Notes under the pieces: generated by a model
What the model was told of the DNA's origin: nothing
Database searches by the model: none
The model's input: the letters and a program-made list of their open reading frames with translations, nothing else
Assembly (NCBI GenBank): GCA_018399755.1
Contig: JAGYOE010000010.1
Span: 1 to 32,568 of the forward strand
Source: Bacilli bacterium
GTDB lineage: Bacteria; Bacillota_I; Bacilli_A; Izemoplasmatales; Hujiaoplasmataceae
DNA length: 32,568 nt
Direction of reading: 5' to 3'
Shown: in pieces, positions 1-32,568 of the stretch
Layout: the number at the start of each line of letters is the position of its first letter
Numbering within the stretch: position 1 is the stretch's first letter
Translations under genes and position numbers: made by a program

Positions 1-63
1 AAGCTTATGAGTGAGTTTAATACCTTCAATAAAACTTTTCATTTTCTTAATATAATAACTCAT
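1..63 (-). CDS. N-terminus of an unrecognised protein (cut by window edge)
   Basis: Reading the minus strand, an ATG at 61-63 follows a GAGG about nine bases upstream and opens a frame that stays open to the window edge. The visible residues begin MSYYIKKMKSFIEGIKLTHK. Only 21 codons are visible, too few to assign a family. An alternative start is the internal ATG at 40-42. The gene lies downstream of the buk terminator, so it probably has its own promoter in 64-150; a TATAAT-like box reads on the minus strand at 117-122, but no good -35 box is seen. Confidence 0.4.
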   Translation of the reverse strand, partial: MSYYIKKMKSFIEGIKLTHKL

Positions 64-149
64 TTATCATATCCTCTTTCCCAAAGATATAGAAATTTTT
101 TGTTTATGCTAACTTCATTATAGCTTATTACAACAAAAAATTACATAAA

Positions 150-178
150 AAATAAAAAAGCACTTATAAAAAGTGCTT
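150..178 (-). terminator. Intrinsic terminator of the 2-oxoacid oxidoreductase/ptb/buk operon
   Basis: An 8-bp perfect stem (158-165 with 171-178, loop ATAAA) is followed on the minus strand by a T-rich run (150-157). The stem includes the first bases of the buk stop codon. Confidence 0.85.
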
Positions 179-1247
179 AATATACTTGTGATTTTTCTTT
201 TTTTGTCAATACTCTCATCGCGCCTTCAGCTAATGCACGCATCTCATCTTCACCAGGATATACTTTTACTTTAGCAATTTGCTCTACTCTTTGTTTTATA
301 AAATCAATAAAGTAATCACTATAAGCAATACCACCTGTAATTAATACTGCATCAATATTGCCACCGTTAGCAAAATACAATGAACCAATTTCTTTTACAA
401 CATTATAAGCCATTGCTTCATAATGAAGTTTAGCATATTTATCGCCATCAAGAACCATTTTTTCTATTTCTCTAGCGTCATTAGTTTTTAAATATGAAAC
501 CAAACCGCCTTTACCAACCAAAAGCTTTTTAACTTCATCTTTAGTATATTTACCTGAAAAGCAAATATCAACTAAAGGATAAGTTGGAATAGTCCCAGTT
601 CTTTCTGGAGAAAAAGGGCCATCTCCTCCAAGAGCATTATTACAATCAACTACTCTTCCAGCTTTATGTAAACCGACACTAATACCGCCACCCAAATGGG
701 CAACAATAACATTTATATCGTAATAATCCTTATTTATCTCATTAGCATATCTTCTAGCAATTGCTTTATGGTTTAAGGCATGAAATAAAGATCTTCGAGA
801 TATTAATTTTTGTCCGCTAATTCTTGAAATATCTTCAAACTCATCAATACAAACTGGATTAACAATATAAGCAGGACGTTTCTTAACACTCGCAAAACTA
901 TTAGCTAATATTGCGCCTAAATTTGAAGCATGATATCCATATTCACCAGATTTTAAATCGCGTAACATATCCTTAGTAACTAAATACGTTCCCCCATTTT
1001 TAAGTGGTTTCATCATACCACCACGGCCAACAAATACATCAAAATCTTCTAATTTATAATCGTGTTCTTTGATAAAGTCTAAAATAATTTCTCTACGAAA
1101 ATCTGTTTGATCTATAATTGTCTTAAAATGTTTTAATTCATCTACATCATGACGTAAGGTTTGTTCAATAATTTGTTTTTCGTTTAAATAAATTGCTACT
1201 TTAGTCGAAGTAGAACCAGGATTAATTACTAGAATCAGATAATCCAT
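177..1247 (-). CDS. buk: Butyrate kinase / branched-chain acyl kinase
   Basis: Acetokinase-family kinase that transfers phosphate from butyryl- or isobutyryl-phosphate to ADP, giving the free acid and ATP. The N-terminal phosphate-binding motif VINPGSTSTKVA and the internal GGGISVG, GGDGPFSPERTG and ITGGIAYS motifs are typical of butyrate kinases. At 356 residues it has the normal family length. The start is ambiguous: an ATG at 1253 lies two codons upstream, but the GGTGG box is better spaced for the ATG at 1247, and the protein then begins MDYLILVINPG. The gene overlaps the end of ptb by 26 nt in another frame, so it is probably translationally coupled. It is last in the operon. Because it sits with a 2-oxoacid:ferredoxin oxidoreductase, branched-chain acyl-phosphates are plausible substrates; that is inference. 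Confidence 0.95.
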   Translation of the reverse strand: MDYLILVINPGSTSTKVAIYLNEKQIIEQTLRHDVDELKHFKTIIDQTDFRREIILDFIKEHDYKLEDFDVFVGRGGMMKPLKNGGTYLVTKDMLRDLKSGEYGYHASNLGAILANSFASVKKRPAYIVNPVCIDEFEDISRISGQKLISRRSLFHALNHKAIARRYANEINKDYYDINVIVAHLGGGISVGLHKAGRVVDCNNALGGDGPFSPERTGTIPTYPLVDICFSGKYTKDEVKKLLVGKGGLVSYLKTNDAREIEKMVLDGDKYAKLHYEAMAYNVVKEIGSLYFANGGNIDAVLITGGIAYSDYFIDFIKQRVEQIAKVKVYPGEDEMRALAEGAMRVLTKKEKSQVY

Positions 1248-2136
1248 CTGCATTCACCACCGATAAAATAATTGAATTCAACTTAGATTCAGCAGTATCA
1301 GCTCGTGAAGTTAATACAATTGGCACTTTTGCCCCAAGGATAATACCAGCTGACTTTCCGTTAGCTAAAAACATACAAGTTTTATAAAAAATATTTCCTC
1401 CATCTAAGTTTGGAAAAACTAATATATCACAATCACCTGCTACAGTAGATTGAATATTTTTTTGTCTTACACTTTCAAAAGAGACTAAATTATCAACTGC
1501 AAAAGGTCCATCAACCATAAAATCAATCTCTTTATCTTGATAATATTCAACAATCTTTTTAGCGTCTACAGTTGATTCTATTTTAGGATTAACTTTTTCT
1601 ACAGCTGAAACCAAACCAACTTTAGGAAGTTTATAACCTAAAGATTTAGCTAAATCAACTGCAGCTTCTAAAATTTCAATCTTTTGTTTATAATCAGGGC
1701 TAATATTCATTGCCCCATCAGTCGCAAACAAAACTTTATCATAAGTAGGAAGTGATACAACTCCAACATGACTTAATAAGTTTTTCTTTTTAATTCCTGT
1801 TTCAGAGTTAACAACTTCTTTTAAGATAATTTTAGTATCTATTAAACCTTTCATTAATATGTCACATTTATTTTCATTTACTAGATTCATAGCAATTAAG
1901 CTAGCTTTACTAGGATCTAACTCATTGATTATTGAATATGGTTTCTTCAACTTATATTCAGTAACTAATTCATTTATTATTTGTTCATCGCCAATTAAAA
2001 TTGGCTCAACAAAACCTTTAGCTGCAGCTTTCCCAACTGATTCAATTACATGTGCATCATGAGCAAAGACAACCGCCATTTTTTTGCGATTGACTTTTTT
2101 AGCCAGCTTAGCAAGTTCTGCAACTGACTTAAGCAT
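1222..2136 (-). CDS. ptb: Phosphate butyryltransferase
   Basis: Phosphate acetyl/butyryltransferase family enzyme that exchanges CoA for phosphate on butyryl-CoA or branched-chain acyl-CoA, making the acyl-phosphate used by the kinase encoded next. The 304-residue length matches Ptb rather than the longer Pta. The C-terminal FPNLDGGNIFYKT and GIILGAKVPIVLTSRADTAE blocks are characteristic, as is the central TDGAMNISPD. It starts at 2136 and overlaps the gamma-subunit gene by 8 nt (ATGCTTAA), a coupling geometry seen repeatedly in this window. Together with buk it gives substrate-level phosphorylation from the acyl-CoA made by the upstream oxidoreductase. Confidence 0.95.
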   Translation of the reverse strand: MLKSVAELAKLAKKVNRKKMAVVFAHDAHVIESVGKAAAKGFVEPILIGDEQIINELVTEYKLKKPYSIINELDPSKASLIAMNLVNENKCDILMKGLIDTKIILKEVVNSETGIKKKNLLSHVGVVSLPTYDKVLFATDGAMNISPDYKQKIEILEAAVDLAKSLGYKLPKVGLVSAVEKVNPKIESTVDAKKIVEYYQDKEIDFMVDGPFAVDNLVSFESVRQKNIQSTVAGDCDILVFPNLDGGNIFYKTCMFLANGKSAGIILGAKVPIVLTSRADTAESKLNSIILSVVNADGLSDSSN

Positions 2137-2692
2137 AATTAACTCCTAAATCCTTTATAAAAGCTTTTCCTTTTTCTATTGCTTTCATATTTATATCTAA
2201 TAAATCAGCTTTTCTTTCACCTAAAAATTTCTTAATTATCGCTTCAATAGTTTCATCAGAAAATAACTTAGTTAATTCTAAATAAGCTCCCATCATTACC
2301 ATATTAGCAACTCTTACATTACCTAAATCATTGGCAATATCATTTACTGGAACACCAATACATAATATGTTATCTTCTTTAACATCATCTTTTATTAAAG
2401 AACCGTTATAAAGAATTAATCCATCCTTTTCAACCTTAGTTCTAAATTTTTCTAATGATGGTAAATTAAAAGCTACTAAATGATCAGCGTTTTTAAATAC
2501 TGGTGAATTTATTTGTTTATCAGAAACAATTACTGAACAATTAGCTGTTCCACCTCTTGTTTCTGGTCCATAAGAAGGAAACCATAAACCAAATAATTCA
2601 TCTTTAGTCGCAGAATAAGCTAATACTTGACCAAACATCATAACTCCTTGGCCACCAAATCCAGCTACTTTTACATTACTAGTTTTTTTCAT
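2129..2692 (-). CDS. 2-oxoacid:ferredoxin oxidoreductase, gamma subunit
   Basis: Gamma (catalytic-domain III) subunit of a 2-oxoacid:ferredoxin oxidoreductase, 187 residues. The N-terminal VAGFGGQGVMMFGQVLAY is the family signature, and SYGPETRGGTANC is the second conserved block. It works with the alpha, beta and ferredoxin subunits encoded upstream to decarboxylate a 2-oxo acid oxidatively to acyl-CoA, passing electrons to ferredoxin. It overlaps the beta gene by 14 nt and ptb by 8 nt. The subunit set resembles the four-subunit VOR/KOR type. The partner ptb-buk pair favours 2-oxoisovalerate or related branched 2-oxo acids, but 2-oxoglutarate or 2-oxobutyrate cannot be excluded from sequence alone. 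Confidence 0.92.
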   Translation of the reverse strand: MKKTSNVKVAGFGGQGVMMFGQVLAYSATKDELFGLWFPSYGPETRGGTANCSVIVSDKQINSPVFKNADHLVAFNLPSLEKFRTKVEKDGLILYNGSLIKDDVKEDNILCIGVPVNDIANDLGNVRVANMVMMGAYLELTKLFSDETIEAIIKKFLGERKADLLDINMKAIEKGKAFIKDLGVNYA

Positions 2693-3434
2693 CGTCTGCC
2701 CCCTTATCTTTAAATACTCCTAAAGGATAATTTGGAATCATATCTGATTCAATCCATTTAAGCGCATCAACTGGTTTCATACCCCAATTAACAGGACAAC
2801 TAGAAAGAACTTCAATCATTGTAAACCCGCGTTTTTCTTTTTGATATTTAAAAGCTTTTTTAATCGCTTTTTTTGCTCTAATAACATTTTTAGGATTATT
2901 AACAGCTACTCTTTCTAAATAAGCAACACCTTCAATTGTTTTAAACATTTCACTAATTTTAATTGGATTACCATGATCAGCTTGATTTCTACCATCTTGA
3001 GATGTAGTAGTTTTTTGACCAATTAATGAAGTTGGGGCCATTTGACCACCAGTCATTCCATAAATTGCATTATTAATAAATATAACAGTAATATTTTCAC
3101 CGCGATTCGCTGCATGAATAGTTTCTGCTATACCTATTGATGCTAAATCTCCATCGCCTTGATAAGTAAAAACAATATTATCTGGTAAAACACGTTTTAT
3201 TCCAGTAGCTTCTGCACAAGCTCTACCATGTGGAGCTTGTTGAGCATCACAATTAAAGAATTGATAAGAAAACACTGAACAACCTACTGAAGCAATTGCA
3301 ATTGCTCTATCTAAGATATCTAATTCTACTAAACTTTCTCCAACTAATTTATGAACTATACCATGAGTACATCCAGGACAATAAGAAAGTGGTTTGTCAG
3401 TTAAACCTTTTGTTTTTTCATATTTAACAGTCAT
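2679..3434 (-). CDS. 2-oxoacid:ferredoxin oxidoreductase, beta subunit (TPP-binding)
   Basis: Thiamine-diphosphate-binding subunit, 251 residues. The TPP/Mg motif is visible as GDGDLASIG followed about 25 residues later by NNAIYGMTGGQ. The N-terminal LSYCPGCTHGIVHK block is the conserved region with CxxC seen in VOR/KOR beta subunits. The gene is separated from the alpha gene by one base, so the two are tightly coupled. It binds the 2-oxo acid through TPP and carries out decarboxylation in the cytoplasmic complex. Confidence 0.94.
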   Translation of the reverse strand: MTVKYEKTKGLTDKPLSYCPGCTHGIVHKLVGESLVELDILDRAIAIASVGCSVFSYQFFNCDAQQAPHGRACAEATGIKRVLPDNIVFTYQGDGDLASIGIAETIHAANRGENITVIFINNAIYGMTGGQMAPTSLIGQKTTTSQDGRNQADHGNPIKISEMFKTIEGVAYLERVAVNNPKNVIRAKKAIKKAFKYQKEKRGFTMIEVLSSCPVNWGMKPVDALKWIESDMIPNYPLGVFKDKGADDEKN

Positions 3435-3435
3435 C

Positions 3436-4506
3436 TTATTTCACCACTCTTTCATTAAAATTCTTTATCGCTTCAACAATTTCTTCAGGATCTGGCAACA
3501 TTCCACCACTTCTTCCAAAGAAACCAACTTTATGTTTGCCATTATTTGCGATTAAAACATCATCTAACATCTGCCCTTGACTTAATTCACAAGTTAAAAT
3601 GCCTTTTGCTTTATCAGGTATTTTCGCGAAAGCTTCTTTAGGATATGGAAATAAAGAAATCGGTCTAATCATACCAACACTTATACCTTCTTTTTCAAGT
3701 AATTCAATTGCACTGCGACAAATTCTTGCCATTGTCCCATATGCAACTATCACATATTCAGGATCATCAAAGTTGATTAACTCATAACGAACTTCATTCT
3801 TTTTAACAGTATTATATTTTTCTTGTAAATGAATATTGTGTTGTTCAAGTGCTTTAGGATCAATTTGTAAACTATTTGCTATATTTCTTTTACCAGGATG
3901 ATTCATTGTTCCATTTGTTGCCCAATCTTTTTCTGGTAAAAATCTTTCCTTAACAGGTTTATCAAAATCAACTGATTCCATCATTTGACCAATTAATCCA
4001 TCAACCAAAACCATTACTGGATTGCGATAATAATCAGCAATATCGAATGATTCTTTCATTATATCTATTGTTTCTTGAATACTTTCAGGAGCATAAACGA
4101 TTAATTGATAATCGCCATTTCCCCCACCTCTAGTTGCTTGATAATAATCAGCTTGTGAAGGTTGAATTCCACCTAAACCAGGTCCACCTCTCATAACTGA
4201 TACAATTACACATGGCAATTCAGCTGCGGCTATATAAGAAATACCTTCTTGTTTCAATGCGATTCCTGGGCTTGAACTTGAAGTCATAACTCTTTTTCCA
4301 GCTCCAGCAGCTCCATAAACCATATTAATCGCAGCCACTTCTGATTCTGCTTGTAAAAACACTTTACCATTAGCTAATAAATGCTTTGATAAGTATTCAG
4401 GAACTTCATTTTGTGGTGTAATTGGATACCCATAAAAAGCATCCACTCCACCTTTAATTGCGGCTAAAGCAATTGCTTCATTACCTTTCATCAATACCTT
4501 TGCCAT
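3436..4506 (-). CDS. 2-oxoacid:ferredoxin oxidoreductase, alpha subunit
   Basis: Pyrimidine-binding/alpha subunit, 356 residues, the usual length for VorB/KorA-type chains that are not fused to gamma. The YPITPQNEVPEYL motif and the TSSSSPGIALKQEGISY block are typical. The stop codon of the ferredoxin gene shares one base with its start (TAATG), so translation is probably re-initiated. The C-terminal FGRSGGMLPDPEEI is also conserved in VOR alpha chains. The naming as VOR rather than KOR rests on the ptb-buk context. Confidence 0.94.
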   Translation of the reverse strand: MAKVLMKGNEAIALAAIKGGVDAFYGYPITPQNEVPEYLSKHLLANGKVFLQAESEVAAINMVYGAAGAGKRVMTSSSSPGIALKQEGISYIAAAELPCVIVSVMRGGPGLGGIQPSQADYYQATRGGGNGDYQLIVYAPESIQETIDIMKESFDIADYYRNPVMVLVDGLIGQMMESVDFDKPVKERFLPEKDWATNGTMNHPGKRNIANSLQIDPKALEQHNIHLQEKYNTVKKNEVRYELINFDDPEYVIVAYGTMARICRSAIELLEKEGISVGMIRPISLFPYPKEAFAKIPDKAKGILTCELSQGQMLDDVLIANNGKHKVGFFGRSGGMLPDPEEIVEAIKNFNERVVK

Positions 4507-4724
4507 TATTTATCCACCTCTACTTTAATTACTGAATCAGGACACATCATTGCACAAAATGCACAACCAATACACTTATCTGGCTCACTTACACTAACAA
4601 TGTTATAACCTGAATCATTTAATGTTTTTTTGTCTTGGTAAAGAATTTTTTGTGGGCAATACTCCACGCATAAACCACAACCTTTACACCTTTCATGGTC
4701 AAATGTTAATTTTCCTTTTGGCAT
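4506..4724 (-). CDS. Two-[4Fe-4S] ferredoxin subunit of the oxidoreductase
   Basis: A 72-residue ferredoxin with two cysteine motifs, CKGCGLCVEYCP near residue 13 and CIGCAFCAMMCP near residue 51, each able to hold a [4Fe-4S] cluster. It matches the delta subunit of four-subunit 2-oxoacid:ferredoxin oxidoreductases. It has a strong AGGAGG ribosome binding site, which overlaps the stop codon of the NTPase gene 12 nt upstream. It would take electrons from the TPP centre and hand them to soluble ferredoxin. Confidence 0.93.
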   Translation of the reverse strand: MPKGKLTFDHERCKGCGLCVEYCPQKILYQDKKTLNDSGYNIVSVSEPDKCIGCAFCAMMCPDSVIKVEVDK

Positions 4725-4736
4725 ATTTTTTTCCTC

Positions 4737-5387
4737 CTAAAACCAATTTTTTCTGAAATATAATTTCAATTTTAATGCTTCGCCAGAAACATTTAAATTA
4801 TCATCAATAACAATATCTTCCCAAATACTAGTAAAGATAATATCCAAACCTAGTTTCTTACTAACAGTTTGTAAAACTTTTTCACCTTGTAAAACATCAT
4901 CGATAGTAGTATCTTTCAATAAATTAGAGTTATTAATTAACCCTGTAACTTTAAAACCGCTTATTCCTTCAATCTTATTAATTAACTGAATAATTTTATC
5001 AGCATTATCTGTTTCAGTTCTAAAGATATTAACAACTAATAATAAATCATACTCTTCATCATGATAATCATCAAACTGCCTTAATAATTTAGCACCTTGA
5101 TCATTGCCACCTAAATCATAAACTGCTCGTTTGGTTGTATTATTAATTGGTTGATAGATTTTTTTCGAAATAAAAGGCATATCTAAATGCATCTTTGAAT
5201 CCATATCACTAGAAATAATCTCAATACCCTTTTCATTTAATAACTCTTCTAATTCTCGAGAACGAAAATAAGGATTTATTATATCTAAATCAACCACAAA
5301 ATCTACTTGGTTTTGTATAGCGAGATTTATTGCAAGTTCTGTTTTACCAGAACCATAGTATCCAGTCAAAAACGTAATTCGCTTCAT
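4737..5387 (-). CDS. P-loop NTPase of unknown role heading the oxidoreductase operon
   Basis: A 216-residue protein with an N-terminal Walker A motif, GYYGSGKTE (residues 8-16), followed by VVDLDIINPYFRSRELEELL. This layout resembles the SIMIBI/MinD-CobQ class (a DxD-type loop after strand 2, and YDLGGNDQG as a Walker B-like DxxG block). There is no signal peptide or transmembrane helix. It is the first gene of the operon, directly behind the promoter and cre-like site, and only 12 nt before the ferredoxin gene. The sequence does not show what it does. Cluster or cofactor loading, or assembly of the oxidoreductase, are guesses based on position and on the chaperone-like activity of related NTPases. 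Confidence 0.85.
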   Translation of the reverse strand: MKRITFLTGYYGSGKTELAINLAIQNQVDFVVDLDIINPYFRSRELEELLNEKGIEIISSDMDSKMHLDMPFISKKIYQPINNTTKRAVYDLGGNDQGAKLLRQFDDYHDEEYDLLLVVNIFRTETDNADKIIQLINKIEGISGFKVTGLINNSNLLKDTTIDDVLQGEKVLQTVSKKLGLDIIFTSIWEDIVIDDNLNVSGEALKLKLYFRKNWF

Positions 5388-5452
5388 AAATTATAAAATC
5401 AAATATTTACTAATATTTGACCCTCTCCTTTCTACCTTTACATAAAATAAGT

Positions 5453-5470
5453 TTTTCCAAAGTTGGAAAA
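5453..5470. promoter_or_regulatory. Palindrome in the operon leader
   Basis: TTTTCCAA-AG-TTGGAAAA, 8+8 bp with a 2-bp centre. It lies just downstream of the predicted start point of the oxidoreductase operon and overlaps the cre-like site. It could be a second operator or a very tight-loop hairpin. Confidence 0.55.
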
Positions 5471-5478
5471 CGCTTACA
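5465..5478 (-). promoter_or_regulatory. cre-like CcpA site
   Basis: On the minus strand the site reads TGTAAGCGTTTTCC and matches 13 of 14 positions of the cre consensus TGWAARCGYTWWCW. It covers the predicted transcription start of the NTPase/oxidoreductase/ptb/buk operon, a position where CcpA binding normally represses. No ccpA gene is in the window, so the regulator is inferred; another LacI-family repressor could read the same site. Confidence 0.7.
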
Positions 5479-5483
5479 AAACA

Positions 5484-5512
5484 ATTATATCATTTTTGCT
5501 TATAAATTCCAA
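5484..5512 (-). promoter_or_regulatory. Promoter of the oxidoreductase/ptb/buk operon
   Basis: On the minus strand TTGGAA (5512-5507), a 17-bp spacer and TATAAT (5489-5484). The predicted start is near 5477, about 90 nt before the NTPase start codon. Confidence 0.65.
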
Positions 5513-5591
5513 CAGCAAATTATCTAATAAATAGAAAATAATCATTATAAAAAATATTATTAAATTTAAAAAAATTAATTTTAATTTTACA

Positions 5592-5630
5592 AAAATAAAA
5601 ATGGCTAAATTATAGACTAATTAGCCATTT
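5592..5630 (-). terminator. Terminator of gpsA
   Basis: A 10-bp perfect stem (5599-5608 with 5621-5630, 12-nt loop) is followed on the minus strand by a T-rich stretch. It separates gpsA from the next operon's promoter. The rest of 5388-5640 is AT-rich sequence without a recognisable gene. Confidence 0.8.
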
Positions 5631-5639
5631 AAATAAAGT

Positions 5640-6644
5640 TTATTGTTCGCTTTTTAAATCCCTTGCCATCAATTTTGCAATTTCTATTTTGGGTTCTATT
5701 TCCCTAAATAAAACATTGTAAACCGCATCGATTATCGGCGTTTGTATTTTTAATTCTCTCGCAAGAAAATAAGCTGTTTTACACGTCTTAACTCCTTCGA
5801 CAACCATAGTCATTTTACTAAGCGAAGTTTTTAAGTCATCGCCCTCGCCGATTAATAAACCAGCACTATAATTTCGCGAAAATCTAGACATACAAGTTAC
5901 AATTAAATCACCAACACCAACCAAACCATTTAAGGTCTCTTCTTGTGCGCCTAACTTGATAGCTATTCGCTTCATTTCAATTAAACCACGAGTTATTAAA
6001 GCCGATTTAGCATTAATACCATAACCTAAACCATCTAACATACCCGAAGCAATTGCATAAATATTCTTTAAAGAGCCACCTAATTCAGCACCAATTAAAT
6101 CAGTTGATGTATAAACCCTAAAATAATCAGTATTACTAAAGATTTCTTGAATTAGTTTAGCATGGTTTATATTTTCACTAGCCGCAACTATCGAAGTTAA
6201 TTTTCTAACCACAACTTCTTCAGCGTGCGAAGGACCGGATAAAGATACAAACCCACTAATCAAATCCTTATCTATTACATCATATACAATTTCAGAAACT
6301 CTTTTATTTGTCTTTAACTCTAACCCTTTAGCCACATTACAAAATATCTTTTCTTCAGTTAAAACCTGTCTTATATCTTCTAAAACAATTCTTGTGACTG
6401 AAGTTGGTACAGCTAAAACTATTATTTTAGAATGGTTAAGTACTTTTGTTAGATCATTACTCGCAACTATTTCCTTATTAAGCTTTGCTTCGTTTAATTT
6501 ACTTTTATTTGTATGAAATTGATTTATTTCATCAATTGTCGCTTTATCATTATCATAAATTATAACATTTTTATTATTATCAACCAATAAATTGGCTAGT
6601 GCTGACCCCCAAGAGCCACCACCAATAATCGCAATATTTTTCAT
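5640..6644 (-). CDS. gpsA: Glycerol-3-phosphate dehydrogenase [NAD(P)+]
   Basis: Makes sn-glycerol 3-phosphate from dihydroxyacetone phosphate for membrane lipid synthesis. The 334-residue protein has the N-terminal dinucleotide motif IGGGSWGSALA (residues 7-17), the LSGPSHAEEV block, and the catalytic-lysine region GSLKNIYAIASGMLDGLGYG near residue 190. The ribosome binding site is a GAGGAG seven bases before the ATG. It has its own predicted promoter and terminator and is probably monocistronic. Confidence 0.96.
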   Translation of the reverse strand: MKNIAIIGGGSWGSALANLLVDNNKNVIIYDNDKATIDEINQFHTNKSKLNEAKLNKEIVASNDLTKVLNHSKIIVLAVPTSVTRIVLEDIRQVLTEEKIFCNVAKGLELKTNKRVSEIVYDVIDKDLISGFVSLSGPSHAEEVVVRKLTSIVAASENINHAKLIQEIFSNTDYFRVYTSTDLIGAELGGSLKNIYAIASGMLDGLGYGINAKSALITRGLIEMKRIAIKLGAQEETLNGLVGVGDLIVTCMSRFSRNYSAGLLIGEGDDLKTSLSKMTMVVEGVKTCKTAYFLARELKIQTPIIDAVYNVLFREIEPKIEIAKLMARDLKSEQ

Positions 6645-6677
6645 AATTATTCTCCTCGTATAAAAATCATTTATTTA

Positions 6678-6705
6678 ATTATATCAATTAATTATATTAA
6701 AACAA
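6678..6705 (-). promoter_or_regulatory. Promoter of gpsA
   Basis: Minus strand TTGTTT (6705-6700), 16-bp spacer, TATAAT (6683-6678) with a TGn extension before the -10 box. Confidence 0.5.
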
Positions 6706-6714
6706 CCTTAAAAT

Positions 6715-7731
6715 TTAATAATGATTAGTAATAACCTCAGCAAATCCTAAAATATCTTTTACTTCTAAAGTTTCTTTACCAAGTTTAACCCTACCATTAA
6801 ATCTACCAAAAACTTGATGTCCAAGATTTTTAATAACTAAAAGGTTAGTATTATCTTTTCTATCATAAATCGGAGTCATTTTTAAATCAACACTTTTATC
6901 CTTTGATTTAATAGTCCAAGTATCTAAATAATCAAATTTATTTAAGGTGAATTCAACATCTTTTAATTTATAGCCTTTTCCATCATAAAACAACATATTT
7001 TCAGTTGCTTTTGAGTTGTCGCCAAAACCATAACCAAAATTAAAGCCAAAGCGTTTACCATCAATAACACCACAACCATTAGACCAATACCAGGTATTTT
7101 TATAAGTCCATACACCTCTACCCCAATCAAGTATAGCAAAATCTTTTTCTGGAGAATAGTTATATTCTTCTCCATCAAAATAAACCTTACCACTAACTGG
7201 CATACAATTAAGCTTTTGATTATAATAAAAAGCTTTAGGATTATCCTTCCAAGGTGTAGCTATTGTTAAATGATCTGAATCAAGTTTTTGTAATGATAAA
7301 TCTACTCGTAAATTTTTACGCTTAAATAGATTATTAACTTCAACAATTAAACGGCGTCGATTATCTTCATTTAAAAAGCGAAGATTAAAACCTTTCTTCT
7401 TAAAAGAAACATCACCTGAATTAATTGATTTAGGTAAATTTAGTTTACCAAACGGAAATAATACTTTCTTCTCCTTAGTATATTCTTTGCCCAGTAAAAA
7501 ATCAAAAAAACTTACTTTAATCAACCCTAAATAACCTAAATCAGCTATCGTAAAACTCAAAGAATAATCTTTAGAAAGAATAGCATAATAATCCCACTCT
7601 TTTATCCGCCATTTACTAGCTGAAATCATTTCAGGATTATACTCAAAAATTTCTGTAAAAGCATAGCCCGGTTCATTTAATCTACCAAACTTATCCAATA
7701 AAGGACGCTTGTTTTTTACCAAATGGTTCAT
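6715..7731 (-). CDS. DUF2804 family protein
   Basis: A 338-residue soluble protein of the DUF2804 family. Recognisable blocks are the N-terminal RPLLDKFGRLNEPGYA, the central ATPWKDNPKAFYYNQKLNCMP, and DWGRGVWTYKNTWYWSNGCG, with GFNFGYGFGD after it. No biochemical role is established for the family, and I do not assign one. The start has a strong GGAGG ribosome binding site. It is divergent from the membrane-GNAT gene and shares a roughly 110-bp intergenic region with it. The first third is repeated, frame-broken, at 9235-9543. Confidence 0.85.
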   Translation of the reverse strand: MNHLVKNKRPLLDKFGRLNEPGYAFTEIFEYNPEMISASKWRIKEWDYYAILSKDYSLSFTIADLGYLGLIKVSFFDFLLGKEYTKEKKVLFPFGKLNLPKSINSGDVSFKKKGFNLRFLNEDNRRRLIVEVNNLFKRKNLRVDLSLQKLDSDHLTIATPWKDNPKAFYYNQKLNCMPVSGKVYFDGEEYNYSPEKDFAILDWGRGVWTYKNTWYWSNGCGVIDGKRFGFNFGYGFGDNSKATENMLFYDGKGYKLKDVEFTLNKFDYLDTWTIKSKDKSVDLKMTPIYDRKDNTNLLVIKNLGHQVFGRFNGRVKLGKETLEVKDILGFAEVITNHY

Positions 7732-7807
7732 AAAATACCTCCAAACAATTTAAAAATATCAATATATTAATTTACCAAGATAAATCGGTTTTAATTTTTT
7801 TTTATTA

Positions 7808-7816
7808 TGTTATAAT
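7808..7816 (+). promoter_or_regulatory. Extended -10 promoter of the YgjV-GNAT gene
   Basis: TGTTATAAT is a perfect extended -10 (TGn-TATAAT); no convincing -35 box is seen 17 bp upstream. An AGGAG ribosome binding site (7831-7835) follows, eight bases before the ATG at 7844. Confidence 0.6.
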
Positions 7817-7843
7817 ATCATAGGTTTAATAGGAGTGATAATA

Positions 7844-8491
7844 ATGAATATAGACGGTAAAATACTAATTGAAATGCTAGGATATTTAGCAGCTGTTTTA
7901 GTATTGATTTCTTTAATTATGTCTTCAACAAAAAAACTTCGTTGGATCAATCTATTTGGTTCAGGAACTTTCTTTGTTTATGCAATAATAATTAAAGCTT
8001 ATCCAATAGCTATCTTAAATATATTTACTGTTATAGCCAATATCTACTATTTATCAAAAATATATAATTCAAAATCATATTTTAATATCTTAAAAATACA
8101 AAAAAATAATGAATATATCGAATACTTTATTGAACACAATAAAGAGGATATGGAAAAAATCTATGATAATATTGATATAAACTATCGTGATTCTGAGTAT
8201 AGTTTTTATATTCTTAGAAACATTATGCCTGTTGGAGTCTTTATCGCAAATAAATATGATAATAAAACTCTAAAAGTCGAATTAGACTATGTTATTCCTA
8301 GTTATCGTGACTTTAAAGCAGGAAAATATATTTATGAAAGAAATAAAGATATTTTCTTAGATAAAGGCTATACAAAATTAATTACCTTTGCGGATAATGA
8401 AAAACATGAAAAATACTTAATAAAAATGGGCTTTTTTAAAGTAAGTGAATCAGATTCTAGTAGCACTTATATTCTTGAACTAAACGACTAA
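7844..8491 (+). CDS. Membrane protein: YgjV-like N-terminus fused to a GNAT-like domain
   Basis: A 215-residue protein. The first 75 residues hold three hydrophobic segments (about 7-28, 33-50 and 53-70) with the KKLRWINLFGSGTFFVYA pattern of YgjV-type small membrane proteins. The remaining 140 residues look like an acetyltransferase (GNAT) fold: FYILRNIMPVGVFIANKYD, then LDYVIPSYRDFKAGKYIYE, then a C-terminal LIKMGFFKV typical of the last GNAT strands. The usual acetyl-CoA motif R/Q-x-x-G-x-G/A is replaced by RDFKAGKY, so activity is uncertain. A GTG at 7835 is in frame but overlaps the ribosome binding site, so ATG 7844 is chosen. It converges on the SRAP gene with a 4-bp overlap and a shared terminator. 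A second, broken copy lies at 9652-10273. Confidence 0.75.
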   Translation: MNIDGKILIEMLGYLAAVLVLISLIMSSTKKLRWINLFGSGTFFVYAIIIKAYPIAILNIFTVIANIYYLSKIYNSKSYFNILKIQKNNEYIEYFIEHNKEDMEKIYDNIDINYRDSEYSFYILRNIMPVGVFIANKYDNKTLKVELDYVIPSYRDFKAGKYIYERNKDIFLDKGYTKLITFADNEKHEKYLIKMGFFKVSESDSSSTYILELND

Positions 8492-8510
8492 TTTTTAGTC
8501 GTTTTTTTTA
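8482..8510 (+). terminator. Bidirectional terminator between YgjV-GNAT and SRAP genes
   Basis: A 10-bp stem (8482-8491 with 8495-8504, loop TTT) is followed by T's on the plus strand. Both stop codons are in or at the edge of the hairpin. Confidence 0.8.
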
Positions 8511-9153
8511 TTAAACTAGCATTATCATTTCTAGGGCTATTAACTTCTTTGCTGACAGGATATTTCGCCATTAACTCTGCTGGATAAGGTTTTAAAAGAT
8601 TAGTTATTTCTTCAGGACTTAAAGAATAGTTTAGATAGTCCTTAGCTGCTTCTAAATCTAAGATAACTGGCATCCTTTGATGATGTTTGTTAACAAGTTC
8701 ATTAGCGTTTGTAGTAAGGATTAAAGCCCCATATTTTTTCTTATTATTTTCTCTATATGAATCATAAATGCCCGCATAGAGATAGAGTTTCCTATCCTCT
8801 AAGATAAATCTATAAGGTTGTTTAGTCTCTCTATCCCACTCATAAAAACTATCAGCTAAAATTAAACAACGCTTTGTTTTAAATGCATCTCTAAAAGAAT
8901 ATAACTTATTCACTGTTTCACTTCTTGCATTTATCACTTGTTTTAATTTACCTTGATAGTTTATTTTATAATTCCAATTAATCATTCCTGCTTTAAAAGA
9001 ATCTTCTACCCTAATAATTGTTAAATGCGATTGTGAAGGACTAATATTATATCTAGGCAAAGATAAATCATCAATACTTTTAATATTGAAATTACTGTTC
9101 AAATAAGCTAATACTTCATTTTTAGTTTTTACAATTGTATATCTACCACACAT
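8488..9153 (-). CDS. SRAP/HMCES-family abasic-site protein (YedK-like)
   Basis: An SOS-response-associated-peptidase family protein that crosslinks to abasic sites in single-stranded DNA through its N-terminal cysteine. The key residues are visible: Cys2 in MCGRYT, the NARSET block, the SFYEW glutamate, and HQRMPVIL carrying the active-site histidine. Start choice is decided by chemistry: the methionine at 9153 exposes Cys2 after removal of Met1 and has an AAGGGGA ribosome binding site, while an upstream in-frame start at 9207 would bury it. The resulting 221 residues is a normal family length. A TATAAT box reads on the minus strand at 9175-9170. A frame-broken copy occurs at 10275-10913. Confidence 0.92.
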   Translation of the reverse strand: MCGRYTIVKTKNEVLAYLNSNFNIKSIDDLSLPRYNISPSQSHLTIIRVEDSFKAGMINWNYKINYQGKLKQVINARSETVNKLYSFRDAFKTKRCLILADSFYEWDRETKQPYRFILEDRKLYLYAGIYDSYRENNKKKYGALILTTNANELVNKHHQRMPVILDLEAAKDYLNYSLSPEEITNLLKPYPAELMAKYPVSKEVNSPRNDNASLIKKTTKN

Positions 9154-9234
9154 ATAATCCCCTTTTATTATTATACAATGAATATTAAAAAAAAACATCC
9201 TTTTCAAATAAAATTAATGTGTCATCACCTCTCA

Positions 9235-9543
9235 TGAATAGAATTAGGCAATTTTATCTACCAAAAGGAAAAGAATCTTTTTTCGTCTTATTTTTGAGTC
9301 TTATCTTTTTAAAATTAAAAAAATTAAGCACTAATAAGTCCCAAATATCCTAAATCAGCCACCTGTAAAGCCTTATCCATAGTCTTTACAATATTGCGTA
9401 ATAATCCCATTCTTTATCCGCCATTTGATCAGTAGAAATCATTTCCGGGTTATACCAAAGATTTCTTTAGTAGAATAACCAGGCTCTGATAAACGCCCAA
9501 ACTTGTCTAATAAGGGTTGTTTGTTTTTAATAAAATGACCCAT
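9235..9543 (-). pseudogene. Truncated, frame-broken DUF2804 copy
   Basis: Starts at ATG 9543 behind a GGAGG box and reads MGHFIKNKQPLLDKFGRLSE, closely matching the intact gene at 6715-7731. A frame change follows KEIF, after which YNPEMIS and KEWDYYAIL are readable, then ADLGYLGLI and a weak match to SFPFG. The match ends near the equivalent of residue 97 of 338, close to the upstream region of the intact SRAP gene, so the rest is absent. Confidence 0.75.
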
Positions 9544-9651
9544 AGTGAAAACCTCCAAAAATTTATTTATAATACAAAGTAATTGTTTCATTATTATTTT
9601 TATTTTACATATAATATCTAAGGTTATCAGGCTAAAAAAGGAGTGGATATT

Positions 9652-10273
9652 ATGAATGGTGGATTGAAGCCATAGGTTATACAGCCTAGTATTAATATTA
9701 ATTTCATTGATTATGTCATCAATAAAGAAATTAAGATGGATAAATTTATTTGGATCAACAACATTTGTTGTTTATGCAATTTTAACAGATACATATCCTG
9801 TTGCTGTATTAAACTTATTCACAAAATGTATTGCTAATGTCTATTATTTATTTAAGATTTACAATTTCTCAACATACTTTAATATTCTAAAATCCAACAA
9901 AACAATGAATACATTGATTATTTTATGGAACATAACAAAGAAGATATGTTGAAAATTTACGATCATATAGATGTTGATTTCAAAAATTCTGAATACAACT
10001 TCTATATACTAAGAGACATTATGCCAGTAGGAATATTTGTCGCTAACAAATATGACGAGGACACACTAAAGTTGAATTGGATTATGTTATTCCCCAATCG
10101 ACTTAAATGGAAAATATATTTATGATAAAATGAAAAATATTTTCCTAACAAAAGGCAACAAATTAATTACTTTCGGATAATTTAAAACATGACAAGTATT
10201 TAACAAAAATGGATTCAAAAAATCGATGAAGTTCGATACAAGTAGAACATACTGTTAGAATTGAAACGACTCA
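9652..10273 (+). pseudogene. Frame-broken YgjV-GNAT copy
   Basis: ATG 9652 follows an AGGAG box. Across different frames one can read WIEAIGYTA, VLILISLIMSSIKKLRWINL, AVLNLFTK, then EHNKEDMLKIYDHID and SEYNFYILRDIMPVGIFVAN, matching the intact protein at 7844-8491. At least five frame changes are needed. Two are single missing A's in A-runs (near 9892 and 10070). Amino-acid identity is high while synonymous differences are many, which suggests it was selected as a protein until recently, or that the sequence here has errors. Confidence 0.75.
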
Positions 10274-10295
10274 ATCTTTAGTCGTTTTTTTTTAT
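10264..10295 (+). terminator. Terminator hairpin of the second copy
   Basis: 8-bp stem (10264-10271 with 10280-10287) followed by a T-run, the counterpart of the hairpin at 8482-8510. Confidence 0.65.
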
Positions 10296-10913
10296 AAGTT
10301 CTATTGAACCATTAGTCATTTTATTGACTAATTATCAACAGGATATAAACCATCTCCTCAGATGGCCAAGGCTGTTGCTGATTGAAGACTGCCCATACTG
10401 TCTTCTTAAAACGCCTTTGCTTATCCACATTAAAAATTACTGGCATTCTATGATGGTGCTATTTAATAATTGGTTACCTTCAGTCGTCAAAATCAAAGGA
10501 AATCAAATTTCTTTTGGTCATCAATTTGAAAATGATCATAAACCAGCATACATATTATGTCATTTGACTTTAAAAATACATAGGTTGTTTGTTTTCTTGA
10601 TCCTATCCATAAACCATCAGATAAAATTAAACAACGATTCTTTAAAAAGCCTTTTTAAAAGAATACTTCTCATGTACAGTCTCACTTCTAGCATTTATCA
10701 CTTGGTTATAATGTCCTTTGATCTTTACTTATAATCCTTATGAATCAACCTGCCCCGGTATTTTTCTACCATCAAAATGATTGCTAAAACATCTTGTCCA
10801 GGTCCAATATTATATTTGGGAAGTTTACGTCTTCAATACTTGAAATATTAAAATGTGTTTGTAAAATACAAAACTTCATTTTTATCTTTAGTGATTGTAA
10901 AACGTCCACACAT
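10275..10913 (-). pseudogene. Frame-broken SRAP/HMCES copy
   Basis: Begins MCGRFTITKDKNEVLYFTNT at 10913, keeping the catalytic Cys2, then runs into stops and frame changes. Pieces of the rest of the family can be followed in several frames down to about 10275. The plus-strand open frame over 10324-10734 is only its antisense. Confidence 0.7.
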
Positions 10914-10990
10914 GTTTATCACCTGCTTATATTATACCCTTTTCCTTTAAAATACCATCCATTTAAGTAAATTTATCACTTAAAGTAAAC

Positions 10991-11019
10991 AAAAATCCTT
11001 AGAAAAACTAAGGATTTTT
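10991..11019 (-). terminator. Strong bidirectional terminator
   Basis: A 12-bp perfect stem (10991-11002 with 11008-11019, loop AAAAA) with A/T runs on both sides, just after the nitroreductase stop on the minus strand. The 10914-10990 interval holds no recognisable gene. Confidence 0.85.
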
Positions 11020-11034
11020 ATATAATATGATGGT

Positions 11035-11628
11035 TTATTTAATCACCATAAATCTTTTACTTAATTCCATATGTTCTTTTTCACTGGCAGGATCCACAAT
11101 ACTACCAAAAGGCATTTGTGCCTCTAGCCCCATTTTTCAGGAATGTCATAAGTCTCTTTAACAAATTTCTCAATCAACTCATTATAATGTTGCAAATGAA
11201 GCACCAATTTCTTTGTCTCTTAAGCCAACCCAAACATTTCCTTGTAACATTCCGTTTTGTTCGATTGACCATTTTTTAAAATTGTCTTTATATAAAGGAA
11301 ATTTTTCCATTAACTTATCAGTTGTTTCACTGTCATCAAAAAACAAAATAGTACCATAACCAGATTTAAAACCTAAAATTTTTGTTTTAGTTTTTTCAAA
11401 CTGCTCTTTAGGAACAATTCCTTTCATTATTTCTAATAGTTTATCCCAAAATAGTTTATGTTTATCATTTAATAAAAGTGCCATTCTTTGACTTTGTGAA
11501 TTAAATGCTGAAGGCGTATTTATTAAAATTTCCTCCAAATATTCTGCTAATTCATTATCACTTAAATTTATTTTATTAGTAATATTATAATTTGATCTTC
11601 TAATTTTTAACTTATCAATAAAATTCAT
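11035..11628 (-). pseudogene. Nitroreductase-family flavoprotein with frameshifts
   Basis: The first 440 bases encode an intact N-terminal part: RRSNYNITNKINLSDNELAEY, NTPSAFNSQSQRMALLL and QGNVWVGLRDKEIGAS are typical of the FMN-dependent nitroreductase group that includes small NAD(P)H oxidoreductases near OsmC genes. At about 11190 the frame is lost (an extra T in a T-run); the next frame gives QHYNELIEKFVKETYDIPEKW. A second loss (one G missing near 11133) is followed by EAQMPFGSIVDPASEKEHME and the stop at 11035. All conserved C-terminal blocks remain, so the break is recent or a sequence error. The gene lies six bases after osmC with a GGAG ribosome binding site. Confidence 0.8.
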
Positions 11629-11634
11629 TTTTTC

Positions 11635-12075
11635 TTACTCCTTTACAATTCCTTGGTTGATTAAATTTGTTCCTTGTCTAAAAGTATCACTTACAGGACA
11701 ATTTTGCTCAATAAAATTAGAAAAATCATGTAATTCTTCTTCACTTGAGTCTGAATCAAAATGCATTTTATAACGTATTTCTTTAAAACCAGTTCTATCA
11801 CCGGTTTGTTTCATTAATGCACTCATATCCATATCGCCTTCTATTTCAACATAAAAATCTTTTAAATCGATTCCTTTTTGTTTTGCGAACATAAACGCTA
11901 CCACAGTTTGGCAAGCACCCATAACTGAAAGTGCAGCACTCATAGGGTTCATACCTTTATTTGTTCCACCCATATTTTCAGGTTCGTCAAATAATATTTT
12001 AAACCCATTAGCTTCTGCCTCTACTTGAAAGCCTTCTTTTAATTTCTTTACAGTTGCTTTATAAGTTTTTTTCAT
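11635..12075 (-). CDS. OsmC/YhfA family protein
   Basis: A 146-residue OsmC-family protein. Members reduce organic peroxides with two conserved cysteines; here they are in GACQTVVAFMF (near residue 54) and ENCPVSDTF-type sequence NCPVSDTFRQG (near residue 129). The family signature MNPMSAALSVMGAC is present. It forms an operon with the nitroreductase gene downstream, a pairing consistent with oxidative or electrophile stress defence. Length and motifs are complete. Confidence 0.88.
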   Translation of the reverse strand: MKKTYKATVKKLKEGFQVEAEANGFKILFDEPENMGGTNKGMNPMSAALSVMGACQTVVAFMFAKQKGIDLKDFYVEIEGDMDMSALMKQTGDRTGFKEIRYKMHFDSDSSEEELHDFSNFIEQNCPVSDTFRQGTNLINQGIVKE

Positions 12076-12100
12076 CTAAATCAACTCCTTTTCTGTATCC

Positions 12101-12129
12101 ATTATCTCACAAATTTATTTCGAATTCAA
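12101..12129 (-). promoter_or_regulatory. Promoter of osmC-nitroreductase
   Basis: Minus strand TTGAAT (12129-12124), 17-bp spacer, GATAAT (12106-12101) with a TGn extension. Confidence 0.6.
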
Positions 12130-12140
12130 AAGATATGACT

Positions 12141-12178
12141 TAAAAAAACACTTCTACAATTTGTAGAAGTGCTTTTTA
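12141..12178 (-). terminator. Terminator of the proline operon
   Basis: A 10-bp stem (12149-12158 with 12162-12171, loop ATT) with a T-run on the minus-strand side, directly after the P5C dehydrogenase gene. Confidence 0.85.
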
Positions 12179-12187
12179 TGCTTATAT

Positions 12188-13744
12188 TTATAATTGTTCA
12201 GTTATAGATTTTCCTTGCATATGTAAGATTAAATAATCAGGTCCACCTGCTTTAGAATCAGTACCACTCATATTAAAGCCGCCAAATGGTTGATAACCAA
12301 CAATAGCTCCAGTACATTTACGATTTAAATATAAATTACCAACATGGAAATCTTCTCTTGCTATTTCTAAATGCACACGATTATTAGATATACAAGATCC
12401 AGTTAAACCATATTCAGTATTATTAACAACCTCTAAACCTTCTTCAAAAGATTTAACCTTAGAAACTGCAAGTACAGGTCCAAAAATTTCTTCTTGCATG
12501 ATTCTAGCATCTGGTAAAAGATCAATAAACACTGTTGGTTTAATAAAATAACCTTCCTTATCAGAACCGGTGCCACCGGTTAATAATTTGCCTTCTTTTT
12601 TACCTATTTCAATATAATCAGTAATTTTATCAAATGCTGCTTGATCGTTAACAGGCCCCATATTATTAGAAAAATCTTCTGGAGTTCCTATCGTTAACTT
12701 TTCAGTTTTTTCTTTAATTAATTTCACAACTTCATCATAAACATCTTCATGAATTATAGCGCGTGAACAAGCTGAACATTTTTGTCCAGAAAAACCAAAT
12801 GCAGAAGTTACAATTGAACTAGCTGCTAATTCAATATCAACATCGCCATCAATTAAAATCGCATCTTTTCCGCCCATTTCAGCAATTACACGTTTAAGCC
12901 ATATTTGGCCTTTTTGTACTTTAGCTGCATTTTCATAAATACTAGTTCCTACAGCTTTAGAACCAGTAAAAGAAATAAATCTTGTCTTTGGATGTTTAAC
13001 AATAAAATCGCCAATTTCAGAACCCTTACCCGGCACATAATTCAATACACCTTTAGGTAATCCTGCTTCTTCCATAATTTCGATAAACTTATATGCAATA
13101 ACTTGAGTTGTTGAAGCTGGTTTTAATAACACAGCATTACCAGAAACTATCGCAGCTGAAGTCATACCGGTTAAAATCGCCATTGGAAAATTCCATGGAG
13201 CTATAACTGCCCCTACTCCTAAAGGAATATAACGATATTCATTACGTTCAATATCTCTTCTTGATAAAACCTTATCATCAATTCTAGTTAAATCTAACAT
13301 TTGTCTTCCATAATACTCCAAAAAGTCAATTGCTTCTGCAGTATCAGCATCAGCTTCAATCCAAGGTTTACCTGCTTCTAAAGTCATTAATGCAGAAATT
13401 TCATGTCTTCTTCTTTTTAAAATATTAGCTGCTTTAAATAAAACATCAGCCCTAGTCTTAGGATCCACTTTTTTCCAATATTCAAAAGCTGTTAATGCTG
13501 ATTCCATCGCTAACTTAGCTTCGTCCATTCCTGCTTGAGATATCTCGCCAATAACCTCATTGTGTTTTGATGGATTAACTGATTTAACCATTCTTTTAGT
13601 AAATACTCGCTCTCCATTAATAATTAATGGATACTTCTCACCTAAATAACCTCTTACTTTTTTAATACCTTCTTGATAAGCAACTCGATTTTCAGGATTC
13701 TGAAAATCTGTTAAACTTTCTGTTTTGTAACTATAAATAGCCAT
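12188..13744 (-). CDS. rocA: L-glutamate gamma-semialdehyde (P5C) dehydrogenase
   Basis: NAD-dependent oxidation of glutamate semialdehyde (from 1-pyrroline-5-carboxylate) to glutamate, the second step of proline breakdown. The 518-residue protein has the full aldehyde dehydrogenase core: APWNFP (182-187), FTGS (259-262), Glu289 in AEMGG, and catalytic Cys323 in [10 protein letters not shown]. The C-terminal [17 protein letters not shown] block is specific to RocA/PruA-type monofunctional P5C dehydrogenases rather than general aldehyde dehydrogenases. It is last in an operon, 14 nt after a flavin dehydrogenase gene, and this identity is the main argument that the flavin complex acts on proline. 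Confidence 0.94.
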
Positions 13745-13758
13745 AAAATCTCCTTTCT

Positions 13759-14904
13759 TTAAACAACTGAATGTTCTTTATCAATTTTTTTCTGATTCTT
13801 AAAACGATCAATATGTAAATCTTTTGCATAAGGTTCTAACTCTTCTTTTAATATAATCTCTGTAAGTAGTTCACCAGTAATTGGCGCAAACATAAATCCG
13901 TGTCCTGAATATCCACAAGCTACATAGAAGCCTTCAACCAATGTATCAGAAATTATAGGTTGAAAATCCGGTGAAATATTATAGGAACCACCCCATGTTC
14001 TAATAACCCGGCCCTTAGCAACCTCAGGCAAAATATAATTAACTGTTTTTGCCATTTCATCTAAAAACTGCCAACTAGAAGAAATATCATGATTATGTAA
14101 AGCGTCAGGATTATTTCTTCCCATTAGAATTGAACCATGAGGAACTTGTTGGCAATAAATATTCATTGAAAAACTCATAATCATAGGTGAAAGCATCTGT
14201 TTAGTTCTTTCGGTTACCAATATTTCATGATTTTCAGAATAAACTGGAATATCTACCCCAACCATTTGACCAATTTCTTTTGCATAGCCACCGGCTGCAT
14301 TTACCACTTTATTTGTTTCAATTTCTTGTTTATCGGTAATAACTTTAGTAATATTATTGTTTTTTAATTCTATTGCTTTTACTTCATTAAAGAAATAAAA
14401 TTTTACCCCTAGTTTTTTAGCAGCCAGAAAATATGCTTCACTCATTAAAAACGGGTTAACATGTCCATCTGTATGACAAAAACTTGCACTAGTAAAACTA
14501 TCTTTATTTAAATGTGGAACAATTTCTAATGCTTCTGCTTTTGTTAATAATTTAGAAGGAATACCTAAAGAATTTTGTAATTTTACATTCTTTTCAAACT
14601 GTTTATCCTCTGTCTTAGAACTAGATAAAATTAAATAACCACCTTGTTTAAACTCTATGTCCTTTTCATATTCTAAAGTTTCATTAGCTTTTGAGAAAAA
14701 TTCAATTGATTTTTTTGCTAAAATACAATTTAATTTTGTAGCCCATTGTTGTCTAACACCTGCCCCACATCTTGCAGTTGCTCCTGCTAAAAAATGAGAC
14801 TTGTCTACTACTACAATATCTTTCATGCCTTTTTTTGCTAAATTATAAGCGGTGCTTAATCCACTTATACCTGCCCCAATAATTACAATTTCTGCTTTAC
14901 TCAT
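13759..14904 (-). CDS. DAO-family FAD dehydrogenase, probable catalytic (beta) subunit of a proline dehydrogenase
   Basis: A 381-residue flavoprotein of the D-amino-acid oxidase/sarcosine oxidase beta superfamily. It begins with the FAD-binding [21 protein letters not shown], then [15 protein letters not shown], and ends with the family's [16 protein letters not shown] and [18 protein letters not shown]. It would remove hydrogen from the secondary amine substrate. The start is set at ATG 14904, with GGAGAG upstream and an 8-nt overlap (ATGAGTAA) with the preceding gene; a TTG at 14919 is also in frame. The P5C dehydrogenase next door points to L-proline. Sarcosine oxidase beta, HcnC and hydroxyproline dehydrogenase are close relatives and remain possible. 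Confidence 0.82.
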
Positions 14905-15172
14905 CTTTACTCTCCGCAATATCTTTTAATACTACTCCACTTACAAGTGGTCTGATTTTATGAGTTTTTACAGTTTCTGGATGTACTTTATTATATCTAG
15001 CAATTTCATTTTTAATCAAATTCGAACATGTTTGACCTTGACAAGGTCCCATACCTACTCTTAATATCCGTTTTATTGATTCAAAATCACGATAGCCCAT
15101 ATCCAAAGCTTTATGGATATCTGCTAAAGATACATCTTCACATCTGCAAATAATAATATCTTTTTTACTCAT
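14897..15172 (-). CDS. BFD-like [2Fe-2S] subunit
   Basis: A 91-residue protein with the BFD-type [2Fe-2S] pattern: CRCEDVS at residues 9-15 and GPCQGQTC about 35 residues later. In larger homologues (HcnB, PDH alpha, sarcosine oxidase alpha) this domain is part of a longer chain; here it is a separate gene. It overlaps both neighbours by exactly 8 nt (ATGAGTAA on each side), which fits a fixed-ratio complex with the flavin subunits. Confidence 0.85.
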   Translation of the reverse strand: MSKKDIIICRCEDVSLADIHKALDMGYRDFESIKRILRVGMGPCQGQTCSNLIKNEIARYNKVHPETVKTHKIRPLVSGVVLKDIAESKDE

Positions 15173-15650
15173 AAGGACTCCTTATTGTTGAAAACTCATA
15201 AAGATATGGTTGTTCCACAGAAACAGTGATTAAAGCGGTTTTATAATTAGTTTTTTTTGGGGGCATTACTTGTTCTATCTTACATTTTGTAATTACTTCA
15301 CCGTGGCGATTACAAGCTAACCAAACTTCATCTACCTTAGGCAAAGGAAGTAGTTCATAAGGAACTTTAAAATAAGCTTTACCATTTTTAATCATAACAT
15401 TCATAATAGCAAGCCCTGGACAAGAATAAACACAAATTCCACAGCCAGTGCATTTGTCATAATCAATTTTTGGAATTGTATTTATATCTTCACCAATAAT
15501 TATCGCATCAAAAGGACAACTTGTTTCACAAGGATTACAAGGAATCTCCTGATAACACTCAATTATAGCTTTTGGTCGTGTTAAAACTTTCTTGTTGGGA
15601 AATCTAGATTTAATTGTTTCTTTATCAGGTACTATAGTTTTTTCAATCAT
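15165..15650 (-). CDS. 4Fe-4S ferredoxin-like subunit
   Basis: A 161-residue protein with two cysteine groups, CNPCETSCPFDAI (around residue 37) and CTGCGICVYSCPG (around residue 67), each able to bind [4Fe-4S]. The C-terminal 80 residues have no motif that I recognise. A comparable ferredoxin-like chain is known in archaeal heterotetrameric dye-linked L-proline dehydrogenases. The start is ATG 15650, overlapping the FAD subunit gene by 8 nt (ATGATTGA); a GTG three codons upstream is less likely. Confidence 0.82.
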   Translation of the reverse strand: MIEKTIVPDKETIKSRFPNKKVLTRPKAIIECYQEIPCNPCETSCPFDAIIIGEDINTIPKIDYDKCTGCGICVYSCPGLAIMNVMIKNGKAYFKVPYELLPLPKVDEVWLACNRHGEVITKCKIEQVMPPKKTNYKTALITVSVEQPYLYEFSTIRSPYE

Positions 15651-16728
15651 AGATTTCACCCACTTTCTTTAAACCACAGCGAATTTTCTCTCCGCATGGT
15701 CCTTGTCGTAATATACAAAGTTGATCATTTAAATCAGCTTCTAATTTTTCCATATTATCAAGCTTAAATCCAAGATGTTTAACCGCCATTAAACCAGTTA
15801 TTTTACCTTCTACCATTGCGCTTGATGCTTCTTCAATACCAGTAACATCACCACAAGCATAAACATTAGGAATTGTAGTTTCATAGTCACATGACTTCTT
15901 AGGAACATATCCTCCTAATTCACTAACATCTAACATCTTAGCTCCTGCCATTGACATTAATTGATGCAGTGGTGAGAGACCAACAGAAATACATAATGCA
16001 TCTGTTTTAATTTCTTTTTCAGTATTAGCAATTTCTTGCCAATTATCATCCAATTTTACTGTAACTACTTTTTCTAGTTTTTCTTTGCCTATAGCTTTTT
16101 TTACTGTTGTATTAAGTAAAATATCCACACCTAAGCGTTTTAACTTAGCTGCATGTACTAAATACCCACCAACCTTAGAAGCAGCTTCTACTAGTGCCTT
16201 AACCTTCACACCCGCTTGTATTAATTGATATGAAACAATTAAACCAATATTTCCACTACCAATCATAACAACTTCTTTACCAGGTTTTATTCCATAAATA
16301 TTCATCAAAGTTTGAACAGCCCCTGCACCGTATATTCCCGGTAAATCATTATTCTCAAAGGCTAAAAATTTCTCTGAAGCACCTGTAGCAATAATAACTG
16401 ATTTCGCCTTATATTTCATATATTTATTATTTTGATAAATAGTCAATACCTTATCAGGATACATTGCAACACAAGTTGCGTCCAATAATATTTCTAAATT
16501 ATCATAACCAGCTAAATCATCAATTAAAATATTCGCAATATCAAAACCTCTGGTTTTTGCATATTGTAACTGTGAGCCAAAGAATTTATGTGTTTGTTTT
16601 ATTAATTGTCCACCTAATTGATTAAATCTCTCTACAATAGTTACTTTCATACCGGCGTCGATTGCAATTTTAGCTGCACTTAAACCTGCTGGACCACCGC
16701 CAACAATAACTAAATCGCGATTAATCAT
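15643..16728 (-). CDS. FAD/NAD(P)-binding subunit of the amine dehydrogenase complex
   Basis: A 361-residue pyridine-nucleotide-disulfide-type flavoprotein. It carries an N-terminal FAD motif VIVGGGPAGLSAAK (near residue 5), a second dinucleotide motif VMIGSGNIGLIVSYQL (near residue 160) and ACGDVTGIEEAS near residue 290. It resembles HcnB/PDH alpha without their N- and C-terminal iron-sulfur domains, which here are separate genes. It probably passes electrons from the catalytic flavin to NAD or to ferredoxin. The chosen start is ATG 16728, with an 8-nt overlap (ATGATTAA) with the upstream gene and a GAGG box. Confidence 0.85.
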   Translation of the reverse strand: MINRDLVIVGGGPAGLSAAKIAIDAGMKVTIVERFNQLGGQLIKQTHKFFGSQLQYAKTRGFDIANILIDDLAGYDNLEILLDATCVAMYPDKVLTIYQNNKYMKYKAKSVIIATGASEKFLAFENNDLPGIYGAGAVQTLMNIYGIKPGKEVVMIGSGNIGLIVSYQLIQAGVKVKALVEAASKVGGYLVHAAKLKRLGVDILLNTTVKKAIGKEKLEKVVTVKLDDNWQEIANTEKEIKTDALCISVGLSPLHQLMSMAGAKMLDVSELGGYVPKKSCDYETTIPNVYACGDVTGIEEASSAMVEGKITGLMAVKHLGFKLDNMEKLEADLNDQLCILRQGPCGEKIRCGLKKVGEIYD

Positions 16729-17026
16729 CCTTATCCTCACTGATTTCAGAAATAACTTCCATATTTTCTTCCAATAAAGTCATACAAGTTTTAACATTAT
16801 CTTCACCATTAACTTGCATATTACAAGACCCGCAATTACCAATAGCACAATACAATCCCCTTGGACGTTTATAAATCACGCTATCAGAAAAATATCTAAT
16901 GCCATTATCAAAAAGTGCAGCGGCAATAGTATCACCTTCATACCCAAACATAGATTTGCCATTATAAGTAAAATGGATTTTTTTTGAATGATCAAAATCT
17001 ATAATTGGATGCTCATTTATTCTCAT
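16721..17026 (-). CDS. [2Fe-2S] subunit (HcnA-like)
   Basis: A 101-residue protein with the four cysteines of a plant-type [2Fe-2S] domain, CAIGNCGSC followed by KTC eleven to twelve residues later. It corresponds to HcnA or to the N-terminal domain of sarcosine oxidase alpha. The start at 17026 has an AGAGGTGG ribosome binding site and begins MRINEHPIIDF, as in homologues; a longer in-frame start at 17074 would run into the promoter and cre-like site. It is the first gene of the operon. Confidence 0.85.
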   Translation of the reverse strand: MRINEHPIIDFDHSKKIHFTYNGKSMFGYEGDTIAAALFDNGIRYFSDSVIYKRPRGLYCAIGNCGSCNMQVNGEDNVKTCMTLLEENMEVISEISEDKDD

Positions 17027-17051
17027 CAGTTCACCACCTCTACATCTTTTA

Positions 17052-17080
17052 ATTTTATCATAAAGCGCTTTCACAGACCA
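17052..17080 (-). promoter_or_regulatory. Promoter of the proline operon with a cre-like site in its spacer
   Basis: On the minus strand an extended -10 box TGATAAAAT covers 17060-17052; the -35 region is weak (TGGTCT, 17080-17075). The 14 bases at 17060-17073 read TGAAAGCGCTTTAT on the minus strand and match the cre consensus at 13 of 14 positions. Lying between the -10 and -35, CcpA binding there would block RNA polymerase. Confidence 0.65.
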
Positions 17081-17101
17081 TCCCTTTTTTAATTTTTATC
17101 G

Positions 17102-18502
17102 TTAAATTTTCTTCCAGGCTTGCTTTAAAAGTTTAATAGCTGGCTCAAAATCACTTAATTGTAAATGTGAATATCCAAATACTAAAATTGATTCCTCATT
17201 AACAAATTGTTTATTAATAAAAAACTCATTTAGACCATAAACCCTTATACCTTGTGATTTTGCTAAATCGATTAGCTCTTTTTCAAGCAAATTTGTTTTT
17301 ATTTTAACCAAAAAATGTAACCCTGAATCAGAACCTAAAATTTCTATTCTATCAGAAAAAGTTTCTTCTAATTCATTAATTAATTTATCACGCTTTGTTT
17401 TATAAATATTTTTCATCCTATTAAGATGTTTCTCAAACTCATTACTAGCAATAAATTCTTCTAAAGATAATTGAGTAATGATTGGTACAGAACAAGAAAA
17501 ATACGCAAAAGATTCTCGATATCTTTTAACTAATTTATTTGGCAAAACCATAAAACTAACTCTAAAACTAGGTGAAATCGACTTAGAAAAGGAGTTCATA
17601 TAAATCACCTTATCATATTCATCTAATACCTTTAATGCTGGAATCGGATTACCAGAAAAACGAAACTCACTATCATAATCATCTTCAATAATAAAACGGT
17701 CACTTAATTTTCTTGCCCAGTTTAATAATTCAATTCTTCTAGATATTGGGGTAATTATACCTGAAGGAAATTGGTGACTTGGAGTAATATGAACAATATT
17801 TGCATTACTTCTCTTTAATCCCTTAATACTTATACCAAATTCATCCAAGTTACAAGAACTAACTTTAGCACCATATTCTTGATATAATAAATAGTTCTTT
17901 TTATAAGTAGGATCTTCAGTTAAAAAGAAATTATCTCTTCCAAGCAATAAAACTAATAAAGAAATTAAATGTTCTGATCCACTCCCAATCACAATTTGTT
18001 CTGGTAAAGCTTCTATTCCCCGATATGCAAATAAAATATCCGCAATTTTTTCCCTTAATGAATAAAGACCAAAAAAATCTATTTCATTAATTGTTTTATC
18101 TAACCTATCTAAAATAATATCGCGCTCTATTTTCGCGAATTTTTGATATGGAAAACTTTTAGCATCAACTCGATTAGTTTTAAAATCATAGCGATATTTT
18201 GGTTTCTGAGTATTAATGATTTTAGAATTATTTTTTGATTTTCTTTTCTTTGGAAAATTTAAATTGGCCAATACAAAATAGCCAACTTTTGGAATTGATT
18301 TAATATATCCTTCAGCTAAAAGTTGCATATAAGCAGTTTCTACTGTTGTTTGACTTATTTTAAGATGTTTAGCAAGTTTACGTTTTGAAGGCAACTTTTC
18401 ATTAGCCTTTAATTCATTTTTTTCAATCGCATTTTTTAAATAGTTATATAGTTGTTCATACAAGGGAATTTGCTTGGTTTTATCAAAATAAAATGTTATC
18501 AT
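17102..18502 (-). CDS. MocR/GabR-type PLP-dependent regulator, probable PdxR
   Basis: A 466-residue transcription factor: N-terminal GntR winged helix (about 1-75, with LPSKRKLAKHLKISQTTVE) joined to an aminotransferase-fold domain. The PLP-binding lysine lies in NSFSKSISPSF and the conserved DDYDSEFRF is present. Such proteins sense pyridoxal phosphate. Divergence from pdxS across 114 bp is the classical PdxR arrangement, so activation of pdxST is the best guess. It also precedes the proline operon in the same direction, so control of that operon is an alternative. The start at 18502 gives MITFYFDKTKQIPLYEQLYN, the usual beginning for the family; an upstream in-frame start is rejected. Confidence 0.82.
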   Translation of the reverse strand: MITFYFDKTKQIPLYEQLYNYLKNAIEKNELKANEKLPSKRKLAKHLKISQTTVETAYMQLLAEGYIKSIPKVGYFVLANLNFPKKRKSKNNSKIINTQKPKYRYDFKTNRVDAKSFPYQKFAKIERDIILDRLDKTINEIDFFGLYSLREKIADILFAYRGIEALPEQIVIGSGSEHLISLLVLLLGRDNFFLTEDPTYKKNYLLYQEYGAKVSSCNLDEFGISIKGLKRSNANIVHITPSHQFPSGIITPISRRIELLNWARKLSDRFIIEDDYDSEFRFSGNPIPALKVLDEYDKVIYMNSFSKSISPSFRVSFMVLPNKLVKRYRESFAYFSCSVPIITQLSLEEFIASNEFEKHLNRMKNIYKTKRDKLINELEETFSDRIEILGSDSGLHFLVKIKTNLLEKELIDLAKSQGIRVYGLNEFFINKQFVNEESILVFGYSHLQLSDFEPAIKLLKQAWKKI

Positions 18503-18532
18503 ATAATTACCTACTGACCTTATAAAATATCT

Positions 18533-18572
18533 TAAAACTGAGTATTTAATCAATACCAGTTTCAGTTATAAT
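18533..18572. promoter_or_regulatory. pdxS promoter and overlapping inverted repeat
   Basis: A TATAAT -10 box lies at 18567-18572 but only a weak -35 (TTTAAT, 18545-18550). An imperfect inverted repeat, AAACTGAGTATT and AATACCAGTTT (about 18535-18562), covers the -35 zone. A weak -35 with a bound site there fits an activator such as PdxR. On the minus strand TTGATT with an 18-bp spacer to TATTTT could serve the regulator gene. Confidence 0.5.
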
Positions 18573-18616
18573 ATAAGTGAAATAAACTAATAAGTCAATA
18601 ACAAGGAGGAATAAAA

Positions 18617-19489
18617 ATGAATAAACGTTATGAATTAAACAAAGAATTAGCACAAATGCTAAAAGGCGGAGTAATTATGGATGTTACTAATGCCGAACAA
18701 GCAAAAATAGCTGAAAAAGCTGGCGCTTGTGCAGTAATGGCTTTAGAGAGAATTCCTGCAGATATTAGAGCTGCTGGTGGTGTATCAAGAATGAGCGATC
18801 CAAAACTCGTTAAAGAAATTCAAAAAGCTGTAACTATACCAGTTATGGCAAAGGTTAGAATTGGTCATTTTGTAGAAGCACAAATTCTTGAAGCTTTAGA
18901 AATTGATTATATCGACGAATCAGAAGTATTATCACCAGCTGATAATATCTATCATATCGATAAAACTAAATTTAAAGCACCATTTGTTTGTGGAGCTAAG
19001 AATTTAGGTGAAGCTTTAAGAAGAATTGAAGAAGGTGCCGCAATGATTAGGACTAAAGGCGAACCTGGCACAGGTGATGTTATTCAAGCAGTTATCCATA
19101 TGCGCATTATTCAAGCTGAAATTAGAAGAATGACTTCGCTTTCAGATGATGAATTATACAATGAAGCAAAAAATCTACAAGTTTCTTATGAATTATTGAA
19201 ATATGTTAAAGAAAATGGAAAACTACCGGTTGTTAATTTTGCGGCTGGCGGTGTAGCTACTCCTGCAGATGCTGCACTAATGATGCAACTAGGTGCTGAA
19301 GGCGTTTTTGTAGGTTCTGGTATATTTAAATCAGGCAACCCAGCAGAAAGAGCTAATGCAATAGTAAAAGCAGTAACTAACTATGATGATCCAAAAATAC
19401 TTGCAGAAATTTCAGAAAACTTAGGCGAAGCAATGATAGGAATCAATGAAGATGAAATTGATTTGTTAATGCGCCAAAGAGGCGAATAA
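18617..19489 (+). CDS. pdxS: Pyridoxal 5'-phosphate synthase, PdxS subunit
   Basis: Builds PLP from ribose 5-phosphate, glyceraldehyde 3-phosphate and ammonia supplied by PdxT. The 290-residue protein is full length. The catalytic lysine is K79 in [10 protein letters not shown], and [14 protein letters not shown] and [14 protein letters not shown] are conserved. It has a strong AAGGAGG ribosome binding site. The pdxT start codon follows its stop directly. Local PLP users are the alanine racemase, Kbl and the MocR regulator. Confidence 0.97.
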
Positions 19490-20055
19490 ATGGTAATAGG
19501 TGTATTAGCCTTACAAGGTGCTTTTGTTGAACACCAAAAAATGCTTAAAGAACTCGGTGTTGATTCTTTTCAAATAAGAAAAGTTAGTGGTTTAGATAAA
19601 AAAATGGATGGAATTATTCTTCCCGGTGGAGAAAGCACATCAATGTATCGCATCTTAAAAGATTTAGGCATGGTTGAAAAACTTAAAACAATGATTAATT
19701 CTGGCTTACCGACCTTTGGAACATGCGCAGGCTTACATGTTGGCCAAAGACGTTGATAATTACAAAAGTGATTATTTGCAAACCATGGATATTGAAGCAA
19801 AGAAAATGCATACGGCAGACAATTAGGTTCTTTTCAAACTGAGGGCGAATTCAATGGTCAAAAAGACACACCTTTCGTTTTCATTAGAGCACCATATATT
19901 GTTGAAGCCAAAGAAGGTATTGAAGTTTTAGCAATTGTCGATGACAAAATCGTTAAGCTGCTAGACAAAACAACCAATTTGTGACTGCTTTTCATCCTGA
20001 ATTAACTGATGATTTAACCATTCACAAATATTTTATAAACATGATTAACGAATAA
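19490..20055 (+). pseudogene. pdxT: PdxT glutaminase subunit, frame-broken
   Basis: The first 83 codons are intact and include PGGEST and the catalytic cysteine C79 in GTCAGL. The frame is lost at about 19735. In the next frames one reads AKDVDNYKSDYLQTMDIEA, then after one missing A near 19808 AYGRQLGSFQTEGEFNG and FVFIRAPYIVEAKEGIEVLA. After a third break near 19953 comes [20 protein letters not shown], which holds the catalytic His-Glu pair. Every functional block is still present, so three frame changes are needed to restore a normal-length protein. Either this is very recent decay or the sequence has local errors. Loss of PdxT would leave PdxS dependent on free ammonia. Confidence 0.85.
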
Positions 20056-20060
20056 TGGAA

Positions 20061-20100
20061 AATAGACTTTAAAGTTATAAAACTTTAAAGTCTATTTTTT
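20061..20100 (+). terminator. Terminator of pdxST
   Basis: A 16-bp perfect stem (20061-20076 with 20081-20096, loop ATAA) followed by T's. The convergent RCC1 gene ends in it. Confidence 0.9.
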
Positions 20101-21395
20101 ATTTAATAATATAATTTCTATAGGTTCGGGATTGATTTCTCTGTTTGCTATGACCTAACTGGAAAGTATTATTTCTTCCCCAAGTAAACAAGCGGCCATA
20201 AGATGTTATAGCCGATGAAGACCACCCACCTAGAATTACATCTACAATAATTTCACCTTCATATAAGTCAAATTGATTTAATACATTTATAGGCAAAGGA
20301 GAAAATCTTTTAGATTAGACATAGCAAGACGACCTTGTCCATTAGAACCCCACATGAATACTTGGCCATGACTAGATATTGCCGAAGACATCCAACCACC
20401 AAAAGATAAGCTCGAAATATAATCATCTTCAACATACTAAAATTATCTGTTATATCCACTGGAAAAAGTAAATTTTCTCTTGTGATTACCAATTTGACCA
20501 TTCTCATTTAAACCCCAGATTAAGACACGATTTTCTGAAGTTAGTGCTGCTGAATGATAATATCCAAATTTATATCTGTAATGGTTTCGTCATTCTTAAA
20601 GAAATATATGCTGTGTGATCTGTCGGTAAATATACATCATTGGTTGTTCCATTCTCAATTGACCTAAATTATTATACCCCCAAGATATTAATCTTCCATT
20701 AGAAGTTAATACCCTGCAGTGATGGTAACCAATAGACATTTCTAATACTTTCATTTGTCATTAAATTTAAAGATTCAGTAATATCAACTGCTTGTATAAT
20801 AACAGAGTTTGTTGTCCAATACCAACTTGGCCAAATTCATTATAACCCCATGAAAATACTCTAGATTCTGTAGTTAAAGCCAACATGTTCCCAGCACCAG
20901 ACTCTATGTCAATTATTCTTTCACCATCATCTAAATTAAAGAATGAACTCATTTCAACGGGTATATATCTGTTGGTTGTTGTTCCATCACCGATTTGACC
21001 TTCACCATTTTTACCCCATATGTATAGCTGTCCATCAGTTGTAAGAATACTTGAGTGAAAATCACCTAAAGCTATATCAATGATATCTTCATTATGTGAC
21101 AAGTCAAAATACGGCGTTAGATTAATTATTTCTGAACTTGAATTTGATAGTTCTCCCAATTGACCATATTGATTATCACCCCATCCGTATACTTTATTAT
21201 TAGGCGTAACAGAAATCGAATGATATTTAGCCATCTCAAACAAAGAAAACTCAGTTTCTATTTCAATCGTTATTTCCTGATTGGTTGTTGGTTGATTAGT
21301 AGTTCTTCAGTTGTTGATTTATTACAAGCTACAAAAAGCAAAACCACTAAACAATATACTTACTAATAAATAAAACTCTTCAAAAACTTACCACC
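20099..21395 (-). pseudogene. RCC1-repeat lipoprotein, frame-broken
   Basis: Reading across frames from the minus strand, the N-terminus shows a lipoprotein signal with lipobox VVLLFVAC followed by NKSTTEEL. Seven RCC1-type blades can then be recognised: GWGDNQYGQLG, IWGKNGEGQIG, SWGYNEFGQVG, SWGYNNLGQL, IWGLNENGQIG, MWGSNGQGRLA and TWGRNNTFQLG. Seven is the number in a complete RCC1 propeller. At least six frame changes break the gene into short open stretches (the longest is 20767-21243). The protein would have been anchored outside the cell membrane; its ligand is unknown. The exact start is unclear, but a GGGGTGG box lies near 21395. Confidence 0.75.
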
Positions 21396-21444
21396 CCTAG
21401 TACTTTTCAAGTCTATTCTATCATAAATCGTTGAATTACTAGAA

Positions 21445-21478
21445 GACAAAAAAGAAATGACTCAAGAATGAGTCATTT
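21445..21478 (-). terminator. Terminator of serS-alr
   Basis: A 10-bp stem (21455-21464 with 21469-21478, loop AGAA) followed on the minus strand by C and a T-run. The TGA stop of alr is inside the stem. Confidence 0.85.
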
Positions 21479-22573
21479 TTTATATTGAAAATTCGCTCTT
21501 TTTTTTGCCATATTTGTTAATAATTCATAAGGAATTGTATCTACCCTTGAAGCTAACTCGTCAAGGGATTTTTTATTGCCAAAAACTTCTACATAATCCC
21601 CAACTTTTAACTCTGCATCACCTATTTTAATCATTGTAGCTCCCATGCATACTCTTCCAACAACTGGGAAGCGATAATCTTTATAACAAAAATAATCCCC
21701 TTTACCAAAATGTCTGCTATAACCATCCGCATAACCAATTGCTACTGTTGCAATTCTTTCCTGTTTTTTAGCTTGATAAACTCTACCATAACTTACACTA
21801 TCACCTGGTTTAATCTCTCTAATTGAAATAACCTTAGCTAAAACTTCCATAACTGGCTTAAAGTTTTCTTCACTAACAAGTGGCGGATAGCCATAAAGAG
21901 CGATTCCCGCTCTTACCATTGATAAGTTATCTTCACGATATTTAATAATTCCAGCGCTATTAGAACAATGTTTAAATTTAAATATAAAACCTTCATTTTC
22001 AACTAAACCAAGTACTTTATTAAAAAGATACAACTGATTAATTGTAAACTTATCATCTTCCATATCCGCTGAAGGAAAATGAGTATATATACCTTGATTA
22101 TCAAGATGTTTTAAATTTAATATCTTGATAATTTCTTTTTTTACATTATCAACATCTTGAAGTCTATGGAGATAGATTCCTAAACGGCTCATACCCGTAT
22201 CTAAAATTATTTGAGTTTTAATTGGATAATTTTCATTGTCTAAAGATTTTGCATATTTAAATGAATCAACAGTTTGAGTTAAATTGTATTTAAACAATAA
22301 ATTGAGATTTTCCTTAACTGTTTTTCCAAATATTAAAATATCAGTGTCAATCCCTGCTTTTCTTAGTTCAATAGCTTCTTTTAATTCTGTTACTGCAAAA
22401 TATTTACAGTTATTTTCCATTAAAAATCTAGCACATTTGACACTGCCATGTCCATATGCATCAGCTTTTACTACTGCCATAACTTCTTTATTACTATTAA
22501 GTCTTTGTAATAAACGATAATTATGCAATAAATTATCCAAATGAATATTAACTTTAACTCGATCAATCTTCAT
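21473..22573 (-). CDS. alr: Alanine racemase
   Basis: PLP enzyme interconverting L- and D-alanine for peptidoglycan. The 366-residue protein has the PLP-binding lysine K36 in VVKADAYGHG and the second catalytic-base region SYGRVY with ATVAIGYADGY. It starts four bases after the serS stop with an AGGTGA ribosome binding site, so it is co-transcribed with serS behind the T-box. That placement makes a serine racemase activity worth considering, but the motifs are ordinary alanine racemase. Confidence 0.94.
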   Translation of the reverse strand: MKIDRVKVNIHLDNLLHNYRLLQRLNSNKEVMAVVKADAYGHGSVKCARFLMENNCKYFAVTELKEAIELRKAGIDTDILIFGKTVKENLNLLFKYNLTQTVDSFKYAKSLDNENYPIKTQIILDTGMSRLGIYLHRLQDVDNVKKEIIKILNLKHLDNQGIYTHFPSADMEDDKFTINQLYLFNKVLGLVENEGFIFKFKHCSNSAGIIKYREDNLSMVRAGIALYGYPPLVSEENFKPVMEVLAKVISIREIKPGDSVSYGRVYQAKKQERIATVAIGYADGYSRHFGKGDYFCYKDYRFPVVGRVCMGATMIKIGDAELKVGDYVEVFGNKKSLDELASRVDTIPYELLTNMAKKRANFQYKK

Positions 22574-22577
22574 TAGT

Positions 22578-23852
22578 TCACCTAGGATTAATTATTTTTT
22601 TACCACCCATATAAGGCACTAAAACATCAGGAATAGAAACTGAACCATCTTCATTTTGGTTTTGTTCTAAAATTGCTGGAACAAGCCTTGAAGTAGCTAA
22701 TCCTGAGCCATTTAAGGTATGACAATATTCTATATCTCCTGATTCTTTTCGATAACGAATCATTCCTCTTCTAGCTTGAAAATCCCTTGAATTTGATACT
22801 GAAGAAATTTCTTTATATATATCAATGCTTGGCAAATACACCTCTAAATCAAATGTTCTAGCCATTGCAAAAGAAATATCACCAGCTGCTAACTTTGATA
22901 CACGATAATGAAGATCTAATTTATTCATTAAGGCTTTTGCTTTTTCTAACAACTCGTTAAAAGCAGTTTCTGATTCTTCTGGTTTTACAAACTGAAACAT
23001 CTCAACTTTATTAAATTGATAACCCCTAATCATTCCGCGTTCATCTGTTCGATAACTTCCTGCTTCTTTTCGATAACAAGGTGAATAAGCAAAGTATTTT
23101 TTTGGCAAATCAGCTTCAGACAAAATATCAGCGCGATGCAAATTAACTAAAGCAGTTTCAGCTGTTGGTAATAAAAACTTTTGTCTTTCCTCGCCATCTA
23201 ACCAAAAAACATCATCTTCAAATTTAGGAAACTGACCGGCAGTAATTCCACTTTGATAGTTTAATATATGTGGCAACATCATAAATTGATAATTATCTTT
23301 ATTGTGTTCATCAATAAAGAAATTTAGCAATGCCCATTCTAGTTTTGCGCCTATACCAGAATAAATCCAAGTCCCTTTACCGCTAATTTTAGCTGCATTT
23401 TCATAATCAATTACACCTAAATCAGTAGCTAAATCCATATGATTTTTAACTTTAAATGAAAATTTAGGTTTGTCTTTATAAGTAAATACAACTTGATTAT
23501 TCTCTTTTCCACCAGCTAATAAATCTTCATCAGGTAAATTTGGCAGTTTCAATAAAAATTCACTTATGATTTTTTCCGTGTCTTTTAAACTATCTTCTTG
23601 ATTTGTGATAGCTCCTTTTAACTCTTCGATTTCTTTAAACAATTCAGTTGTATCTTTTTTCTCGCGTTTATACACGCCAATTTGTTTTGATAACTTATTT
23701 CTTTTAGCGCGAATAGATTCAATTTCTTGAATCAATTTAACTCGCTTATCTCTTAAATTAATAAAACCATCAAAATTAACTTCTACTCCTTTTTTTGTCA
23801 AAGCTTTTTTGATTAATTCTGGATTATTAATTATTAAATCTTGATTTATCAT
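22578..23852 (-). CDS. serS: Seryl-tRNA synthetase
   Basis: Charges tRNA-Ser. The 424-residue class II synthetase shows the N-terminal antiparallel coiled coil (about 25-100), motif 2 (CYRKEAGSYRTDERGMIRG) and motif 3 (NGSGLATSRLVPAILEQNQ). The ribosome binding site is AAGGAGG. It is preceded by a T-box leader and its own consensus promoter. Confidence 0.97.
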   Translation of the reverse strand: MINQDLIINNPELIKKALTKKGVEVNFDGFINLRDKRVKLIQEIESIRAKRNKLSKQIGVYKREKKDTTELFKEIEELKGAITNQEDSLKDTEKIISEFLLKLPNLPDEDLLAGGKENNQVVFTYKDKPKFSFKVKNHMDLATDLGVIDYENAAKISGKGTWIYSGIGAKLEWALLNFFIDEHNKDNYQFMMLPHILNYQSGITAGQFPKFEDDVFWLDGEERQKFLLPTAETALVNLHRADILSEADLPKKYFAYSPCYRKEAGSYRTDERGMIRGYQFNKVEMFQFVKPEESETAFNELLEKAKALMNKLDLHYRVSKLAAGDISFAMARTFDLEVYLPSIDIYKEISSVSNSRDFQARRGMIRYRKESGDIEYCHTLNGSGLATSRLVPAILEQNQNEDGSVSIPDVLVPYMGGKKIINPR

Positions 23853-23867
23853 TTGTTACCTCCTTAT

Positions 23868-24075
23868 AAAAAGAAGTCCTTTACTTTCTGTAAAGGACGA
23901 ATTACCCGCGATACCACCTTAGTTCTAGTTGCCTAGCACTTATATCTTTAACGCAGATATACGAAGATGATTAATCTTAACTCCAAGGTAGATAAAATAA
24001 TAACACTTATTAGTTTTCACCAACCACTAACTCTCTAGAAAGCTTATTATTTATTATCCTCTTCTTAGTCTTATT
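23868..24075 (-). promoter_or_regulatory. T-box riboswitch leader, serine type
   Basis: The leader carries the T-box element AAGGTGGTATCGCGGGT (23920-23904), followed by a terminator hairpin with 9-bp stem (23898-23890 with 23884-23876) and a T-run (23875-23868). Upstream is a long stem I region pairing AATAATAA with TTATTATT. A UCU serine codon followed by A at 23992-23990 is a plausible specifier. Uncharged tRNA-Ser would favour the antiterminator and read-through into serS and alr. The specifier assignment is inference; the T-box element and terminator are seen directly. Confidence 0.9.
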
Positions 24076-24081
24076 AATATT

Positions 24082-24110
24082 ATTATAGATAATAACTATC
24101 TTATTGTCAA
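24082..24110 (-). promoter_or_regulatory. Promoter of serS-alr
   Basis: Exact consensus on the minus strand: TTGACA (24110-24105), 17 bp, TATAAT (24087-24082). Confidence 0.85.
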
Positions 24111-24120
24111 GATAGTTATT
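24091..24120 (-). terminator. Inverted repeat after the MATE gene, overlapping the serS promoter
   Basis: A 12-bp perfect stem (24091-24102 with 24109-24120, loop of 6) starts in the MATE stop codon and holds most of the serS -35 box in its loop. There is no T-run, so it would be a weak terminator; it may instead be an operator. Confidence 0.5.
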
Positions 24121-25519
24121 AGTTATTAAGCTTTGTTGCTTTCAATAATCTTTTTGCGTTTTCATCATTTTCTTTGGCTAAATTCCTTAACCAATATTCC
24201 TTTTTATAACGTGAATATGCTAAAAGGACTTTAGGAACTTCTAAAAGTTGCACAATTAAAAATAAGTATATAACCCCAAGATTAGTTAATCTAGCAAGTA
24301 AAAATACAACCGGCACTTGAATAACCCAAATATAACCAGAATCCATAATCATAGTTGACCGAGTATCTCCACCACTTCTTAAAGTAAAATATAAAGCCAT
24401 GTATAGCGAGATAATAGGAATAACAAAGGCATTTACTCTGATATTAAATTGAGCAATAGCTTTTGTTTCAGCGGTTATATCATAAAGATTTAATACAAAG
24501 AAACTTAAAACAAATAAAATTATACCTAAAATAAAGGCAAAAATTACCGCAAAAGTAATAATTTTTAATGAATTTTCTTTTGCTTCCTTTAACTTGTTTT
24601 CACCAAGTGTATTGCCAACTAAAACCGCTACAGCTGTTCCAATACCACCAAAAGTAATAAAAACTAACTGACTAATTGCATTAGTAATATTTATTGCGGC
24701 TAAAGCATTATCGCCTCTTGTAGCATAACTTTCTAAAAACATAGTTTGTCCAAAAGAAAATAAAAACTCATTAATAACTAAAGGAATAGCTGTAATAACT
24801 ATCATTTTAAGTAACAAACCATCAATCTTAAACAAGTTAAATATACTAGTATTAAAAACTTGTCCTTTAATAATAAGTAAAACAAATAAAAATAAAAATT
24901 CTATCGTTCGAGAAATTAAAGTTGCATAAGCTGCTCCTTCAATTCCTAATTTAGGAAAACCCAAATTACCAAATATCAATAAATAATTTAAGATAACATT
25001 AAAAATAATGGCAATAGCTGATATCTTTAATAAAGGTTTTGTAATTCCAATCTCTCTAAAACTACTGGATATTGCAACAGTCAAAACCAAAGGTATCATT
25101 ACCCATTTAGCAATATTTAAATAATCAAGACCACCTTGAATAGTAATAGGGTTCTCAGTAAACATAGAAATTAAATTTTCACCAAAAAAGCTAAATATTA
25201 GAATTGCAAAACAAGCAATTCCTAAACCAATTAGTAATTTAAATCTAAATGTCTGTTTAAGCTTATCTTTTTGATTAGAGCCAAAAAACTGAGCTGTATA
25301 AATTCCAGCTCCACCCATAGCTCCAAAAGTCACAATAATAACAACAAAATACAATTGGTTAACAACTGAAACCGATCCAATTGCAAGTTCACCTAGAGAT
25401 CCAACCATTAAATTATCAACTAGCTGAACTGAAGATGTAATTAATTGTTGTATTACAATTGGCATTGCGATAATTAATAAGCGTCTATAAAATTTTCTAT
25501 CACCAATTAGTTTTTCCAT
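24119..25519 (-). CDS. MATE family efflux transporter
   Basis: A 466-residue integral membrane protein with about twelve hydrophobic segments and the two-lobed MATE layout: MPIVIQQLITSSVQLVDNLMVG at the first helix and a matching region from about residue 235 (TAIPLVINEFLFSFGQTMFLE). Members export cationic drugs or metabolites using sodium or proton gradients; the substrate cannot be told. The C-terminus ends at the hairpin overlapping the serS promoter. It follows the NERD-like gene by 32 bp with a terminator between. Confidence 0.92.
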   Translation of the reverse strand: MEKLIGDRKFYRRLLIIAMPIVIQQLITSSVQLVDNLMVGSLGELAIGSVSVVNQLYFVVIIVTFGAMGGAGIYTAQFFGSNQKDKLKQTFRFKLLIGLGIACFAILIFSFFGENLISMFTENPITIQGGLDYLNIAKWVMIPLVLTVAISSSFREIGITKPLLKISAIAIIFNVILNYLLIFGNLGFPKLGIEGAAYATLISRTIEFLFLFVLLIIKGQVFNTSIFNLFKIDGLLLKMIVITAIPLVINEFLFSFGQTMFLESYATRGDNALAAINITNAISQLVFITFGGIGTAVAVLVGNTLGENKLKEAKENSLKIITFAVIFAFILGIILFVLSFFVLNLYDITAETKAIAQFNIRVNAFVIPIISLYMALYFTLRSGGDTRSTMIMDSGYIWVIQVPVVFLLARLTNLGVIYLFLIVQLLEVPKVLLAYSRYKKEYWLRNLAKENDENAKRLLKATKLNN

Positions 25520-25537
25520 TTAAGCTCCTAAATGCAA

Positions 25538-25567
25538 ATAAAAATTACTGGTTAACCAGCAATTTTT
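25538..25567 (-). terminator. Terminator of the NERD-like gene
   Basis: A 12-bp stem with one G-U pair (25540-25551 with 25556-25567, loop TTAA) and T's on the minus-strand side. The loop is the TAA stop codon of the NERD-like gene. Confidence 0.75.
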
Positions 25568-26326
25568 TTCTTAATAATTTTTTCGTATTTATCCATTGTT
25601 TCTTTATCTATGCTAACCTTTTTCTTATTAATTAACTCTTCAAATTTTTCTTCTATATCTCGAGATTTAATTATAGCTTGATTATCATTTAAAGTATCAA
25701 GATTACCCGCAAATGAATCATCACTAATAACTAAAACACTCTTTAATAGATTTTCATCCTTAATATCCAATGATTTTTTAATATCTTGATAAGCAGGAAA
25801 AGCTTTACTTAAAGGATTAAGAATTTCAGCTTGATTTGAACTAGAATAATGTACGGCAATTTTATCATTTTGATAATTACCATGAACAATTAATCTTGGA
25901 TCTAAAAACTCTATTAAATAAATACCTTTTCCAGTAATTAATAATAAATCAACCGAAACCGTATATCCACCATCAGTCATAAGATGTTTATTATAAAATA
26001 TTTTTTTTGTGGAAAACATATTGCGAAAAGTATCAATATCGGTTTGACGATAAAAGAAATCAGATATACTATAACTAACCAAATTAATTGATTGTTTTAT
26101 AGCCTCAAATTGTTTATCAAAAAATTCATCTTCCATATTGGTTAATGTTTCAAAATAAGCTCTTAGTCTAATTGAATAAAGCAAATAAAAAGAAGTGACG
26201 CAAATTGTAATGCTGCAAAATATAATATCATCAACGCAGTTTCATAATTCAATAGAAATATAACAAACTGAATCACAATAACTGCGATAATCAAAATATC
26301 CATTGTTTAAAAGTTACTTTATTCAT
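25552..26326 (-). pseudogene. NERD-like membrane protein with two frameshifts
   Basis: The intact C-terminal part (25552-26184) has a NERD-like core, SVDLLLITGKGIYLIEF, and NPLSKAFPAYQDIKKSL as in the nuclease-related domain; the lysine expected after the glutamate (ExK) is replaced by leucine, so nuclease activity is doubtful. Upstream, another frame encodes IIAVIVIQFVIFLLNYETAL and MILYFAALQFASLLF, two hydrophobic segments. The true start is probably ATG 26326 behind GGAGA, reading MNKVTFKQWIF before a missing T in TTTT (near 26295); a second missing T near 26199 joins the helices to the NERD part. The repaired protein would be about 257 residues with two N-terminal helices. Confidence 0.7.
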
Positions 26327-26345
26327 AAAGTCTCCACTTTTTTTT

Positions 26346-26431
26346 TGGTGCGGGCTGATGAGAGTTGAACTCACACATCCGTTGGGATACTACCCTCAAG
26401 GTAGCGCGTCTACCATTCCGCCATTAGCCGC
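26346..26431 (-). tRNA. tRNA-Leu (GAG) -like gene
   Basis: The 86-nt sequence, ending in an encoded CCA, has leucine-type features: D-arm GGCGGAATGGTAGACGCG, anticodon region CTACCTTGAGGGTAG, a long variable arm (ATCC/GGAT) and T-loop GTTCAACTC. The GAG anticodon matches the usual Leu-GAG loop TTGAGG. Some pairing is imperfect: the acceptor arms GCGGCTA and AGCCCGC have mismatches, the 3' side has one base too many, and the anticodon stem appears two bases short. It sits 12 nt after the pfp stop and 20 nt before the NERD-like start, in the same direction. It could be a decayed copy or carry sequence errors. Confidence 0.7.
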
Positions 26432-26443
26432 AAATTGCTAAAA

Positions 26444-27661
26444 CTATTTCATTTTAGCAAACTTTTGAATTCCTTTATTAAATTTTGGCTTATTTTCACC
26501 TTTAATTAATGGCAAAGCATATTTCATAAACACACTTGTTACGCCGTTACCTTGTTTATTTATCATATTATCAGGCATTTTTTTCTCTTCATTTGCACAA
26601 GCACTTAAATTATAACCATCATAACTTACTGTGTAAGGATCTTCTTGTTCTCTTTTAATTATCACCATTAAATTATTTTGATTATTTAATGCTAATTCAA
26701 CTGCTTTTTCACCAACTTTTATTGCTTCATTAACATCAGTTAAGCTTTGAAAATGCGCAGCTGCTCTTTGTGAAGAAGATAATTCTACTGAACGAGTCGC
26801 AATTTTAAGTTCCCTAGTAACTAATTCTGCTAATTTAGCCGCAACCCCTCCTAATTGAGAATGTCCAAATTCATCAGTTGCTCTAGAACTAGAAAAAATA
26901 AACTCTCCTAATTCATTAACAATACCTTCTGAAACAGCAACTAAACATTTTTTATTTTCATTGTATATTTGTTTCACTTCTTTTTTAAACTTCGTAATTG
27001 AAAAAGGTTTTTCTGGCAAATAAATCAAATCAGGCCCAAAACCATTAATATTAGCAAGCGCTGAAGCAGCTGTTAACCATCCAGCATGTCTTCCCATTAT
27101 CTCTACAATTGTTACTTTACCAACAGGATAAGCTAGAGTATCATATGCTATTTCAGCAATTGTATTTGCGATATATTTTGCAGCACTACCATATCCAGGA
27201 GTATGATCAGTAAAAGGTAAGTCATTATCGATGGTTTTAGGAATACCAATAACTCTAATATCATAATCTTTTGTTTCCATAAAATTAGCTATCTTAGCAC
27301 AAGTGTCCATTGAATCATTTCCACCGTTATATAAAAAGAAGCGAATATTATATTTTTTAAACACAGCTAATAAACGTTCATAATCACTGTCATCATCCTT
27401 ATAATCTGCTAGCTTATATCTTATTGAACCAAAGGCTGAACCTGGGGTATGTTTTAATAACTCAATATTAGTTTTAGATTGTTCCTTTGCGTTAAAAAAC
27501 CTCTCTTGCAAAGCGCCTTGTATCCCATGTTTCATAATATAAATTTTGTCAATATCATTACTCTTTTTTGCGCTTTCTATAACTCCATATGCGCTTGCAT
27601 TTATCACTGAAGTTGGTCCTCCAGACTGCCCATATAATAAATTTCCGGTTAATTTTCTCAT
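26444..27661 (-). CDS. pfp: Pyrophosphate-dependent 6-phosphofructokinase
   Basis: Phosphorylates fructose 6-phosphate using PPi in a reversible step. In the 405-residue protein the phosphate-donor motif reads GGNDS with Asp at the position that is Gly in ATP enzymes, and the substrate loop reads PKTIDND with Lys in place of the Gly of ATP-type PGTIDND; both are hallmarks of PPi use. MGRHAGW is the fructose-6-phosphate motif. The start at 27661 has AAGGAG upstream. A PPi enzyme saves ATP in fermenters and suits an energy-limited organism. Confidence 0.9.
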   Translation of the reverse strand: MRKLTGNLLYGQSGGPTSVINASAYGVIESAKKSNDIDKIYIMKHGIQGALQERFFNAKEQSKTNIELLKHTPGSAFGSIRYKLADYKDDDSDYERLLAVFKKYNIRFFLYNGGNDSMDTCAKIANFMETKDYDIRVIGIPKTIDNDLPFTDHTPGYGSAAKYIANTIAEIAYDTLAYPVGKVTIVEIMGRHAGWLTAASALANINGFGPDLIYLPEKPFSITKFKKEVKQIYNENKKCLVAVSEGIVNELGEFIFSSSRATDEFGHSQLGGVAAKLAELVTRELKIATRSVELSSSQRAAAHFQSLTDVNEAIKVGEKAVELALNNQNNLMVIIKREQEDPYTVSYDGYNLSACANEEKKMPDNMINKQGNGVTSVFMKYALPLIKGENKPKFNKGIQKFAKMK

Positions 27662-27683
27662 CCTTAAAACTCCTTTTAGTAAT

Positions 27684-27712
27684 ATAATACCATATTTTAT
27701 AAATTTTGTTTA
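27684..27712 (-). promoter_or_regulatory. Promoter of pfp
   Basis: Minus strand TAAACA (27712-27707), 17-bp spacer, TATTAT (27689-27684) preceded by TGG (extended -10). Confidence 0.5.
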
Positions 27713-27715
27713 TAA

Positions 27716-27739
27716 AAAAAGGGTGAAATCACCCTTTTT
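27716..27739 (-). terminator. Terminator of tdh-kbl-DUF1648
   Basis: 10-bp stem (27716-27725 with 27730-27739, loop AAAT) with a T-run on the minus strand. Confidence 0.85.
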
Positions 27740-28028
27740 ATCCTACATTTATCACATATATTAAAATCTCTACTGCCACAATAACAACTGCACTAATATA
27801 CCATCTAATATAATCGGTGGAATTTTTTTCATCATAAAGTTGATATCCTACAAAAAAACTTAATAAAACAAAAACAATAATTACAAAAGTTTTTGAAAAT
27901 ACAGATTCAGAATCTCCAGATATATTAAATTGTACAACAATAGCACTTGGTAGATTTAATATAACTAAGGCAAAATAAACTAAAGATATTAAAACAAAAC
28001 CGATTAAAACAATATGATTTTTTTTCAT
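27738..28028 (-). CDS. Small membrane protein, DUF1648-like
   Basis: A 96-residue protein with three hydrophobic stretches (about 6-26, 46-63 and 73-94). Between the first two, VVQFNISGDSESVFSK resembles the DUF1648 loop (typically HFNxxGxxxxxxxK) found in SdpI-related proteins. It starts one base after the kbl stop and has no clear Shine-Dalgarno sequence, so translation probably depends on kbl. Function is unknown; immunity- or sensor-type roles known for SdpI cannot be assumed. Confidence 0.65.
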   Translation of the reverse strand: MKKNHIVLIGFVLISLVYFALVILNLPSAIVVQFNISGDSESVFSKTFVIIVFVLLSFFVGYQLYDEKNSTDYIRWYISAVVIVAVEILIYVINVG

Positions 28029-28029
28029 T

Positions 28030-29211
28030 TTATATAATGTTTAATTCTCGACCGACTTTTTCGATTTTTTCAACCGCAAAATCTAAATCTTTTTTTGTAT
28101 GCGCAGCCGATATCATACATCTTAATCTCCCTTTATTTTTTGGAACTGTAGGAAAAACAATCCCCGAAACAAATACTCCTTCAGCTAGTAATTTCTTAGA
28201 AAACTCCATGGTTAATGCATCTTTTCCCACCATAACTGGTGTAATAGGCGTTTCACTTTTACCAATATCAAAACCTAGTTTATCAAGCTTAGCTTTAAAA
28301 TATTTAGCATTTTCCCAAAGATTATCTGTATACTTAGTTGATTTCATTAGTAATTCTACAGATTTTAGCGTTGCGCCAATAGCTGCAGGTGGTAAAGCAG
28401 TTGAGAAAAGAATTGGTCTACCTCTGTGTAATAACCATTCTTTAACAACTTTTTTACTCGCCACATATCCACCTATAACTCCAATTGCTTTTGATAATGT
28501 TCCAATTATAAAATCAACTTGACCATGTAAATTAAAATGATCTACTGTTCCACGACCATTTTCTCCTAAAACTCCACTACCGTGGGCATCATCAACATAG
28601 GTCAAACAATTATATTTTTTAGCTAATTCAACCATTTTAGGTAACTTAGCTAAATCACCATCCATAGAAAAAACTCCATCTGTAATTATTAAAACATTAC
28701 TATAATCATCGCGTTTTTCTTTTAATATTCTTTCTAAATCATCCATATCGGAATGCTTATATATTGCTTTATCAGCTCTAGATAATCTAACGCCATCGAT
28801 AATAGAAGCATGATTAAGTTCATCAGAAACAATTAAATCGCCTTTATTTACGATTGCTTGAATTGCGCCAATATTACAGTTCAAACCTGATTGAAATACA
28901 GTTACCGCTTCTTCACGTTTAAACTCAGCTAATAATTCTTCTAATTGTTCTAATAATAATTGATTACCGACAATAGTTCTAACACTACCTGTTCCTGCAC
29001 CATAATCATTTATCGCTTGTTTTGCCGCTTCCATAACTTTTTTATCAGTTGCTAGTCCTAGATAGTTATTTGATGATAAATTAACAACTTCTTTACCATC
29101 AAGAGAAACGCGGTTATCACACGGACCCTCGTTAATTGGCAATGTGCGATATACTCCATCTTTTTTTAGTTGTTCAACTTGTTTTTCTAAATATTCTAGA
29201 TTATTACTCAT
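28030..29211 (-). CDS. kbl: 2-amino-3-ketobutyrate CoA ligase (glycine C-acetyltransferase)
   Basis: PLP enzyme splitting 2-amino-3-ketobutyrate with CoA into glycine and acetyl-CoA, the second step of threonine breakdown. The 393-residue protein shows the alpha-oxoamine synthase features [39 protein letters not shown] and the PLP lysine in [13 protein letters not shown]. The start is ATG 29211, which overlaps the tdh stop by 8 nt (ATGAGTAA) and has a GGAG nine bases upstream; an ATG three codons earlier lies inside that box. Confidence 0.94.
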
Positions 29212-30289
29212 TAATATCATCTCCTGGAATCAAAATTATTTTACCACAGTTTTTACTCTCCATAATCTCTGCGGCTTCAGTTATTTTATTTAAAGGAAAT
29301 TGGTGAGTTACTATCTTATCTAAATTAAGTAAATCATTAGAAACCAAGTATTTCACCTTTTCCCAAGTTTGATATATTCTTCTACCAACAACTCCATAGA
29401 TATTTATACCTTTAAACACAATATCATTTGCTAAATCTATTTCAATATTATCATTTGGCAAGCCAAGCATTGACATACCTCCGCCTGGTTTAATATATTT
29501 AAAAGCTGTTTCAATCGCTTTAATATTCCCAGAAAATTCACAAATCACATCCGCGCCTTTGCCATTAGTATATTCCATAACCTTTTCTAAGACATCTTCT
29601 TCAAGCGGATTAATAATATGATCAGCATTTAAATCTTTTGCAATATTTCTTCGATATTGATTTACCTCAATAGCAATCACTTTCTTTGCGCCATAAGCCT
29701 TTGCGACATCTATTCCCATTAAACCAATTGGACCACAACCCAAAATTACAACAGATTTATTCTTTATTGGAAAATGTGTAACAGTATGAACAGCATTACC
29801 TAAAGGCTCTTGAACTGATAAATAGGTCTTATCTTCAACATCATTATTAACAATACAATTTGCGGCTGGAATTTTTATATAACTAGCAAAACAACCATCT
29901 CTATGAACACCAATAATTTCAGTATTTTCACAAATATGTCCTTCTCCCCTTAAACAAAACTCACATTCATTACAAATAATATGTGTTTCCGCACTAACAA
30001 TATCTCCGATATTTAAACTAGGAACATCATCTGCCATTTTAATTATTTCGCCACTAAATTCATGACCAACTATAAGTGGTAAATTTAAGTGTGTCCTAGC
30101 CCAATTATCATATCGATAAATATGAGAATCAGTGCCACAAAAAGATACACTTTTAATTTTAATTAAAACCTCACCAGGTTTAAGATCAGTTGAAAGTTTT
30201 ACTTTTTTATAAGAAAAACCCTTTTTTGGCTTCTCTTTAATAACAGCCATCATCTCTAATTCTTTAATATTTTCGCTTAATGGTTTCAT
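29204..30289 (-). CDS. tdh: L-threonine 3-dehydrogenase
   Basis: Zinc-dependent medium-chain dehydrogenase oxidising threonine with NAD to 2-amino-3-ketobutyrate, the substrate of Kbl. In the 361-residue protein the catalytic zinc ligands lie in [13 protein letters not shown] and GHEFSGE; the structural zinc cysteines are in [15 protein letters not shown]. The NAD motif is [20 protein letters not shown] 30289 has a good AAAGGAG box; homologues begin about 13 residues later. The direct pairing with kbl makes threonine the likely substrate; other secondary alcohols are less likely. Confidence 0.93.
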
Positions 30290-30326
30290 TAAAATCTCCT
30301 TTATTATTATTATCAATCACAAAGTT

Positions 30327-30335
30327 ATTATAACA
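30327..30335 (-). promoter_or_regulatory. Extended -10 of the tdh-kbl operon
   Basis: Minus strand TGTTATAAT (30335-30327), a perfect extended -10; no clear -35. Confidence 0.55.
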
Positions 30336-30370
30336 CAATTTTCTAGCGTTATTAAAGGTCAAATTCAAAA

Positions 30371-30399
30371 AAAAAGAAAAAGCTGAAAGCCTTTTCTTT
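30371..30399 (-). terminator. Terminator of the GyrI-like gene
   Basis: 11-bp stem with one mismatch (30373-30383 with 30389-30399, loop TGAAA) followed by a T-run on the minus strand. Confidence 0.75.
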
Positions 30400-30874
30400 A
30401 TTCTTCTAATTTAAAGCAAAGATATAATAAATCATTATTAAAATGAGATTTACCATTAACCGAGTAATCTTCAACATGAAAACCTAAATGTACATTTAAA
30501 TTCTCATTTTCAACATAACGATATACCCGTTTGATTTCATTAGAAATATCATCTCTTTTTATAGGAAACTGAATATATTTTCCTTTTGGTAATTTTTTAG
30601 TAACTAAATTTTCTTCTACTTCAACCAAGCCATCTGTTTCCACCAAAGCATAATAATCAACAGTTTTGCTTTCCATGAAATCAAAACGATAAATTTCTAA
30701 ACCAATATAACTTATTGGGTCTTTTTTATTATTTATTTCATCTAAATATACATTTTCTAATTCTTCCCATAGACCTGGTATTTTCTTTTTATCAGGTGAA
30801 TCAATCTTAAAGCCGCCAATAAGTTCTATACCAGCAAAATATCTTGTCTCATAATCTTTAACAATATACTCCAT
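30398..30874 (-). CDS. GyrI-like / AraC effector-binding domain protein
   Basis: A stand-alone 158-residue protein of the GyrI-like small-molecule-binding family (effector-binding domain of AraC/MerR regulators). It starts MEYIVKDYETRYFAGIEL, has YIGLEIYRFDF in the middle, and KLPKGKYIQFPIK followed by the C-terminal DLLYLCFKLEE. No DNA-binding domain is present, so it acts as a stand-alone binder, perhaps of hydrophobic cations as in known members. It has its own consensus promoter and terminator. Confidence 0.75.
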   Translation of the reverse strand: MEYIVKDYETRYFAGIELIGGFKIDSPDKKKIPGLWEELENVYLDEINNKKDPISYIGLEIYRFDFMESKTVDYYALVETDGLVEVEENLVTKKLPKGKYIQFPIKRDDISNEIKRVYRYVENENLNVHLGFHVEDYSVNGKSHFNNDLLYLCFKLEE

Positions 30875-30893
30875 TTAGACCACCTCTAATATA

Positions 30894-30921
30894 ATTATAT
30901 ATTATCAATTATTGATGTCAA
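30894..30921 (-). promoter_or_regulatory. Promoter of the GyrI-like gene
   Basis: Minus strand TTGACA (30921-30916), 16-bp spacer, TATAAT (30899-30894). Confidence 0.75.
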
Positions 30922-30929
30922 TATCTAAA

Positions 30930-31445
30930 CTAATTTAAATCTAAATCACTATAAATTTTATCAACAAATTTTTTCTTGTCTCTTAAATAATTTTTTATTC
31001 CTTCAGGTTTTACTTTAGAAGCTTCACTTTTAATTCTATTAAATTCTTCTCTTAATTTTTTATTGTTTCTTAAATAATCACGAAAGCCAATATGTCTTTT
31101 TAATTCCTTTGAATCTTTTGTACATACATATAAATGACGTCTCATTAATCCGTCATTACCAGAATAATAAAATGCCTCACGATCTTTAATACCCAAATCG
31201 CCTTGATAAATATATCCTATAGAAGCTAATCTTTCCTTGATAATTGGAAACACTTTATAATCAGGTATCACAACAATTATATCAATTATTGGCTTAGCAG
31301 AAAGCCCAGGAATTGATGTTGAACCAACATGTTCAATTTCTAATGCTAAATCAGTTAATACAGTTTCTAAATTGCTTTTTATTTTCTTGAATTCAGCTTC
31401 CCATTTTTTATCATAATTTTTTAAAACTACTTTTTTTCTTAACAT
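30930..31445 (-). CDS. GrpB/UPF0157 family nucleotidyltransferase-like protein
   Basis: A 171-residue protein of the GrpB family (nucleotidyltransferase fold). The core is EIEHVGSTSIPGLSAKPIIDI, with the GS and paired D residues of the fold, and RRHLYVCTKDSKELKRHIGFRDYLR follows. Length and motifs are typical; no substrate is known for the family. The AAGGAAG box supports the start at 31445. Confidence 0.88.
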   Translation of the reverse strand: MLRKKVVLKNYDKKWEAEFKKIKSNLETVLTDLALEIEHVGSTSIPGLSAKPIIDIIVVIPDYKVFPIIKERLASIGYIYQGDLGIKDREAFYYSGNDGLMRRHLYVCTKDSKELKRHIGFRDYLRNNKKLREEFNRIKSEASKVKPEGIKNYLRDKKKFVDKIYSDLDLN

Positions 31446-31464
31446 AATCTTCCTTCCCCTAACT

Positions 31465-31492
31465 ATTATAACATATAATAAACAATTGTAAA
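31465..31492 (-). promoter_or_regulatory. Promoter of the GrpB-family gene
   Basis: Minus strand TTTACA (31492-31487), 16-bp spacer, TATAAT (31470-31465) with TGT in front (extended -10). The rest of 31493-31588 is AT-rich with nothing recognisable. Confidence 0.65.
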
Positions 31493-31588
31493 TTTAGTCT
31501 TAAATCTAATTATATTATAAAAAAGTTATAAATTAACTCATAAAAATAAAGCAGAATACATTTTAGGTACTCTTCTATAAATATAAAA

Positions 31589-31637
31589 TGGAGCAAGCGA
31601 GGGGAATTGAACCACCATTCTCTGCATGGCAAGCAAA
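31589..31637 (-). repeat. 3' half of a tRNA-Gly (GCC), possible attachment-site remnant
   Basis: On the minus strand the sequence runs from an anticodon stem-loop TTTGC-TTGCCAT-GCAGA (anticodon GCC), through a T-loop GTTCAATTC, to CGCTTGC-T-CCA, where the U discriminator fits tRNA-Gly. The bases before it do not form a D-arm or the matching acceptor strand GCAAGCG. What remains is the anticodon stem-loop to the 3' end, the stretch typically duplicated when a tyrosine-recombinase element inserts in a tRNA gene. Confidence 0.6.
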
Positions 31638-31652
31638 TCTATTAATCAATAC

Positions 31653-31674
31653 AAACGCCTAAAAGAAGGTGTTT
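31653..31674 (-). terminator. Hairpin beside the tRNA-Gly remnant
   Basis: 8-bp inverted repeat AAACGCCT and AGGTGTTT (one G-U pair), 6-nt loop. The T-run is poor. Terminator or element-end structure. Confidence 0.4.
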
Positions 31675-31695
31675 ATATAATATATTATTTAGTTT

Positions 31696-31727
31696 GACCC
31701 TTATTTTAACCCTTGTTTGGCCCTTGT
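31696..31727. repeat. Three short CCCTT repeats at helical spacing
   Basis: ACCCTT, ACCCTT and GCCCTT start at 31697, 31709 and 31720, 12 and 11 bp apart, each followed by T-rich sequence. They lie about 60 bp from the tRNA-Gly remnant, so they may be arm-type recombinase sites. The interval 31638-31831 holds no open gene. Confidence 0.4.
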
Positions 31728-31772
31728 AAATTTAATGATTTTTTCCTTGATTAATTATCATAAAAAGATTGT

Positions 31773-31795
31773 ACCATCAGATTGATGGTTTTTCT
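31773..31795 (+). terminator. Hairpin after the GNAT gene
   Basis: 7-bp stem ACCATCA/TGATGGT (31773-31779 with 31783-31789, loop GAT). A T-run follows on the plus strand; on the minus strand, where the GNAT gene ends at 31832, a T-run appears five bases after the stem, so it may serve that gene. Confidence 0.45.
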
Positions 31796-31831
31796 TCTAA
31801 AAAAGAGGTTGAAACCTATTGTAGTTCACCA

Positions 31832-32329
31832 CTACAAATTAATCCTGAAAATTAAATGTTCCTGGTTATGTTCAACTATCTCACCTTGTAATACACCACC
31901 ATTTTTGATGATTACTTTATTACTGATAATGTTGCTTTTTGAACAAGTAATAAGTATAGGATTAATATCTAACTTCTTAGTTATCTGTAACGCTTTTCTT
32001 AACGCTAAAGTAGCATATCCTTTATTTCTTTCACTAGGTCTTACTGAATAGCCAATATGACCTGCTGTATACCATTCTTTTGGTAAATGATGTCTAATAT
32101 CAATAATACCTACCATTTTATCAGCTACCATACACATATAGGTGGATGACTGTATTCTTTTAGTGGACTTCCCTAATACTATTTTTTCAATCTCATCAAA
32201 CCAATCATCAAGATTAGAATAATTATGAATTCCACAGCTACCGTTTACTTTATTTTGGTATTTTAAATACTCATTTTTGTAATCTTGTATAATATTCTTG
32301 TATTTCCTAGATACTTGCACTAATTTCAT
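31832..32329 (-). CDS. GNAT family N-acetyltransferase
   Basis: A 165-residue acetyltransferase. The acetyl-CoA loop is RPSERNKGYATLAL (R-N-K-G-Y-A), preceded by HIGYSVRP, and the C-terminus has KVIIKNGGVLQGEI, as in RimJ/RimL-like and streptothricin-acetyltransferase-like GNATs. The substrate is not known. ATG 32329 is chosen because GAGG lies eight bases upstream; an ATG at 32344 overlaps that box. Its position next to a toxin gene and a tRNA remnant suggests accessory DNA. Confidence 0.85.
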   Translation of the reverse strand: MKLVQVSRKYKNIIQDYKNEYLKYQNKVNGSCGIHNYSNLDDWFDEIEKIVLGKSTKRIQSSTYMCMVADKMVGIIDIRHHLPKEWYTAGHIGYSVRPSERNKGYATLALRKALQITKKLDINPILITCSKSNIISNKVIIKNGGVLQGEIVEHNQEHLIFRINL

Positions 32330-32374
32330 ACTTTTTTGCCTCATTATTCTATTTAAATACCCAAATTACTATTG

Positions 32375-32568
32375 TCATAATCTTTTTAATATATCGTGAT
32401 GGCCGATGTCTAACATTAATATTAAGTTTTCATCTTGATATGTCCATATTACACGTATAGACATATTTATGCTAGACTCAAACAAAATCTCACTGCCCTT
32501 AATCTTTTTTGTTCGAAGACTTGGATGTTTATGGTTTTCAATAAATATAGATAACTTCCTATAGAACA
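32375..32568 (-). CDS. RelE/ParE-family toxin, 3' part (cut by window edge)
   Basis: An open frame enters from the right edge on the minus strand and ends at TGA 32375. The visible 64 residues include HPSLRTKKIKGSEILFES, SINMSIRVIWTY and LDIGHHDILKRL, the C-terminal pattern of RelE/YoeB/HigB-type mRNA interferases and ParE relatives. An antitoxin gene would be expected beyond the window. The start is outside, so its length is unknown. Confidence 0.75.
   Translation of the reverse strand, partial: FYRKLSIFIENHKHPSLRTKKIKGSEILFESSINMSIRVIWTYQDENLILMLDIGHHDILKRL

Follow-up and report, generated by a model that had tools for sequence, protein, structure and literature searches.

At its right end the window, which is the whole stretch of 32,568 nucleotides analysed here, most likely contains the outermost part of a tandem array of small cassettes that carry no integrase, are lodged in the 3′ part of a tRNA-Gly(GCC) gene and would be worked in trans. 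The window is the whole of contig C2 of a 1.23-Mb assembly that is 80% complete, and the contig ends at 32568. A reading made from the sequence alone had already suspected an integrated element here. By sequence comparison, the site is moreover a member of a repeated family that bounds tandem cassettes without integrase. On the minus strand, from the right end, the order is cut ORF, GNAT, terminator-like hairpin, three repeats, hairpin, tRNA half, GrpB, GyrI-like, alcohol dehydrogenase and aminotransferase genes. The features at the junction are:

30398–30874, minus: GyrI-like/Cass2 gene of the chromosomal flank, found directly behind tRNA-Gly in genome G004
30930–31445, minus: GrpB-family gene (Pfam), in the flank beyond the junction
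31589–31637, minus: 3′ half of tRNA-Gly(GCC), anticodon stem to CCA, an attR-like far attachment half-site
31649–31678, minus: hairpin between repeats and core, 11 pairs and one mismatch
31693–31702, minus: probable arm-type repeat 3, AAGGGTCAAA, starting at 31702
31705–31714, minus: probable arm-type repeat 2, AAGGGTTAAA, starting at 31714
31716–31725, minus: probable arm-type repeat 1, AAGGGCCAAA, starting at 31725
31773–31789, minus: terminator-like inverted repeat between the GNAT gene and the repeats
31832–32344, minus: GNAT acetyltransferase, a cassette gene (Pfam PF13302, PF00583)
32375–32566, minus: cassette ORF cut by the contig end; in G003 and G001 it is the partner ORF of a MazE-type antitoxin

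The tRNA half reaches its CCA end at 31589, as the sequence-only reading had it: 46 of 49 nucleotides (minus strand, 31637–31589) are identical to the intact tRNA-Gly(GCC) of the related genome G003, and 5′ of these last 49 nucleotides the match drops to background. The intact tRNA-Gly genes of G001, G003 and G004 all match the window half in blastn (E about 1e-16 to 6e-18). The stem-loop and the three CCCTT repeats described by that reading were also recovered, the repeats being AAGGG-type on the minus strand with spacings of 11 and 12; they are probable arm-type integrase sites. A 71-nt stretch around the hairpin folds better than 199 of 200 shuffled versions (z −2.9), and the 144-nt site taken whole folds no better than shuffled sequence (113 of 200 shuffles at least as good). 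Sequences resembling ACCATCA..TGATGGT precede several sites in G002 and G004, as seen by eye. A match to STnc290 at 31520–31578 reached 22 bits where the cut-off is 60 and was taken as chance, and a T-box leader at 23890–24075 (Rfam, 108 bits), upstream of a seryl-tRNA synthetase gene, is ordinary.

The GNAT gene that had been proposed next to the repeats is borne out by its Pfam matches, and G003 keeps a piece of it adjoining the same partner ORF. The proposal of a toxin gene beyond it stands in weaker form. The cut ORF shares 92% of amino acids over 63 residues with its counterpart in G003 and 83% over 46 with that in G001, and MazE adjoins the copies of this ORF at loci L066 and L068. A toxin identity is plausible because the G003 copy adjoins a MazE-type antitoxin gene; that copy is complete and has no Pfam match.

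Compared with relatives, the right edge looks like an integration junction. In G004, tRNA-Gly is directly followed by the GyrI-ADH-aminotransferase block of the window's flank, with no site between and without GrpB (window 26482–30874 corresponds to L070 25–4431, 75%). In G003, cassettes lie between tRNA-Gly and the same block with GrpB, and window 28452–31519 is collinear with L066 1–3071 at 81.7%. Between GrpB and the outermost site, G003 also has about 4 kb (L066 3071–7060) that are absent from the window, and this stretch has no tRNA half at its far end. In G001, other genes stand behind tRNA-Gly, and there is no site. At the other side of the junction, window 32203–32566 matches the outermost unit of the G003 array (89.6% over 364 bp), and G003 has two further sites between this unit and its tRNA-Gly. 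In the window's own assembly, 80% complete, we found neither a tRNA-Gly(GCC), nor a relative of the gene that neighbours this tRNA upstream, nor a relative of MazE. The second copy of the tRNA segment expected by the sequence-only reading is thus absent from the own, incomplete genome, and the arrangement is not the same in all relatives.

Five genomes of the genus, the own genome (G000) and G001 to G004, were compared for such sites, and 19 were found (G000 one, G001 one, G002 12, G003 three, G004 two). Fourteen carry a half of tRNA-Val(GAC): six on contig C7, three on C4 and one on C43 of G002, a degenerate one in G003, two in G004 and one in G001. The other five carry a half of tRNA-Gly(GCC), namely the window site, two on C43 of G002 and two in G003. 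With 31560–31760 as a 201-nt query (E ≤ 0.01), the own genome gives a single match and the four others give 2, 15, 3 and 3, counts that take in intact tRNA-Gly genes and split pieces of one site. A search with a Val site gave no more places beyond intact tRNA-Val genes and the repeat pair by an integrase remnant.

Counted from the CCA end, the repeats begin at −138, −127 and −115 in 10 of the 14 Val sites; the exceptions are one site of G004, the degenerate one of G003 and two on C4 in which the arm is lost or shortened. Four of the five Gly sites, window included, fall within 1 base of these positions, and G003 site 9437 is without the first repeat. The full three-repeat layout is thereby present, within 1 base, in 14/19 sites, scored with up to two substitutions per repeat. 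Identity to the cognate tRNA over the 19 sites is 0.21–0.46 up to −57, 0.67–0.74 at −56 to −49 and 0.92–0.97 from −48 (the reference was the G003 tRNA-Gly for the window, the G001 tRNA-Gly for the Gly sites of G002 and the G002 tRNA-Val for the Val copy of G003, since in these three cases the own tRNA lies outside the stretches examined). Such a step at the anticodon stem is what a crossover in the anticodon region would leave. Among 90 genomes of the order, the exact AAGGGTCAAA pair is confined to four, each from this genus, with 24 matches when overlapping pairs are included; its reversed control has none in the 90. The window's own pair has two substitutions and so is not among the 24. A looser repeat pattern showed no arrays outside the genus in the 90 genomes (one control-pattern match).

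Support from conservation of the hairpin is mixed. With an 8-pair helix taken from the window's own fold, 81.9% of cells over the 19 sites (one without the 5′ arm) are paired. The covariation score is 0.191; shuffles average 0.134, with 4 of 500 attaining the observed value, and the best of six slid versions scores 0.110. In 11 sequences, however, one of the pairs is non-standard, and the count of pairs in which both sides have changed is unremarkable (232 of 500 shuffles).

In the relatives, the sites stand in tandem behind the tRNA, and the units between them mostly hold one to three genes. Contig C7 of G002 has six sites behind tRNA-Val, C4 has three more Val sites, and C43 has two Gly sites and one Val site. 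From neighbouring genes we infer that C4 and C7 form one array and that C43 belongs to a tRNA-Gly array. In G003 the tRNA-Gly is followed by sites 9437 (Gly), 9237 (degenerate Val) and 7060 (Gly), and a tRNA-Val is followed by two sites in G004 and one in G001. Intact tRNA and far copies thus lie on one contig in G002 (Val), G003 (Gly), G004 (Val) and G001 (Val); the window contig holds the far copy only, so that one side of its unit is visible. The 16 CCA-to-CCA intervals measure, in bp:

915, 2073, 1152, 1664, 1722, 1682, 1978, 1813, 218, 3102, 1625, 200, 2177, 1694, 2613, 5272

Fourteen of these are full-size units (915–5272 bp, median about 1.8 kb) and two are of about 200 bp. Within the units, 26 of 28 ORFs (at least 60 aa, greedy non-overlap rule) are co-oriented with the tRNA, the exceptions being an integrase remnant and a 63-aa ORF. 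That remnant, a broken gene on C43, is the integrase of the single full-size unit in 14 that has one, and is the sole recombinase among the 24 ORFs (all but four small ones) scanned with Pfam. When the five genomes were searched for PF00589, no other match lay at an array. Nor did the genomes of the genus yield an intact copy of the likely recombinase, and the 24 scanned ORFs include no conjugative-transfer gene. Named contents of the cassettes are a MazE antitoxin, AAA_14/DUF4143, an Imm5-like protein, Big_14, an ABC transporter and GGDEF-HD; the ten C7 ORFs have no Pfam match at E ≤ 0.001. Cassette ORFs of about 390–415 aa were considered as integrases and rejected, since Pfam gives AAA_14/DUF4143, GGDEF-HD or nothing for them. 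The AAA_14/DUF4143 protein at L066 9653–10843 in G003 matches the PADLOC defence candidate PDC-S01 (E 3e-125), and a second copy lies at L067 9122–10312.

Two cassette types are shared between species in which they stand behind different tRNAs, and their sequences are more alike than the surrounding chromosome. The AAA_14/DUF4143 cassette is found behind tRNA-Gly in G003 and behind tRNA-Val in G004, with 90% identity for the protein and 85.4% for DNA over 1415 bp; the similarity runs from about 115 bp past the CCA of the G003 tRNA to its repeats, and pieces of the tRNA-Gly flank of these two genomes are 77.6, 69.8 and 65.8% identical. The MazE cassette stands behind Gly in G003 and Val in G001 (MazE protein 91%, DNA 81.4% over 1036 bp; flanks 78.6 and 68.8%). 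The window end, a Gly case, is 89.4% identical to the Val case of G001 over 226 bp with a flank at 76.0%, and its 89.6% match to G003, also Gly, compares with 81.7% for the flank. A Gly site followed by a Val site within about 200 bp was found at L065 7903–8264 (C43 of G002) and at L066 9237–9568 (G003); these pairs, from two species, are possibly composite units and may be the route by which cassettes change tRNA. It counts against the array reading that, of the seven bases of the anticodon loop, two are not the same in Val and Gly.

In the mechanism that we propose, the genes of each cassette would be followed by direct repeats, three at most, in most cases by a hairpin, and by a tRNA 3′ half that spans the anticodon stem to the CCA. 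Such a cassette, presumably after excision as a circle, would insert by a crossover in the anticodon region, and the tRNA would be restored with the cassette's own 3′ half. The old half would be pushed outward, and successive insertions would yield an array that is read in the direction of the tRNA. In the window's own organism the rest of the array would then lie past the contig end, on its upstream side. The recombinase acting in trans would most likely be a tyrosine integrase of a family found on 22–25 kb elements in two other genera.

The evidence for this family starts from the broken integrase on C43 (L065, about 6950–7790), which adjoins two repeats. Relatives of it are present in 8 of the 90 genomes of the order, one each and itself included (E ≤ 1e-8), and five of the seven outside the genus were examined (G013, G014, G029, G034 and G037). 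In G013, G014 and G029 a tandem GxGTCAA pair lies at the 3′ end of the integrase gene, in G013 and G014 as two tandem GTGTCAA repeats and in G029 with one substitution. Past the pair there is a terminator-like hairpin (by eye) and then a tRNA 3′ end (Thr in G013, Pro in G014 and G029). The G037 integrase has a weaker pair (two substitutions, by eye) beside tRNA-Glu, and that of G034 has neither repeat pair nor tRNA 3′ end. At the far ends of the G013 and G014 elements, 25.2 and 22.5 kb away, a pair of repeats is followed by a spacer and then by the 3′ half of a tRNA, which starts at the anticodon stem. By distances taken by hand, GTGTCAAA stands there at −125/−113 and −126/−114, respectively, and GGGTCAAA of the cassettes at −125/−113. 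That these elements have two repeats and not three counts against the link to a driver, and no hairpin is evident by eye in their spacers. Each element carries a long integrase ORF, in which Pfam finds Phage_integrase. From 37 ORFs of at least 90 aa on the two elements (L192–L193, L212–L217), 14 were scanned, giving the integrase, a phage-type replication initiation match, a repressor-like protein, an AlwI-type restriction enzyme, two DNA methylases and a SIR2-like protein; no phage structural gene is among these 14. Further recombinases of G004 and G003 (L197–L200) have no GxGTCAA pair on the stretches examined when one substitution is allowed.

Outside the genus, the AAGGGTCAAA pair is present in 62 loci (57 of 64 genome stretches and five viral contigs). 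Within 500 bp of the pair, 18 loci have an integrase, 17 a tRNA or tmRNA and 10 both, against 7.9, 3.3 and 1.3 for positions drawn at random in these loci. This excess favours such repeats as integrase sites in general; the 44 loci in which no integrase was detected within 500 bp count against a direct link. Orientation weakens this wider control. Outside the order, repeats and integrase share a strand in 13 of 18 loci (four opposite, one mixed), and the tRNA is on the strand opposite to the repeats in 15 of 17. The genus shows the reverse, with the repeats in the direction of the tRNA and opposed to the integrase, and G013 and G014 share this orientation. The loci with both a tyrosine integrase and a tRNA within 500 bp, oriented opposite to the genus, are L126, L128, L133, L142, L148, L166, L170, L177, L180 and L183. 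A repeat pair by an integrase in the orientation of the genus was seen at L116 and L119 (viral contigs), L139 and L165, which are possible relatives of the driver type. Two of the five viral contigs have an integrase within 500 bp of the pair, and neither the array integrase nor the AAA_14 cassette protein has a relative on the viral contigs. Phage and plasmid collections gave partial matches only, covering 20–31% of a Val site at its tRNA end.

The strongest rival of the array reading, which we nevertheless hold to be unlikely, is that the units do not move as cassettes and are relics of full-size prophages or integrative elements, which arrived in succession and lost their integrase by deletion (tandem CIMEs). 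The unit of G002 with a broken integrase beside two repeats would fit such a dead accretion well, as would the degenerate state of the G003 sites 7060 and 9237 and the lack of a dedicated integrase in G001. This single-contig genome has a site but just two PF00589 proteins, both of Xer size, so that the arrays may be relics there. Yet 13 of 14 full-size units are without a PF00589 match, 12 of 14 are of 0.9–2.7 kb with co-oriented ORFs, and accretion of decayed elements accords poorly with two cassette kinds that stand behind different tRNAs in different species and are more alike than their flanks.

It is quite improbable that the window end is just the scar left by one ordinary integrated element in an organism that has no array. 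The own genome does show one site only, but its contig ends inside a cassette whose end matches the outermost unit of G003, where two more sites follow towards the tRNA. A functional tRNA-like RNA gene, or a regulatory leader with a hairpin, can be practically dismissed. The Rfam tRNA model matches the window half over its full length, but poorly (17.4 bits, under the cut-off of 29), ARAGORN calls no tRNA there, 31589–31660 folds no better than shuffled sequence (165 of 200 shuffles at least as good), and the identity to the tRNA is lost 5′ of the anticodon stem; on ARAGORN, Rfam score and fold test together, a functional tRNA or leader at this place was rejected.

A further step beyond the array reading, which we take only tentatively and with more doubt than belief, would be that the genus keeps an integron-like system in which tRNA genes take the place of attC and the integrase comes from passing elements. 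Each standardised, gene-sized cassette would have an arm of three repeats, a hairpin and a tRNA 3′ half that can be swapped. The cassettes would be captured in order behind tRNA-Val and tRNA-Gly, and their cargo would comprise toxin-antitoxin-like, candidate defence, acetyltransferase, immunity-like and many unknown genes. If the cassettes do move, a lineage related to mycoplasmas gathers accessory genes in the manner of integrons, without a recombinase of its own and tied to two tRNA genes. The definition of the site is sufficient for array searches in metagenomes and for a direct test of the candidate integrase. Where a contig ends at a truncated tRNA, moreover, this can be the sign that a variable array has been broken there.

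Small cassettes at tRNAs and stacked islands without integrase are already known elsewhere. For Izemoplasma/Izimaplasma, the titles and abstract openings of the literature matches listed report no such arrays, which is weak evidence. Additive flexible genomic islands at tRNA genes have been described in Ca. Actinomarinales (PMC7771536) and Ca. Methylopumilus (PMC10872708). According to the accessible text, the former are small tRNA-targeted cassettes exchanged between genera (PMC7771536), and the latter have tRNA-Lys repeats with 20 nt tRNA fragments and mostly unknown genes (PMC10872708). Unlike here, the accessible portions of both papers mention no shared array of arm sites, no integrase family and no cassette common to two tRNA targets. 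In Dehalococcoides, as far as the available text goes, ssrA islands stand in tandem, bounded by a 20-bp repeat of the RNA gene, and 15 of them are without integration module and are possible cis-mobilizable elements (PMC3146451). They are alike in being tandem units bounded by an RNA-gene repeat, partly without integration module, and differ in having a serine recombinase and tmRNA as target, whereas here the sites are of the tyrosine-integrase type, the tRNAs are two and the units mostly hold one to three genes (PMC3146451).

In the accretion of CIMEs and IMEs, as outlined in the available part of PMC5704250, integration genes are lost, attL and attR are kept, and elements are stacked site-specifically, also at tRNA genes. 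The features of such an array, namely units without integrase, att on both sides and tandem order, are seen in the relatives, but CIMEs are described there as decayed ICEs or IMEs (PMC5704250), in contrast to the many gene-sized, co-oriented units of similar length found here. Integrons and CALINs are arrays in which each cassette has a recombination site; CALINs have no integrase and need one in trans, and other helper-dependent elements besides CALINs are also known, according to the accessible text of PMC11389934. Their site is an attC, in contrast to the repeats plus a tRNA half found here. Compared with the insertion of a tyrosine-integrase element at a tRNA 3′ end, the far tRNA copy and the uninterrupted site in a relative are alike, and the difference is that there the integrase is carried on the element.
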